Source of the DNA: Mesorhizobium sp.
Lineage (GTDB): Bacteria > Pseudomonadota > Alphaproteobacteria > Rhizobiales > Rhizobiaceae
Length of the DNA: 64,000 nucleotides
NCBI RefSeq assembly: GCF_024710845.1
Contig: NZ_JANJTZ010000054.1
Location: forward strand, 18,570-82,569
Direction: 5' to 3'
A program made the translations under genes and the position numbers. Below, in pieces: positions 1 through 64,000 of this stretch; position 1 is the stretch's first letter; every line of letters starts with the position of its first letter. Under the pieces are notes generated by a model. That model searched no databases. It was not told where the DNA came from and saw only the letters and a program-made list of their open reading frames with translations.

Positions 1-2
1 TC

Positions 3-647
3 GATCCGGACGGCCGCCTGCCACCGGAGTTCAGGCTCGCCGAGCAGTTCGGCGTGAACCGCCACACCGTGCGCAGCGCCATTTCGCATCTCGTCCAGGA
101 AGGCGTGCTGCGCACCGAACAGGGCCGGGGCACCTTCTTCCGCAGCCGCCCTCGCCTCGCCTATCCGATCGGCCGGCGTACTCGCTTTTCCGCCGGCCTC
201 GAGGGCCAGGCTTCGACTCTCCAGATGGTGCTCGTCGAATCCGCAACGATCCGCGCGGACGAGCGGGTCGCCGTAGGGCTGAATATCGAGGTGGCAGCGA
301 CAGTCATCTGGCTGCGGACGATCGGGCTGGCCGACGGCGAGCCGGTCTCGACCGCCGAGAGCTGGTTTCCGGCCGATCGCCTGCCAGGCATCGCCGACGC
401 CTTCCGCCGAACCGGGTCGGTCACGGCGGCGCTCTCCCTACTGGGCATAGACGACTACACGCGCCGCGCGACCACGCTGACGGCCACGCATGCGAGCGAC
501 GACGATCTCGCCCGGCTGAAGCTCGCGCCCGGCGCGATCGTTCTCGTGGCGGTTGGCGTCAACGTCGACCCGGACGGCCGGCCGATCCAGTATTCCGAGA
601 CGCGTTTCTCGGCCGACCGGATCGAGCTGACGATCGAGAGCGCCTGA
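3..647 (+). CDS. GntR-family transcriptional regulator with UTRA domain (PhnF-like), 5' truncated by window edge
   Basis: The frame is open from the window start (DPDGRLPPEFRLAEQFGVNRHTVRSAISHLVQEGVLRTEQGRGTFF = GntR wHTH). C-terminal UTRA-like region (LRTIGLADGEPVSTAESWFPADRLPG...IQYSETRFSADRIELTIE). The ORF-track start at 54 is internal. Confidence 0.85.
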   Translation, partial: DPDGRLPPEFRLAEQFGVNRHTVRSAISHLVQEGVLRTEQGRGTFFRSRPRLAYPIGRRTRFSAGLEGQASTLQMVLVESATIRADERVAVGLNIEVAATVIWLRTIGLADGEPVSTAESWFPADRLPGIADAFRRTGSVTAALSLLGIDDYTRRATTLTATHASDDDLARLKLAPGAIVLVAVGVNVDPDGRPIQYSETRFSADRIELTIESA

Positions 648-653
648 TCCGGC

Positions 654-3600
654 TCAGCGCTTCCGGCCGACCGTCACGACCACCTCGGCGTCCGCGCCGA
701 GCGGCACGTGATCGGCCGGTTGCCCGTTGACCGAGATCGCGATGCCCTGCGCACCCGCCTCGGCCACCACCCGGATGCGGATCACCTTGCCGTCGAGCTT
801 CAGCGTCGCCGAATAGCCATCCCACGCCGCGGGCAGCGCGGGATTGACGGTCAATTTGTTTCCCTCACGCTTCAGCCCGAGGATGCCCTCCACCGCCGTG
901 CGGTAGAGCCATCCGGCCGAACCGGTATACCACGTCCAGCCGCCGCGGCCGGCGAGCGGCCCCTCCGAATAGATGTCGGCAGCCACGACATAAGGCTCGA
1001 CCCGGTAGCGTTCGGCCGCTTTCGCGTCGAGAGCGTGGTTGATCGGGTTGAGCATCCGGAAGCCCTCATAGGCTTCGTCGCCGAGGCCGAGCTCGGCCAG
1101 CGCCAGCACGAACCATGCCGCGGCGTGCGTGTACTGACCCCCATTCTCGCGCACCCCGGGCGGATAGGCCTTGATGTAGCCGGGCTCCTTCTCCGTCCTG
1201 TCGAACGGTGGCTTGAACAGGCGGATGATGTCGATGTCGCGCTCGACGAGCCGTTCGCGCGCCGAGGCCATAGCCTGACGCGATTTCTCCGGGTCGCCGT
1301 GGCCGGAGAGCACGCTCCACGACTGCGCGATCGAATCGATCTGGCATTCGTCGGAGCGGGACGAGCCGAGCGGGGTGCCGTCGTCGAAGGAGCCGCGGCG
1401 ATACCATTCGCCGTCCCAGCCAGAGCTCTCCAGAGCCGCCTTCAGCCGCGCCGCGTGGCTGAGCCATGTCTCGGCGCGTGCCGCTTCGCCCCGCTCGCGC
1501 GCGAACGGCGCGAAGTCGTGGAGCGTCTTCAACAGGAACCAGCCGAGCCAGACGCTGTCGCCCCGGCCGGCCTCGCCGACGCGGTTCATGCCGTCGTTCC
1601 AGTCGCCGCCGAGGATCAGCGGCAGGCCGGTGTCAGCCGTCCGCAGGATCGCGAGATCCAGCGCCCGCGCCGCGTGCTCGTAGATGCTTGTCCTGTCTTT
1701 CGACACTTCCGGCGTGAAGAAGGAATCGTGCTCCCCCGGCTTGAGCCCGGCGCCGAGGATGAACGGCAGCTGCTGGTCGAGGATGGAACGGTCGCCAGTC
1801 ACTTCGACGAAATGCGCCACGCCGTAGGCGAGCCACACCACGTCGTCCGAGATCATGGTGCGGACGCCGGCACCGGTGCGCGGCAGCCACCAGTGCTGCA
1901 CGTCGCCTTCCGGAAATTGCCGCGACGCCGCGTTCAGGATCTGCGCGCGCGCCAGTTCCGGATCGTGCATCAGCAGCGCCATCGTGTCCTGCAACTGGTC
2001 GCGGAAGCCGAAGGCGCCACTGGCCTGGTAGAAGCCGGCCCGCGCGCGGATGCGGCAGGCGAGCGCTTGATAGGGCAGCCAGTGGTTGACCATCGTGTCG
2101 AGGGCCGGGTCCGGCGTTTCGACCTGCACCGTGTCTAGGAAGCCGCGCCAGTTCGCCTCGTTCTCGGCGAGGCGCTCGTCGAAGCTGCGCGCTAGGTGCC
2201 GTTTCACCAGGTTCGCTGCCTCCTCCGCCGAAGCGGCATCGCCCATCAGCCAGAGCGTGTCGACCGACATGCCGGGCGCGATTTCGATGTCGCGGGCGAG
2301 CGCGGCGCAACCGTCGTGTCCCGGCTCGACCTTGCCCGAGAGCGACGAGCCCGACGCGACCGCCTCCGGCAGCGTCACCGAGCCGGCCGGTCCGAGAAAC
2401 TCGAGACGGTCGGACGTGCGATGCATCGACGCGGCGTCCGACGCCATGAACGCGACGCGATCGCCATAGTCCAGGCTGTAGGCATTGCGTGCCAGCAACG
2501 CGCCCGTCTCGGCATCATGGGCCGGCACGATCATCGGAGCGGTGCGGCCGCGATTGTTGCCGAGAACCCATTCGGCATAGGCATAGACGCGGAGCCGCTT
2601 CCACCTGTCTCCCCTGTTGGTGATCCTGAGCCGCGTGACCTTTGCCGGCTCCGTCGGATCGACCAGCATCTCGGCGCGGACCGACAGCTCGTCCGTCTTC
2701 GCCGAAAACACGCTCACTCCCTGCCCGTGCCGCGCCTCGTAGCGCGCGCCCGCATCCGGTGCGAGCGAGGCGAAGGGCGAAAGCACCGCGCCGCTGTCGA
2801 GATCGCGGATGTAAAGCCCCTCGCCCGGCCGGTTCGTCACCGGATCGTTGGTCCAGGGTGTCAACTGGTAGTCGCGACTGTTGCGGCTCCAGGTGAAGGT
2901 CGAGCCTTCCGCCGAGACGTGAAAGCCGAAGCCTGGATTGGCGATAACATTGACCCACGGCTGCGGCGTCGCGCGTCCCCCGGTCAGGCGCACCACATAG
3001 GTGCGCCCGCCATCGGCGAACCCGCCGAAGCCGTTCCAGAACGCCAATCCTTCGCTTGAAACCGCGACCGGATGCCTCGTCTCAGTCGTTCGCGGCAGGC
3101 TCGGCCTCGCGGTCCCTGGCCAGGGTGCCGCCAGCTGCTCGGCTTCCGCGCGGTCGATCTGGTCCTCGATCTTGCCGTTGCGGGTGTGCAGCACGATGCG
3201 CGCCGAGGCGATCAGCGTGCGATAGGAGCGCTCGTCCATCAGGTCGCGGCGGACCGCGAAGATGTGCTGGCGCGGACCGAACTCGTTGCCGCGAAGGCGG
3301 GCGTTCTCGCAGAGCGCGTCGATGGCGTTCTGCAGGTCCTGGACGTAGGACGAGGCCTGCTCGTTGATCACGACGAGATCTGTGAGCAGGCCGCGGGCGC
3401 GCAGATATTCCTGCATGCGCAGCGCCTTGGCGACGATCTCGATGTCGGCGACGTCGGCGATGCGCAACGCGAAGATCGGGAAGTCACCCGAGATGCTCAT
3501 CGGCCACAGCGCCGATTGCGGCCCCATTCCGGAGGCGATCGTCTCCGGCGCGGCGCGAAGCAACGGGTGCGGATAGAGCAGATAACGCGCGAGCTTCTGC

Positions 3601-6600
3601 ACGTTTGCCGCCTCCGCGAGGCTGAAGCCGAGATGCCGGGTCTGCACCTGCGAACGGGTCCAGGCGTGCATGGACTGCCGCGCGAAGCTCTCGGCGTGAT
3701 CAAGCCGCACGATCGCCTCTTCCAGTTGCCCGCGATCGGCCGCGGCGATCGTCCAGAAGGTGACGCTCACTTTCCTGTGGGCGGGAATGCGGATCCGGCG
3801 CCTGAGCGAGAAGATTGGGTCGAGCACGAAACCCTGCCCGCCGGCCAGGTGCGCGCCGGTATCGAAAGCGGCTGGATCGCGGATGTCGCGACCGCGCCCG
3901 ATGAAGGCGCGCCGGTCGGTTTCGGCTTCGGTTTCTCCCGGATGGCTTGTCCCGATCGTCAGGAAATGGGCGGCCGCAATGCTCCTGTCCGATGGCGAAC
4001 GCTTCCGGCGCTCCGCGAAGATCACGCCGCGCGCGCGATCGATCTCGGTCTTCACGAACATTTTCGAGAAGGCCGGGTGAGCGCTGTCGGCGGATTCCGG
4101 CGCAAGCGCCAGTTCGGCGAAGGAGGTCAATTCCACCACGCGTTCGCTTGCGCTCTGGTTGAAAACGGTGACGCGCCGGCCTTCTCCGTCCGCCTCGGAC
4201 GTCACGATGCACTCGACCTCGCTGCGCAGCGAACCGACCGTCTTGAGGAAGGTCGCCTTGTCGTCGGCAAAAATCACTTCACTCGTCTCGCCGGCCGCGG
4301 CCTTGGGCTCGGCGGTCGCCGACCACCATTCGCCGCTTTCGAGGTTGCGCAGGAAGATGAACGAACCGGAACGGTCCTCGACCGGATCCGGCTGCCAGCG
4401 TGTGATCGACAGGTCCCCGAGGCGCGAGTAGCCGGCGCCGCTCGAGGAGAGCATCAGCGAATAGGTGCCATTGGACAGCACGTTGGTCGCCTTCGGCAAC
4501 CGGAGCGGATCGGGCAGCTTGCGGATGTCCCGCGATTCATCGACGGTCTCGAGCTTGCTTCGCTCCGGGGCCTCGCTGCGGACCGTCGTCACCGGAATGT
4601 CGCGCGGCGCCTTTTCCTGCAGCAGCAGTTCCGCCGCCTCGATCACCGGGTCGGCATGGAAGCGCTCGCGCATGCGACCCTCGTGGATCACGTTCGAGAT
4701 GGCGACGATGCACATGCCCTGATGGTGGGCGTAGTAGTTGCGCACCACGGCGCATTCCTGCCCTTCCGGCACGCGCGTCGGCGTGTAGTCGACGGCATCG
4801 TAGAAGCCGTAGCGGCCGACGGCGCCGACCGACGCCAGCCGGTCGAGATTGTCGACGGCGGCATGGGGCGCGAACTGGCTCGCGAGGACGGACGCGTAAG
4901 GCGCGATGACCGTATTCTGCGCCAGACCGCGCTTCAGGCCGAGGCCCGGCACGCCGAAATTGGTGTACTGATAGGTCATCTCGCGATCGCGGGCATTGTA
5001 GGCCGCTTCCGAAACGCCCCACGGAATGCCCTTGGACCGCCCATAGGCGATCTGCCGCCGGATGATCTGGCGGCTCGTCTGGTCGAGGATGCTGCCGGCC
5101 GGCTCGTTCATCACCAGCGGCGGCATCAGATACTCGAACATCGATCCCGACCACGAGATCAGCGCGCCCTTGAAGCCGATTTCCGCGATGGGTCGGCCGA
5201 GCCGGAACCAGTGCTCGGTCGGCACGTCGCCCTTGGCGATGGCAAACAGGCTCGCAAGCCGGGCTTCCGAGGCAAGCAGGTCGTAGCAGCTCTCGTCGAG
5301 CTGTCTGTCGTCGGCGCGGTAGCCGATGGACAGGAGCTTGCGATCCTGTCGCAACAGGAAGGAGAAATCCATCTGGAAGGCGATGGTCCGGGCCCGGCGC
5401 GAGATCTCGGACAGTCGTTCCCGCAGGGCCTTCAGCCTGGATTCCTCGAAATGCGCGTCGGCGATATGCGCTTCGCATACGCTCTGCAGCCTCGTCGCCC
5501 AGGTGACGAGAACCTCCGAGCCGGTCGTGCCCGTCTCCTCGTCGAGCGAGCGCGCAAGTTTCAGGATTTCTCCCGCGTTGACGGCGAGGTTGAGGGTGCG
5601 GATGGCGGCGGTTTCCGGCTCGCTCTTGATCGACAGCACAGCGCGGCGCATGCCGGTCGTGCGTTCGACGAGGCGCTGGCGCACCGGCCGGATCTGGCGG
5701 CGGTCGTCCGGCAGCGCCGAAAGCGCCATGTCGAAAACGCCGAGCGTGTCGAGGATTCCGTCGAGATCGCCCTGCAGATAGGCGGCGGGCGCTTCCGCCC
5801 ACTCTGCGAAAGCGCTCGCCACCGCGATCAGGTGGCCGGCGAGATTGCCGCTGTCGACGCTCGAGATGTAGCGCGGCAGCAGCGGATGGAGGGACTTCGT
5901 TTCGTACCAGTTGTAGAGATGACCTCTGTGCTTATCGAGCTTGTCCACGGTGTCGAGCGTGCCGGCGACACGGTCGGCCGCCTCGCCCAGCGATATCCAG
6001 CCGAAGTCGCGCGCCGAGACCGTCGACAGCAGGTACATGCCGATATTGGTCGGCGACGTGCGCGATGCCTCCACCGGATAGGGCGTCTCCTGGAAATTAT
6101 CCGGCGGGAGGAGATTGTGCTCCGCGGTGACGAAGGTCTCGAAATAGAGCCAGGTCCGCCGCGCCACGCGGCGCAGCTTCTCGCGATCGGTCTCTGTGAC
6201 CGTAATCTGGTCCTCGAGTTCGGCAGAGCGGCTCACCAGCCATGCGATCGCCGGCGCGGCAACCCACAGGGCGCCGTAGATGACCGCGAGATAGAATCCG
6301 GTGGTCCCGCCGAACCAGGCGATCACGGCCGCAAGGAGGCCCACGATCACCGATCCGCTCATGAGACGGTAGTAGGGAAGAAACCCGTCCGACTGCGACT
6401 TCTGCACCTGCGACGCCGTGCGCCATTCGAGCAGGTGACGCCGCGACACGAATATCCGGTGCAGCGTGCGCATGATGGCGTCGCCCATCATCCAGGCGGA
6501 ATGGCTGATGAAGGTGATCTTCAGGGCAACTTGGGCGGAGGCATAGACGAAGTCGCGCACGAAGGCCGCGAAATGGCCCCGCAACGTGTTCTCGGTGCTC

Positions 6601-9152
6601 TTGGGCGTCAGGTTGTGGATGATGTCGAAGGTCGGCGCGATGAACAGCGCGATCACGAGCAGCGCCATCCATTGCGATGCGAACGTGAAGGGCATCAGCG
6701 TCCAGGCGGCGACCGCCGCCAGGATCCAGAAGATCGGCGTGAGCGACCGGCGCAGATTGTCGAACATCTTCCAGCGCGAGATGCCGCTCATCCCGGAGCG
6801 AAGATCGAAGATGTAAGGCAAGAGCTGCCAGTCGCCGCGGGCCCAGCGGTGATGCCGCGACGCATCGACGGGATAGTGGGCGGGATAGTCCTCGACCACC
6901 TCGACATCCGTCACCAGGGCGGCCCGGGCGAAGGCGCCTTCGAGAAGATCGTGGCTGAGAACGGCGTTCTCCGCGATCCGATCCTTCAGGGCCGCGTCCA
7001 TCGCATCGATATGGTAGAGGCCCTTGCCGGTGAACGTGCCTTCGCCGAAGACGTCCTGGTAGAGATCCGAAACCGCGAACACATAGGGATCGAGGCCGCG
7101 ATTGGCCGAGAACACCCGCTGGAAGAACGAGGACTCCTCTCCGGTCGTGAGCGACGGCGTAACTCGCGGCTGAAGGATGCCGTAACCGCGCACGACCCGG
7201 CGGGCGTCCCTGTCGATGACGGGCCGGTTGAGCGGATGCGCGATCTTGCCGGCCATCTTCGTCGCCGCGTCGCGCGTCATGCGCGTATCCGAATCGAGCG
7301 TCAGGACATGGACGACGTCCGGCGGCAGCGGAGTGTCGAGAGCGAGGAAGGTCGTGTCCGGATCACCGCGAAGCAGGAGGTTGAGCTCGTCGAGCTTGCC
7401 GCGCTTGCGCTCCCAGCCCATCCAGACGCCTTCCGCCTCGTTGTAGAGGCGACGCCTGTGCAGAAGATGGAACCGTTTCGCCACGCCGGGCGGATGGCGC
7501 TCGTTGAGCAGCGCAATCTGCGAGCGCGCGTAGGCGAGCAGCTCGAGATCCTGGTCCGTCTGCTCCTCACGGCTGTCGGGCCAGTCGGTCAAGAGCGCGT
7601 AGTAGAGTTCACCGCCCATATTGGCGAGATGATGGACCTCAAGCCGGTGCGTCAGTTCCTCGATATCGGCGCGCGAGCCGATCAGCGCCGGTACGACGAC
7701 CAGCGTGCGGGCCTCTACCGGCACCCCGTCGCGGTATTCGTATCCGATCAGCCGCGTCGGCCGCATGAAGAGGAGCATCAGCGTGTTGAAGAGCGCGACC
7801 GAGCCTTCCATGGCGGGAAAGGCAAAGAGCGTCAGCAGCAGGACGGTCCAGCCGGTCGAAAGACCCGCGGCTTTGGTCACCGTCCAGGCGGCGAGGATGA
7901 AGAGCGCGGTCAACACTGCGACGGGAGCCGCGATCGATACCCAGCCTCCGCGCCTCAACAACCGCATCAGCCGCTCGCTCGGCTTCGGACGATAGTGGAC
8001 GGCGTGTTCGAGCTCGCGCCGGCGCGGCCCGACCAGGAAGAAGCCGATATCGGACTCGTCCGAGCCGTTCGCGGCCGCCGCCAATTGCAGCGAGCGCTCC
8101 GCGACGTCGTGCTCGCTCAGATGCGACCGCCGCGCGATGTCCTCGATCGCGGCCCGATACTGGTCGCGCGAGGCGAAATCGAGCTCCGCGAAGTTCGAGT
8201 GTTCCCGCAGCATCACGTCGATGAGGCTCGCGCCCTCGAACCATCCGGTCCAGTCGACGTCGTTAACTGCCCGGAAACCGCGGATGATGTTGCCCGTCGT
8301 GACATTACCGCTCGCCAGCGTGCGATGCTCGGTGAGTGTGATCTCCTCGGCGTCCGATCCGTGCTTTTCGAGCTCGCGCTCGAGCCACTGCAGCGCGGTG
8401 CCGGCGCTGCGCGACCCGTCGCGAAGGCGATGGAGAAGCTGCGTCGCGAAGGAGGCGTCGCTGGCATGCGCGGCGTAGGCGGCGAGAATCGCTTCCTGGG
8501 CGGCGGGATCTGCCTGCTGCGCGAGTTCGTTGGCGACCTGGTTGGCGGCCCGTCGCATCAGCCGGGCGCGGTCGACGCGCACCGCGAGCCGGCGCAGATT
8601 TTCCGCCAGCACGAAGCGGACCAGGGAGGGCAGCGCCCAGATTTCCCCGATCCTCAGCGGCGCAACCGACTGGTAACCCTCGACCAGCACGTGCAGCATG
8701 TCGGGCGAGATCATGCTGTCGGTGTGCCCGACATAGGCCCAGGCGATCAGAAGGGTGCGTGGCACGGACGTGCCGTTCGGCAGCTTGACGGTCGGCAGCT
8801 CGCGGTAGAACCTTTTCGGCAGATCGCGGCGGATCTGCACGATGCTCTCCTCGACAAGATAATTGTTGTCGAGCAGCCACTGCGCGGCGGGCGTTATCGT
8901 CTCGCCCCGCGCCTGCGCTTCGTTCGTATCCTTGTAGACGGCAAGGATCCGCGCCGCATTCTCGTTGATGCGGGCATGAAAGTTTCCTTCCCCAAGCCCG
9001 GGAAGGTTCGGGATGCGACCCGACGCGAGGTCGACGCCGAGTCTGCGAAGCCTCTCCTCCTGGAAGAAGTCGTAGCGGATCGGCTGTTCGGCTCTCGGCG
9101 GGAGCGGGTGCACGTCCGGATCGGCCCGGAGTGACTTGAGTGGGGCGTTCAT
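654..9152 (-). CDS. ndvB: Cyclic beta-1,2-glucan synthase (NdvB/ChvB)
   Basis: ~2830 aa multidomain membrane glycosyltransferase plus C-terminal glycoside-phosphorylase-like region (DSDTRMTRDAATKMAGKIAHPLN, GGDWNDGMNRVG, YTHAAAWFVLALAELG). Start chosen at MNAPLKSLRADPDV (9150-9152). Confidence 0.95.
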   Translation of the reverse strand: MNAPLKSLRADPDVHPLPPRAEQPIRYDFFQEERLRRLGVDLASGRIPNLPGLGEGNFHARINENAARILAVYKDTNEAQARGETITPAAQWLLDNNYLVEESIVQIRRDLPKRFYRELPTVKLPNGTSVPRTLLIAWAYVGHTDSMISPDMLHVLVEGYQSVAPLRIGEIWALPSLVRFVLAENLRRLAVRVDRARLMRRAANQVANELAQQADPAAQEAILAAYAAHASDASFATQLLHRLRDGSRSAGTALQWLERELEKHGSDAEEITLTEHRTLASGNVTTGNIIRGFRAVNDVDWTGWFEGASLIDVMLREHSNFAELDFASRDQYRAAIEDIARRSHLSEHDVAERSLQLAAAANGSDESDIGFFLVGPRRRELEHAVHYRPKPSERLMRLLRRGGWVSIAAPVAVLTALFILAAWTVTKAAGLSTGWTVLLLTLFAFPAMEGSVALFNTLMLLFMRPTRLIGYEYRDGVPVEARTLVVVPALIGSRADIEELTHRLEVHHLANMGGELYYALLTDWPDSREEQTDQDLELLAYARSQIALLNERHPPGVAKRFHLLHRRRLYNEAEGVWMGWERKRGKLDELNLLLRGDPDTTFLALDTPLPPDVVHVLTLDSDTRMTRDAATKMAGKIAHPLNRPVIDRDARRVVRGYGILQPRVTPSLTTGEESSFFQRVFSANRGLDPYVFAVSDLYQDVFGEGTFTGKGLYHIDAMDAALKDRIAENAVLSHDLLEGAFARAALVTDVEVVEDYPAHYPVDASRHHRWARGDWQLLPYIFDLRSGMSGISRWKMFDNLRRSLTPIFWILAAVAAWTLMPFTFASQWMALLVIALFIAPTFDIIHNLTPKSTENTLRGHFAAFVRDFVYASAQVALKITFISHSAWMMGDAIMRTLHRIFVSRRHLLEWRTASQVQKSQSDGFLPYYRLMSGSVIVGLLAAVIAWFGGTTGFYLAVIYGALWVAAPAIAWLVSRSAELEDQITVTETDREKLRRVARRTWLYFETFVTAEHNLLPPDNFQETPYPVEASRTSPTNIGMYLLSTVSARDFGWISLGEAADRVAGTLDTVDKLDKHRGHLYNWYETKSLHPLLPRYISSVDSGNLAGHLIAVASAFAEWAEAPAAYLQGDLDGILDTLGVFDMALSALPDDRRQIRPVRQRLVERTTGMRRAVLSIKSEPETAAIRTLNLAVNAGEILKLARSLDEETGTTGSEVLVTWATRLQSVCEAHIADAHFEESRLKALRERLSEISRRARTIAFQMDFSFLLRQDRKLLSIGYRADDRQLDESCYDLLASEARLASLFAIAKGDVPTEHWFRLGRPIAEIGFKGALISWSGSMFEYLMPPLVMNEPAGSILDQTSRQIIRRQIAYGRSKGIPWGVSEAAYNARDREMTYQYTNFGVPGLGLKRGLAQNTVIAPYASVLASQFAPHAAVDNLDRLASVGAVGRYGFYDAVDYTPTRVPEGQECAVVRNYYAHHQGMCIVAISNVIHEGRMRERFHADPVIEAAELLLQEKAPRDIPVTTVRSEAPERSKLETVDESRDIRKLPDPLRLPKATNVLSNGTYSLMLSSSGAGYSRLGDLSITRWQPDPVEDRSGSFIFLRNLESGEWWSATAEPKAAAGETSEVIFADDKATFLKTVGSLRSEVECIVTSEADGEGRRVTVFNQSASERVVELTSFAELALAPESADSAHPAFSKMFVKTEIDRARGVIFAERRKRSPSDRSIAAAHFLTIGTSHPGETEAETDRRAFIGRGRDIRDPAAFDTGAHLAGGQGFVLDPIFSLRRRIRIPAHRKVSVTFWTIAAADRGQLEEAIVRLDHAESFARQSMHAWTRSQVQTRHLGFSLAEAANVQKLARYLLYPHPLLRAAPETIASGMGPQSALWPMSISGDFPIFALRIADVADIEIVAKALRMQEYLRARGLLTDLVVINEQASSYVQDLQNAIDALCENARLRGNEFGPRQHIFAVRRDLMDERSYRTLIASARIVLHTRNGKIEDQIDRAEAEQLAAPWPGTARPSLPRTTETRHPVAVSSEGLAFWNGFGGFADGGRTYVVRLTGGRATPQPWVNVIANPGFGFHVSAEGSTFTWSRNSRDYQLTPWTNDPVTNRPGEGLYIRDLDSGAVLSPFASLAPDAGARYEARHGQGVSVFSAKTDELSVRAEMLVDPTEPAKVTRLRITNRGDRWKRLRVYAYAEWVLGNNRGRTAPMIVPAHDAETGALLARNAYSLDYGDRVAFMASDAASMHRTSDRLEFLGPAGSVTLPEAVASGSSLSGKVEPGHDGCAALARDIEIAPGMSVDTLWLMGDAASAEEAANLVKRHLARSFDERLAENEANWRGFLDTVQVETPDPALDTMVNHWLPYQALACRIRARAGFYQASGAFGFRDQLQDTMALLMHDPELARAQILNAASRQFPEGDVQHWWLPRTGAGVRTMISDDVVWLAYGVAHFVEVTGDRSILDQQLPFILGAGLKPGEHDSFFTPEVSKDRTSIYEHAARALDLAILRTADTGLPLILGGDWNDGMNRVGEAGRGDSVWLGWFLLKTLHDFAPFARERGEAARAETWLSHAARLKAALESSGWDGEWYRRGSFDDGTPLGSSRSDECQIDSIAQSWSVLSGHGDPEKSRQAMASARERLVERDIDIIRLFKPPFDRTEKEPGYIKAYPPGVRENGGQYTHAAAWFVLALAELGLGDEAYEGFRMLNPINHALDAKAAERYRVEPYVVAADIYSEGPLAGRGGWTWYTGSAGWLYRTAVEGILGLKREGNKLTVNPALPAAWDGYSATLKLDGKVIRIRVVAEAGAQGIAISVNGQPADHVPLGADAEVVVTVGRKR

Positions 9153-9621
9153 TGACGAAGATCCAAGCGGCGAACGTCGCAACGGCGGGCAAAGACGGCG
9201 CCCGCCGGGCGCGCCGTAAATCGTTTAGAAAGCGATTGGTTGCGTGGCAATACGCCGATCCTCACAAATGACGATTCTCTGTTTCCGATCGCGAACCGCC
9301 CCGGAACCGTTCGCGCCCCGACGCGGCTGGACGCTCGCAGGAGTTCGGTTGTCTATTCAGGCGGGCCCTGCTCGATCCAGGCTGCGGCATCATGTCCAAC
9401 CGGTTCATAGTGGACATGGACCATCGGCGATAGGCATCTGTGGTCAGCTGCTACGTCAGTGGCCCGACGGATGTCCGTTCACGGCTCTGTGATCACGCAG
9501 CGTTACAATCACCGCACGAGATTTGTAGTCAGAATCGGAACGTCTGCCATGATTGGCACATTGTCTCGCGACATGCCTCTCGACATGGTGCAATGCACAA
9601 AGAAGCGGGCGGAGTGAACGA

Positions 9622-11394
<1,773 letters not shown>

Positions 11395-12567
11395 TCAGCC
11401 AAGGATCGCGAGGCGTTCCGGCAGCGTCCGGATCGCCGCGCCGTCGGCATTGGCGAAGGCGAAGCGCAGCGAGCCTTCCTGCCGCTTGCCGAAGAACTCA
11501 CCCGGGATGACGAGGACGCCCGCCTCGCGGGCCATCCGTTCGGCCACGACCCGCGACGGCATCTCCCCGAACGGGTGCCGGACGAAGGCGAAATAGGCGC
11601 CGAGCGATTGCAGGTGCCAGCCGGGCAGCGCGCCCATCGCCGAACGCAAGGCCTGCGCCCGCGCCATGATCTCGCGACGGTTGTTCTCCCGCCACCCGGC
11701 CAGCGCGGGCAGTCCCTTCGCCACCGCCGCCTGGGGCGGGCGCGGCGCGCAGATCTGCAGGTTGTCCATGATCTTGGCGATCTCGTCGACCATGGCCGGC
11801 GACGCCGTCACCGCGCCCAGCCGGTGCCCGGGAATGCAGAAGGACTTCGAGAATGAATAGAGCTGGACGAGATTGTCCTCCCAGCCGTCGATGCTGAGCA
11901 GTCCGTGCGGCGGCTCCGATCCCGGCGGCAGGAAGTCGCGATAGGTCTCGTCGAGGATCAGCCAGGCGCCCCTCTCCCGGCAGATGTCGAACAGGCGTCG
12001 CAGCAGCTCCGGCGGATAGACCGCTCCGGTCGGATTGTTGGGCGTCACCAGGGCGAGCGCCTTGGCGCCTCCGGCAAATGCCGCCTCGACCATTTCCGCA
12101 TCGGGCAGGAAACCCGATGCCGGATCGAGGTCGACATAGTCGATGCCGATGCCGAGCATGGCGAGCGTGGTCTCGTGGTTGAAATAGCAGGGATTGGTCA
12201 TCAGGATCCTCTCGCCCGCACCGGCGATCGCCATCGCCGAGGCGAAGAAGGCCTGGTTGCAGCCCGACGTGATCTGGATGTTCGATCCGTCGAGCGCTGC
12301 GCCGTAGAGAGCGCCGACATGTGCCGCATAGGCCTGGCGCAGCGCCGTCTCTCCTTCGATCGGCCCATAGCCGGCAAAGGCGCGGTCGGCCGCCGCCTCC
12401 CCGAGCCAGGCCAGCAAATCGGGATGCGGCGGATATCCGGGCACCGCCTGCGACAGGTCGAGCAGCGGACCGTGCCGGCCATCATAGGCGCGCGCCCAGG
12501 CCTGGACGGCCGGAACAGGCGGCGGCGATTGCCCGGCGACGAGTGGGTTGAAGCGGGCATGCGTCAT
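11395..12567 (-). CDS. PLP-dependent class I/II aminotransferase
   Basis: Fold type I motifs: TPNNPTGAVYPPELL, ILDETYRDF, YSFSKSFCIPGHRLGA (Schiff-base Lys). Confidence 0.9.
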   Translation of the reverse strand: MTHARFNPLVAGQSPPPVPAVQAWARAYDGRHGPLLDLSQAVPGYPPHPDLLAWLGEAAADRAFAGYGPIEGETALRQAYAAHVGALYGAALDGSNIQITSGCNQAFFASAMAIAGAGERILMTNPCYFNHETTLAMLGIGIDYVDLDPASGFLPDAEMVEAAFAGGAKALALVTPNNPTGAVYPPELLRRLFDICRERGAWLILDETYRDFLPPGSEPPHGLLSIDGWEDNLVQLYSFSKSFCIPGHRLGAVTASPAMVDEIAKIMDNLQICAPRPPQAAVAKGLPALAGWRENNRREIMARAQALRSAMGALPGWHLQSLGAYFAFVRHPFGEMPSRVVAERMAREAGVLVIPGEFFGKRQEGSLRFAFANADGAAIRTLPERLAILG

Positions 12568-12720
12568 GTCGGATCTGGTCCCCGATGGCGGTTCGCGTCA
12601 CTGATGCGAAGCGGTGGGGGAAAGGTCGCCGAAAAACCGAGCCGGAACAAGGGACGGTTGACGCCGCTTCCTTCTTCTCGCCGGAGCAAGGCGCTACGTC
12701 CACGAGGCCACCCGCACGCC

Positions 12721-12897
12721 GTCATCCTCGGGCTGGCCCTTCAGGCGTTCGATTGGCTTCGCGAGGTCCACTGGACCTTGCAATTCGCCCGATGGGCGAA
12801 CCGCCATCTCACCCCGAGGATCTGCCGGCGTTGATGCGATGGGCGGTTCAGATACGGACGAGCGCAGGTAGATCCTCGGGTCAAGCCCGAGGATGAC
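12721..12897. repeat. Intergenic element bounded by 14-bp perfect terminal inverted repeats GTCATCCTCGGGCT...AGCCCGAGGATGAC
   Basis: Direct reading: left arm 12721-12734, right arm 12884-12897. Confidence 0.7.
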
Positions 12898-12925
12898 GCC
12901 GCGCGTGGGATGGACCGTCGGCTTC

Positions 12926-13792
12926 TCACGACGTGTCGCGCCTCGCCTCCCAGGCGAAATAGTGAAGGTCGCGCAGCACGTCGTCGACCGCGTGTTCTGC
13001 GCGTGGCGAGCCGGGGCAGTGGAGGCCATAGGCGCGGCCGGGACGCAACGGCGAGAGGCGGCCGGCGCGGCCGGTCTTGCGCAGGGCCGTGCAGCGGGCC
13101 TGCCAGCGGGCGAGGCGCATCGCCTGGCGCGGCAGGTCGCCGAGCGCCCGGCTCAAGGCTTCGAGACGCAGGCGAAGGTATCCGGCATCGATCGGATCGT
13201 TGGGCGAGGGATCGTGCCTGGGCGCGATCGCGAAGAGCGGCGTCCAGCCGGGAATGGAGATTCGCGGCACGCCGGAGGTGCGGATGTGGAACGGCGGCGC
13301 GTCCGGATCGGGCAGCGGGTCGAGGAGAGGGAACGAGAGTTTGCGTTGGGCCGTCGCTTCGACAGACGCTTCCGTCTCGGCGGCGGTGCCGAGCGCAAGG
13401 CCGAGGCCCGGGACAACGATGGGGACGTGCGTGACCAGCGGGCCGCGGTTAGGCCGGAGCGGCGGTAGCGCAGGCTTCGCCGCCACCATGTCGCGGCCGA
13501 CGACGACGATCAGCCGTCGCACGGCAGCTTCCGCCGCGCGCAGCAGGCGGTAGACGGCGCGGTGGACGCGGCGGGGGAGCGTCGGGCTCGCCAGATCCCC
13601 CTCACCAGGTCCGGCTAACGCCTCGGCTTTGCCTCGGCGAGCCGAACCATCCTCTCCCACAAGGGGCGAGGAAAAGGCGAGCCCGGCCATGATGCACAGC
13701 GTGGTGATGATGGGGCCGAGCAGCCGGACATTGCGCTCGATCACAAGATCCCAGTCGATGCCTCCGTCACTCACCTCATCCCAACTGCTCAC
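12926..13792 (-). CDS. Hypothetical protein, interrupted in frame by a palindromic repeat element
   Basis: 288-aa ORF (MSSWDEVSDGGIDWDLVIERNVRLLGPIITTLCIMAGL...). Its atypical SSPLVGEDGSARRGKAEALAGPGEGDLASP segment corresponds to the repeat at 13584-13684. Confidence 0.6.
   Translation of the reverse strand: MSSWDEVSDGGIDWDLVIERNVRLLGPIITTLCIMAGLAFSSPLVGEDGSARRGKAEALAGPGEGDLASPTLPRRVHRAVYRLLRAAEAAVRRLIVVVGRDMVAAKPALPPLRPNRGPLVTHVPIVVPGLGLALGTAAETEASVEATAQRKLSFPLLDPLPDPDAPPFHIRTSGVPRISIPGWTPLFAIAPRHDPSPNDPIDAGYLRLRLEALSRALGDLPRQAMRLARWQARCTALRKTGRAGRLSPLRPGRAYGLHCPGSPRAEHAVDDVLRDLHYFAWEARRDTS
13584..13684. repeat. Palindromic repeat unit embedded in a CDS
   Basis: Ends GGGCTCGCC (13584-13592) / GGCGAGCCC (13676-13684). 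Internal imperfect hairpin GGTCCGGCTAACGCC (13608-13622) / GGCGAGCCGAACC (13636-13648). Confidence 0.65.
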
Positions 13793-13876
13793 CTGCGCCT
13801 CCTTTCAGCGCGGACAGTGTGGTGGAGAGGCGCAAGGAGGTGGATAGATCTTTTCGCTGCGGGACGATCGGAAGCT

Positions 13877-14019
13877 CCGTCATCCCGGCGACCGGAGGTC
13901 AGCCGGGAAACATTGATCGCCGGGAGAGAGGCGCCGTCTGTCATGCCGCGGAGGCGTTTTCGGCGTGTAACCGGAGGGAGGAATAGATCCCGCATGGCCT
14001 TCGGCCTGCGGGATGACGG
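13877..14019. repeat. Intergenic inverted-repeat element CCGTCATCCCG...CGGGATGACGG with internal hairpin
   Basis: 11-bp perfect arms 13877-13887 / 14009-14019. Internal stem ATCCCGCA (13987-13994) / TGCGGGAT (14007-14014) with GGCC-TTC-GGCC tip. Confidence 0.6.
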
Positions 14020-14227
14020 GCGGAGGGGGGCGGCATGGTGGCGGGAAACGCAGGCGGCGGGCCCACAAACGCCAAAGGCGCCTGGCCGGAAGACGGTGGA
14101 TCGGAAGAGGCGGTGGCGTGGCGAAAGGCGAGTGGGCAAGGCGTGCGCGCGGGAGACCCGGAAAATCGGTCCACGGGACGCATGTGATGCAATTCATGTC
14201 GGCGCGGCCGCAGAGGTGCAGAATTGA

Positions 14228-14252
14228 CTTCCGGGGCGGGACATCCCGGAAG
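14228..14252 (+). promoter_or_regulatory. Hairpin overlapping the ribosome-binding site of the downstream small CDS
   Basis: CTTCCGGG (14228-14235) / CCCGGAAG (14245-14252), 8-bp perfect stem, 9-nt loop. The GGAAGGA Shine-Dalgarno-like sequence (14248-14254) overlaps the 3' arm; ATG at 14263. Confidence 0.5.
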
Positions 14253-14262
14253 GAACACGCAC

Positions 14263-14658
14263 ATGCTGGCTTATGCAATCGACAAGTCACGCCTCGCCAC
14301 CGACGGCAAGGAATATCTGAAACTTCTCGCTTCGAATGCCGACTGGATCATCCGCGACAAGGCGAGCCTCATGGTCAACCGCAAGGCCGTGCCGGGTCTC
14401 GCCAAGCTGCCCGACGCGGACTTCCGCGCCTTCGCCGACAGCCTGGAATTCAAGGGCGGCGGGCTTGCCCACGGCAATTATCGCCCGCTGATGATGAACC
14501 TGACGCTGACCGAACTGTTCGAGGTGTTCGAAGCCTTCGGCATGGGGCGCGACTATTTCCTGCGCATTCACGAGTACGACTGCGCGGGCGGCGGCTGCTC
14601 GTTCTCGTTCTGGTCGTTCTGCGCCAGCAATTGCCATCCGGCCGTCGTCGAACAGTGA
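14263..14658 (+). CDS. Small hypothetical protein with Cys-rich C-terminus
   Basis: MLAYAIDKSRLATDGKEYLKLL...EYDCAGGGCSFSFWSFCASNCHPAVVEQ, 131 aa, ATG preceded by AAGGA at suitable spacing. Confidence 0.7.
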   Translation: MLAYAIDKSRLATDGKEYLKLLASNADWIIRDKASLMVNRKAVPGLAKLPDADFRAFADSLEFKGGGLAHGNYRPLMMNLTLTELFEVFEAFGMGRDYFLRIHEYDCAGGGCSFSFWSFCASNCHPAVVEQ

Positions 14659-14671
14659 ACGGCGCGGATTC

Positions 14672-15739
<1,068 letters not shown>

Positions 15740-15751
15740 GGGTTCTTCCGG

Positions 15752-16537
15752 TTAGTGGAGCTGCGCCGGCGCCCGGGGGGCGAAGCGGGAGACGACCTGG
15801 ATGAGGGCCATGCAGCCCCATGTGATGGCAAAGGCGATGACCGCGAGCGCAGCGGGTTCGTAGGCGCGGTTGGCGCCGAGAAGCTGCATGTAGGGCCCGA
15901 AGGCGGGACGGTTGAGGAGTGCTGCCAGCGTGAACTCGCCGATGACGATGGCGAAGGTCAGGAACGCGCCGGACATGACCGCGACCAGCACGTTGGGCAG
16001 GATGATGCGGGCGAGGATGGTGATCCACCCGGCGCCGAGCGATTGCGCCGCCTCTGTCAGCGTGCCGACGTCGATCGTGCGCAGTCCCGTATCGACCGCC
16101 CGGTACATGTAGGGCAGCGCCAGCGTCGCATAGCCGAACATCAACAGGATGTTGGTGCCGGTGGCCGAGCCGGTGAGCGGCAGGAAGCTCGACGTGTTGT
16201 AGAGCCGGATGTAGCCGAAGACGATGACGATGGCCGGGATGACCAGCGGCAGAAGCGTGATGAACTCGATATAGGGCCTGAGCCCCGGCAGCCTGAGCCG
16301 CACCCAGTAGGCCGTCGGCACGATCAGCACGACGCCGAAGATGATGGTCGCGATCGCCATCCCGACCGAATAGGCAAAGGTTTCCTGGAACCTCGGATCG
16401 GCGAGCACCTTGGCATAGGCGTCGAAGGAATAGACGCCGCGGCGCATCTTGAGCGAGAACTCAGTCATGCCGAGCAGCGGCAGGATGAAGTAGAGCATGC
16501 CGAAGATGACGGCCGCCCAGGCCCAGAACTTTCTCAT
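15752..16537 (-). CDS. ABC transporter permease (PotC-like)
   Basis: MRKFWAWAAVIFGMLYFILPLLGMTEFS..., multi-TM with EAAQSLGAGW EAA loop. Start codon at 16535-16537 overlaps the upstream gene stop. Confidence 0.9.
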   Translation of the reverse strand: MRKFWAWAAVIFGMLYFILPLLGMTEFSLKMRRGVYSFDAYAKVLADPRFQETFAYSVGMAIATIIFGVVLIVPTAYWVRLRLPGLRPYIEFITLLPLVIPAIVIVFGYIRLYNTSSFLPLTGSATGTNILLMFGYATLALPYMYRAVDTGLRTIDVGTLTEAAQSLGAGWITILARIILPNVLVAVMSGAFLTFAIVIGEFTLAALLNRPAFGPYMQLLGANRAYEPAALAVIAFAITWGCMALIQVVSRFAPRAPAQLH

Positions 16538-17421
16538 TTGAGCCACCGCTCCGAACGTGCGCGCAGCCAGATGTAGATCGTGTTGGCGATGCCGGTGACG
16601 ACGATCATGCCGAAGGCGAGCGCGTAGCCGAGATGCGGGTCGCCGAGCACGTCGCCGCGGATCTGCGCGAACAGCAGGATCGGCACGATCGACAGCGACG
16701 AGCCGGTGAGCGCGATCGCGGTCGCCACCGCGCCGAAGGCGTTGGCGAACAGGAGCGCCAGCGTGCCCAGCAGCGACGGAAACAGGATCGGCAGGGCGAT
16801 CATTGTCCAGTACTGCCGTCCGGTTGCGCCGAGAATGCTGGCCGCCTCTCGCCATTCGCGCTTCAGCCCGTCGAGCGCCGGCGTGATGATCAGGATCATC
16901 AGCGGAATCTGGAAGAAGAGATAGGTGAGCGTCAGGCCCCAGAAGGACAGGAGGTTGAAGCCGAGCGAGCGCAGGTCGATGCCGAGCTGGGTGCGCAGGA
17001 ACACCGTGACGAGGCCGATCGGCCCGAGCGTGGCGATGAAGGCGAAGGCGAGCGGCACGCCCGCGAAGTTCGAAGCCACACCCGAAAAGGTCAGCAGCGG
17101 CGAACGCACCCAGTTGGGCAGCCCGCCGAGCACGACGGCCGCCGCCATCGCGAAGCCGACGATACAGCCGAGGATGGCCGAGGCCAGGCTGATGCGGATG
17201 GAGATCCAGTAGGCTGCCATGATCGACGGCGTGAACAGGCCCTGGACGTTCTTCAGCGTGAACTCGCCGGCCGGGTTCTGGAAGGCGCCGATGACGATGT
17301 TCATCGTCGGCAGGATGAGAAACAGAAGCGCGAAGATGAGGAACGGCGCGACGCCCAGCCAGTCGAGCGGCAGCCGCAACCTTGGCTTCTCAGACTGCGC
17401 GGGCGGTGCGCTTGCCGTCAT
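16534..17421 (-). CDS. ABC transporter permease (PotB-like)
   Basis: MTASAPPAQSEKPRLRLPLDWLGVAPFLIFALLF..., EAASILGATGRQYW EAA motif. Confidence 0.9.
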   Translation of the reverse strand: MTASAPPAQSEKPRLRLPLDWLGVAPFLIFALLFLILPTMNIVIGAFQNPAGEFTLKNVQGLFTPSIMAAYWISIRISLASAILGCIVGFAMAAAVVLGGLPNWVRSPLLTFSGVASNFAGVPLAFAFIATLGPIGLVTVFLRTQLGIDLRSLGFNLLSFWGLTLTYLFFQIPLMILIITPALDGLKREWREAASILGATGRQYWTMIALPILFPSLLGTLALLFANAFGAVATAIALTGSSLSIVPILLFAQIRGDVLGDPHLGYALAFGMIVVTGIANTIYIWLRARSERWLK

Positions 17422-17448
17422 CTGGACAATCGTTTCGACAAAGGAGGA

Positions 17449-17474
17449 CCTGCCCCGCACAATCGCGGGGCAGG
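17449..17474. promoter_or_regulatory. Intercistronic hairpin between binding-protein and permease genes
   Basis: CCTGCCCCGC (17449-17458) / GCGGGGCAGG (17465-17474), 10-bp perfect stem. Confidence 0.6.
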
Positions 17475-17489
17475 CGAGCTTTCAGGCGC

Positions 17490-18596
17490 TTACTGAACGT
17501 TGGCGCCGACGACCTTGTCCCAGCCGCCGGTGACGGCGGCCTTGTTCTCGTTGACCTCGTCAAGCGTCGGGAAGTAGGCCGCCTCGTAGGAAGCCGCCGG
17601 CGGCAGCTTGTCGAGGAGTTCCTGCGGGATGACGCCGCGCTTGGCCATGTCGTTGAAGCGGATCGGGTGGCAGTAGCCCTTGAGCCAGCCGAGCTGTCCC
17701 TCGTCGGAATAGAGATACTCCATCCACAGCTTCGCCGCATTCGGATGCGGCGCGTAGGCGCTGATCGCCTGGACGTAGACGCCAGCGAGCACGCCCGACT
17801 TCGGCACGACGACTTCGACCGGCGGGTTGCCGGCGAGCGTGTCCTTGGCGGCGAGCGCGTTGTAGTCCCACATCACGACGATCGGGGTGGCGCCCTGGGC
17901 CAGCGTGCCGGCCTTGCCGATCACCGGCACGAAGTTGCCAGCCTTGTTGAGTTCGGCGAAGAACTCGAGCCCCTTTTCGCCGGCTTCCTTGCCGGGCTTG
18001 CCGCCCTTGGCCATGCCGGCCGCGAGCGCCGCCAGGATCGCCTGGTTGGACGCGCGCGGATCACCGGCCAGAGCCACCTGGCCCTTGTATTCCGGCTTCA
18101 GGAGATCGGCCCAGTCGGTGGGCGTGTTGGGGACGAGGTCCTTGTTCACGATCAGCGACATCACGCCGTAGTAGTCGCCATACCAGTGGCCGTCCGCGTC
18201 CTTGGCGCCCTCCGGGATCGAATCCCAGGTCGAGACCTTGTACGGCTGGACCAGGCCTTCGGCCTTGGAGGACGGGCCGAAGGCCAGGCCGACGTCGATC
18301 ACGTCAGGCGCCTGCGGGCCCTTGTTGTCCTTGTTCGCCTTGATCGCCTCGATCTCGTCCGCCGAACCGGCGTCGGGATTGAGTTCGTTCACGGTGATCT
18401 CCGGATACTTCTTCTTGAAGCCTTCAATGACCCCGCCATAACCGCACCAGTCGTGCGGCAGCGCGATCGTGGTCAGCATGCCTTCCGCCTTGGCGGCAGC
18501 TTCGATCGCCGCCAGATCCTGGGCCGACGAGATCGCCGACGAAGCCATCAGCGTCGCCGCCGTGACCGAAAGGATCTTCCCCATTGTCTTGAACAT
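17490..18596 (-). CDS. ABC transporter periplasmic substrate-binding protein
   Basis: MFKTMGKILSVTAATLMASSAISSAQD signal peptide. Binding-protein fold segments (GVMSLIVNKDLVPNTPTDWADLLKPEYKGQVALAGDPRASNQAI). Confidence 0.9.
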   Translation of the reverse strand: MFKTMGKILSVTAATLMASSAISSAQDLAAIEAAAKAEGMLTTIALPHDWCGYGGVIEGFKKKYPEITVNELNPDAGSADEIEAIKANKDNKGPQAPDVIDVGLAFGPSSKAEGLVQPYKVSTWDSIPEGAKDADGHWYGDYYGVMSLIVNKDLVPNTPTDWADLLKPEYKGQVALAGDPRASNQAILAALAAGMAKGGKPGKEAGEKGLEFFAELNKAGNFVPVIGKAGTLAQGATPIVVMWDYNALAAKDTLAGNPPVEVVVPKSGVLAGVYVQAISAYAPHPNAAKLWMEYLYSDEGQLGWLKGYCHPIRFNDMAKRGVIPQELLDKLPPAASYEAAYFPTLDEVNENKAAVTGGWDKVVGANVQ

Positions 18597-18725
18597 ATTC
18601 TTCTCCTTGAGACTGACGCCCACAGGCACCGGCAACGCGGGTATCCGCTTCCCATGACAAACGGATGAATGTCCTGCGAAGTCTGCGCCTTGCCGAAATT
18701 AAAGCGGTTTCCACACTTTAGTGCA

Positions 18726-18757
18726 ATTAGCCGGCGTGCCTAATTTTACCGGCTAAT
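18726..18757. promoter_or_regulatory. 9-bp inverted repeat, candidate operator or weak terminator
   Basis: ATTAGCCGG (18726-18734) - 14 nt - CCGGCTAAT (18749-18757) in the 213-bp gap upstream of the ABC operon. Confidence 0.5.
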
Positions 18758-18809
18758 GATTTGTCGAGACTTCGCCGGCCCGCGGTATCGCGGCAGGCCG
18801 GCAGGCGCC

Positions 18810-19982
18810 TCAAAGCTTGCCCTCGATCGCGTTCTCGAGAACCTCGAGCGCCGCTTTCTTCGTGAACTTGACCGGGTTCGAGCCCGTCGACGGGTCGGCC
18901 ACCGCCATCTCGGCGATCATCGCCTTGCGCTTCTTGTCCATGTCCAGGCCCTTGACCAGCTCGGGCAGCGTGTGCGGCACCTTCAGCTGCTTGCGCAGCT
19001 TGAGCACCGCCTTGGCGAAGCCCTCGTAGCCGCCCTTGATGCCGAGATAGGCGGCCGCCCGCGTCAGCCGCTCCTCGATCGCCGGGCGGTTGAAGGCGAG
19101 CACGTAGGGCATGAACACCGCATTGGTCATGCCGTGATGGGTGTCGTAGAGCGCCCCGATCGGATGCGACAGCGAGTGGATGGCGCCGAGCCCCTTCTGG
19201 AAGGCGGTGGCGCCCATGGCGGCGGCGCTCATCATGTGGGCGCGGGCGGTGAGATCCGTCGGGGTGGCGACGGCCTTGGGCAGGTTCTCGAACACGAGCC
19301 GCATGCCTTCGAGCGCGATGCCGTCCGCCATCGGATGGTAACCGGGCGCGCAATAGGCCTCGAGGCAGTGCGCCAGCGCGTCCATGCCGGTGCCGACGGT
19401 GATGAAGGCCGGCATGCCGACCGTCAGCTCCGGATCGGCGATGACGATGGCGGGCAGCATCTTCGGGTGGAAGATGATCTTCTTGGTGTGGCTCTCCTCG
19501 TGGGTCAGCACCGCCGCGCGGCCGACTTCGGAGCCGGTGCCCGCCGTCGTCGGCACCGCGACGATCGGTGCGATCTTCGAGGCATCCGCCCGGGTCCACC
19601 AGTCGCCGATGTCCTCGAAGTCCCAGACCGGCCGCGTCTGGCCGGCCTGGAAGGCGATCAGCTTGCCGAGGTCGATGGCCGAGCCGCCGCCGAAGACGAT
19701 GGCGCCGTCATGCTTGCCCTTCTTCCAAGCGGCGATGCCGGCAGCGAGGTTGGCTTCGACCGGGTTCGGCTTGACGTCGGAGAAGACGGCATAGGGCACG
19801 CCGGCGTCGTCGAGGATCTTGAGCGCCTTCGCCACCACCGGCAGCTTCACCAGCCCCGGATCGGTGACGAAAAGCGGCTTCTTGATACCGGCGGCGGCGA
19901 GCGCATCCGGCAGTTCCGAGATGCGCCCCGCGCCGAAGCGGATGGTGGTCGGGTAGTTCCATTTGGAAACGAGCTTGGTCAT
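18810..19982 (-). CDS. Iron-containing (group III-type) alcohol dehydrogenase
   Basis: MTKLVSKWNYPTTIRFGAGRISEL..., FGGGSAIDLGKL, VPTTAGTGSEVGRAAVL, HSLSHPIGALYDTHHGMTNA metal-binding His motif. Confidence 0.93.
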   Translation of the reverse strand: MTKLVSKWNYPTTIRFGAGRISELPDALAAAGIKKPLFVTDPGLVKLPVVAKALKILDDAGVPYAVFSDVKPNPVEANLAAGIAAWKKGKHDGAIVFGGGSAIDLGKLIAFQAGQTRPVWDFEDIGDWWTRADASKIAPIVAVPTTAGTGSEVGRAAVLTHEESHTKKIIFHPKMLPAIVIADPELTVGMPAFITVGTGMDALAHCLEAYCAPGYHPMADGIALEGMRLVFENLPKAVATPTDLTARAHMMSAAAMGATAFQKGLGAIHSLSHPIGALYDTHHGMTNAVFMPYVLAFNRPAIEERLTRAAAYLGIKGGYEGFAKAVLKLRKQLKVPHTLPELVKGLDMDKKRKAMIAEMAVADPSTGSNPVKFTKKAALEVLENAIEGKL

Positions 19983-19999
19983 CACATGGTCTTTCGGGA

Positions 20000-21388
20000 T
20001 CAGATCGCTTCGCGCAGATGGAAGCTCTTCGGCCGCGTCAGGTTCTCGAAGCCGATGGCCGAGAGAGCCGCGCCCTTGCCGGTGTCCTTGACGCCGGTCC
20101 AGACGAGGGCCGGATCGAGGTAGTCGCAGCGGTTCATGAACACGGTTCCGGTCTCGACACGGTCGCCGATCGCCGCGGCGCGCTCGATGTCGCGTGTCCA
20201 GATCGAGGCGGTGAGGCCGTAGGGGCTGTCGTTCATCAGCGCGATGGCGTCCTCGTCGCCGCGCACCTTCATGATGCCGACGACCGGTCCGAAGCTTTCC
20301 TCGCGCATGACGCTCATCTGGTGATTGACATTGGTCAGCACCTCGACCGGCAGATAGGGCGAGCCGGCGGTGTCGCGCTCGTCCCTGGTGTTGAGATGCG
20401 CCGTCGCACCCTTGCGCAAGGCTTCCGCCTTCTGCTCGCGGATGAAGTCGGCGAAGCGGGCCTGCGCCATCGGACCCATCACGGTGGCGGCGTCGGTCGG
20501 GTCGCCGAGCGTCCAGTTCTTGCTCTCGGCGATGAAGCCGTCGACGAAATCGTCGTAGATCTTCTCGTGCACGTAGATGCGCTCGATGCCGCAGCAGCAC
20601 TGGCCGGAATTGTAGAACGCGCCCTCGGCGAGGTTGGCAATCGCGTGGTCGAGCTTGGCGTCGGGCAGGACATAGGCCGGGTCCTTGCCGCCGAGCTCGA
20701 GGCCCATCGTCATGAAGGTGCCGGCACCGGCCTTCTCGATGGCGCGCCCGCCGGCGACCGAGCCGGTGAAGTTGACGTGGTCGATCTTGCCCGACGCCAG
20801 GAGCTTCTCGGTCTGGGCGTGGTTCATGACCAGGTTCTGGAACAGGCCCTTGGGCAGGCCGGCCTTGTCGAACGCCATCTGGAAGCGCTCGCCGACGAGC
20901 AGGGTCTGCGCAGCGTGCTTGAGGATGACGGCGGAACCGGCGATCAGCGCCGGCACGATCGTGTTCACCGCGGTCAGATAGGGATAGTTCCACGGCGCGA
21001 TGACCATGACGACGCCGAGCGGCTCGCGCTTGACGTAGCGGCGGAAGCCTTCCTTCGGGTTCGACGCCATCACCGGCTTGAGCGCAGCTTCCGCGATCTC
21101 GACCATGTACTGCGTGCGTTCCTTCACGCCGCCGAACTCGCCGCCATACCTGACCGGCCGGCCCATCTGCCAGGCAAGCTCGGGCACGATTTCGTCGGTC
21201 ATGCCGACAAGCGCCTCGAGCATCGCCAGCATGTATTTGCAGCGTTCAGCGATCGGCACGTCGACCCATTTCGCCTGCGCCGCCTTGGCGCGCTCGACGG
21301 CGGCATTGACCGCCTGGTCGCTCGCAACGGGCCGCTCGGCATAGATCGAGCCATCGACGGGGGATTTGATTTTGACCGTTTCGGTCAT
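20000..21388 (-). CDS. NAD(P)-dependent aldehyde dehydrogenase family protein
   Basis: LGVVMVIAPWNYPY, NFTGSVAGGRAI, LELGGKDPAYV, NSGQCCCGIER (catalytic Cys). Confidence 0.93.
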   Translation of the reverse strand: MTETVKIKSPVDGSIYAERPVASDQAVNAAVERAKAAQAKWVDVPIAERCKYMLAMLEALVGMTDEIVPELAWQMGRPVRYGGEFGGVKERTQYMVEIAEAALKPVMASNPKEGFRRYVKREPLGVVMVIAPWNYPYLTAVNTIVPALIAGSAVILKHAAQTLLVGERFQMAFDKAGLPKGLFQNLVMNHAQTEKLLASGKIDHVNFTGSVAGGRAIEKAGAGTFMTMGLELGGKDPAYVLPDAKLDHAIANLAEGAFYNSGQCCCGIERIYVHEKIYDDFVDGFIAESKNWTLGDPTDAATVMGPMAQARFADFIREQKAEALRKGATAHLNTRDERDTAGSPYLPVEVLTNVNHQMSVMREESFGPVVGIMKVRGDEDAIALMNDSPYGLTASIWTRDIERAAAIGDRVETGTVFMNRCDYLDPALVWTGVKDTGKGAALSAIGFENLTRPKSFHLREAI

Positions 21389-21415
21389 GGTATTTCCTCG
21401 TGTTCTTGTTGTCGT

Positions 21416-22786
21416 TCAGTAGCGTTCGAAGCCGCGATGCAGCTCCCAGTCGGTGATCCGCCGGTCGTATTCGAACTGCTCCCAGCGCGCGGTGTGGACG
21501 TAGTGCTCCACCACGTCGTCGCCGAGGGCGGAGCGCAGCATCTTCGATTTCGTCAGCGTCTCGGTCGCTTCGCGCAGGGTCTTCGGGATTTCAGGCAGCT
21601 TCGACGCCTGGTAGGCGTCGCCGACGAAGGGTTTCTGCAGCTCCAGCTTCTCGTCGATGCCGGCAAGGCCCGCCGCGATCAGCGCCGCGAAGGCGAGGTA
21701 GGGGTTGAGGTCGGCGCCGCCGATGCGGCACTCCATGCGGATGCCCTTGGTCCCCTCGCCGCAGAGCCGGAAGCCGGCGGTGCGGTTGTCCTCCGACCAC
21801 ATGATCTTGGTCGGTGCGAAAGTGCCGGACTGGAAGCGCTTGTAGGAGTTGATGTAGGGCGCCAGGAACCAGGTGAACTCCTTGGCGTATTTCAACTGGC
21901 CGGCGGACCATTGCCGGCCCAGTTCCGACAACGTCCAGGGTGCCTTCTTGTCGAAGAAAAGCGGCGTCTTGCCGTCGGCGCTCCACAGCGAATTATGGAT
22001 GTGGCTGGAGTTGCCCGCGAGCCCGTAATTGTATTTGGCCATGAAGGTGATCGCCTTGCCCATCTGGCCGGCGATCTCCTTGGCGCCGTTCTTCAGGACG
22101 ACATGACGGTCGGCCATCTCGAGCGCTTCGGCGTAGCGGACGTTGATCTCCTCCTGCCCCGGGCCCCACTCGCCCTTCGAGTTCTCGATCGGGATGCCGG
22201 CGGCCTCCATCTCGTTGCGCAGGCGCCGCATCACGTCCTCTTCCTTGGTCGTGATGCCGATCAGGTAGTCGCCGATATATGGCGAGGCGGTCTTCAGGCC
22301 CTGCCAGTGCTTGTCGCGGGCCGAATCGTAGCTCTCGTCGAGCAAGTAGAATTCGAGTTCCGAGGCGAAATAGCCGATCCAGCCCCTCTCCTTCAGCCGC
22401 GCGACCTGCTTACGCAGAATGGCGCGCGGCGAATGCGGCAGGTCTTCGTGGGTGTGATGGTCCTGGATGTCGTTCAGAACGAGCGCGGTCTTTTCCAGCC
22501 AGGGCACGATGCGGATCGTGCCCAGGTCGGGCTTCATCGTGAAGTCGCCATAGCCCTTCGACCAGCTTGCCGCCTTGTATCCGGGCACCGGCTCCATATC
22601 GATGTCGTTGGCGAGCAGGTAGTTGCAGCCGTGCGTCTCGTCATAGGCGGACTCGACGAAATACCTGGCGAGAAACCGCTTGCCGATCAGCCGGCCCTGC
22701 ATGTCGACGGCGGCGGCGAGCACCGTGTCGATGTCGCCCGCGGCGACCATCTTCTTCAACTGATCGAATGTCACATTGCCCGCCAT
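21416..22786 (-). CDS. Glutamine synthetase family protein, possible gamma-glutamyl-amine ligase
   Basis: GS beta-grasp and catalytic segments (ASELEFYLLDES, GPGQEEINVRYAEAL, KAITFMAKYN, NSSHIHNSLWS, RMECRIGGADLNPYLAFAALIAAGLAGI). Start MAGNVTFDQ at 22784-22786. Confidence 0.9.
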   Translation of the reverse strand: MAGNVTFDQLKKMVAAGDIDTVLAAAVDMQGRLIGKRFLARYFVESAYDETHGCNYLLANDIDMEPVPGYKAASWSKGYGDFTMKPDLGTIRIVPWLEKTALVLNDIQDHHTHEDLPHSPRAILRKQVARLKERGWIGYFASELEFYLLDESYDSARDKHWQGLKTASPYIGDYLIGITTKEEDVMRRLRNEMEAAGIPIENSKGEWGPGQEEINVRYAEALEMADRHVVLKNGAKEIAGQMGKAITFMAKYNYGLAGNSSHIHNSLWSADGKTPLFFDKKAPWTLSELGRQWSAGQLKYAKEFTWFLAPYINSYKRFQSGTFAPTKIMWSEDNRTAGFRLCGEGTKGIRMECRIGGADLNPYLAFAALIAAGLAGIDEKLELQKPFVGDAYQASKLPEIPKTLREATETLTKSKMLRSALGDDVVEHYVHTARWEQFEYDRRITDWELHRGFERY

Positions 22787-22828
22787 GATTGCCCTCTCGG
22801 CGATACGAAAACCCTGTCCAGGGAATTT

Positions 22829-22855
22829 GCGGCCGGGCATCGTGCGCCCGGCCGC
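22829..22855. promoter_or_regulatory. Intercistronic GC-rich hairpin
   Basis: GCGGCCGGGC (22829-22838) / GCCCGGCCGC (22846-22855), 10-bp perfect stem, 21 nt past the TRAP binding-protein stop. Confidence 0.6.
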
Positions 22856-22875
22856 TCGCAATTGTCCAGACCCGC

Positions 22876-23940
22876 TCAGCCCTGCGTGTAGACGCCGCCG
22901 GCCTTCTTGAGGATCTGGTTGTATTCCTTGAAGATCCCGACGACCTTCGCCTTGAGCTCGCTCTCGGCGGCGATCTCGTCCCAGAACTTGAGCGCCGCGT
23001 TCTCCACCTCGGCCCATTCGGCGGCCGGGATGGTGGTCAGCTTCAGCTTGTCGCCGGTCGCGCGCAGCTTGGCTTCGCCGCCCCAGTACCACTGGTTGCG
23101 GTAGGTGTGGCTGGCGTCGACGCAGGCCAGCCAGAGCTGCCTGAGATGTTCCGGAATGTCAGCCCAGCTCTTCTCGTTGACGAACCACGAGCCGATCCAG
23201 GCACCGGATGTGTTGTTGGTGGTGAAGTGATCGGTCACGTCGGCCCAACCGACGGTATAGTCCTCGGTGATGCCCGACCAGCTCATGCCGTCGAGTTCGC
23301 CGGTCTGCACCGCCACCTGCACGTCCTCGTAAGGAATCGAGACCGGCACGACGCCGAACTGGGCAAGGAAGCGCCCGGCCGTCGGGAACGTGTAGAGACG
23401 CAGGCCCTGCAGGTCGGCCAGGCTGTTGAGGGGCTTCTTGGTGTTGAAATGGCAGGGATCCTGGCCCGCCGCCGAAAGCCACACGACGCCGCCCGCCTTG
23501 GCATAGGCGTCGCGCCAGATTTCGGCGAGGCCGTATTGCTGGAACAGCACCGGCACGTCGAGGATGTGCTTGGTGGCGAACGGGAAGTAGCCGCCGAACA
23601 GCGAGATCTCGACGGGCGCGGCCATCGAATCGTCGTCGGAGTGCACCGCGTTGATGGTGCCCGCCTGCATGGCGCGGAACAGTTCGCCGGTCGGCACGAT
23701 CTGGTCGGCGTAATAGAGTTCGATCTCCATCTCGCCCTTCGCCGCCTTGTTGAACATATCGACGGCCGGCTTGGTGACGTGCGGGCCGAGTGCCGCGCCG
23801 GCGTAGGTCTGCAGGCGCCACTTGATCGGCGTCTGGGCGATGACGGCGGGCGCGGCGAGCGTCGTCGCGCCGGCTGCGCCGGCGGTCACGAGGCCGGCCT
23901 GCTTCAGGAAATTGCGTCTGCTGTGCATGGTCTTCATCAC
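22876..23940 (-). CDS. TRAP transporter substrate-binding protein (DctP family)
   Basis: Tat-like SRRNFLKQAG signal; DctP-like segments (MFNKAAKGEMEIELYYADQIVPTGELFRAMQAGTI...). Confidence 0.93.
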   Translation of the reverse strand: MMKTMHSRRNFLKQAGLVTAGAAGATTLAAPAVIAQTPIKWRLQTYAGAALGPHVTKPAVDMFNKAAKGEMEIELYYADQIVPTGELFRAMQAGTINAVHSDDDSMAAPVEISLFGGYFPFATKHILDVPVLFQQYGLAEIWRDAYAKAGGVVWLSAAGQDPCHFNTKKPLNSLADLQGLRLYTFPTAGRFLAQFGVVPVSIPYEDVQVAVQTGELDGMSWSGITEDYTVGWADVTDHFTTNNTSGAWIGSWFVNEKSWADIPEHLRQLWLACVDASHTYRNQWYWGGEAKLRATGDKLKLTTIPAAEWAEVENAALKFWDEIAAESELKAKVVGIFKEYNQILKKAGGVYTQG

Positions 23941-23952
23941 GTTCCCCTTTGC

Positions 23953-25278
23953 TTACTTCGAGTAGACGTAGTTGGGCAGCCACGTTGCGATCCCCGGAAA
24001 CAGCCCGATGATCAGCAAGGTGAGCAGCATGATCCCGACGAACGGGTAGACCGACCGGTAGATGTCCGGCAGGGTAACTTCCGGCGGCGCCATGGCGCGC
24101 ATCAGGAAGAGGTTGTAGCCGAAAGGCGGCGTCAGATAGGCGATCTGGCAGGTGATCGTGTAGAGCACGCCATACCAGACGAGGTCGAAGCCGAGCGCAC
24201 CGGCGAGCGGGATGAACAGCGGCGCGACGATGACCAGCATCGCCGTGTCGTCGAGGAACATGCCGAGGCCTAGGAAGGTCAGCTGCATCAGCACCAGCAC
24301 CTGCCAGGGCTCGAGGCCCATCTCGCCCAGGAACAGTCTCTCGATCGACTTGACGGCGCCCAGCCCGTCGAACACCGCGCCGAAGCACAAGGCCGCGGTG
24401 ATGATCCAGAAGAACATGCAGGAGATGCCGAGCGTCTTCTTGACCGTATCGTGCATGATCGTCCAGTTCAGCCCGCCCCGCCACCAGGCGGCGAGGATCG
24501 AAGACACGGCGCCGACGGCCGAGCTTTCGACGAGGCTGGTGACGCCGGTCATGAACAGGCCGGTCATGGTGACGAAGATTACCAGCGGCACGATGCCGGC
24601 GCGGGCGAGCGCGAGCTTTTCGGCGAAGGTGTACTGATCGCGTTCCTCCTGCGACAGCGGCGGTCCGAGGTTCGGCTGCAGAGCCGAGCGTACGACGATG
24701 TAGAGGATGAACAGCGACGCCATCAAAAGGCCAGGGAAGACGCCCGCCAGCCACAGATTGCCGACCGGCTGGCGCGCGATCATGCCGTAGAGCACCAGCA
24801 CGACGCTGGGCGGTATCAGGATGCCGAGCGTGGAGCCGGCCTGGATCACGCCGGTGACCATGATCTTGTCGTAGCCGCGGCTGAGCAGCGCCGGCAGCGC
24901 GATGGTGCAGCCCACCGCCATGCCCGCGACCGACAGGCCGTTGATGGCCGAGATGATCACCATCATGAAGATCGTGCCGATGGCCAGGCCGCCATTCAGC
25001 GGCCCCATCCAGACGTGGAACATCTTGTAGAGGTCGTCGGCGATCTTCGATTCCGCCAGCATGTAGCCCATGAACACGAACAGCGGCAGGGTGAGGAGCG
25101 GATACCACTTCATCACCTTGATGATGGCGGTGAAGGGGATTTCGACGCCGCCCTCGCCCCAGAGGAGAACCGCCGCCGCCGCGCCGACGAAGCCGATGAC
25201 CGCGAAGATCCGCTGCCCGGTGAGCAGCAGGATCATCATCGACGAGAACAGGAGGGTCGCGATCAGTCCGTAACTCAT
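23953..25278 (-). CDS. TRAP transporter large permease (DctM)
   Basis: MSYGLIATLLFSSMMILLLTGQRIFAVIGF...; GILIPPSVVLVLYGMIA, FLDDTAMLVIVAPLFIPL. Confidence 0.93.
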   Translation of the reverse strand: MSYGLIATLLFSSMMILLLTGQRIFAVIGFVGAAAAVLLWGEGGVEIPFTAIIKVMKWYPLLTLPLFVFMGYMLAESKIADDLYKMFHVWMGPLNGGLAIGTIFMMVIISAINGLSVAGMAVGCTIALPALLSRGYDKIMVTGVIQAGSTLGILIPPSVVLVLYGMIARQPVGNLWLAGVFPGLLMASLFILYIVVRSALQPNLGPPLSQEERDQYTFAEKLALARAGIVPLVIFVTMTGLFMTGVTSLVESSAVGAVSSILAAWWRGGLNWTIMHDTVKKTLGISCMFFWIITAALCFGAVFDGLGAVKSIERLFLGEMGLEPWQVLVLMQLTFLGLGMFLDDTAMLVIVAPLFIPLAGALGFDLVWYGVLYTITCQIAYLTPPFGYNLFLMRAMAPPEVTLPDIYRSVYPFVGIMLLTLLIIGLFPGIATWLPNYVYSK

Positions 25279-25784
25279 GAAAGGGTCTCCCCTTTCAGTG
25301 CCGCCCAGTCCTTGAAGAAGATCGAGACCGCCTGCAGCAGAGTGAAGAAAATGCCGATGTTGAGCACGACCTTGACCGGCCACATCAGCGGCGCCCAGGA
25401 CGAGAAGCTCTTCTCGCCATAGCCGATCGCGTAGATCAGGGACGACACGCCGCCGATCTGCATGATCACCAGGAAGCCGATCAGCACGACGGAGGTGAAC
25501 AGGTCGGTCCTCGCCTTTCCGCGCATGGTGAAGCCGCTGTAGAGCAGATCCATGCGGACGTGGTCGCCCTCCTTCAGCGTATAGGCGCCGCCGAGGGTGA
25601 AGTAGGCGACCATCACGAACTGGGCCATCTCGACGGTCCAGAGCGAGGGATGGAAGAACACCTTCATGATGGATGCGTAGGCGAGGACGCCAATCATCAC
25701 GAAGATCAGGTACATGGCGAATAGGCCCATGTACCAGCTCATGGAATCGATGATCCTGACATAGGTCTTTACGGCCTCAGGCAC
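25275..25784 (-). CDS. TRAP transporter small permease (DctQ)
   Basis: Four-TM protein with TLGGAYTLKEGDHVRMDLLYSG, overlapping dctM by 4 nt. Confidence 0.9.
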   Translation of the reverse strand: MPEAVKTYVRIIDSMSWYMGLFAMYLIFVMIGVLAYASIMKVFFHPSLWTVEMAQFVMVAYFTLGGAYTLKEGDHVRMDLLYSGFTMRGKARTDLFTSVVLIGFLVIMQIGGVSSLIYAIGYGEKSFSSWAPLMWPVKVVLNIGIFFTLLQAVSIFFKDWAALKGETLS

Positions 25785-26598
25785 TACGACGGTTTCCTTT
25801 CGCGCTGGCCGTCTCCACCCCGAGGTTCAGATCCGGTTCTTGAATGCCGGACAGGATTGTCGCCAGGCGCTGCGCCCAAAGGTCCTGGGAGACAGCATCG
25901 GCGATCTTATCATTGCGGATTTCGATCATTGCGCAAGGCAGACCGCGCGGGCGCGCATGCCGCTCCAGCGTAAAATAGACGCGATCGGCCGGGCTGTAGG
26001 GCTGGTTGGCGCCGACGGTGATGCCGGGAACGGCGTGGAGACCGGCGAGCAATGGCGCCGACACGCGCTCGTCCTCGTCGTGGATGATGCCGATATGCCA
26101 GGGCCGCGACACGCCTCTATAGACCGGCGTGAAGCTGTGGATCGTCACGATCCATGTCGCGCGCCCCGCCGCCACACGGTTCTCCACCACATCCTCAAGC
26201 GCATCGTGGAACGGCCGGTACGCAAGCGCGATGCGCGCCTCGCGCGCGGCGGCGTCGAGCCCTTCATTGCCGGGAACCCGGGTCGTTTCGCTCATCTCCG
26301 CGATGAGATCGGGCGCGTCGAGCGGACGGTTGCAGTCGATCGCGAGGCGCGAGACGCACGATTCCACCAGCGTCGCGTCGAGGGTCTCCGCAAGCCTGGA
26401 CGCGACCGGCAGCGCGCCGGGGTCCCACGCAATGTGCCGCTTCATGTCGTCGGGGGATAGACCGAGCGTTCCCAGCGAGGCCGGGAGCCAGTTGGACGCA
26501 TGCTCGCAGACGATGACAAAGCGGCTGGCGCCGGAACGATTGGTGACCCGTACCGGATCACGCCTCTCACTCGGTGTCTGTCCGAACACTGTCGCCAC
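25777..26598 (-). CDS. N-formylglutamate amidohydrolase family protein
   Basis: FVIVCEHASNWLPASLGTLGL, RHIAWDPGALPVA, LAIDCNRPLDAPDLI, TIHSFTPVYRG. Confidence 0.88.
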   Translation of the reverse strand: MATVFGQTPSERRDPVRVTNRSGASRFVIVCEHASNWLPASLGTLGLSPDDMKRHIAWDPGALPVASRLAETLDATLVESCVSRLAIDCNRPLDAPDLIAEMSETTRVPGNEGLDAAAREARIALAYRPFHDALEDVVENRVAAGRATWIVTIHSFTPVYRGVSRPWHIGIIHDEDERVSAPLLAGLHAVPGITVGANQPYSPADRVYFTLERHARPRGLPCAMIEIRNDKIADAVSQDLWAQRLATILSGIQEPDLNLGVETASAKGNRRSA

Positions 26599-26731
26599 GA
26601 TGCCCCTCGCCGGCGTAACGTTTGATACGTTTTCTGATTGATTTTGCCAGCACGAACGATTTCATACAGAAACTCGGGTATTGTCAAATGCCAAGTGGCG
26701 GGTTTGTGCGCCGGGCTTGCGGGAGGACAAG

Positions 26732-27565
26732 ATGGCGTCTAGCATTGCCGAGACGATCACCGACCGGCTGACGGACATGCCCGCGCGGGAACGCCGGGCA
26801 GCGCAGGCGCTGATCGCCAATTATCCGATGCTGGGCCTCAAGACCGTGGCCGAGTTCGCACAGCGGGCCGGCGTCAGTTCGCCGACCATCCTGCGGCTCG
26901 TTGCCCGTCTCGGCTACCAGAACTATGCCGAGTTCCAGTCGGCACTGAACGACGAGCTGGCTGCCCGGCTCCAGTCGCCCCTGTCACGCACCGGCCGGGC
27001 GCGGTCGAACCGCGACGGCGGGGTGGCGCCCCTGCTCTCGGCGATGCTGGAGAACATTTCCGAGACGTTCCGCGTCGTCTCCGCCAAGCAGCTCGGCGAG
27101 ATCGTCGCGCTTCTGTCGGACCCCAGGCGCAGGATCCACCTCGTCGGCGGTCGCTTCACCGATCCGATCGCCCGCTACACGACCGCGCATCTCGCCATCA
27201 TCCGGCCGGGCGTGGCCCATCTTGACGGGCAGGAGAACCAGTGGCGCGACCGGCTGATCGACATGGGCAGGCGCGACGTGCTGGTGGTGTTCGACATCCG
27301 CCGCTACCAGGACAGCCTTCTGCACCTGGCGGAGAAGGCCAATGCGCGCGGCGTGACGATCGTGCTCGTGACCGACCAGTGGCTATCGCCGATCGCGCGC
27401 TTCGCCAGCTACGTCATCGCCGGACGAACGTCCGTCCCGTCGGCCTGGGACTCTTCCGCCGCGCTGTTCATTCTCGCCGAGCATCTGATCGCCGGCGTCA
27501 CCGAGCGCCTGCCGGAGCAGAGCGCCGCACGCATTCGCGAGATGGATGCGTTGCGGCGCGAATAA
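26732..27565 (+). CDS. MurR/RpiR family transcriptional regulator (HTH + SIS)
   Basis: MASSIAETITDRLTDMPARERRAAQALIANYPMLGLKTVAEFAQRAGVSSPTILRLVARLGYQNYAEFQ; SIS-like VLVVFDIRRYQ. Divergent from the 26598-14672 block. Confidence 0.92.
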   Translation: MASSIAETITDRLTDMPARERRAAQALIANYPMLGLKTVAEFAQRAGVSSPTILRLVARLGYQNYAEFQSALNDELAARLQSPLSRTGRARSNRDGGVAPLLSAMLENISETFRVVSAKQLGEIVALLSDPRRRIHLVGGRFTDPIARYTTAHLAIIRPGVAHLDGQENQWRDRLIDMGRRDVLVVFDIRRYQDSLLHLAEKANARGVTIVLVTDQWLSPIARFASYVIAGRTSVPSAWDSSAALFILAEHLIAGVTERLPEQSAARIREMDALRRE

Positions 27566-27744
27566 CGCAGACGTGATGCGGCGGCGGCATGGCAGCCCGT
27601 CTAGCGCGACACATTACCAAACTTTAAGATGACACCCGTGGCGGCGGCAACGACATGTCTTGCGATGCCGAGGGGACTGCCGTGTACCCCTCGCGAATTG
27701 TCGTGTCCCGCGCAGTCGCGGCATACGGCGAACCGGAGTCCTGA

Positions 27745-28932
27745 ATGTCGTTCTGGAAACAGGCGCTGATATCCCTGATACTGCTGGCCGTAGCCTTCTT
27801 CGGCTGGGCCCGGTTCTTTCCGGGTTCCTCCGAAATCCTGGCGCGCTGGGGAATGGACTGGGTTCCGTTCGCGACGGTGGCGCGCGCGCCCGACCAGCCG
27901 GCAGGTCCCGGCAACGGTCAGCGCCAGCGCGGCGGGCAGCAGCAGGCGGTAGTGGCGGCCACGGTGACCGAGGAGACGATCAACGACCGGCTGTCGGCGA
28001 TCGGAACCGGTCGCGCGAGGCAGACGGTTGCGGTGACGCCCTATGCCGCGGGCCGCATGACAGAGATGCTGGTCACGTCGGGCGCGACGGTCAAGGCCGG
28101 CGATCTGATCGCGAAGCTGGACGACGAGACAGAGAAGATCGCGGTCGACCGCGCCAGGTTCGCGCTGGACGACGCGATCGCCAAGCAGGAGCGCATGCAG
28201 CAGCTGCGCACCAGCAATACCGCGACCAGTGTACAGGTTACCGAGGCGGCACTCGCCGTCGACAACGCACGCCTTGCCCTGCGGGACGCGGAACTGGCGC
28301 TCGCGCGCCGCTCGATCCCGGCGCCGATCTCGGGCGTGGTCGGCATCCTGCCGGTCGCCGCCGGCAACTACGTCTCCACCTCGACCGAGATCGCCCGCAT
28401 CGACGACCGCACGAGCATCCTGGTCGATTTCTGGGTGCCGGAACGCTATGCCGGCATGGTCGAGGTCGGCATGCCACTCTCCGCCGCGTCGGTGGCGCGG
28501 CCAGGCGAAGTTCACGAAGGCAAGGTGAGCGCGCTCGACAATCGCATCGACGACCAGAGCCGCACCCTTCAGGTGCAGGCGCTGCTCGAGAACCCGAACG
28601 ACCGGCTGCGTGCCGGCATGTCGTTCCAGGTGACGATGGAGTTTCCCGGCGACGTCTATCCCGCCGTCGATCCGCTCGCCGTCCAGTGGGGATCGGACGG
28701 CGCCTATGTCTGGCTCGTCAAGGACGGCAAGGCAGTCCGTACCGACGTGAAGATCATCCAGCGCAACACCGACACGGTCCTCGTGCAGGCGGCCATTTCC
28801 CCCGGCGACATCGTCGTCACGGAGGGCGTGCATGCCGTTCGCAACGGCGCTCCCGTCATGATCGGACGCACGGACACGCCGCGACAGACGGCACCCGCCG
28901 AGACGGCCGCAACGTCGACCAGCGGCACCTGA
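27745..28932 (+). CDS. RND efflux transporter periplasmic adaptor subunit
   Basis: Single N-terminal TM; GAGVKAGD-like lipoyl region (TSGATVKAGDLIAKLDDE), RSIPAPISGVVGILPVAAGNYV, RTLQVQALLENPNDRLRAGMSFQV. Confidence 0.93.
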   Translation: MSFWKQALISLILLAVAFFGWARFFPGSSEILARWGMDWVPFATVARAPDQPAGPGNGQRQRGGQQQAVVAATVTEETINDRLSAIGTGRARQTVAVTPYAAGRMTEMLVTSGATVKAGDLIAKLDDETEKIAVDRARFALDDAIAKQERMQQLRTSNTATSVQVTEAALAVDNARLALRDAELALARRSIPAPISGVVGILPVAAGNYVSTSTEIARIDDRTSILVDFWVPERYAGMVEVGMPLSAASVARPGEVHEGKVSALDNRIDDQSRTLQVQALLENPNDRLRAGMSFQVTMEFPGDVYPAVDPLAVQWGSDGAYVWLVKDGKAVRTDVKIIQRNTDTVLVQAAISPGDIVVTEGVHAVRNGAPVMIGRTDTPRQTAPAETAATSTSGT

Positions 28933-28945
28933 CGGGCGCGCCGGG

Positions 28946-31900
28946 ATGTCCGATCACACCCCCGCCACCGGTGGTTCGACCGCCCTCTTCATCCGCCGTC
29001 CGGTCTTCGCCTTCGTCATCAACGTGCTGATCATCGTCGCCGGGCTGGCGGCTTTCCTGGCGGTCGAAATCCGCGAGCTGCCGGACGTCGACAGCCCCGT
29101 CGTCACGATCGACACGACCTTCTCCGGCGCATCGGCCGAGACGATCGACCGCGAGCTCACCTCGACCCTCGAAGGCGCCGTCTCGCGCGTGTCGGGCGTC
29201 AAGGCCATCTCGTCCTCGTCCTCGTTCGGCCGCAGCCGCGTGACGGTCGAGTTCAACGACGACGTCAATCTCGATGTCGCAGCCTCCGACATGCGCGACG
29301 CGATCAGCCGGGTCCAGAACGACCTGCCCGAGGACGCCGACGTGCCGCGCATCGTCAAGGCCGACGCCAACGCCAACGCCGTGATGCGGCTTGCCGTGAC
29401 GTCGGACACGATGCCGATCCAGGACCTGACGGTGTTCGTGGAGGACCAGATCGTCGACGCGCTTTCGGCCGTGCCCGGGGTCGCCGACGTCCAGGTCTTC
29501 GGCGACCGTGCGAAGATCTTCCGGGTGGACATCAACCAGGCCCGTCTGTCCGCCCTCGGACTGACGATCGCCGATGTGCGCGGCGCGCTTGCCTCGGTTG
29601 CGTTCGACACGCCCGCGGGTTCGCTTACCAGCAACTCGCAGGATCTGGTCGTTCGCGCCACCGCGTCCGTCACCACTCCCGACCAGTTCGAGAACCTGGC
29701 CTTGGGCGACAAGGCGAACATGATCAGGCTGCGCGACGTGGCGACCGTCACGCTGGGCGCCGACATCGGCCAGTCGGCACTGCGCGCCAACGGCAAGACC
29801 GGTGTCGGCCTCGGCATCATCCGGCAGGCGCAATCGAATACGCTGCGCATCTCCGAGGGAGTGCGCGAAGCGGTCGACAAATTGTCGGAGTCGCTCCCGC
29901 CGGGCGTCGAGATCCGCATCACCAGCGACGACGCCGTCTTCGTCGACGGTGCGATCCACGAGGTCGAGATCGCGCTCGGCCTGTCGGTATCGCTGGTGCT
30001 GCTGGTCATCTACCTATTCCTGCGCGACTGGCGCGCGACCCTCATTCCCGGCATGTCGCTGCCGGTCGCGCTGATCGGCACGCTGGCGGCGATCTATCTA
30101 GCCGGCTTCTCCGTCAACATCCTCACGCTCTTGGCACTCGTGCTCGCCACGGGCCTCGTCGTCGACGACGCCATCGTGGTGCTGGAGAACATCGTGCGCC
30201 GTCGCAATGAGGGCATGGGGCCGCGCGCCGCCGCCGTGCTCGGAACGCAGGAGGTGTTCTTCGCCGTCATCGCGACGACCGCGACGCTCGTCGCCGTGTT
30301 CGTGCCGCTGTCGTTCCTTCCCGGGCAGACCGGCGGCCTGTTCCGCGAATTCGGTTTCGTGCTGGCGATCTCGGTCATCCTGTCGGCCGTCGTGGCGCTG
30401 TCGCTCTGCCCGATGCTCGCCTCGCGCATGCTGCGCGCCCACACCCACGAGGAGGACACCGGCATCCTCGGACGCATCGGCGCTGCGCTCGCCGGTCTCT
30501 ACCATCGGATCTTGAGCGCCTGTCTGAACGCGCCGCTGGTCGTCGTGCTCGTCTCGTTACTGTTCGGCGCGGCCGCCTGGGGCGTTTCCGGCGCCATCAA
30601 GTCCGAGCTGACCCCGCCCGAGGACCGTTCGGTGATGTTCCTGCGCATCAGCGCGCCGCAGGGCGTGTCGATCGACTATCTCGGCCAGCGCATCACGGAA
30701 ATCGAACGGCTGCTTCAGCCTCTGCGCGACAGCGGAGAACTCACCAACACGTTCGGCATCGCCGGCTCGCAGGGCTCCTCCAACAGCGGGTTCCTGGTGG
30801 TGACGCTGGCACCCTGGCAGGAGCGCGAGCGCACCCAGCAGCAGATCGTCGCGGAGATCGAGCAGCTGGTGGTCAAGGTGCCGGGCGTGCGCGCCTTCGC
30901 CAACCAGCCGAACAGCCTCGGCATCCGCGGGGCCGGCAGCGGGTTGCAGTTCGCCATCGCCGGCAGGAGTTATGCCGAACTCGGCGCCGCCGCCCAGGCG
31001 ATCGTCGCCGAGATGGAGAAGGATCCGCGTTTCAACCAGCCGCGCCTGTCGCAGGACACGACCCAGCCGCAGCTTTCGGTCGAGATCGACCGCGAGCGTG
31101 CCTCGGACCTCGGCATCGACATCACCGGTCTCGCCGAGGCGATGCAGGCGATGCTCGACGGCCGCGAGGTCGGTTCCGTCTTCATCGAGGACCGCAGCTT
31201 CGACGTGAAGCTCGTTTCCACGACGAATCCGATCAACGATCCGACCGATCTGGAGAGCATCTTCCTCAAGACGCGCGACGGCCGCTTCGTGCCGATGTCG
31301 ACGATCGCGACGCTGACGGAACGCGCAGTGCCGCCGTCGCTGTCGCGCGAACAGCAATTGCGTGCGGTGGCGATCACCGCCGGATTGAAATCGGACTTTG
31401 CGCTTGGCGAAGCCTACGAGGTCGCGCAGGAGATCGCCGCCCCGCATCTGCCGGCCGGAGCCCGCATCATCCCGCTTGCCGAGACAGCGACGCTGGGCGA
31501 GTCGGCCGGGTCGATGTTCACCACCTTCGGCTTCGCCATCGTGATCATCCTCTTGGTGCTTGCCGCCCAGTTCGAGAGCTTCGTCAGTGCGATCATCATC
31601 ATGGCGACGGTGCCGCTGGGCCTCGCCTGCGCCATCTTCGCCATGCTCCTGACCGGCACCAGCCTCAACGTCTACAGCCAGATCGGCCTCGTGCTATTGG
31701 TGGGCATCATGGCCAAGAACGGCATCCTGATCGTCGAGTTCGCCAACCAGTTGCGCGACCGCGGACAGGGGGTGCGCGAGGCCATCGAGAACGCGGCGAA
31801 CATCCGCTTGCGGCCGGTCGTGATGACGATGATCTGCACGATCCTCGGCGGCCTGCCGCTGATCCTCGCCAGCGGCGCCGGCGCCGAAGCGCGCATCTCG

Positions 31901-32080
31901 CTCGGCTGGGTCATCGTCGGCGGGCTTGGCCTCGCCACCGTATCGACGCTGTTCCTGACGCCGGTCGCCTATCTCCTGCTCGGCCGGTTCGTGACGCCCA
32001 ATGTCGAGAATGTGAAACGGCTATCGCGCGAACTCGACGAGGCGGAAGCGCTGGAGGAGCGCCTGTCTCCGGCGGAGTAG
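28946..32080 (+). CDS. RND family efflux transporter permease (AcrB-like)
   Basis: 1044 aa; LATGLVVDDAIVVLENI, VGIMAKNGILIVEFANQLRDRG, LRPVVMTMICTILGGLPLIL. Confidence 0.95.
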   Translation: MSDHTPATGGSTALFIRRPVFAFVINVLIIVAGLAAFLAVEIRELPDVDSPVVTIDTTFSGASAETIDRELTSTLEGAVSRVSGVKAISSSSSFGRSRVTVEFNDDVNLDVAASDMRDAISRVQNDLPEDADVPRIVKADANANAVMRLAVTSDTMPIQDLTVFVEDQIVDALSAVPGVADVQVFGDRAKIFRVDINQARLSALGLTIADVRGALASVAFDTPAGSLTSNSQDLVVRATASVTTPDQFENLALGDKANMIRLRDVATVTLGADIGQSALRANGKTGVGLGIIRQAQSNTLRISEGVREAVDKLSESLPPGVEIRITSDDAVFVDGAIHEVEIALGLSVSLVLLVIYLFLRDWRATLIPGMSLPVALIGTLAAIYLAGFSVNILTLLALVLATGLVVDDAIVVLENIVRRRNEGMGPRAAAVLGTQEVFFAVIATTATLVAVFVPLSFLPGQTGGLFREFGFVLAISVILSAVVALSLCPMLASRMLRAHTHEEDTGILGRIGAALAGLYHRILSACLNAPLVVVLVSLLFGAAAWGVSGAIKSELTPPEDRSVMFLRISAPQGVSIDYLGQRITEIERLLQPLRDSGELTNTFGIAGSQGSSNSGFLVVTLAPWQERERTQQQIVAEIEQLVVKVPGVRAFANQPNSLGIRGAGSGLQFAIAGRSYAELGAAAQAIVAEMEKDPRFNQPRLSQDTTQPQLSVEIDRERASDLGIDITGLAEAMQAMLDGREVGSVFIEDRSFDVKLVSTTNPINDPTDLESIFLKTRDGRFVPMSTIATLTERAVPPSLSREQQLRAVAITAGLKSDFALGEAYEVAQEIAAPHLPAGARIIPLAETATLGESAGSMFTTFGFAIVIILLVLAAQFESFVSAIIIMATVPLGLACAIFAMLLTGTSLNVYSQIGLVLLVGIMAKNGILIVEFANQLRDRGQGVREAIENAANIRLRPVVMTMICTILGGLPLILASGAGAEARISLGWVIVGGLGLATVSTLFLTPVAYLLLGRFVTPNVENVKRLSRELDEAEALEERLSPAE

Positions 32081-32160
32081 AGAGACACGGATTTCCAACG
32101 ACGTTCCGGGGACGGCTGGTTGTAGGGAGTGGGCGCTGACATCCCACGCTTCCATTTGGC

Positions 32161-32309
32161 GCCGCCCCTCACCCGTACCCTCTCCCCGTAAGGACGGGGA
32201 GAGGGGGACGCCGCCGTGACGACTCTTTCTGCAAAGTTCGTCCAAGCACCAACCTGCGCGATCCCCTCTCCCCGTTGTTCACGGGGAGAGGGTACGGGTG
32301 AGGGGCGGC
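32161..32309. repeat. Composite inverted repeat with 29-bp perfect arms and nested hairpins
   Basis: GCCGCCCCTCACCCGTACCCTCTCCCCGT (32161-32189) and its exact reverse complement at 32281-32309. Nested CCCTCTCCCCGT-AAGG-ACGGGGAGAGGG. Confidence 0.85.
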
Positions 32310-32330
32310 GCTGACGGGAGGCCGCGAAAC

Positions 32331-32372
32331 GAAAAAAAAGCCGCGCCGGTTGTCCGGCGCGGCCCTTTCCGT
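32331..32372. terminator. Rho-independent terminator for the minus-strand binding-protein gene
   Basis: GCCGCGCCGG (32340-32349) TTGT CCGGCGCGGC (32354-32363), flanked on the plus strand by A8 (32332-32339), i.e. U8 for minus-strand transcripts. Confidence 0.85.
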
Positions 32373-32382
32373 TTCAGTCAGA

Positions 32383-33564
32383 TCACTGCGACTTGGTCGG
32401 ATCGACGCGGCCGATCTCCACCCACTTGCCGCCCTGGATCTGCGAGATGAAGATCAGGTCGCCGCCCTGGTGGTCGTTGGGGCCGTATTTGACCGGAACG
32501 TCGCCCGAGATCACGTCGGTGTATTCGAGGCTTTCCATGCCCTTCTGGAAGCTCTCGGCCGTCAGGTCCTTGCCTGCCGCCTCGAGCGCCTTGAGCAGCG
32601 TGTTGGCCGCGCCGTAGCCGAGGATGGCCGCGGTGCCCGCCGGTTCGCCGGTCTTGGCCTGATATTTTTCGGCCCAGGCCTTCACGTCGGGATTGTCCAT
32701 GCGGGCTTCGTGGTCGGTCCAGCCGGCCGCCGCATAATATCCTTCGGTGACGCCTTCCGGCACCTTCGCAACGGCAGTGTTGAACCCGGCCGAGGAGCCG
32801 ATGAAGGACACGTTCGTCCAGCCGAGCTTCTTGGCGGTGGCATAGGCGACGATCGTCTGGCGCACGCCGATGGCGGTGGCGACGATGTCGCACTTGGCAT
32901 CGCGCAGCTTGGAGATCGTGCCGACGAAATCCTGCTCGTCCGGCTTGTGCGTCGTCTCCGCGGCGAAGGTCAGGCCGAGAGCAACCGTCTCCTCCTTGGT
33001 GCCTTCGTAGACTTCGAGGCCGAAATCGGTCGGCAGGTACATGGCGCAGACGTTCTTGGCGCCCTTCTCCTTGGCGAGATGGCGCACGCCCGCGCGCATC
33101 TGGTCGTAGTAGGACGAGAAGCCGGCATACTTGTAGGTGATGTCGCCTTCGAGCATCTGCCGGGCAGCGGTCAATGGTCCGACATTAGCAACCTGCTTGG
33201 ACTGCATCAGCGGGAAGCCGGCGATGTTGTGCGGCGTGCCGAGGTTGAGGATCATCGCGAACACCTTGTCCGAGTTGATCAGCTTGTTGAAGTTCTGCAC
33301 TGCCTTCGGCACCTGGTAGCCGTGGTCCTCTACGACGAAGCGGATCTTGCGGCCGTGGATGCCGCCCTTCTCGTTGACCTCGTCGAACATGAGTTGGGCG
33401 GACTTGATCGCGCCGACGTTGAAGGCGGCGAAGATGCCGGACAGATCGCCGTTCGAGCCGATGACGATCTCCGTGTCGGTGACGCCCTGCGTCGCGAACG
33501 ACGCCGAACTCATGCCGAGCGCAAGGCCGGCGGCAAGTATGGAAGCCTTGAGTGACGTTTTCAT
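32383..33564 (-). CDS. Branched-chain amino acid-type ABC transporter substrate-binding protein (LivJ-like)
   Basis: MKTSLKASILAAGLALGMSSASFA signal; TDTEIVIGSNGDLSGIFAAFNVGAIKSAQLMFDEVNEKGGIHGRKIRFVVEDHGYQ. Confidence 0.93.
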   Translation of the reverse strand: MKTSLKASILAAGLALGMSSASFATQGVTDTEIVIGSNGDLSGIFAAFNVGAIKSAQLMFDEVNEKGGIHGRKIRFVVEDHGYQVPKAVQNFNKLINSDKVFAMILNLGTPHNIAGFPLMQSKQVANVGPLTAARQMLEGDITYKYAGFSSYYDQMRAGVRHLAKEKGAKNVCAMYLPTDFGLEVYEGTKEETVALGLTFAAETTHKPDEQDFVGTISKLRDAKCDIVATAIGVRQTIVAYATAKKLGWTNVSFIGSSAGFNTAVAKVPEGVTEGYYAAAGWTDHEARMDNPDVKAWAEKYQAKTGEPAGTAAILGYGAANTLLKALEAAGKDLTAESFQKGMESLEYTDVISGDVPVKYGPNDHQGGDLIFISQIQGGKWVEIGRVDPTKSQ

Positions 33565-33594
33565 TTTTTCTCCTCCTGGTTTTCTTATCCCGAG

Positions 33595-35496
33595 CTATCC
33601 GGCATCCTTGCCGTACATCTCGTCGATCAGCTTCTTGTGTTTCGTCTCAACGAAGCTGCGTTTCAGCTTCATCGTGGCTGTCAGTTCCTCATCCTCTGCG
33701 GTCAACAGCACATCGATCAAGCGGAAATCCTTGATTTGCTCGACCCGGGCGAACTCCCGGTTCGTTTCCTCGATCACCCCTCCGATCAGGTCACGCACTT
33801 CCCTGGTGGCGCATAGCGAGCGGAAGTCGGAGAACGGCACCTTGTTGTCCTGCGCGAACTTCTCGACGTTCTCCTGGTCGATCATGACGAGGCAGGAGAG
33901 GAACTTGCGCTTGTCGCCGATGACCACCGCGTCGGAGATGTAGGGCGAGAACTTCAGCCGGTTCTCGATTTCCGCCGGGGTGATGTTCTTGCCGCCGGCG
34001 GTGATGATGATGTCCTTGGCGCGACCGGTGATCGTGAGGAAGCCCTCGTTGTCGATGCGCCCAACGTCGCCGGTCTTCAGCCAGCCATCCTCCGTCACCG
34101 TCTCGGCCGTCTTCTCCGGCCTTTTCCAGTAGCCCTTGAAGACGTTGGCGCCGCGATAGAGGATTTCGCCGTCCGGCGCGATCCTGACCTCGCCGCCCGG
34201 CACCACCTTGCCGATGCTGCCTGTCTTGTAGTCGTCCATGACGTTGACCGAGATGACGCCCGAGCTCTCGGTCATGCCGTAGCCCTCGAGCACCGGAACG
34301 CCGACCGCGCGGTACCAGCGCAGGAGATCGGGTGAGATTGGTGCCGCGCCCGTGGTTCCGCGACGCAGCCTGTCGAGGCCGATCATCCGGCGCAGGTTCT
34401 TCAGCACCGCGAAGTCCCAGAACGCATAGGCGAGCTGCGTCCCGAGCGGCACCGGCCTGCCCTCCTCCATCAGCCCTGCCCGCTTCATGCCGGTCGCAAG
34501 CGCCATGCGGTAGGACAGCTTGCCGAGCCTAGTCGCCTCGTTCGACATGATGGTGATGCGCGAATAGACCTTTTCCCAGACGCGCGGCACCGCGGTGAAG
34601 ACGTGCGGCGACACCTCGCGCACATTGTCGAACACCGTCTCCGGGCTTTCGGCGAAGTTCACCGTCGAGCCGAACCCGATCGGGATGAAGGCGGTGATCA
34701 GGCGTTCGAGGATGTGGCACAGCGGCAGGAAGCAGACCTGCTCGTCGGCCTCCGTCACCGGCAGCGTCGTCGCCGCGCCGATGATCGAGACGATGATGTT
34801 CTCGTGGCTGATCATCGCCCCTTTGGGCGGGCCCGTCGTGCCGGACGTATAGACGAGGATCGCGGTGTCCTTCGCGGACGAATTCGCGATCTCTTCCTCG
34901 AACCGGTTCGGGTTCTGCTTCAGGAATTCGCGCCCGATCCGGTAGAGGTCGTCGAGGAAGATGACGCGGTCGTCGGAGAAGCCGTGCAGGCCTTCGCGGT
35001 CGAAGACGATCACCCAGGCGAGGCCCGGCATCTCGTCGCGGACGGAGAGATACTTGTCCAGCTGCTCGTCATTCTCGACGAAGAGGAAGCGGCTGTCGGA
35101 ATCGTTGACGAGATATTTGAGCTGCGCCGCGGAATCGGTGGTGTAGACGCCCGACGCGATGCCGCCGACGCATTGCGTGCCGAGATCAGTGTAGAGCCAT
35201 TCCTTGTTGTCTTCCGACAGGATCGACACGACCTCGCCGCGCTTCAGACCGAGCGAGAGAAGTCCGAGCCCGATCAGGCGCGCATTGTCGTAGAACTCGG
35301 CCCAGGAATAGGACAGCCAGATGCCGTAGTCCTTCTCGCGATGCGCGATCTTCTGGCCGTATCGCTTGCAGCTTTCGCGGAACAGCTTCGGCAGCGTCTC
35401 GCAGCCGTCGAAGAAATAGGGCCCGCGCGACATATCCTCGTTGAAGCTGTGGCCGTTGAGCGTCCGCTGCGGCGGGATCTTTCCAACGACTGTCAT
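33595..35496 (-). CDS. AMP-dependent synthetase/ligase (long-chain acyl-CoA synthetase-like)
   Basis: AILVYTSGTTGPPKGAMISHENI (AMP-binding), GYGMTESSGVISVN, LKTGDVGRIDNEGFLTITGRAKDIIITAGGKNITPAEIE. Confidence 0.93.
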   Translation of the reverse strand: MTVVGKIPPQRTLNGHSFNEDMSRGPYFFDGCETLPKLFRESCKRYGQKIAHREKDYGIWLSYSWAEFYDNARLIGLGLLSLGLKRGEVVSILSEDNKEWLYTDLGTQCVGGIASGVYTTDSAAQLKYLVNDSDSRFLFVENDEQLDKYLSVRDEMPGLAWVIVFDREGLHGFSDDRVIFLDDLYRIGREFLKQNPNRFEEEIANSSAKDTAILVYTSGTTGPPKGAMISHENIIVSIIGAATTLPVTEADEQVCFLPLCHILERLITAFIPIGFGSTVNFAESPETVFDNVREVSPHVFTAVPRVWEKVYSRITIMSNEATRLGKLSYRMALATGMKRAGLMEEGRPVPLGTQLAYAFWDFAVLKNLRRMIGLDRLRRGTTGAAPISPDLLRWYRAVGVPVLEGYGMTESSGVISVNVMDDYKTGSIGKVVPGGEVRIAPDGEILYRGANVFKGYWKRPEKTAETVTEDGWLKTGDVGRIDNEGFLTITGRAKDIIITAGGKNITPAEIENRLKFSPYISDAVVIGDKRKFLSCLVMIDQENVEKFAQDNKVPFSDFRSLCATREVRDLIGGVIEETNREFARVEQIKDFRLIDVLLTAEDEELTATMKLKRSFVETKHKKLIDEMYGKDAG

Positions 35497-35527
35497 GCCG
35501 GCCTCCCTTTCCTCATCTCTCCGTTCC

Positions 35528-36337
35528 TCATCTCCATGTCTTCTTCTGCTTCCAGCGCTTCTGGCCGCGCTGGGTCTCGCCCTGGACGCCGAGATAGAAT
35601 TCCTGAACGTCCTTCGACGCGAGCAGCCGCGCCGACGTGTCCGCCATGACGATGCGGCCGAGTTCCATGACGTAGCCGTAGTCGGCCACTTCGAGCGCCA
35701 CCTTGGCGTTCTGCTCGACCAGCATCATCGTCACGCCCTGCTCGCGGTTGAGGCGCCGGATGATGGTGAAGATCTCCTTCACCAGGAGCGGCGAGAGGCC
35801 GAGGCTCGGCTCGTCGAGCAGCATCAGCTTCGGCCGCGCCATCAGGCCGCGCGCGATGGCCAGCATCTGCTGCTGGCCGCCCGACAGCGTGCCCGCCGCC
35901 TGGCGGCGCCGTTCGAGGAGGATCGGGAAATAGCCGTAGACCATCTCCTCGTCGGCCTTGATGCCCGCCTTGTCGCTGCGCACGTAGGAGCCCATCCTGA
36001 GGTTCTCCTCGACGGTGAGCAGCGGGAACACCTCGCGCCCTTCCGGCACGTGCACGATGCCGGCCTTGACGACCCGGTCGGGCTCTTCGCCGGCGATGTT
36101 GCGCCCGCCGTACCAGATCTCGCCCTTCTCGGGGTTCATCACGCCGGAGATGGTCTTGAGGAGGGTCGTCTTGCCGGCGCCGTTCGCGCCGAGCACGGTG
36201 ACGATCTGGCCCTGGCGCACCTCCAGGCTGACGCCGCGGATCGCCATGATCGGCCCGTAATAGCTCTCGAGATTGCGGATCGAGAGCACCGTTTCGGCGA
36301 CGGCCGCCGCCGGTTCGATCGCCTGCTGCAGCATCAT
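35528..36337 (-). CDS. ABC transporter ATP-binding protein (LivF-like)
   Basis: GANGAGKTTLLKTISG, LSGGQQQMLAIARGLM, LLDEPSLGLSPLLV. Confidence 0.92.
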   Translation of the reverse strand: MMLQQAIEPAAAVAETVLSIRNLESYYGPIMAIRGVSLEVRQGQIVTVLGANGAGKTTLLKTISGVMNPEKGEIWYGGRNIAGEEPDRVVKAGIVHVPEGREVFPLLTVEENLRMGSYVRSDKAGIKADEEMVYGYFPILLERRRQAAGTLSGGQQQMLAIARGLMARPKLMLLDEPSLGLSPLLVKEIFTIIRRLNREQGVTMMLVEQNAKVALEVADYGYVMELGRIVMADTSARLLASKDVQEFYLGVQGETQRGQKRWKQKKTWR

Positions 36338-37119
36338 GCGACCACCCTTTCGTTCTCGTCGGCGACGCCGATATAGGCCTCGATCACCTTGGGATGGTTC
36401 TGCACCTCCTGCGCCGTGCCGATCGCCAGCATCTTGCCGTCGGCGAGCGCCATGACGCGGTCCGACACCGCCGAGACGAGATGCATGTCGTGCTCGACCA
36501 TCAGCACGGTGACGCCCATCTGCGTCTTGATGTCCTCGACCCAGTAGGCGACGTCCTGCGTCTCCTCGACCGACAGGCCGGAGGCCGGTTCGTCGAGCAG
36601 GAGCAGGCGCGGTTCGATCGCGAGAGCCCGGCCCATCTCGACCACCTTGCGCACGCCGTAAGGCAGGCCGGCGATGTATTTCTCGCGGTAGGGCTGCAGG
36701 TCGAGGAAGTCGATGACCTTCTCCACCGCCTCGCGGTGCCGCCGCTCCTCGCGCCGCACGAAGGGCGTGAACAGTGTCTCGCTGAACAGGTTGCCGCGGC
36801 GATGGCGGTGGCGGCCGACCAGAAGGTTCTGCAGCACGGTCGCCTGCTCGAACAGTTCTATGTTCTGGAAGGTGCGCGCGATGCCGAGCCGCGCGATCTC
36901 GTGCGGCGCCTTGTTCAGGATGCTCTCGCCGGCAAAGCGGATGTCGCCGGCGACCGGGTCGTAGAAGCGCGACACGAGGTTGAACAGAGTCGACTTGCCG
37001 GCCCCGTTCGGCCCGACCAGCGCGAACACCTCTCCCTCCTCGACCGAGAAGGAGACGTTGTTGACGGCGGTGACGCCGCCGAACTTGAGGGTGACGTTCT
37101 CGACTTCCAGAAGGCTCAT
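36334..37119 (-). CDS. ABC transporter ATP-binding protein (LivG-like)
   Basis: MSLLEVENVTLKFGGVTAVNNVSF, GPNGAGKSTLFNLVS, LLLDEPASGLSVEETQDV. Confidence 0.92.
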   Translation of the reverse strand: MSLLEVENVTLKFGGVTAVNNVSFSVEEGEVFALVGPNGAGKSTLFNLVSRFYDPVAGDIRFAGESILNKAPHEIARLGIARTFQNIELFEQATVLQNLLVGRHRHRRGNLFSETLFTPFVRREERRHREAVEKVIDFLDLQPYREKYIAGLPYGVRKVVEMGRALAIEPRLLLLDEPASGLSVEETQDVAYWVEDIKTQMGVTVLMVEHDMHLVSAVSDRVMALADGKMLAIGTAQEVQNHPKVIEAYIGVADENERVVA

Positions 37120-38213
37120 CGCATCCGCTCCGTCTTGAGGTAGCTCCGCTGCCGGCGGAACATGTCGCGGCGGTAGAAGGGGAACAGTTCGAAATAGGTG
37201 CGGATCTTCAGCCACCGGCCGTAGATGCCCATCGGCTCGAACAGGATGAACAGGATCAGGATCGCGCCGAAGACGGCCGATTCCATGCCGGGGATGGCGA
37301 TGGAGGTACCGGTCAGTGCGCCTACCCCGTCGCGCACCCGGGCGATCGCCTGCGGCAGCAGCGCGATGACCACCGCGCCGAAGAAGGCGCCGTGGATCGA
37401 GCCAAGCCCGCCGATGACGATCATCAGCAGCATCTGGATCGAGATGATGATGGTGAAGGTCTCGTTGTTGAAGATGCCGGAAAAGTGCCCCATCAGCGCG
37501 CCGGCGAGCCCGGTGATCGCGGTGGAGATGCCGAACGCGACCGCCTTGGTGCGCGCCACGTTGACGCCCATCGCCTGCGCGGAGATTTCGGAATCGCGCA
37601 CCGCCGCGAACGAGCGGCCGAGCGGCGAGCGCAGGATGTTGCGGTAGGCGAGCACCACCAGCACGGTGACGAACAGGATCAGGCCGTAGAACCTGACCGG
37701 CGTGCCATAGCGGTCGAACTGGATGCCGAAGATGTCGATCGTCGGCGCGTAGAGCCCGTTGATGCCGCCGGTGAGCGGCTCGGCGATGACGATCAGGTCG
37801 TCGACCAGGATCGAGACGGCGAGCGTCCCGATCGCCAGATAGATGCCGTGCAGCTTCGATGTCGGGATCGCGAGAGCTACGCCCGAAAGTCCGGCGATGA
37901 CGCCGGCGAGCGGGAAGGACAGGATGAAGGGCAGACCCAGCTTCTCCTGCAGCAGCACGTTGGCGTAGCAGCCGACCGCGAGGAAGGCGGCATGGCCGAG
38001 GCTCGCCTGGCCGGTCTGCCCGACCAGGATCATCAGCCCCATCCCGGCGATCGCCCAGATCAGCACGTTTGTCATCTCGCCGATCGCGAAGTCCGACAGG
38101 ATGAAGGGCAGGACGATCATCAGCGCCAGCAGCGACAGGTACCAGAAGGCCTGCGCGCCATGCCGGAAGAGGTTGATGTCGGCGTCGTAGGTGGTCTTGA
38201 AGACGGTGCGCAT
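37116..38213 (-). CDS. Branched-chain amino acid-type ABC transporter permease (LivM-like)
   Basis: Multi-TM; VGQTGQASLGHAAFLAVGCY, LGRSFAAVRDSEISAQAMGVN. Confidence 0.92.
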   Translation of the reverse strand: MRTVFKTTYDADINLFRHGAQAFWYLSLLALMIVLPFILSDFAIGEMTNVLIWAIAGMGLMILVGQTGQASLGHAAFLAVGCYANVLLQEKLGLPFILSFPLAGVIAGLSGVALAIPTSKLHGIYLAIGTLAVSILVDDLIVIAEPLTGGINGLYAPTIDIFGIQFDRYGTPVRFYGLILFVTVLVVLAYRNILRSPLGRSFAAVRDSEISAQAMGVNVARTKAVAFGISTAITGLAGALMGHFSGIFNNETFTIIISIQMLLMIVIGGLGSIHGAFFGAVVIALLPQAIARVRDGVGALTGTSIAIPGMESAVFGAILILFILFEPMGIYGRWLKIRTYFELFPFYRRDMFRRQRSYLKTERMR

Positions 38214-38215
38214 GG

Positions 38216-39091
38216 TTACACCTTCTTCCGGTGGATCTGGGCGAGGATGCCGTGCGGCCTGAACACCAGGATCAGGAAGAGCAGCAGGTAGGGCATGATC
38301 TGCGAATAGCCGGCGGCGATGTAGTAGGAGGCGAACGGCTCGATGAGGCCGACGATGATGCCGCCGAGAAGCGCACCCGGCAGCGACCCGAAACCGCCGA
38401 TGACGGCGGCGGCGAAGGCCTTGATGCCGAGCAGGCCGATCGACGGGTCGATCGATCCCTTGGAGGCGAAGAGAATGCCGGCGACGGCCGCCACCATGCC
38501 TGCCACGGCCCAGATCAGCGAATGCACACGCTTGACCGGGATACCCATGTAGTAGGCGGCGAGCTGGTTCTGCGAGGCAGCCTGCATGGCGACGCCGAGC
38601 TTCGTCACGTTGAAGAAGAAATAGAGCAGGATGGTGGAGATCACCGTGACCGCGATCACCACGATCTCGTCGAGGCCGAGCACCAGCCCGCCGAAGCGCA
38701 CGTCCTTGCCCGCGATGGGGGATTCGAGCGCGATCGGTTCGTTGCCCCAGATGAGGCCCGCCGCGAAGCGCAGCACGAAGCCCATGGCGATGGTGAGGAT
38801 GACGATGGAGACCTGTGACTGGCCGAACATGCGGCGCAGGATGATCATCTCGGTCAGGTAACCGAACAGGCCCATCGCGGCGATGGCGATCGGCACCGAG
38901 AGCCAGAACGGCAGGCCCCAGAACTGGTCGTTGGTGAGCCCGAGCGTGATGAACGCCCCGAGCATCATGAAATCGCCCTGGGCGAAATTGACCGCCTCGG
39001 TCGCCTTGTAGATGAGCACGAAACCAAGTGCGATGAGGCCATATACACAGCCGTTCGCAAGGCCGCTCACAAAGAGCTGCAATACGTCCAA
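38216..39091 (-). CDS. Branched-chain amino acid-type ABC transporter permease (LivH-like)
   Basis: LDVLQLFVSGLANGCVYGLIALGFVLIYKATEAVNFAQGDFMMLGAF. A TTG start at 39089-39091 is preferred because GGGAGGAGAG precedes it; the track start at 39166 lacks conserved N-terminal sequence. Confidence 0.85.
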   Translation of the reverse strand: MDVLQLFVSGLANGCVYGLIALGFVLIYKATEAVNFAQGDFMMLGAFITLGLTNDQFWGLPFWLSVPIAIAAMGLFGYLTEMIILRRMFGQSQVSIVILTIAMGFVLRFAAGLIWGNEPIALESPIAGKDVRFGGLVLGLDEIVVIAVTVISTILLYFFFNVTKLGVAMQAASQNQLAAYYMGIPVKRVHSLIWAVAGMVAAVAGILFASKGSIDPSIGLLGIKAFAAAVIGGFGSLPGALLGGIIVGLIEPFASYYIAAGYSQIMPYLLLFLILVFRPHGILAQIHRKKV

Positions 39092-39190
39092 AGACGCTCT
39101 CCTCCCAATGTCGTCACGGTCTTTTGCCGTGTTTGGTTCGACTATAGACGGCCATGCCCTCAGCACAAGCCGCGTACATTCACTCGCAAT

Positions 39191-40231
39191 CTATGGCGCG
39201 ATGAAGACCTTTCCATTCGGCTTGGCCAGTTCTTCCGGCACCCTTTTCATTGCCTCGGACAGCGGCACGATGGCGGTGACGTCGGTCGACCACCTCCCGT
39301 CCGCGAAACGCTTCTGAGCCTCCATCACGGCCGCGCCCCGGCGCTCCGGATCAGTGGATCGCATCCACTCCGTCAGCCAGAATCCCTCGATCTTCTTGTG
39401 CATGAAGATCAGCTGTCCAGGCTCCTGGATCGGCGTCTCGGTCTGGTCGAGCCGTCCGTAGATGATCCACCGCGCACGTCGCGGCATGGCGTTGAAGATC
39501 GTCGCCGCGAGCGGCCCGGTCACGGCATCGAGGAAGATGCGCGGCTTTTCGACCCTGCAGGTCTCCGCCAACCGCTGCTTGAAATCGGGCGCTTCGGCGT
39601 TCAGCACGATCGCCGCCCCCGCTTTTTCGAGCAGCGGAATCTGGTCGTCGCGGCGCACGATGGCAATCGGACGATAACCCTCGTCGCGCGCGATCCCCAT
39701 GATCAGCTTGCAGAGCTGGCTGGCGGCGGCGGTCAGGACGAAGGCCTTCTCGCCCTCCTGCTTGACGATGTCGAACATGGCGATCGCCGTCAGCGGATTG
39801 ACGATCATCGCCGCGCCGTCGACGTCCTTGACGCCGTCGATCAGCCGCAGGCAGGCCGACGCTTCGGCAATTGCATACTCCGCCCAGGCACCCCAGTTGG
39901 AGATGCCCGTGGCAAACGCAACCCGCTTGCCGACCAGCTTCTGCGCGCCTGCGTCTTCGCCCGCGGCGACCACCTCGCCGACGCCCTCGAATCCCGCCGG
40001 CTGTCCCTTTGCCCGTGGCTGGCCATACATGCCCTTGATGAACATGACGTCCGACGGGTTGATCGAGGCCAGCGCGACCTTGATCAGCACCTGGCTGGCC
40101 TTCGGCGCAGGCACGGCGATCGTGCCGGGCGTCACATAGGGCTCCATCGCCTCCAGCACGCTGCCCGACGGACGGGTCGTGTAGCCATCCTCGTTGAGCA
40201 GCAGTGCGTGCATGGTGGCGGGAAGCGTCAT
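39191..40231 (-). CDS. Zinc-binding alcohol dehydrogenase / quinone oxidoreductase-like protein (MDR superfamily)
   Basis: VLIKVALASINPSDVMFIKGMYG, GFEGVGEVVAAG, MDR Rossmann region. Confidence 0.85.
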   Translation of the reverse strand: MTLPATMHALLLNEDGYTTRPSGSVLEAMEPYVTPGTIAVPAPKASQVLIKVALASINPSDVMFIKGMYGQPRAKGQPAGFEGVGEVVAAGEDAGAQKLVGKRVAFATGISNWGAWAEYAIAEASACLRLIDGVKDVDGAAMIVNPLTAIAMFDIVKQEGEKAFVLTAAASQLCKLIMGIARDEGYRPIAIVRRDDQIPLLEKAGAAIVLNAEAPDFKQRLAETCRVEKPRIFLDAVTGPLAATIFNAMPRRARWIIYGRLDQTETPIQEPGQLIFMHKKIEGFWLTEWMRSTDPERRGAAVMEAQKRFADGRWSTDVTAIVPLSEAMKRVPEELAKPNGKVFIAP

Positions 40232-40240
40232 GTCGTGACC

Positions 40241-41209
40241 CTAAGGCTTGAGGATGAGCTTGCCGGCAACGGCGCGGTTGTGGATGCGCGTCAGCACCTC
40301 GCGGGCCTCGGCGAGCGGATAGGTGCCCTCGATCACCGGCTTGAGCTTGCCTTCCATCAGCCAGCCGATCAGCTCGCGCATGTTCTCCTCGTGCGCGGCG
40401 GGCTCCTTCTGCGTGAAGGTGCCCCAGAACACGCCGACCAGGCTGAAACCCTTGACCAGCGCGAGGTTGATCGGGAATTGCGGGATCCGGCCCGAGGTGA
40501 AGCCGATGACGAGCAGCCGGCCGTTCCAGGCCATCGACCGCGCCAGCACGTCGAACGCATCGCCGCCCACCGGGTCGTAGCCGACGTCCACACCCTTGCC
40601 TCCGGTCGCTTCCTTCAGCGTGTCCTTGAGGTTCTCGTAGCCGAGCGTGATGTCGGCGCCGGCGGCCCTGGCGATCTCGCGCTTTTCCGGCGTGGAGGCG
40701 ACGGCGATGACCTTCGCGCCCATGATCTTGCCGAGTTGGATGGCCGCAAGGCCGGTCGTGCCGGCAGCACCCAGCACCGCGAGCGTCTCGCCGGGCTTGA
40801 GCTGCGCGCGCTGCTTCAACGCGTGGTGCGAGGTGCCGTAGCCGCAAATCAGCGCGCAGGCGTCAGCCCCCGAAACTGCGTCCGGTAGTTTGATGACGGC
40901 GGACTCGTCGACACCGATCTTCTCGGCATAGGCGCCGAGCGGCGTGAACGACACGACCCGGTCGCCCACTTTGAACTTCGTGACCTTTTCGCCGATGGCC
41001 GACACCCGGCCGGCCATTTCCATTCCCGGGATGAACGGCGTTGGCGGCTTGGCCTGATACAGGCCCTGAACGAGCAGTCCGTCGGGGTAGTTCACGCCGA
41101 TGGCTTCGGCGTCGATGACGACTATCCGCCCGGTCGCCTCCGGATCCGGCCAGTCGGCATAATCGAGATTCTCGATCGGGCCGTATTCGCGAGCGACGAT
41201 CGCTTTCAT
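40241..41209 (-). CDS. NADPH:quinone oxidoreductase family protein (MDR superfamily)
   Basis: MKAIVAREYGPIENLDYADWPDP...IGVNYPDGLLVQGLYQAKPPTPFIPGMEMAGRV...LAVLGAAGTTGLAAIQLGKIMGAKVIAVAS. Confidence 0.9.
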   Translation of the reverse strand: MKAIVAREYGPIENLDYADWPDPEATGRIVVIDAEAIGVNYPDGLLVQGLYQAKPPTPFIPGMEMAGRVSAIGEKVTKFKVGDRVVSFTPLGAYAEKIGVDESAVIKLPDAVSGADACALICGYGTSHHALKQRAQLKPGETLAVLGAAGTTGLAAIQLGKIMGAKVIAVASTPEKREIARAAGADITLGYENLKDTLKEATGGKGVDVGYDPVGGDAFDVLARSMAWNGRLLVIGFTSGRIPQFPINLALVKGFSLVGVFWGTFTQKEPAAHEENMRELIGWLMEGKLKPVIEGTYPLAEAREVLTRIHNRAVAGKLILKP

Positions 41210-41211
41210 CG

Positions 41212-42450
41212 TCACACTTTCTCCTGCGTGTATTTCTTCAGTTCTTGCCGCGCGATCTGCCGGCGATGCACCGCGTCCGGACCGTCGACGATGCGCAGCG
41301 TGCGCAGGTTCTTCCAGGTGCGCGCCAGCGGCGTGTCCTGGCTGACACCGGCCGCGCCGTGCAGCTGCACCGCCTCGTCGGCGATCTTCAGCGCGACGCG
41401 CGGCGCCACGACCTTGATTTGGCTGATCCACGGGGCAGCCGCCTTCGGGTCGCCCTTGTCCATCATCCATGCCGCCTTGAGGCAGAGAAGGCGCGCCATC
41501 TCGATCTCCATTCGCGCCTCGGCGATGATGTCGTAGTTGGCGCCGAGCTTGGCCAGCGGCTGGCCGAAGGCCTCGCGGCGCATCGAGCGCTTGCACATCA
41601 GTTCGAGCGCCATCTCGGCCTGGCCGATGGCGCGCATGCAGTGGTGGATGCGGCCGGGACCGAGGCGGCCCTGGGCGATCTCGAAACCCTTGCCCTCGCC
41701 GAGCAGCAGGTTGGACGCCGGCACGCGCACATTGGTGAAGCGCATGTGCAGGTGCCCGTGCGGCGCGTCGTCGTCGCCATAGATCGTCATGGCGCGGACC
41801 TTCTCGACGCCCGCTGCGTCGGCCGGCACGAGGATCATCGAGTGCTGGGAGTGCTTCGGTCCGTCGTGCGACGTGCGCACCATGACGATGTAGATCGCGC
41901 AGCGCGGGTCGCCCGCGCCCGACGACCACCACTTCTCGCCATTGAGGACATACTCGTCGCCATCGCGCTCGCAGCGCATCGAGATGTTGGTGGCATCCGA
42001 AGAGGCGACATCCGGTTCGGTCATCAGGAAGGCCGAGCGGATCTTGCCCTCGAGCAGCGGCTTCAGCCACTTCTCCTTGTGTTCGGCGGCGCCGTAGCGC
42101 TCGAGCACTTCCATGTTGCCGGTGTCGGGGGCCGAGCAGTTGAACACTTCGCCGCCGATGTGGGCCTTGCCCATCTCCTCGGCGAGATAGGCGTATTCGA
42201 CAGTGGTGAGGCCGTAGCCGCTGTCCGAATCGGTCAGCCAGAAATTCCACAGGCCACGCTCCTTGGCCTTGGCCTTCAGCCCTTCGAGGATCTCCGACTG
42301 CCGCTTGGTGAACGACCAGCGGTCGCCGTCCTTGCCGACCTCGGCCAGGAACTCCTCGTCGAGCGGGATGATCTCGTCGCGGATCATCGCCGCGACCCGC
42401 GCATGGATCGGCTTCAGCTTCTCGGTCATCCCGAGGTTCATGTCGCTCAT
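41212..42450 (-). CDS. Acyl-CoA dehydrogenase family protein (ACAD10/11-like subgroup possible)
   Basis: [121 protein letters not shown]. Confidence 0.93.
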
Positions 42451-43100
42451 GATTCTTCCTTGTCCTTTCCACCCAGCCCGCCGCGCGCGAACGCCACGAT
42501 CTGGTCCACGATATTGTCGATGTCCTGCATGTTCTCGCCCGGGCGGGGCTTGTACCAGAAGATCGGCGAGTTCAGCGCCATGAACATCATCTGGTTGGCG
42601 ATGCTGAGATCCGCGAAATGCATGTCGCCTTCGTCGCGCGCCCTCGCCATCTGCGCCCGAAAGACGTTGCTGTACTGCGTCCGGTATTCGACCAGTTCGT
42701 TGAACTGGCTCCGCTGCTCGGGGGTGGTTGCGCCGCGCAGATGCATCTCGACGCCTTCCCAGACAACGCGCTGATACGCCCTGGTCACGATCATCTGCCG
42801 CACATGCGTGCGCGCCATCTTCGTCCACACATCCACCGCCGGCTCGTCGAGCGACCGGAAAGGCTCGATCGCGGCGAAATTCATATCCATGCCGGTCCGG
42901 AAGATCTGTGCGAAGAGATCGGCTTTGGACGAGAAGTGATGGTAGATGCGGCCCTTGGTCGCCCGCAGCCGGCGCGCCACGTCGTCGATCGACGTCGCCG
43001 CATAGCCGCGTTCCATGAAGCAGGCGGCGGCCGCGTCGAGGATCTCGATGCGTGCCCTTTCGGTAACCGGCTCGCCGGTGCCCAGTTCCACCAGAACCAT
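42447..43100 (-). CDS. TetR/AcrR family transcriptional regulator
   Basis: [48 protein letters not shown] = TetR HTH. Confidence 0.93.
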
Positions 43101-43168
43101 GACCTCCCTTTCCCGCCGACCTTTTCTCCAGCATCGCCGATCGGGTCTTTACGGATGCGCAAATGATG

Positions 43169-43188
43169 AACATACTACCCGGTATGTT
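43169..43188. promoter_or_regulatory. Candidate TetR-type operator palindrome
   Basis: AACATAC-TACCCG-GTATGTT between the divergent tetR-like gene (42447-43100, -) and SDR gene (43241, +). Confidence 0.6.
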
Positions 43189-43240
43189 GTCAACGCGGCA
43201 TCTGGCTTGACCGGAAGAGAAGTCCGCGACGGGAGGACGA

Positions 43241-44056
43241 ATGGCATATCTCGACGAACTGTTTTCGGTCGCCGGCAAGACGGCGCTGGTCACCGGCGCC
43301 GCCACGGGCATCGGGCGGATGATCGCCACGGCGCTCGTCCAGGGCGGAGCGCGGGTGCTGATCGCCTCGCGCAAGACGGCAGACTGCGAGAAGGTCGCGG
43401 CCGAACTCAACGCCATGGGCGCGCCGGGCAGCGCCGAGGGGTTCGGCGCCGACGTCAGCACCGAGCAGGGTGTCGACGCGCTTGCGGCTGAAGTGAAGGC
43501 CCGCACGGGCAAGCTGCACATCCTGGTCAACAATGCCGGCGTGTCGTGGGGCGCGCCGCTCGAACAATTCCCCTACAAGGGCTGGGCCAAGGTGCTGGAC
43601 GTCAACGTCACCGGCCTCTTCCACCTGACGAAGCAGCTCCTGCCCCTGCTCCAGGCCGCCGCCACGGACGAGGACCCGGCGCGGGTGATCAATCTGGGCT
43701 CGGTCATGGGGACCCAGCCGCTGGCCGACGACGCCTACTCCTACACCGCCTCCAAGGCTGCGGTTCACCATCTGACGAAGACGCTGGCCAACGAGTTCGC
43801 CAGCCGCCGCATCACCGTCAACGCCTTTGCCCCCGGCCCCTTCCAGAGCCGCATGACGGCTTTCGCCACGGCGACCGACGAGCAGGCCGACAAGGTCGGC
43901 CAGCGGGTGCCCCTCGGCCGCATCGGCGCGCCGTCGGACATCGCCGCGGCGACGCTTTTCCTGTGCGGCAAGGGCGGCAGCTACGTCACCGGCGCCATCC
44001 TGCCGCTTGACGGCGGCCAATCGGTCCAGCATGGCATGACGCTGTTCAAGGAATGA
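43241..44056 (+). CDS. SDR family oxidoreductase
   Basis: [34 protein letters not shown] (YxxxK). Confidence 0.92.
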
Positions 44057-44565
44057 GCAGCGAGGCAGCCATGCTGCAGGGACAGAGAGAGCCGATCACC
44101 ATCGACGCCATGATCCGGCTCGTGGGCAAGGAAGTCGGCCTGTCTCCGTGGAGGACCGTGGACCAGGTGATGATCGACCGGTTCGCCGACGCGACCGACG
44201 ATCACCAGTTCATCCATGTCGATCCGGAGCGGGCAAGGGCCGAGACTCCTTATGGCGGCACCATCGCACACGGCTTCCTGCTGCTGTCGCTCTTCTCGCC
44301 GATGGCCTATGAGACGCTGGCGCCTTTGCAGGGAGCGGGAATGGCGATCAACCACGGCTTCGACCGCATCCGCTTCACCTCGCCGGTCCGCTGCGGCGCG
44401 CGCGTGCGCACGCGCTTCGTGTTGGCCGAGATGAACGCGCGCCCCTCGGGCCTGGTCCAGGTCGGCTACGACGTGACGATGGAAATCGAGAACTCGCTGA
44501 AACCGGCGCTGACGGCGCGCTGGCAGATGATCGCCGTGATGGATCGCAGGGACGAACCGGCATGA
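44053..44565 (+). CDS. MaoC family (hot-dog) dehydratase
   Basis: MIDRFADATDDHQFIHVDPERARAETPYGGTIAHGFLLLSL hydratase 2 motif. Confidence 0.92.
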   Translation: MSSEAAMLQGQREPITIDAMIRLVGKEVGLSPWRTVDQVMIDRFADATDDHQFIHVDPERARAETPYGGTIAHGFLLLSLFSPMAYETLAPLQGAGMAINHGFDRIRFTSPVRCGARVRTRFVLAEMNARPSGLVQVGYDVTMEIENSLKPALTARWQMIAVMDRRDEPA

Positions 44566-45593
44566 ACGACCCGAATGCCCTCGATGAAAGCGTGCTCGGG
44601 CCGTATCTGGCCGAACATATCGACGGCTTCGGCAAGCTCACCGGGATCGTCAAGTTCAATGCCGGCCAGTCCAACCCGACCTATCTCCTGAACACCTCCA
44701 CCGGCCGCTTTGTGCTGCGCGCCAAGCCGCCCGGCGCGCTGCTCAAATCCGCCCACCAGGTCGATCGCGAGTACCGCGTGATGAAGGCGCTCGAGAGCAC
44801 CGACGTTCCGGTGCCGCGGATGCTGCATCTCTCGGGCGAGGACTCGCCGATCGGCCGCCAGTTCTTCGTCATGGAGTTCCTCGACGGCCGCATCCTGTGG
44901 GATCCTGCGCTTGGCGAAATCGGCACGAATGCCGAACGCGGCGCGATCTACGATTCGATGAATGCCACGCTCGCCAAGCTGCACGGCGTCGACATCGACG
45001 CCTGCGGCCTCTCCGATTTCGGCAAGCCGGGGAGCTATTTCGAGCGCCAGATCACCCGCTGGACCAGCCAGTATCGCGCCTCGGAGACGGGCACGATCCC
45101 CGAGATGAACCGCCTGATCGAATGGCTGGAGACGCGCATTCCCGCCGACGACGGCCTCGTGTCGCTGGTGCATGGCGACTACCGGCTGGACAACATGATG
45201 TTCGCGCACGACCGGCCCGAGGTCATCGCCGTGCTCGACTGGGAACTTTCGACGCTCGGCCACCCCTATTCCGACATCGCCTATCAGTGCATGCAGTGGC
45301 GGCTGCCGCATTCGTCCGGCTTCCGCGGTCTCGGTGGCGTCGACCGTACGGCCGCCGGCATTCCGACCGAGGAGGAATATGTCGCGCTCTATTGCCGCCG
45401 CCGCGGTATCGCCGGCATCGACAACTGGGTGTTCTACCTCGCCTTCTCCTTCTTCCGGCTCGCCGCGATCTGCCAGGGTGTCTACAAGCGCGCCCTCGAC
45501 GGCAACGCGTCGAACCCGGAGAAGGCGAAGAGCTACGGCGAGGCGGTGCGGCTCTTGTCGGCACTCGCCGTCCAACTGATCGATGGAGAATGA
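44562..45593 (+). CDS. APH-family phosphotransferase (ACAD10/11-kinase-like / LvaA-like possible)
   Basis: FNAGQSNPTYLLNTSTGRFVLRAKPPG; LVHGDYRLDNMMF (catalytic HGDxxxxN), VIAVLDWELSTLGHPYSDIAY. Confidence 0.9.
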   Translation: MNDPNALDESVLGPYLAEHIDGFGKLTGIVKFNAGQSNPTYLLNTSTGRFVLRAKPPGALLKSAHQVDREYRVMKALESTDVPVPRMLHLSGEDSPIGRQFFVMEFLDGRILWDPALGEIGTNAERGAIYDSMNATLAKLHGVDIDACGLSDFGKPGSYFERQITRWTSQYRASETGTIPEMNRLIEWLETRIPADDGLVSLVHGDYRLDNMMFAHDRPEVIAVLDWELSTLGHPYSDIAYQCMQWRLPHSSGFRGLGGVDRTAAGIPTEEEYVALYCRRRGIAGIDNWVFYLAFSFFRLAAICQGVYKRALDGNASNPEKAKSYGEAVRLLSALAVQLIDGE

Positions 45594-45594
45594 C

Positions 45595-46371
45595 ATGGCG
45601 CGTTTTGCGGGATTGACGGCAATCGTGACCGGCGCGACGGGCGGCTTCGGCCGCCGGACGGCCGAAAGGCTGGCCGAGGAAGGCGCCCGCCTCGTCCTGT
45701 CCGACATGAGCGAGGCGCCGCTGAAGGAATTCGCCGCCTCCCTGCCGACCGAAACCGCGATCCGTGCCGGCGACATCTCGGACGAAAGCCTCTCCGAAGC
45801 TCTGGTGGAACTCGCGCTGGAGCGGTTCGGAACGCTCGATGTCGCGATCAACAATGCCGGCATCGCGCAGAGCTTCGTCAAGCTGCCGCAGATCCCCTCC
45901 GACGAGGCGCGGCGGATCATCGACATCGACCTGATGGGCGTCTTCTACGCGCTCAAGCACCAGCTGCCGGCGATGGAAAGGCAGAACCGCGCCTCGGGCC
46001 ACACCGCGGCAATCGTCAACATCGCCTCGGTGGCCGGCCTGGCGGGTGCGCCGCGTCTATCGGTCTATTCCGCCGCCAAGCACGGCGTCGTCGGCCTGAC
46101 CCGCTCGGCGGCCGCCGAATACGCCACCAAGGGCATCCGCGTGAACGCAGTCTGCCCGTCCTTCGCTCGCACGGCGATGGCGCTCGACTTCCTCAAGATG
46201 TCGCCGAAGGGCATCGAGGAGAGCGCCGCCGACCTGACGCGCGGCGTGCCGATGAAGCGGCTGGCGGAAGTCGACGAGATCGTCGAGGTCATCCTCTTCG
46301 CCTGCGATCCGCGGAATTCCTTCATGACCGGCCAGGCCCTGGCGGCCGACGGCGGGATTACGGCGATCTGA
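45595..46371 (+). CDS. SDR family oxidoreductase
   Basis: VTGATGGFGRRTAERLAEEGARLVLSDM; NNAG; YSAAKHGVVGLTRSAAAEYATKGIRVNAVCPSF. Start probably MARFAGL. Confidence 0.9.
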   Translation: MARFAGLTAIVTGATGGFGRRTAERLAEEGARLVLSDMSEAPLKEFAASLPTETAIRAGDISDESLSEALVELALERFGTLDVAINNAGIAQSFVKLPQIPSDEARRIIDIDLMGVFYALKHQLPAMERQNRASGHTAAIVNIASVAGLAGAPRLSVYSAAKHGVVGLTRSAAAEYATKGIRVNAVCPSFARTAMALDFLKMSPKGIEESAADLTRGVPMKRLAEVDEIVEVILFACDPRNSFMTGQALAADGGITAI

Positions 46372-46448
46372 GCCGCGGCGAATTCACTCAATTTCAACTA
46401 TTCCCCCTGACGCCATCTTAATGCCTCCCGGATACCGTAGGTGCGGGG

Positions 46449-47258
46449 ATGGAGGGCACGATGCTGCTCAGGGGCTTATCAGGCATATCCCGGCGAGGTT
46501 GGGCAAAGCTCGCACGCTGGACCGTGTTCGGCACACTCGGCTGTATCGCGATCGCCGTGACGTTCAACTACGTCTTCTTCAGTCTGTTTGCTCCCGCCGC
46601 GCTGGTCCCGAGCCTGATCAGCGCGACGATCATCCCGATCATCCTCGCCGGACCGCTGTTCTTCTTCCTCACGACCAAGCTGCGCGAACTGGCAATCGCC
46701 AACCACAGGCTGAACGACCTCGCCTCGACCGACAGCCTGACGGGTTGCCTGAACCGTGGCGCGTTCACCCGCGTGGTGGACGGTTTCCTGGAGACGGGCA
46801 ACGGAAGCATGCCCCCGGTGGGCGCGCTGCTCGTCATCGACGCCGACCATTTCAAGGCGATCAACGACCGCTTCGGCCACCATCGCGGCGACGAGGCGCT
46901 GAGCCTGATCGCGACCGCCATCCGCACGTCCCTGCGCCGGGGCGATTTGATCGGCCGTATCGGCGGGGAAGAGTTCGGTGTTCTGTTGCCCGGCGCCGGC
47001 CTGGTCGAAGCCGAGACCATCGCCGAGCGCATCCGCAGGACGGTCAATTCGCTCGAATTCACCGGCAACGGCGACCGGCACGACCTGTCGGTCAGCGTCG
47101 GCGGTGCGGCTTTCGGGCGCCCGATGAGTTTCGGAGAACTGTTCCGGATCGCCGACGAACGGCTCTATGCCGCCAAGAATACCGGCCGCGACCGCGTCGA
47201 GATAACGTTCGTTCCGCCGGGCGGCTTCGCGTTCGAAGCCGCGCTGACGGTGCACTAG
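46449..47258 (+). CDS. Membrane-anchored GGDEF-domain protein (putative diguanylate cyclase)
   Basis: Two N-terminal hydrophobic segments; DSLTGCLNRGAFTRVVD; DADHFKAINDRFGHHRGDEAL; GRIGGEEFGVLLPG. Confidence 0.92.
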   Translation: MEGTMLLRGLSGISRRGWAKLARWTVFGTLGCIAIAVTFNYVFFSLFAPAALVPSLISATIIPIILAGPLFFFLTTKLRELAIANHRLNDLASTDSLTGCLNRGAFTRVVDGFLETGNGSMPPVGALLVIDADHFKAINDRFGHHRGDEALSLIATAIRTSLRRGDLIGRIGGEEFGVLLPGAGLVEAETIAERIRRTVNSLEFTGNGDRHDLSVSVGGAAFGRPMSFGELFRIADERLYAAKNTGRDRVEITFVPPGGFAFEAALTVH

Positions 47259-47265
47259 GCCGGCA

Positions 47266-47823
47266 TCAGGCCGCTATCGGCGCGTCCCGCGCCGCTTCCT
47301 CGAGGAAATCGAAGGCATAGGCCGAGAACGACCGCCAGCATTCGACCCGGAACGCCGTCTCGCCGGTCCGCCAGATCACCACCTCGATCTTGCCGAGGAT
47401 TGTGCGCGAGCAGGCGCCGACGGGGAAGACGGTCAGCGAAAGATCCTGCGGGCAGCCGGCGCTGAGCGTCGCCTCCGCGCCCTTGCCTTCGACTAGGATC
47501 GCCGTGTTGCGGTGGGAGATGTCGACGGCGGAATGAAGCGCCTTCACCTTCGCGCAGTCGGCGAGCGGATCGCCGCCCGCTGTGTCGATGACCAGCCACT
47601 CGTCGGGACCGAGCCAGAGGGCTGCGCGACCGCCGGACTTCGACGTGGCGGACCTCTTGGGCATCTCGGGCAGCTTCACGCCGAGCGCCTTGGACAGCGC
47701 CGCGACCGCGTCGGGTCGCGCGCGCAGCGACAGGCGCGCGGCGGGCTCGGCCGGAGTAAGCGTCACCGCCGGATTGGCCACCTTGCGGCCGGCGAGCGGA
47801 TGGATGCGCGATGCGTCAGCCAT
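47266..47823 (-). CDS. soxG: Sarcosine oxidase gamma subunit family protein
   Basis: LWLGPDEWLVID, HSAVDISHRNTAILVEG, position downstream of soxA. Confidence 0.88.
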   Translation of the reverse strand: MADASRIHPLAGRKVANPAVTLTPAEPAARLSLRARPDAVAALSKALGVKLPEMPKRSATSKSGGRAALWLGPDEWLVIDTAGGDPLADCAKVKALHSAVDISHRNTAILVEGKGAEATLSAGCPQDLSLTVFPVGACSRTILGKIEVVIWRTGETAFRVECWRSFSAYAFDFLEEAARDAPIAA

Positions 47824-50809
47824 GGAGACGCTCTCCTTTTTCGTCGAAGAACACCTGTCCGACCACCTCGACCTCGATCACCTTGTCGGGCATCGGCACG
47901 TAGAGCGTCTGACCCATGCGCTCGAACCCACCCGTGACGACGCCAAGCGCGATCGAGCGGCCACAATTTTCCGACCAGTAGCTCGACGTGACGTGGCCGA
48001 GCATCTTCATCGGAATCGGCTGCTTCGGATCGGCGACGATCTGCGCGCCCTCCTCCAGCACTACCTTCGGGTCCTTGGTGCGCAGGCCGACGAGCTGCTT
48101 GCGCCCCTTGGCGACGAGGTCCGGACGTTTCAGCCCGCGGATGCCGACGAAATCGGTCTTCTTCTTGCCGACCGCCCAGTCGAGGCCCGCGTCCTGCGGC
48201 GTCACCGTTCCGTCGGTGTCCTGGCCGACGATGATGTAGCCCTTCTCGGCGCGCAGCACGTGCATCGCCTCGGTGCCGTAGGCGCAGGCGCCGTGCTTCT
48301 GGCCCTGCGCCCACACCGCGTCCCAGACGGCGGCGGCATAATCCGCCGGCACGTTGATCTCGAAGCCGCGCTCGCCGGTGAAGGACATGCGGAACAGCCG
48401 CGTCGGCACGCCGCAGATTTTTCCCTCGCGCACAGACATGTGCGGCATGGCGCCGTCCGACATGTCGATGCCCTCGACCAGCGGCGCGATGATGTCGCGG
48501 CTCTTCGGCCCCTGCACGGCGATGACGGCCCACTGCTCCGAGATCGAGGTCAGCCAGACGTCGAGATGCGGGAATTCGGTCTGGAGGTAGTCTTCCATGT
48601 GGTTCATCACGCGTGCGGCACCGCCGGTCGTCGTCGTGACGTGGAAGCGATCGGCGGCAAGCCTGCCCACCACGCCGTCGTCGTAGATGAAGCCATCCTC
48701 GCGCAGCATGATGCCGTACCGGCAGCGACCGCTCTCGAGCTTCTCCCACGGGTTGGTGTACATCAGTTCCATGAACTTCGCGGCGTCCGGTCCGACGACC
48801 TCGATCTTGCCGAGCGTCGAGGCGTCGAAGATGCCGGCGGCCTTGCGCACGGTGGCGCATTCGCGATTGACCGCCGCATGCATGTCTTCTCCGGCGCGTG
48901 GATAGTACCAGGCGCGCTTCCACTGGCCGACATCCTCGAACACGGCGCCGAGCTTTTCTTCCTGCGCGTGGAAGGGCGTGCGGCGGGTCGGATCGAACAG
49001 CCGGCCCTTGGAATGGTTGACGAGCGAGCCGAACGTCACCGGCGTGTAGGGCGCGCGGAACGTCGTCAGGCCGACCTCCGGCATCTCCTTGCCGAGCGCC
49101 TCGGCGGCGATCGCCAGGCCGTGGATGTTGGACGTCTTGCCCTGGTCGGTCGCCATGCCGTTGGTGGTGAAACGCTTGACGTGCTCGATCGAGCGCATGC
49201 CCTCGCGCACCGCAAGGCGGATGTCCTTGGCGGTGACGTCGTTCTGGAAGTCGACGAAGGCCTTGCCCGTGGTGTCCGGTCCCGCGCCCGGCGCGGCGCC
49301 AACCATGCCGCCGGCCCAGGATTCGGACGTTTCAGCCTTGACTTTGGTGCCCACGGTCTTTGCCAGGCCCGCAGCCTTCGCCGCCTTCTCGCCCGCCGCG
49401 ACCGCGTCCTTGACCGTGTCGGCCAGCGTATCGGTACCGCTACAGGCGCCGACCGAGACGCAGTCCTGCGCGTAGTCGCCCGGCAGGAAGCGGCGCGTCG
49501 CGCTGTCGAAGGCGACCTTGCCGCGCGACTGCGAGAACAGGTGCACGGAGGGCGTCCAGCCCGCCGACATCAACAGAGCGTCGACTGGAATGGTCCGCTC
49601 GGGTCCGCCCGACGTCGCGCGCACTGTCATCGACGCCACCCGAAGGTTGCCGGATGCACGCACCAGCGTGCGGCCGGACAGGATTTCGATACCCAGAGCC
49701 CTCGCCTGGTCGATCAGCGGTCCGGCCGGATTGTCGCGCAGGTCGACGATCGCGGCAATCGAGGCGCCGGCCTGTTTCAGGTCGATCGCCGCCGCATAGG
49801 CGGAGTCGCTTGCGGTGAAGACGCCGACGTTCTTTCCGACCAGCACGCCGAAATGGTTGAGATAGGTGCGCCCGGCGGACGCGAGCATAACCCCCGGCTT
49901 GTCGTTGCCGTCGAAAACCATGTGCCGTTCGATCGCGCCGGTCGCGATGATGACGCGCTTCGCCCGCACCTGCCAAAGCCGCTCGCGCGGCAGGTCGTGG
50001 CCCGGATCGGCGAGGTGGTCGCTGACACGCTCGACCAAGCCGACCATGTTCTGCGCGTAGTAGCCGAAAGCGGTGGTGCGGGTGAGCACGCGCACGTTGT
50101 CCATCGCCGCGAGCTTGACGGCGGTCGCCTGTGCCCAGTCCCAGCCGGCCGCACTGTCGATGGTCGAACCCGTCTCGAAGCGCAGCGCGCCGCCCACCGC
50201 CGGCTGCTCGTCGGCGATGATCACCCGCGCCCCGGTTTCCGCCGCCGCAAGCGCGGCCGACAGGCCCGCGGCACCGCCGCCCAGCACCAGCACGTCGCAA
50301 TGCGCGTAGCGCGAGGCGTAATGGTCCGGATCGGGCTTGTCGGGCGCAACGCCGAGGCCTGCCGAGGCTCGGATGGTAGGCTCGTAGACGCTCTTCCACG
50401 CCGCCTTCGGCCACATGAAGGTCTTGTAGTAGAAGCCGGCCGAAAACATCGGCGAAGCGATATCGTTGACCGCGCCGACATCGAAGGCGAGCGACGGCCA
50501 GCGGTTCTGCGACACGGCGGTGAGCCCGTCATAGACTTCCTGGACGGTGGCGCGGACATTGGGGGTCTTGCGCGCCGCGTCGCGATGGATGCCCACCAGC
50601 GCATTCGGCTCCTCGGCGCCCGCCGACAGCACGCCGCGCGGGCGGTGATACTTGAACGAGCGGCCCATCAGGTGCACGCCGTTGGCCAGCAGTGCCGAGG
50701 CGAGTGTATCGCCCTCCAGCGCCGCGTAGGACGCGCCGTCGAAGGAGATTTTCACGGGCTTGGCGCCCTTCAGGCGGCCGGCGGCAGTGGTGCGGAACGC
50801 GGCGGTCAT
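47816..50809 (-). CDS. soxA: Sarcosine oxidase alpha subunit family protein
   Basis: N-terminal 2Fe-2S/FAD-like region (VKISFDGASYAALEGDTLASALLANGVHLMGRSFKYHRPRG), VLVLGGGAAGLSAALAAAETGARV, C-terminal GcvT-like domain. Confidence 0.93.
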   Translation of the reverse strand: MTAAFRTTAAGRLKGAKPVKISFDGASYAALEGDTLASALLANGVHLMGRSFKYHRPRGVLSAGAEEPNALVGIHRDAARKTPNVRATVQEVYDGLTAVSQNRWPSLAFDVGAVNDIASPMFSAGFYYKTFMWPKAAWKSVYEPTIRASAGLGVAPDKPDPDHYASRYAHCDVLVLGGGAAGLSAALAAAETGARVIIADEQPAVGGALRFETGSTIDSAAGWDWAQATAVKLAAMDNVRVLTRTTAFGYYAQNMVGLVERVSDHLADPGHDLPRERLWQVRAKRVIIATGAIERHMVFDGNDKPGVMLASAGRTYLNHFGVLVGKNVGVFTASDSAYAAAIDLKQAGASIAAIVDLRDNPAGPLIDQARALGIEILSGRTLVRASGNLRVASMTVRATSGGPERTIPVDALLMSAGWTPSVHLFSQSRGKVAFDSATRRFLPGDYAQDCVSVGACSGTDTLADTVKDAVAAGEKAAKAAGLAKTVGTKVKAETSESWAGGMVGAAPGAGPDTTGKAFVDFQNDVTAKDIRLAVREGMRSIEHVKRFTTNGMATDQGKTSNIHGLAIAAEALGKEMPEVGLTTFRAPYTPVTFGSLVNHSKGRLFDPTRRTPFHAQEEKLGAVFEDVGQWKRAWYYPRAGEDMHAAVNRECATVRKAAGIFDASTLGKIEVVGPDAAKFMELMYTNPWEKLESGRCRYGIMLREDGFIYDDGVVGRLAADRFHVTTTTGGAARVMNHMEDYLQTEFPHLDVWLTSISEQWAVIAVQGPKSRDIIAPLVEGIDMSDGAMPHMSVREGKICGVPTRLFRMSFTGERGFEINVPADYAAAVWDAVWAQGQKHGACAYGTEAMHVLRAEKGYIIVGQDTDGTVTPQDAGLDWAVGKKKTDFVGIRGLKRPDLVAKGRKQLVGLRTKDPKVVLEEGAQIVADPKQPIPMKMLGHVTSSYWSENCGRSIALGVVTGGFERMGQTLYVPMPDKVIEVEVVGQVFFDEKGERLHG

Positions 50810-51102
50810 GCCTTCTCTCCTGCCTTCACTGTCGGCCTCTTCTCGCCGGCCTTGTAGGTCATCAGGAACTTGTCGGAGACGCTGTCGCGCACCGCGTTGA
50901 AGAAGCGCGCGCAGCCATGGATATGCCGCCAGCGCTCGTAGATCAGGCCCTTGGGATTGGTGCGGATGAAGAAGAACTGCGCGAACTCCTCGTCGGAGAT
51001 TTCCGCAATGTTCTCCGGCCGCGCGATATGCGCCTCGCCGGCATTGCGGAACTCGAGTTCCGGCCGGTCTTCGTCGCAATAGGGGCAATGGATCAGAAGC
51101 AT
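50806..51102 (-). CDS. soxD: Sarcosine oxidase delta subunit
   Basis: MLLIHCPYCDEDRPELEFRNAGEAHIARP...NPKGLIYERWRHIHGCARFFNAVRDSVSDKFL. Confidence 0.93.
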   Translation of the reverse strand: MLLIHCPYCDEDRPELEFRNAGEAHIARPENIAEISDEEFAQFFFIRTNPKGLIYERWRHIHGCARFFNAVRDSVSDKFLMTYKAGEKRPTVKAGEKA

Positions 51103-51112
51103 GTGGTGAGCC

Positions 51113-52366
51113 TCAATGCGCCACGGCGGCGGCGGCCGCCTCGTCGATCAGTCGGCCCGAGCGGAAGCGCTCCAGCGTGAAGCCGGCATTGATCGGATGC
51201 GGATTGTCGTTGGCGATGGTATGGGCGAAGACGTGGCCCGAACCCGGCGTCGCCTTGAACCCGCCGGTGCCCCAGCCGCAGTTGACGTAGAGGCCCGGAA
51301 CCGGCGTCTTGGCCAGGATCGGCGAGCGGTCCGGCGTCACGTCGACGATGCCACCCCAGGAGCGCAGCATCTTCATGCGCGAGAACACGGGGAACATCTC
51401 GCAGATCGCGTCGAGCGTATGGGTCAGGATGTGCAGGCCGCCGGTCTGCGAATAGGAGATATACTGGTCGGTGCCGGCGCCGATCACCAGTTCGCCCTTG
51501 TCGGACTGGGAGATGTAGGCATGCACCGTGTTCGACATGACCACGCAGGGGAAGCAGGGCTTCACCGGCTCCGACACCAGCGCCTGCAGCGGATAGCTCT
51601 CGAGCGGCATGCGCACGTCGGCCATCTGCATGATGACGGAGGAATGCCCGGCCGCGACGACGCCGACCTTCTTGGCGCCGATGAAGCCGCGCGAGGTCTC
51701 CACGCCGGTGACGTGGCCGTTAGCCGAGCGACGGATGCCCTTCACCTCGCAGTTCTGGATGATATGGACGCCGCGGTCCGACGCCGCGCGCGCATAACCC
51801 CAGGCGACCGCGTCGTGGCGGGCGGTGCCGCCGCGCCGCTGCAGCGTTGCGCCGACGACGGGATAGCGGGCATCAGGCGAGATGTTCAGCGGCGGGCAAT
51901 AGGCCTTCGCCTGTTCCGGCGTCATCCACTCGTTGTCGATGCCGTTCAGCCGGTTGGCGTGGACATGGCGCTTCAGCGACTGCACGTCGTGGACGTTGTG
52001 CGCCAGCATCATGACGCCGCGCGCCGAATACATGACATTGTAGTTGAGGTCCTGGGAGAGCCCGTCCCACAGCTTCACGGCGTGGTCGTAGATGCCGGCC
52101 GATTCGTCGTAGAGATAGTTCGAGCGGATGATCGTCGTGTTTCGGCCGGTATTTCCGCCGCCGAGCCAGCCCTTTTCGAGGACCGCGATGTTGGTGATGC
52201 CGTGGTTCTTGGCGAGATAGTAGGCCGTCGCCAGCCCGTGCCCGCCGGCCCCGACGATGATGACGTCGTATTCGGCGCGCGGCTCCGGCGACGACCATTG
52301 CGCGTCCCAGCCCTTGTGGGCGCGCATGGCCTCCCGGGCGATGGCGAACACTGAGTATTTGCGCAT
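51113..52366 (-). CDS. soxB: Sarcosine oxidase beta subunit
   Basis: [85 protein letters not shown]. Confidence 0.95.
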
Positions 52367-52548
52367 GAAACTGGCCTCTGGACGGTCTGCGGCGGCGCGT
52401 CGTTTCGCCCCGGAACGCTCAGCGTATCACTAGCGAAAAAGTGCGGGAAGCAATTGCGCTGTTTGCGACGGCGCTTGCCGTTTTGCGCCGTCGGAAAGGG
52501 AGCCGGGGTGCGACATGGAGACCGTACCACAGCAGGTCCCGCGATAGG

Positions 52549-53805
52549 TCAGGCAAACTTCCGCTGCGCGTCGAGCGCCAAACCCAACCCGACGCTGCCG
52601 AAGGCATCGCCCTCGACGACGCGCGCGCCGGGAAACAGCGCGCGGATGGCGTCGCGCAACTGGGGGATACCGGTCGAGCCGCCGGTCAGGAACAGCGTCT
52701 CGATCTGGGCCGGCTCGAGGCCAGCGTCGCGGACCGTGGCCGAGGCCGTTTCGACGACCCGGGCGGTCGCAGGCGCAATGGCCGAGTTCATCCGGTCCTG
52801 CGTCAGCGGGATGTCGACCTTTTCGCCTGCGAGCGGCAGGTGGATGGCCGTCGCCGGGCGCGTCGTCAGTTCGATCTTGGCCTGTTCGACCCGCCCCGCC
52901 AGCGCATGTCCCTGGCGGTGGCGGACGATGTCGATCATCCGCTCGACCAGATGCGGTTCGGCCGCCTCCTGGCGGATCTGGCGCAGGTCGATCATCGCCT
53001 TGTTCGAATAGAGCTGGTTGATCCGCTGCCAGGTGGCGAGATCGTTGAAATAGGAGACCGGCAGGTTGCGCTTGCCGTCCTTCGTCGGCGTGCCGTAGCC
53101 GAGCGCCCGCATGACCGTCGCGATGCTGATCAGTCGGTCGAAATCGGTGCCGCCGACATGGACGCCGGAATTGGCGAGGACGTCGCCCTTGCGGTCTGCC
53201 CGCCGCGCGCCTTCGGGTGAGACGCGCACGATCGAGAAGTCGGACGTGCCGCCGCCGATGTCGACGATCAGCGCCAGTTCCTCTCTCGACACGCTCTGCT
53301 CGTAGTCGAGCGCCGCCGCGATCGGCTCGAACTGGAACTCGATGTCGCGGAAACCCTGAGCGCGGGCCGCCAGCTCCAGTTGCGATTGGGCCGCGCGGTC
53401 GGCTTCCTCGTCGCCGTCGACGAAATGCACCGGCCGACCGAGCACGACGCGGCCGACATCTCCGCCGATAGCTTCGTCGAGCCGGCTCTTCAGGTGCTTG
53501 AGGAACAGCCCGATGATGTCGGTGAACAGCATCGAGCGCGCCTTGATCCGCGTCTTCTCGTGGATCAGCGAACTGCCGAGCACGCTCTTCAACGCGCGCA
53601 GCAGGCGGCCTTCGGAATTGAGCGTGTAATCCTCGATGGCACGGCGGCCGAAATAGGTGCGGTCGTCCTCGAAATTGAAGAACACGGCGCTCGGCAAGGT
53701 GACATGATCGCCCTCCAGCGCGACCAGGCGCGGCCGCCCGTCGCGGATGATTCCGATGGTCGAATTCGACGTGCCGAAATCGATCCCGCCGAAGCTGGTC
53801 TGCAT
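52549..53805 (-). CDS. Hsp70 family protein (YegD-like)
   Basis: MQTSFGGIDFGTSNSTIGIIRDGRPRLVALEG (phosphate 1), LIVDIGGGTSDFSIV (phosphate 2), FLTGGSTGIPQLRDAI (adenosine). Lacks the DnaK C-terminal substrate-binding domain length. Confidence 0.9.
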   Translation of the reverse strand: MQTSFGGIDFGTSNSTIGIIRDGRPRLVALEGDHVTLPSAVFFNFEDDRTYFGRRAIEDYTLNSEGRLLRALKSVLGSSLIHEKTRIKARSMLFTDIIGLFLKHLKSRLDEAIGGDVGRVVLGRPVHFVDGDEEADRAAQSQLELAARAQGFRDIEFQFEPIAAALDYEQSVSREELALIVDIGGGTSDFSIVRVSPEGARRADRKGDVLANSGVHVGGTDFDRLISIATVMRALGYGTPTKDGKRNLPVSYFNDLATWQRINQLYSNKAMIDLRQIRQEAAEPHLVERMIDIVRHRQGHALAGRVEQAKIELTTRPATAIHLPLAGEKVDIPLTQDRMNSAIAPATARVVETASATVRDAGLEPAQIETLFLTGGSTGIPQLRDAIRALFPGARVVEGDAFGSVGLGLALDAQRKFA

Positions 53806-54038
53806 GGGTTGGCTCCGATCGGATGCTGGCAAGAGCGAGGGGAGGAGCCGGATACAGGCGGCGCGAGGCAAAGTCCACCCCGAAGGACGGCCGGTTCGCA
53901 AAGGCCCTCGACAACCGCCGGTGATTCTGCTAACAGCCGCGCACTTCGCGGTGGGGAGCCCATCGCGGACGCAATTCGTTTGGCCGCAGGTGGCGCGAAC
54001 GAGGGCGTTGAATCAAGTTTCGAACCACAGGATCAAAC

Positions 54039-54290
54039 GTGCAGGTACTCGTCCGCGACAACAATGTTGACCAGGCGCTCCGCGTGCTGAAGAAGAAGAT
54101 GCAGCGCGAAGGCATCTTCCGCGAAATGAAGATGCGCGACCACTACGAGAAGCCCTCGGAGAAGCGCGTGCGCGAGAAGGCGGAAGGCGTCCGCCGCGCC
54201 CGCAAGATGGCGCGCAAGAAGCTGCAGCGCGAAGGCCTGCTGCCGCCGACGCCCAAGCCGGTGATCGCGGCGCGCCCCGCGGCGCGCTGA
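54039..54290 (+). CDS. rpsU: 30S ribosomal protein S21
   Basis: [66 protein letters not shown]. Confidence 0.97.
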
Positions 54291-54329
54291 TCTTCGCCGC
54301 TATTTCGTCCTTTTCGGGACATAGGAACG

Positions 54330-54360
54330 TGGCGCGGCCTACACCGCGCCATTTTCGTTT
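54330..54360 (+). terminator. Rho-independent-like terminator downstream of rpsU
   Basis: TGGCGCGG (54330-54337) CTACA-type loop CCGCGCCA (54344-54351) followed by TTTTCGTTT. Confidence 0.7.
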
Positions 54361-54447
54361 CGTCGCCCGGGGACATTTGGGCGGTCAAGCGAAAGGCCTT
54401 CCTGCAGCCCAGGGGAGCCGACGAGAGGTCGAAGGGATTCGCTTGCG

Positions 54448-55290
54448 ATGAATGAACTGCCACTCAATCGATTTCGAGCGAAGGCGGCCGCGTCCGCGCT
54501 GCTGATGGTCGCAGCGCTCGGCCTCGCCGGCTGCGAGACGACGCCGATCAGCAGCATCGCGACCGTCGAGACGGCGCAGGGCTCGACAGAGAACATCGCC
54601 TCGCTGACGGCCGTCATCGACCGCAATCCGCGCGATCCGGAAGCCTACAACGTGCGCGGCTTCGCCTATGGGCGCGGCGGCCGCTACAACGAGGCGCTCG
54701 AGGATTTCAATACCGCCATCAAGCTCAATCCCGGCTTCTACCAGGCCTATGCCAATCGCGGGCTGATCTACCGTTTCCTGGGGAAGAACGCCGAAGCGAT
54801 CGCCGACTACAACCGTTCGATCCAGCTGAATTCGAACTACGACACGGCCTATATCGGCCGCGGCGAGGTCTACCGCACCTCGGGCCGTGTCAACGAGGCC
54901 TTCAACGATTTCGAGAAGGCCATCCAGCTCGACACGACGGATCCCCGCGCCTATCACCGCCGCGGCCTGCTCTACCAGATCCGCGGCCAGCACGACTTCG
55001 CCATCGAGGACTTCTCGTCCGCCATCTCGCTCTCGTCGAGTTCGCCCGAGCCCTACAACGGCCGTGGCCTGTCCTATCTGGCGCGCGGCGACGAGGACAA
55101 CGCCTTCGCGGACTTCAACACCGCGATCAGCCTCAATGACGGCCTCGCCGAGAGCTGGGCCAACCAGGCGCTGGTCTACGAGCGGCGCGGCGACAAAGCA
55201 AAGGCCGCGAAATCCTATGCCCGCGCGGTGCAGCTCGACCCGAACTACAAGCCCGCCGTCGACGGGCTTTCGCGCACCAGGAAAGTCTGA
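54448..55290 (+). CDS. Tetratricopeptide repeat lipoprotein (NlpI-like)
   Basis: Lipobox LGLAGC; repeated TPR units (AYNVRGFAYGRGGRYNEALEDFNTAIKLNPGFYQAYANRGLIYRFLGKNAEAIADYNRSIQLN...). Confidence 0.92.
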   Translation: MNELPLNRFRAKAAASALLMVAALGLAGCETTPISSIATVETAQGSTENIASLTAVIDRNPRDPEAYNVRGFAYGRGGRYNEALEDFNTAIKLNPGFYQAYANRGLIYRFLGKNAEAIADYNRSIQLNSNYDTAYIGRGEVYRTSGRVNEAFNDFEKAIQLDTTDPRAYHRRGLLYQIRGQHDFAIEDFSSAISLSSSSPEPYNGRGLSYLARGDEDNAFADFNTAISLNDGLAESWANQALVYERRGDKAKAAKSYARAVQLDPNYKPAVDGLSRTRKV

Positions 55291-55386
55291 GCCGGGAGGC
55301 TTCGGCCTCGCATGCTGCGGGAACCGTGCCCGGTACCGAGCGTTGTGCTAGATGTCGCGCAAGCGCCTTTACCCGGAGTGCTTACG

Positions 55387-55866
55387 ATGAAGAAGTTCCT
55401 GCCCGCCGTCATCGCTCTTTCAGCTCTCGCTGCTCCGGCTTCGGCGCAGACGCAAGGCGTCGAACTGGGTGTCCTCGACTGCGTCATCGAAGGTGGCACC
55501 GGCTTCATCGTCGGCTCGTCCAAGGACCTGAGCTGCACGTTCCGTCCAGCCAACACTGCCAACGCGCCGGAGACCTATTTCGGCGTGGTGCGCAAATACG
55601 GCCTCGACATCGGCACCACCGGAACCACCTTCATGCAGTGGCTGGTTCTCGCGCCGACGGCAAACATCTATGCGCCAGGCGCGCTCGCCGGTGACTACAT
55701 CGGCCCCAGCGCCGGCGCATCGGTCGGCATCGGCGCCGGCGCCAATCTCCTGGTCGGAGGCTCCGGCTCCTCGTTCACGTTGCAGCCGCTGAGCGTCGAG
55801 GCACAGACCGGACTGAACCTCGCCGTCGGCGTGAGTTCGTTCCAGCTGCGCAGCGTCGGGAACTGA
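55387..55866 (+). CDS. DUF992-like secreted protein
   Basis: MKKFLPAVIALSALAAPASAQ signal; VELGVLDCVIEGGTGFIVGSSKDLSCTFRP, FQLRSVGN. Confidence 0.8.
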   Translation: MKKFLPAVIALSALAAPASAQTQGVELGVLDCVIEGGTGFIVGSSKDLSCTFRPANTANAPETYFGVVRKYGLDIGTTGTTFMQWLVLAPTANIYAPGALAGDYIGPSAGASVGIGAGANLLVGGSGSSFTLQPLSVEAQTGLNLAVGVSSFQLRSVGN

Positions 55867-55974
55867 TCGCCAGCCTGAAACGACGTCTGGCCGAAATCTT
55901 CGGTCACGCGTGGCGGTTGCGGCGATGATCGCGGCGGTGTAGCCGCTGGCGTCTCATCCTGGCGCCAGAGATCC

Positions 55975-57381
55975 GTGACGGACCAGCCTGCAATCAAGAC
56001 CGACTGGCGCGCGTTGTGGGCGAGCGGCGACCTTGGCCTGTTCTGCTTCGTCAGCCTTGGCATTCTCCTGCACGCAACCATGGAGACGATGATCGCGACG
56101 ATCATGCCGGCCATGGTCAAGGACCTTGCGGGTGTCACGCTCGTTGGCTGGACCTTCGCTGTCTACGAACTCGGGGCGATCGTCGCGGGCGCGGCGGCCG
56201 GGCGACTGGTCTCCTACGTTTCCCTGCGCACCAACATGGTCGGCGCGGCCATGCTCTACGGCGTCGGCGCGCTCGTCTGCGCAATCGCACCTTCCATGCC
56301 GGTCCTGCTGGCCGGACGTCTTGTCGAGGGCATGGGCGGAGGCGCGCTCGTCGCGCTCGCTTATGTCTCGGTCGAACGGCTCTTCTCGCGAACGATCTGG
56401 CCGCAGCTTTTCGCCATCATGTCGGCGGTTTGGGGCGTGGCCGCGTTCGGTGGGCCCCTGCTCGGCGCGCTGATCTCGACCGCCTTCGGCTGGCGCTGGG
56501 CCTTCGGCGTCTTCACCGTCGCCGGCTTCGCGATGGCGGCGGTGAGCTTCCTGGTGCTGCGCATGCCCGAGGCTCGTCGCGTCACGGGGGGAGAACCGCC
56601 GCCTTTCCCTTATGCCGCGCTGGCGACGCTCGCGGGCGCCGTGATCCTGATCGCCTTCGCCGGTGTCGATGTGAGTCCTTACCGCTCGACGGCGCTCTTC
56701 GTCGCGGGTGTGATCGGCCTCGCGTTGTTCTTCAGGGTCGACGCTCTCATGCCGCGTTCGCGCCTGTTCCCCCGTCGGCCGTTCGACTGGTCGACCCGCC
56801 TCGGCGCCGGCATAACGATGGTCGCCACGCTGTCCGTCTCGACCGTTTCCTTCGCCATCTATGCACCGCTGCTGCTGACCAGCCTGCACGGGATTCCGGT
56901 TCTAACCGTCGGCTACATCATCGCCGCCGAATCGATCGCCTGGTCGATCCTGTCGATCCTGGTCGCCGGGGCCCCTCCCCGCCACGAGCGACTGATCATC
57001 GTCGGCGGCGCGTTCATGATCGCCGCTGGACTGGCCGGCTTCTCGATCGCCATTCCGGCGGGAAACATCCCCGCGATCCTGTTCTGCGCCCTCTTGCAGG
57101 GCGGCGGCTTCGGCATCGCCTGGCCATTCGCGACGCGCATCATCGTCGCCTCGGCGCCGGCGGAGGAAAGCACGATCGCCTCGTCGGCGGTGCCGGCGAT
57201 GCAGCGCATCGGCTATGCGACGGGAGCGGCCGCGGCCGGAATCGTCGCCAACACCAGCGGCTTCGCCGACGGGCTGACGGGCGAGACTGCTGCGAACGTC
57301 GCCCGCTGGCTGTTCCTCGCCTTCCTGCCGCTGGCGCTCGTCGGCTGCGCGGCCGCGATCAGGATGTCGCGGGCAAAGTGA
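55975..57381 (+). CDS. MFS transporter
   Basis: Multi-TM MFS pattern (ATMETMIATIMPAMVKDLAGVTLVGWTFAVYELGAIVAGAAAGRL..., LLAGRLVEGMGGGALVALAYVSVERLF). Confidence 0.9.
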   Translation: MTDQPAIKTDWRALWASGDLGLFCFVSLGILLHATMETMIATIMPAMVKDLAGVTLVGWTFAVYELGAIVAGAAAGRLVSYVSLRTNMVGAAMLYGVGALVCAIAPSMPVLLAGRLVEGMGGGALVALAYVSVERLFSRTIWPQLFAIMSAVWGVAAFGGPLLGALISTAFGWRWAFGVFTVAGFAMAAVSFLVLRMPEARRVTGGEPPPFPYAALATLAGAVILIAFAGVDVSPYRSTALFVAGVIGLALFFRVDALMPRSRLFPRRPFDWSTRLGAGITMVATLSVSTVSFAIYAPLLLTSLHGIPVLTVGYIIAAESIAWSILSILVAGAPPRHERLIIVGGAFMIAAGLAGFSIAIPAGNIPAILFCALLQGGGFGIAWPFATRIIVASAPAEESTIASSAVPAMQRIGYATGAAAAGIVANTSGFADGLTGETAANVARWLFLAFLPLALVGCAAAIRMSRAK

Positions 57382-57396
57382 TCCGGCGGCGCGCCT

Positions 57397-57876
57397 TCAG
57401 TCCAGCGGTTTTGCCATGTTGATCGAGTGCGGCCGGAAGCCGAACTTGCGATAGGTTTCGACCGCGCCATCATTGCCTTCGATGACATGCAGCATCATCC
57501 GCGACAGGCCCCGCGCGCGCGTCAGCCTTTCCGCCTCGGCCAGCAGAAGGTTGCCGATGCCCTGGCCGCGGTGCTTCTTGGCGACGACCAGCGCATCGAC
57601 CTTGCCGTAGCGCCGCAGCGTCTCGAAGACGTAGCTCTCGCCGGTGGCGACATACCAGATCAGCAGCCCCGCCACCTCGCCGTCTCGCTCGGCCAGAACA
57701 ACGGCGGTCTCGCCGCCGGCGAGCATCTCCTCGGCTTCGATCGCACCGATCTGGGCGGTCTCGACGTCCGTGCGCGATTCGCCGGAGATGGCGTTCTCGT
57801 GGCGATTGAGCTCAAGCAGGAGGCCCGCGACGGCAGCTCGGTCGGACGGCTGGTACGGCCGCAGGATGATGCTCAC
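57397..57876 (-). CDS. GNAT family N-acetyltransferase
   Basis: ILRPYQPSDRAAVAGLLLEL..., VDALVVAKKHRGQGIGNLLLAEAERLTRARGLSRMMLHV. GTG start (57874-57876) overlapping the upstream stop. Confidence 0.88.
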   Translation of the reverse strand: MSIILRPYQPSDRAAVAGLLLELNRHENAISGESRTDVETAQIGAIEAEEMLAGGETAVVLAERDGEVAGLLIWYVATGESYVFETLRRYGKVDALVVAKKHRGQGIGNLLLAEAERLTRARGLSRMMLHVIEGNDGAVETYRKFGFRPHSINMAKPLD

Positions 57877-59315
57877 GGCTGACCGGCCCCAGTGCGGAGC
57901 AGGTCCAGTGCCTCCCTGAGCGCCTGCAGGTGCGCCTCGCCCTTGGCGTTCGCCGCAGCGCCGACCGCATCCGCGTCGGCATCCGTCGACCAGTAGTAGG
58001 TGTGCGTGAACAGGCGCGGGCTGAACCACGATTTGCGTCTGCGGATCGCCACCTGAAACTCCTTTATGCCCCAGCCGAAGTTCTCGCGCAGGGATCCCGA
58101 GATCGGGTCGCCGCTCCACAGCAGATTGCCGAGGTCGTAGATATTGGTCCACCGCGTCGCCGCGAAGCAGGCCGCGTGATGCACTGCCCAGACTTTCCGG
58201 TCGCTGTTGTATCTGATCTCCGGCTTTGTCGCCTCATCGGATTGCGGCGGCGAGGTCGAGAAGAGCCGCTCGACGATGCCCAGCCTCAACTCCTTGGGGT
58301 CGTGGGCGAGGAGGAATTCGGCGTGGGTGAGCGGGCTGCCCACTGTGACAAAATCGCTGATCTTCCAGGGCGACGCGCCGCGCAGCCGCAGGGTCCGGTA
58401 GAGGTCCCACTGGGCCGCCCGCAGCTCGGAAACATCCCTGCCGGCGGGCGACGACCCGTCGGCGAGCGTCGCGAAACGGCCGGCCCCGCGCACGACCTTC
58501 ATCAGCGCACCGTCCTTCGCCACGGTCATGTCGCGCGGCCGCCGCTCATCCCACAGGAGCTGCAACAGGTCGTAGGCGATGATCGAGCCGAGGCTGTGGC
58601 CAACGAGAACGATCCGGTCGTATTCGGGATCGTTCGAGAGATTGCGCAGCAGTTCGAGGCCGCGTTCGCGCACGGCCGCTCGTTGCGACACTGTCTCCGG
58701 CGTCGCCCGCGCATAACTTGCGACGTCGCCCAGATAGGGCAGGAACACGCGGTCAACGAGCCAGGACAATAGTGCTGCGACGGCGGCGACGATCACCGCG
58801 AGGAGTGGATTGAGTACGGCCGAGACCGCCACGAGAAGCGCGATCAGGCCATAGACCATGGCTGCAACGACCGTCGCGCGGTAGATCGGCAGCGCGTTGC
58901 GCGGGATCGTGCTCTTTTCGCGCCAGAGCAGTTCGCTGATCCAGGCGTAGAGGCGCGACCGCGTATTTCCCTGCGTGAGGTCCGCCCAGTAGAGCTCGTA
59001 GAAATCCGTCCGGATCTTGACCTTCAGCTCCTTCGGCGGATGGAAGACATAGGCGCTGACGATCCGCCGCAACTCGTGCGAGCCGGTTCGCTTGTCGGGA
59101 CTGATCCACGTCCTGGCGCCATTCGGATGGCCGGCCGCCTCGACCACCTTCGGATCGCGGATCCACACGCCGTCGACGAAGCTGCGCAGCGTCGACATGG
59201 GCCATTGCTCGCCCATGCCATGCACGACGACGACGGCCTGTTTCAACCGCGTCTCGCCCGGCGGCGGCCCGTCTTCCGGCTCCGTGGTCTCAGGGGCAAG
59301 CGCCAAGCGGTTCAC
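57873..59315 (-). CDS. Alpha/beta-hydrolase-like membrane protein, uncharacterised
   Basis: VVVVHGMGEQWPMSTLRSFVDG; nucleophile elbow LVGHSLGSIIAYDLLQLL; central hydrophobic segments (VAAMVYGLIALLVAVSAVLNPLLAVIVAAVAALLSWLV). Confidence 0.75.
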   Translation of the reverse strand: MNRLALAPETTEPEDGPPPGETRLKQAVVVVHGMGEQWPMSTLRSFVDGVWIRDPKVVEAAGHPNGARTWISPDKRTGSHELRRIVSAYVFHPPKELKVKIRTDFYELYWADLTQGNTRSRLYAWISELLWREKSTIPRNALPIYRATVVAAMVYGLIALLVAVSAVLNPLLAVIVAAVAALLSWLVDRVFLPYLGDVASYARATPETVSQRAAVRERGLELLRNLSNDPEYDRIVLVGHSLGSIIAYDLLQLLWDERRPRDMTVAKDGALMKVVRGAGRFATLADGSSPAGRDVSELRAAQWDLYRTLRLRGASPWKISDFVTVGSPLTHAEFLLAHDPKELRLGIVERLFSTSPPQSDEATKPEIRYNSDRKVWAVHHAACFAATRWTNIYDLGNLLWSGDPISGSLRENFGWGIKEFQVAIRRRKSWFSPRLFTHTYYWSTDADADAVGAAANAKGEAHLQALREALDLLRTGAGQP

Positions 59316-59407
59316 TCCCTGCTGCGAGAAGCAAGCTTACTACGACCGTCGTGCAGGTGAAAGGCAGTGCCGCTCGCATGGCGGCCTTCGCCCCGTCTCG
59401 TCCCTTG

Positions 59408-60814
59408 TCAGACCAGGTGCGCGATCGAGTTGGCGTAGTACCGCAGCAGCAGCAGCTCGCGCATGTTGGCGCGGTAGAGTCCGAGTTCGCTGACGTCGAT
59501 CATGTGGCGCAGCGCAAGCATGCGAAGTCCCGCCGAGACGGCGTAATCACGGTCGGCGCGTGGGATGTGGACATGCGCGCCCTCGCCCTCGAGCCGGCTC
59601 ATCAGGGCGAAGATGGCTGACTTCAGCTCCGGCTCGCCGATCCACTCGTCGCCGCGCAGCAGAAAGACATGCGCGGCGAGCGCCACCGGCAGCACCGGGA
59701 CGATGGCGCCGACGGCCTTCATCAGATCGTCGGCCAGCAATTGCACGGCGCCGAAGCGCGCGTCTCTCGGCACCGCGCGGAACTCGATGCCGTGATCCTT
59801 CTGCCACTGGCCGAGCGAGATCGGCCTGCCGAACGACACGCAGGCATAGCCGAAGCGGTAGAGCTTGCCGCGCAGTCGCAGCCAGACGAGGTTCCAGACG
59901 AACGCGACGATCGCCAGCGGGCGGGCGCGGAAGTCGCGGCCGCTTGCTTCCTTCTCGGCGCGGGCAGTGAGGATGCGGTCCTCGATGACGCGGTCGTAGT
60001 TGAGCCCGACGGGCACGAAAACGATGTCGGCCTGCGCCGCGTCGAACTCGGCCACCATATAGCCGAGCAGGCCGAGCTTCGGCTCCTTCAACAGCCCGTC
60101 GCGGCTGAGCCCGCCCTCGGGGAACACCGCCTGCGTGACACCCTCGCGGGTCGCCATCGCCACATAGCGGCCGAGCACCTTGCGATAGAGCTCGTCGCCC
60201 GAATTGCGCCGAATGAAATAGGCGCCCATCGAGCGGATCAGGCTCTCGAGCAGCCAGATCCGAGCCCATTCGCCCACCGCATAGGACAGCGATGCGCGGC
60301 GCGAGGCCATATAGGTGACGAGCACGTAGTCCATGTTGGAGCGGTGGTTCATCACGAAGACCACGGTCGCGTCTGCCGGCACGGCCTTCAGCGCCTCGTC
60401 GTCGGAATAGCCGAGCCGCACGCGGTAGACGAACTCCGAGATCCAGCGGGCAACGCGCGTGCCGACGCCGAAATAGGCGGTGAGCGACAGCGACGGGACG
60501 ATCTCGTGGGCGTAGCGCCCGGCCCGCTTCATGACGACCGCCCGGGGTTCTCCCGTGGACCGGGCCTCGGTGTCGACGGCCTCGATCACCTTCGCATCGT
60601 AGATCAGCCGCTCGACCTGCGACTGGCGCTGCGTCAGCCGGAACGGACGGATGCGCGTGTCGAGCCGCTGGTTGAGCTCGTCGATGGCCTGGTTGACGCG
60701 GCGGCGGAAGAACCATCGCACCGACGGCGCAAAGACGCGGTCGACGACGCCGATGGCCGCGAAAAGGCACAGCAGCACCAGAAGCCAGACCGGAACGCCG
60801 ATGGACGTCGTCAT
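59408..60814 (-). CDS. PlsB-like glycerol-3-phosphate/1-acyl-glycerol-3-phosphate acyltransferase
   Basis: NHRSNMDYVL (HX4D), FPEGGLSRDGLLKEPKLGLLGYM, IVFVPVGLNYDRVIED; N-terminal TM. Confidence 0.88.
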   Translation of the reverse strand: MTTSIGVPVWLLVLLCLFAAIGVVDRVFAPSVRWFFRRRVNQAIDELNQRLDTRIRPFRLTQRQSQVERLIYDAKVIEAVDTEARSTGEPRAVVMKRAGRYAHEIVPSLSLTAYFGVGTRVARWISEFVYRVRLGYSDDEALKAVPADATVVFVMNHRSNMDYVLVTYMASRRASLSYAVGEWARIWLLESLIRSMGAYFIRRNSGDELYRKVLGRYVAMATREGVTQAVFPEGGLSRDGLLKEPKLGLLGYMVAEFDAAQADIVFVPVGLNYDRVIEDRILTARAEKEASGRDFRARPLAIVAFVWNLVWLRLRGKLYRFGYACVSFGRPISLGQWQKDHGIEFRAVPRDARFGAVQLLADDLMKAVGAIVPVLPVALAAHVFLLRGDEWIGEPELKSAIFALMSRLEGEGAHVHIPRADRDYAVSAGLRMLALRHMIDVSELGLYRANMRELLLLRYYANSIAHLV

Positions 60815-60912
60815 CGGGTGGTGCGGCTTGTCATGATGGCCCCTCCCTGACCGCTTGCCCGGCTGCCACCCTCTGCCATCTGGCGACGGCTAGCAAGACG
60901 GCTCACCGTAGG

Positions 60913-61305
60913 TCAGGGCGAGGCAATCGCGGACACGATGTCGGTCTGCGCGAAGTCGTTCCCCACATAGAGAAGCGGACAATTGCGTTCTTCGGCCAAC
61001 GCATAGGCGAAGCAATCGCCGAAATTCAGGGATGCGCGGTGATAGCCCTTGCCCCAGCGGCGGTAGGCGTCGGCGACAAGGCGGGATCTGGCCTCGGTAA
61101 CGTCGACGACTTGCAGACCATTGCCGCTTACAAGTTCCGCCATCTCGTCACGAATTCCACGGCCGCCCGCCACGATCATGGCTTCGGCGAAAGTGCCGGC
61201 CGAAATCAGGTTATCTTCGGAATCCCGCAGGACGTCGCGGCAGCGAATTGCATAGGCTTCGTTCAGGATGATGGCCATCAACGCGGATGTATCAACGACG
61301 ATCAC
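60913..61305 (-). CDS. vapC: PIN-domain toxin (VapC family)
   Basis: MIVVDTSALMAIILNE ... LNFGDCFAYALAEERNCPLLYVGNDFAQTD. Confidence 0.92.
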   Translation of the reverse strand: MIVVDTSALMAIILNEAYAIRCRDVLRDSEDNLISAGTFAEAMIVAGGRGIRDEMAELVSGNGLQVVDVTEARSRLVADAYRRWGKGYHRASLNFGDCFAYALAEERNCPLLYVGNDFAQTDIVSAIASP

Positions 61306-61559
61306 CCGGGCAGGCCATCATCGCCATACAGGTAGTCCTGGCTTCGCGCCGCGCTGGGACCAGGCAGCGCCTTCTTGCTGCCTTCCTCCATGATCCTGGT
61401 CATCAGCACGTGCTTTTCGGCCGCGGTAGGCTTGGCCTTGACGGCAACCAGTTTCACGGCGGGTTGACCGTGACGCGTGAGAACAACCTCTTCGCCGCCT
61501 TCCGCGCGGCGGACGAGATCGGTGAGTTGGGCCTTGGCGTCGCTGACAGAGATTTCCAT
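61302..61559 (-). CDS. Type II antitoxin, Phd/YefM family
   Basis: MEISVSDAKAQLTDLVRRAEGGEEVVLTRHGQPAVKLVAV; overlaps vapC by 4 nt. Confidence 0.9.
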   Translation of the reverse strand: MEISVSDAKAQLTDLVRRAEGGEEVVLTRHGQPAVKLVAVKAKPTAAEKHVLMTRIMEEGSKKALPGPSAARSQDYLYGDDGLPG

Positions 61560-61602
61560 CGGAAAATAATGGTCCAGATGATGGTCCAGGTCAACGACGA
61601 CG

Positions 61603-61630
61603 AAAAAGCCCGGCGCGAGGCCGGGCTTTT
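61603..61630. terminator. Bidirectional rho-independent terminator between pntB and the antitoxin gene
   Basis: AAAAA-GCCCGGC-GCGAG-GCCGGGC-TTTT; T/U tract on both strands. Confidence 0.8.
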
Positions 61631-61653
61631 CGATCAGTGCGACAGCGCTCGGA

Positions 61654-63054
61654 TCAGTGATCCAGCGCCTTGACGATTTCCTCGGTCATCTTCTTGGCGT
61701 CGCCGAGCAGCATCATCGTGCCGTCCTTGTAGAACAGCGTGTTGTCGATGCCGGCATAGCCGGAACCGAGCGAGCGCTTGACGAAGAGGCAGGTGCGCGC
61801 CTTGTCGACGTCGAGGATCGGCATGCCGTAGATGGGCGAGGACTTGTCGTCGCGCGCGGATGGGTTGGTCACGTCGTTGGCGCCGATGACGTAGGCGACG
61901 TCGGCCTGCGCGAACTCGCTATTGATGTCCTCGAGTTCGAACACCTCGTCGTAGGGCACGTTGGCCTCGGCCAAGAGCACGTTCATGTGGCCGGGCATGC
62001 GGCCGGCGACCGGGTGGATCGCGTATTTCACCTCGACGCCCTTGGCCTTCAGCTTGTCGGCCATCTCGCGCAGCGCGTGCTGCGCCTGGGCGACCGCCAT
62101 GCCGTAGCCGGGCACGATGATGACCTTCTGGGCGTTGGCCATCAGGTAGGCGGCGTCGTCGGCCGAGCCCTGCTTGACCGTGCGCTGGACGCCATCGTCG
62201 CTGGCGGCAGCAGCCGTCTCGCCGCCGAAGCCGCCGAGGATGACGGAGATGAACGAGCGGTTCATGCCCTTGCACATGATGTAGGACAGGATCGCACCCG
62301 AAGAGCCGACCAGCGCGCCGGTGATGATCAGCGCCAGGTTGCCGAGCGTGAAGCCCAGCGCCGCCGCCGCCCAGCCGGAGTAGGAGTTGAGCATCGACAC
62401 GACGACCGGCATGTCGGCGCCGCCGATCGGCACGATCAGCAGCACCCCGAGCGCCAGCGACACGATGACGATCAGCCAGAAGATCGTGTAGCTCTGCGTT
62501 ACGACCAGCATGACGATCAGGACCACCAGCGCGATGCCGAGCGCCGCGTTGATGACATGGCGCATCGGCAGCATGATCGGCTTGCCGGACATGCGTCCGT
62601 CGAGCTTGAGGAAGGCGATAACCGAGCCGGTGAAGGTGATCGCGCCGATGGCGACGCCGAGGCTCATCTCGACCAGCGCCTGGGCGTGGATGTCGCCGAC
62701 CTCGCCGATGCCGAAGCTGCTTGGCGCGTACATAGCCGCTGCGGCGACCATGACCGCGGCCATGCCGACGAGCGAGTGGAAGGCCGCGACCAGCTGCGGC
62801 ATCGAGGTCATGGCGATGCGCCGCGCCGTGACTGCGCCGACCGAGCCGCCGATGGCGAGGCCAAGGACGATCAGCCCCAGGCCGGTGGCCGACGGGGTGG
62901 CGAGCGCCAGCGTGGTGGCGATCGCAATGCCCATGCCGACCATGCCGTAGATGTTGCCCTGGCGGCTGGTGGTGGGATGCGACAGGCCGCGCAGCGCCAT
63001 GATGAACAGGACGCCGGAGACGAGATAGAGGAAAGAGGCGAAATTGGCTGACAT
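61654..63054 (-). CDS. pntB: NAD(P) transhydrogenase subunit beta
   Basis: MSANFASFLYLVSGVLFIMALRGLSHPTTSRQGNIYGMVGM...; VPGYGMAVAQAQHALREMADKLKAKGVEVKYAIHPVAGRMPGHMNVLLAEANVPYDEVFELEDIN. Confidence 0.96.
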   Translation of the reverse strand: MSANFASFLYLVSGVLFIMALRGLSHPTTSRQGNIYGMVGMGIAIATTLALATPSATGLGLIVLGLAIGGSVGAVTARRIAMTSMPQLVAAFHSLVGMAAVMVAAAAMYAPSSFGIGEVGDIHAQALVEMSLGVAIGAITFTGSVIAFLKLDGRMSGKPIMLPMRHVINAALGIALVVLIVMLVVTQSYTIFWLIVIVSLALGVLLIVPIGGADMPVVVSMLNSYSGWAAAALGFTLGNLALIITGALVGSSGAILSYIMCKGMNRSFISVILGGFGGETAAAASDDGVQRTVKQGSADDAAYLMANAQKVIIVPGYGMAVAQAQHALREMADKLKAKGVEVKYAIHPVAGRMPGHMNVLLAEANVPYDEVFELEDINSEFAQADVAYVIGANDVTNPSARDDKSSPIYGMPILDVDKARTCLFVKRSLGSGYAGIDNTLFYKDGTMMLLGDAKKMTEEIVKALDH

Positions 63055-63059
63055 CGGCC

Positions 63060-63380
63060 TTACTTCTCTTTCTTCTTGTACATCGCCAGCATGCGCTGGG
63101 TGACGAGGAAGCCGCCGAAGATGTTCACGCTTGCAAGGATCAGGGCGAGGAAGCCGAAGATCATGGCAATGGTGGAGCCGGATGCAATGGCACCTGCTCC
63201 GACCGCCAGAAGCGCGCCCACCACGATCACCGAGGAAATGGCGTTGGTCACCGACATCAGCGGCGTGTGCAGCGCCGGTGTCACGTTCCACACCACGTAG
63301 TAGCCGACGAACACCGCCAGAACGAAAATGCCGAGCAACGAAATGAAGGGGTCAACCGAATGGGCGATGTTTTCCATCAT
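63060..63380 (-). CDS. pntAb: NAD(P) transhydrogenase subunit alpha part 2 (membrane)
   Basis: [61 protein letters not shown]. Confidence 0.95.
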
Positions 63381-64000
63381 TTCGCTCCCTGAAACATGGC
63401 ATGCACCAGCGCGCCGTCCCTGGCGATCATGGTGCCCTTGATGCATTCGTCCGCCTCGTCGATCGTGAGGCTGCCGTCCTTCTGCACCATCAGATCGAGG
63501 AAATTGGCGAGATTCTTGGCGAACAGCGGCGAGGCATTGCCCGCCAGCTTGCCGGCGAGGTTGACCGTCCCGACGATCGACACACCGTTGTGCACGACGA
63601 TACCGTCCGGCCGGGACAGCGGGCAGTTGCCACCGCGCTCCACCGCCAGATCGATGATCACCGAACCGGGCTTCATCGATTCGACCATCTCTTTGCTGAT
63701 CAGCACCGGCGCGGGCCGTCCGGGAATCAGTGCCGTGGTGATCACCACATCCTGGCCCTTCACGTGCTCGGCCACGAGGGCGGCCTGCGTGGCCTTGTCT
63801 TCGGCCGAGAGTTCCTTGGCATAGCCGCCCGAGGTGGCTGCGTCCGCCACATCGGCGAAAACGAACTTGGCGCCGAGGCTCTTCACCTGTTCTTCCGTTG
63901 CCTTGCGCACGTCGGTGGCCGAGACAATGGCACCGAGGCGGCGCGCCGTTGCAATGGCCTGCAGACCGGCAACGCCCACTCCCATGACGAACACCCTGGC
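63377..64000 (-). CDS. pntAa: NAD(P) transhydrogenase subunit alpha part 1, truncated by window edge
   Basis: Frame open to 64000; [73 protein letters not shown]. Confidence 0.95.

Follow-up and report, generated by a model that had tools for sequence, protein, structure and literature searches.

A RIME-like palindromic repeat lying in frame within protein-coding genes of Mesorhizobium

Introduction

Reports of palindromic repeats that lie in frame within genes come, to our knowledge, chiefly from Rickettsia, along with a few other bacteria, and are rare for free-living ones. Copies positioned in frame in genes have been reported for the Rickettsia palindromic elements (RPEs), the Wolbachia repeats, ERIC, and the 107-bp Correia elements (PMC2229807, PMC10969869, and PMC3733652). 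The Rhizobium-specific intergenic mosaic elements (RIMEs), like comparable repeats of rhizobia, are described as intergenic (Osteras et al. 1995, cited in PMC2573895). A literature search that covered few subscription papers found no report of in-frame RIME-like repeats in rhizobia.

Here, we analyze a repeat in a 64,000-nt stretch of Mesorhizobium sp. DNA (contig NZ_JANJTZ010000054.1, positions 18,570 to 82,569; hereafter, the window, designated contig C44 of genome G000). The original prediction held that a palindromic repeat had been inserted into a gene of this window without breaking its frame, in parallel to RPEs.

Results

The gene is located where it had been predicted, at 12926–13792 on the minus strand. 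It encodes 288 amino acids from a GTG start, upstream of which a ribosome-binding site, AAAGGAGG (13798–13805, minus strand), can be read directly and is kept in paralogues. Gene calls here and below are based on open reading frames (ORFs), homology, and codon usage. The protein has no assigned function, and Pfam and NCBIfam searches with it returned no matches. Its paralogues form a dispersed multi-copy family with five close loci in the same genome (the window, C34, C42, C52, and C6) and one more distant locus on C40. Homology between the loci spans ~12712 to 13848 (to 14034 for C6), and the gene is therefore carried in a dispersed unit of slightly more than 1 kb. Two of the loci are syntenic with loci of a congener, G006. 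The window locus, which adjoins an ABC transporter gene, corresponds to G006:C25, and the C34 locus, which adjoins a gene read as aspartate-semialdehyde dehydrogenase, corresponds to G006:C12. The region downstream of the gene (12712–12925), which is common to the paralogous loci, contains further inverted repeats of the CCCGAGGATC type, with arms at 12813–12830/12863–12880 and 12724–12735/12810–12821. Members of this orphan family (the window gene and L059, L060, L061, and L062) are about 280 amino acids long, share a conserved C-terminal DTS, and occur as single genes at unrelated sites, with several per genome in several genera.

The repeat shared among copies runs from TCCTCGCC to GGTGAGGGG. 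In the window, this repeat, which we refer to as element A, is a 75-bp palindrome at 13598–13672 (minus strand; covariance model score of 99.5 bits) that is read in frame as SSPLVGEDGSARRGKAEALAGPGEG. It thus lies inside the segment 13584–13684 that had been proposed but is shorter than that segment. The proposed peptide was likewise too long: the repeat translates as the 25 residues of SSPLVGEDGSARRGKAEALAGPGEG, while the trailing DLASP belongs to the flank. All parts of the element are given on the minus strand. A terminal stem (13599–13672) is formed by pairing of 13665–13672 with 13599–13606 and carries the near-invariant ends TCCTCGCC and GGTGAGGG; it is followed by a small side hairpin, CCTT..GAGG (13651–13664), and a central variable stem-loop (13608–13648), in which ten pairs are altered on both sides among copies. 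The inverted outer ends originally taken to bound the segment, GGGCTCGCC (13676–13684) and GGCGAGCCC (13584–13592), do exist, but they lie outside the element and as a pair are private to the window copy; the C52 copy has the GGCGAGCCC arm without its partner. We therefore reject them as element ends and regard them as a local extension or a chance occurrence.

The palindromic character of the segment is clear. Folding energies are −65.1 kcal/mol for the 101-nt segment (z = −5.0) and −43.2 for the 75-nt core (13598–13672) alone (z = −4.1), and in neither case did any of 200 shuffled sequences fold as well. In a covariance model built from nine copies, 95% of cells were paired and ten pairs were changed on both sides; none of 500 shuffles matched either value. 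Such covariation shows either that the element depends on its structure or that mutation restores pairing; importance for the host gene does not follow from it. The forward frame SSPLxGEDG...GEG is free of stops in every 72- or 75-nt copy, as is at least one reverse frame. AEALAGPGEGDLASPTLPR is a predicted tryptic peptide out of the insert. An Rfam search with the element matched no family.

Repeated in-frame insertions are found in a variable linker of the host protein (13577–13688, minus strand) that joins an N-terminal helix (residues about 14 to 41) to the TLPRRVHRAV helix. A shallow structure model (mean pLDDT of 42.8) has a helix at residues 14 to 41, a coil at 41 to 70, and a helix at 74 to 104, and this order tentatively suggests that the insert sits in a flexible linker. 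A single element A is present in the linkers of the window gene, G006a, G006b, and G005a. The linkers of C34 and C42 contain the opening 16 nt of A, a different repeat named B (which has GAGCGCCCGGAGCCATAGCGGAGGGCCGGG), and one complete A; in C52, element A is split by B. Repeat B has additional copies elsewhere in the same genome. The linkers of three G004 paralogues carry another insert, located between GGACAGTTTACTTT and AAAGTAAACTGTCC. This G004 insert (L013, L022, and L030) contains nested hairpins. Ten distinct linker lengths were recorded, every one of them a multiple of three.

Alignment with relatives, a check named in the original prediction, revealed that the segment is not universal in the family. 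In C6, A is reduced to its 3′ end, AGCCGAACCTGGTGAGGGG; G002a, which is orthologous to G005a, retains just the final 13 nt of A, joined to the 3′ half of B; and the distant relatives G034 and G036 have a short linker with none of these repeats. C6 was considered as a clean empty site and rejected, since it retains AGCCGAACCTGGTGAGGGG; it is therefore a deletion derivative. In most pairs, the inserts have diverged less than the genes that carry them (3 of 75 positions versus 21% between the window gene and G005a; 1 of 75 versus 16% between C34 and C42). A single old insertion would therefore require gene conversion or constraint, the other possibility being separate entries of the element. The low divergence may reflect gene conversion, constraint, or separate insertions of recent date.

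This pattern bears on the idea that the hairpin is functional in mRNA or DNA, through pausing, mRNA stability, or recombination between paralogues, and has been retained beyond simple tolerance. The low divergence of the inserts would fit such a function, as would the paired stem changes and a double change in C52 (GGTTCGGCT/AGCCGAACC versus GGTCCGGCT/AGCCGGACC in the others). However, the same pattern is explained by gene conversion, by a recent insertion, or by mutation that corrects palindromes, and in C6 and G002a only a remnant of the element is left while the genes are intact. We consider a function of this kind distinctly unlikely.

A similarity search of the same genome for the repeat gave 13 matches at E ≤ 1e-3. 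When 41 genomes were searched with the covariance model, full-length copies were found, among the matches listed, at other sites and in several Rhizobiaceae genera. Together with selected stretches, the model yielded at least seven full copies plus fragments in the genome of the window, again among the matches listed. The full copies lie in the orphan genes of C34, C42, and the window (one each), in a methyltransferase gene (two), at the end of a DUF5131 gene (one), and past a gene read as uvrA. The last, located 3 nt after the uvrA stop codon, is the sole intergenic copy among the at least seven listed. The expectation that the segment belongs to a common intergenic repeat thus needs to be narrowed. 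More numerous intergenic relatives do exist, but as other subtypes or in other genera, whereas the subtype found here is low-copy (at least seven full copies), with all but one of those listed located inside genes or at a gene 3′ end. The near-invariant ends, the covarying center, and the presence of copies in several Rhizobiaceae genera are RIME-type traits.

Copies in coding sequence measure 51, 72, or 75 nt, and those outside genes mostly 52, 53, 73, 74, 76, or 77 nt; copies outside named proteins were classed by codon-usage score and ORF structure rather than by annotation. The difference (Fisher’s exact P = 4e-5) is indicative only, since non-coding copies are mutually related and the P value is therefore too optimistic.

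The same palindromic repeat is present at several unrelated genomic sites and in frame in unrelated genes: those of the orphan family, a C5-cytosine methyltransferase, a DUF5131 protein (at its C terminus), and a GNAT acetyltransferase of G004. The methyltransferase (PF00145; L066:4555-6858, G000:C38, minus strand) contains two inverted copies of A, both in frame and together ~60 residues long, between HIGLA and EPVIMNG. The sole comparable homologue found, in G031, has a HIGIAEPIVLS module without the insert. In the DUF5131 protein (PF07505), also encoded on C38, the domain is complete to residue 453 of 477, and the C-terminal SSPLEGEDGKARQAGGEPLAAPGEG is encoded by A, with a TGA directly after it; relatives in other genera extend no more than a few residues past the domain. 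The two genes are 19 kb apart and possibly belong to one mobile region.

The GNAT acetyltransferase of G004 (L183:2293-2967, plus strand; G004:C1:3102586-3103266) carries an inverted pair of A-related elements, 129 nt in frame, in a loop between GTVRLWDV and RALLLGPLAV. The same loop is short or empty in the genome of the window, in G002, in G005, and in further genera. In G006, the GNAT gene (L197; G006:C22:311941-312555) contains a different repeat-like insert of 63 nt at this loop. Another palindrome, CTGCCCTGCCGGGCATCTCCCCCACACGGGGGGAGAT, is present upstream of RALLLGPLAV in G003 at a contig end (L201:1-160, G003:C316); judged from its position, it may be the third insertion into this loop of GNAT, the gene being cut by the contig end. 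The inserts add about 25 to 60 amino acids and are located in flexible loops or at the protein end. Homologues without an insert are thus available both for GNAT (the empty loops) and for the orphan family (the short linkers of G034 and G036).

These data can be used to weigh an alternative according to which the segment is an ancestral functional linker domain whose resemblance to a repeat is secondary. A similar 25-aa segment is indeed kept by six family members in three genomes and is mostly better conserved than the remaining gene. However, the same DNA is found in unrelated genes and intergenically, some paralogues and orthologues have remnants or other repeats only, distant relatives are devoid of the segment, and changes between independent copies track base pairing. 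An ancestral domain is therefore very improbable.

The coding status of the host gene was assessed using ~210 codons downstream of the insert. In this core, dN/dS is 0.23 to 0.43 for pairs of paralogues and orthologues; judged by these ratios, the family is under purifying selection, and the ORF at 12926–13792 is therefore very probably translated. That the protein is produced we infer from the same ratios. Homologues of the host protein in other genera are ~40% identical, and their frames are mostly intact. The absence of a known family and the multi-copy, dispersed distribution might suggest that the ORF is not a genuine gene or that the copies with inserts are decaying pseudogenes read through by accident, but this is hardly credible given the dN/dS values, indels that are all in frame, a conserved ribosome-binding site, the largely open frames of relatives in other genera, and GNAT, methyltransferase, and DUF5131 hosts that belong to known protein families.

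Discussion

The reading that we favor, and hold with considerable confidence, is that element A is a RIME-like hairpin repeat, probably non-autonomous, that has inserted into coding sequence and is translated. The parallel to RPEs drawn in the original prediction holds up: copies are independent, related genes lack the repeat or contain other repeats, the host gene evolves as a coding sequence, and the frame is kept in all length changes.

Neutral tolerance, that is, insertion followed by selection, is the best-supported account of how this state arose. Element A would land in a gene with a stop-free frame available in both directions, and insertions of a multiple of three in a linker, a surface loop, or a C terminus would therefore be tolerated, while out-of-frame or badly placed insertions would be purged by selection. 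The effect on the host protein would be neutral or mild. The orphan-family linker most likely received A in an ancestor of the genus; later, other repeats may have joined it, and parts may have been deleted, exchanged, or converted among paralogues, with the frame always kept.

Movement of A would presumably depend on an enzyme acting in trans. Among transposases, the Y1 family includes enzymes linked to REP elements. No Y1 (IS200-type) transposase (PF01797) was found in the genome of the window, and one was found in G004; mobilization of A by a RAYT was accordingly rejected for the genome of the window. No target-site duplication was seen at the insertions.

A broader proposal is that certain loops in this Mesorhizobium-like genus are recurrent landing sites for unrelated palindromic families and that the repeats, shaped for translatability, keep supplying free-living rhizobia with new protein segments. 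The proposal draws on the three kinds of insert at the orphan linker and on the different repeats at the GNAT loop in G004, G006, and G003 (the last running to the contig end). We put it forward as a speculation that is more likely wrong than right.

The interest of the case lies in the free-living host, in the clean empty-site comparison available for GNAT, and in the fact that different repeats have repeatedly occupied the same loops. Several rhizobial protein families, together with empty sites in close relatives, make up a tractable, non-pathogenic system in which tolerance of inserted repeats can be set against the origin of new protein parts. For annotation, the results are a caution: a short segment of a rhizobial protein can be genuine even when it derives from a repeat.

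The phenomenon itself is already known from RPEs, Wolbachia repeats, ERIC, and Correia elements; what is new here is its occurrence with RIME-like repeats and in a free-living lineage. Target-site duplications and MITE-type ends, which Delihas (2007, PMC2229807) describes for ERIC/RU-1 and for the 107-bp Correia/NEMIS elements, were not seen for A, and those elements occur in other hosts. The Wolbachia repeats (2005, cited in PMC2229807) resemble A, as far as their description there goes, in being in-frame palindromic repeats of an alphaproteobacterium, but Wolbachia is an obligate intracellular organism, unlike the host of A. Compared by description (Osteras et al. 1995, cited in PMC2573895), RIMEs and A both occur in Rhizobiaceae and have a structured, mosaic build in which the ends are conserved and the centers vary; RIMEs, however, are intergenic, whereas A lies in coding sequence, with one intergenic copy among the at least seven full copies listed. 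RPEs (Ogata et al. 2000, 2002, as described in PMC2229807 and PMC10969869) share with A a palindromic structure, in-frame positions in unrelated genes, an open frame, and hosts that are apparently functional. By the same descriptions, A is shorter (72 to 77 bp versus about 100 to 150 bp for RPEs), has far fewer copies so far, resides in GC-rich, free-living Rhizobiaceae, and has intergenic relatives that are RIME-like.
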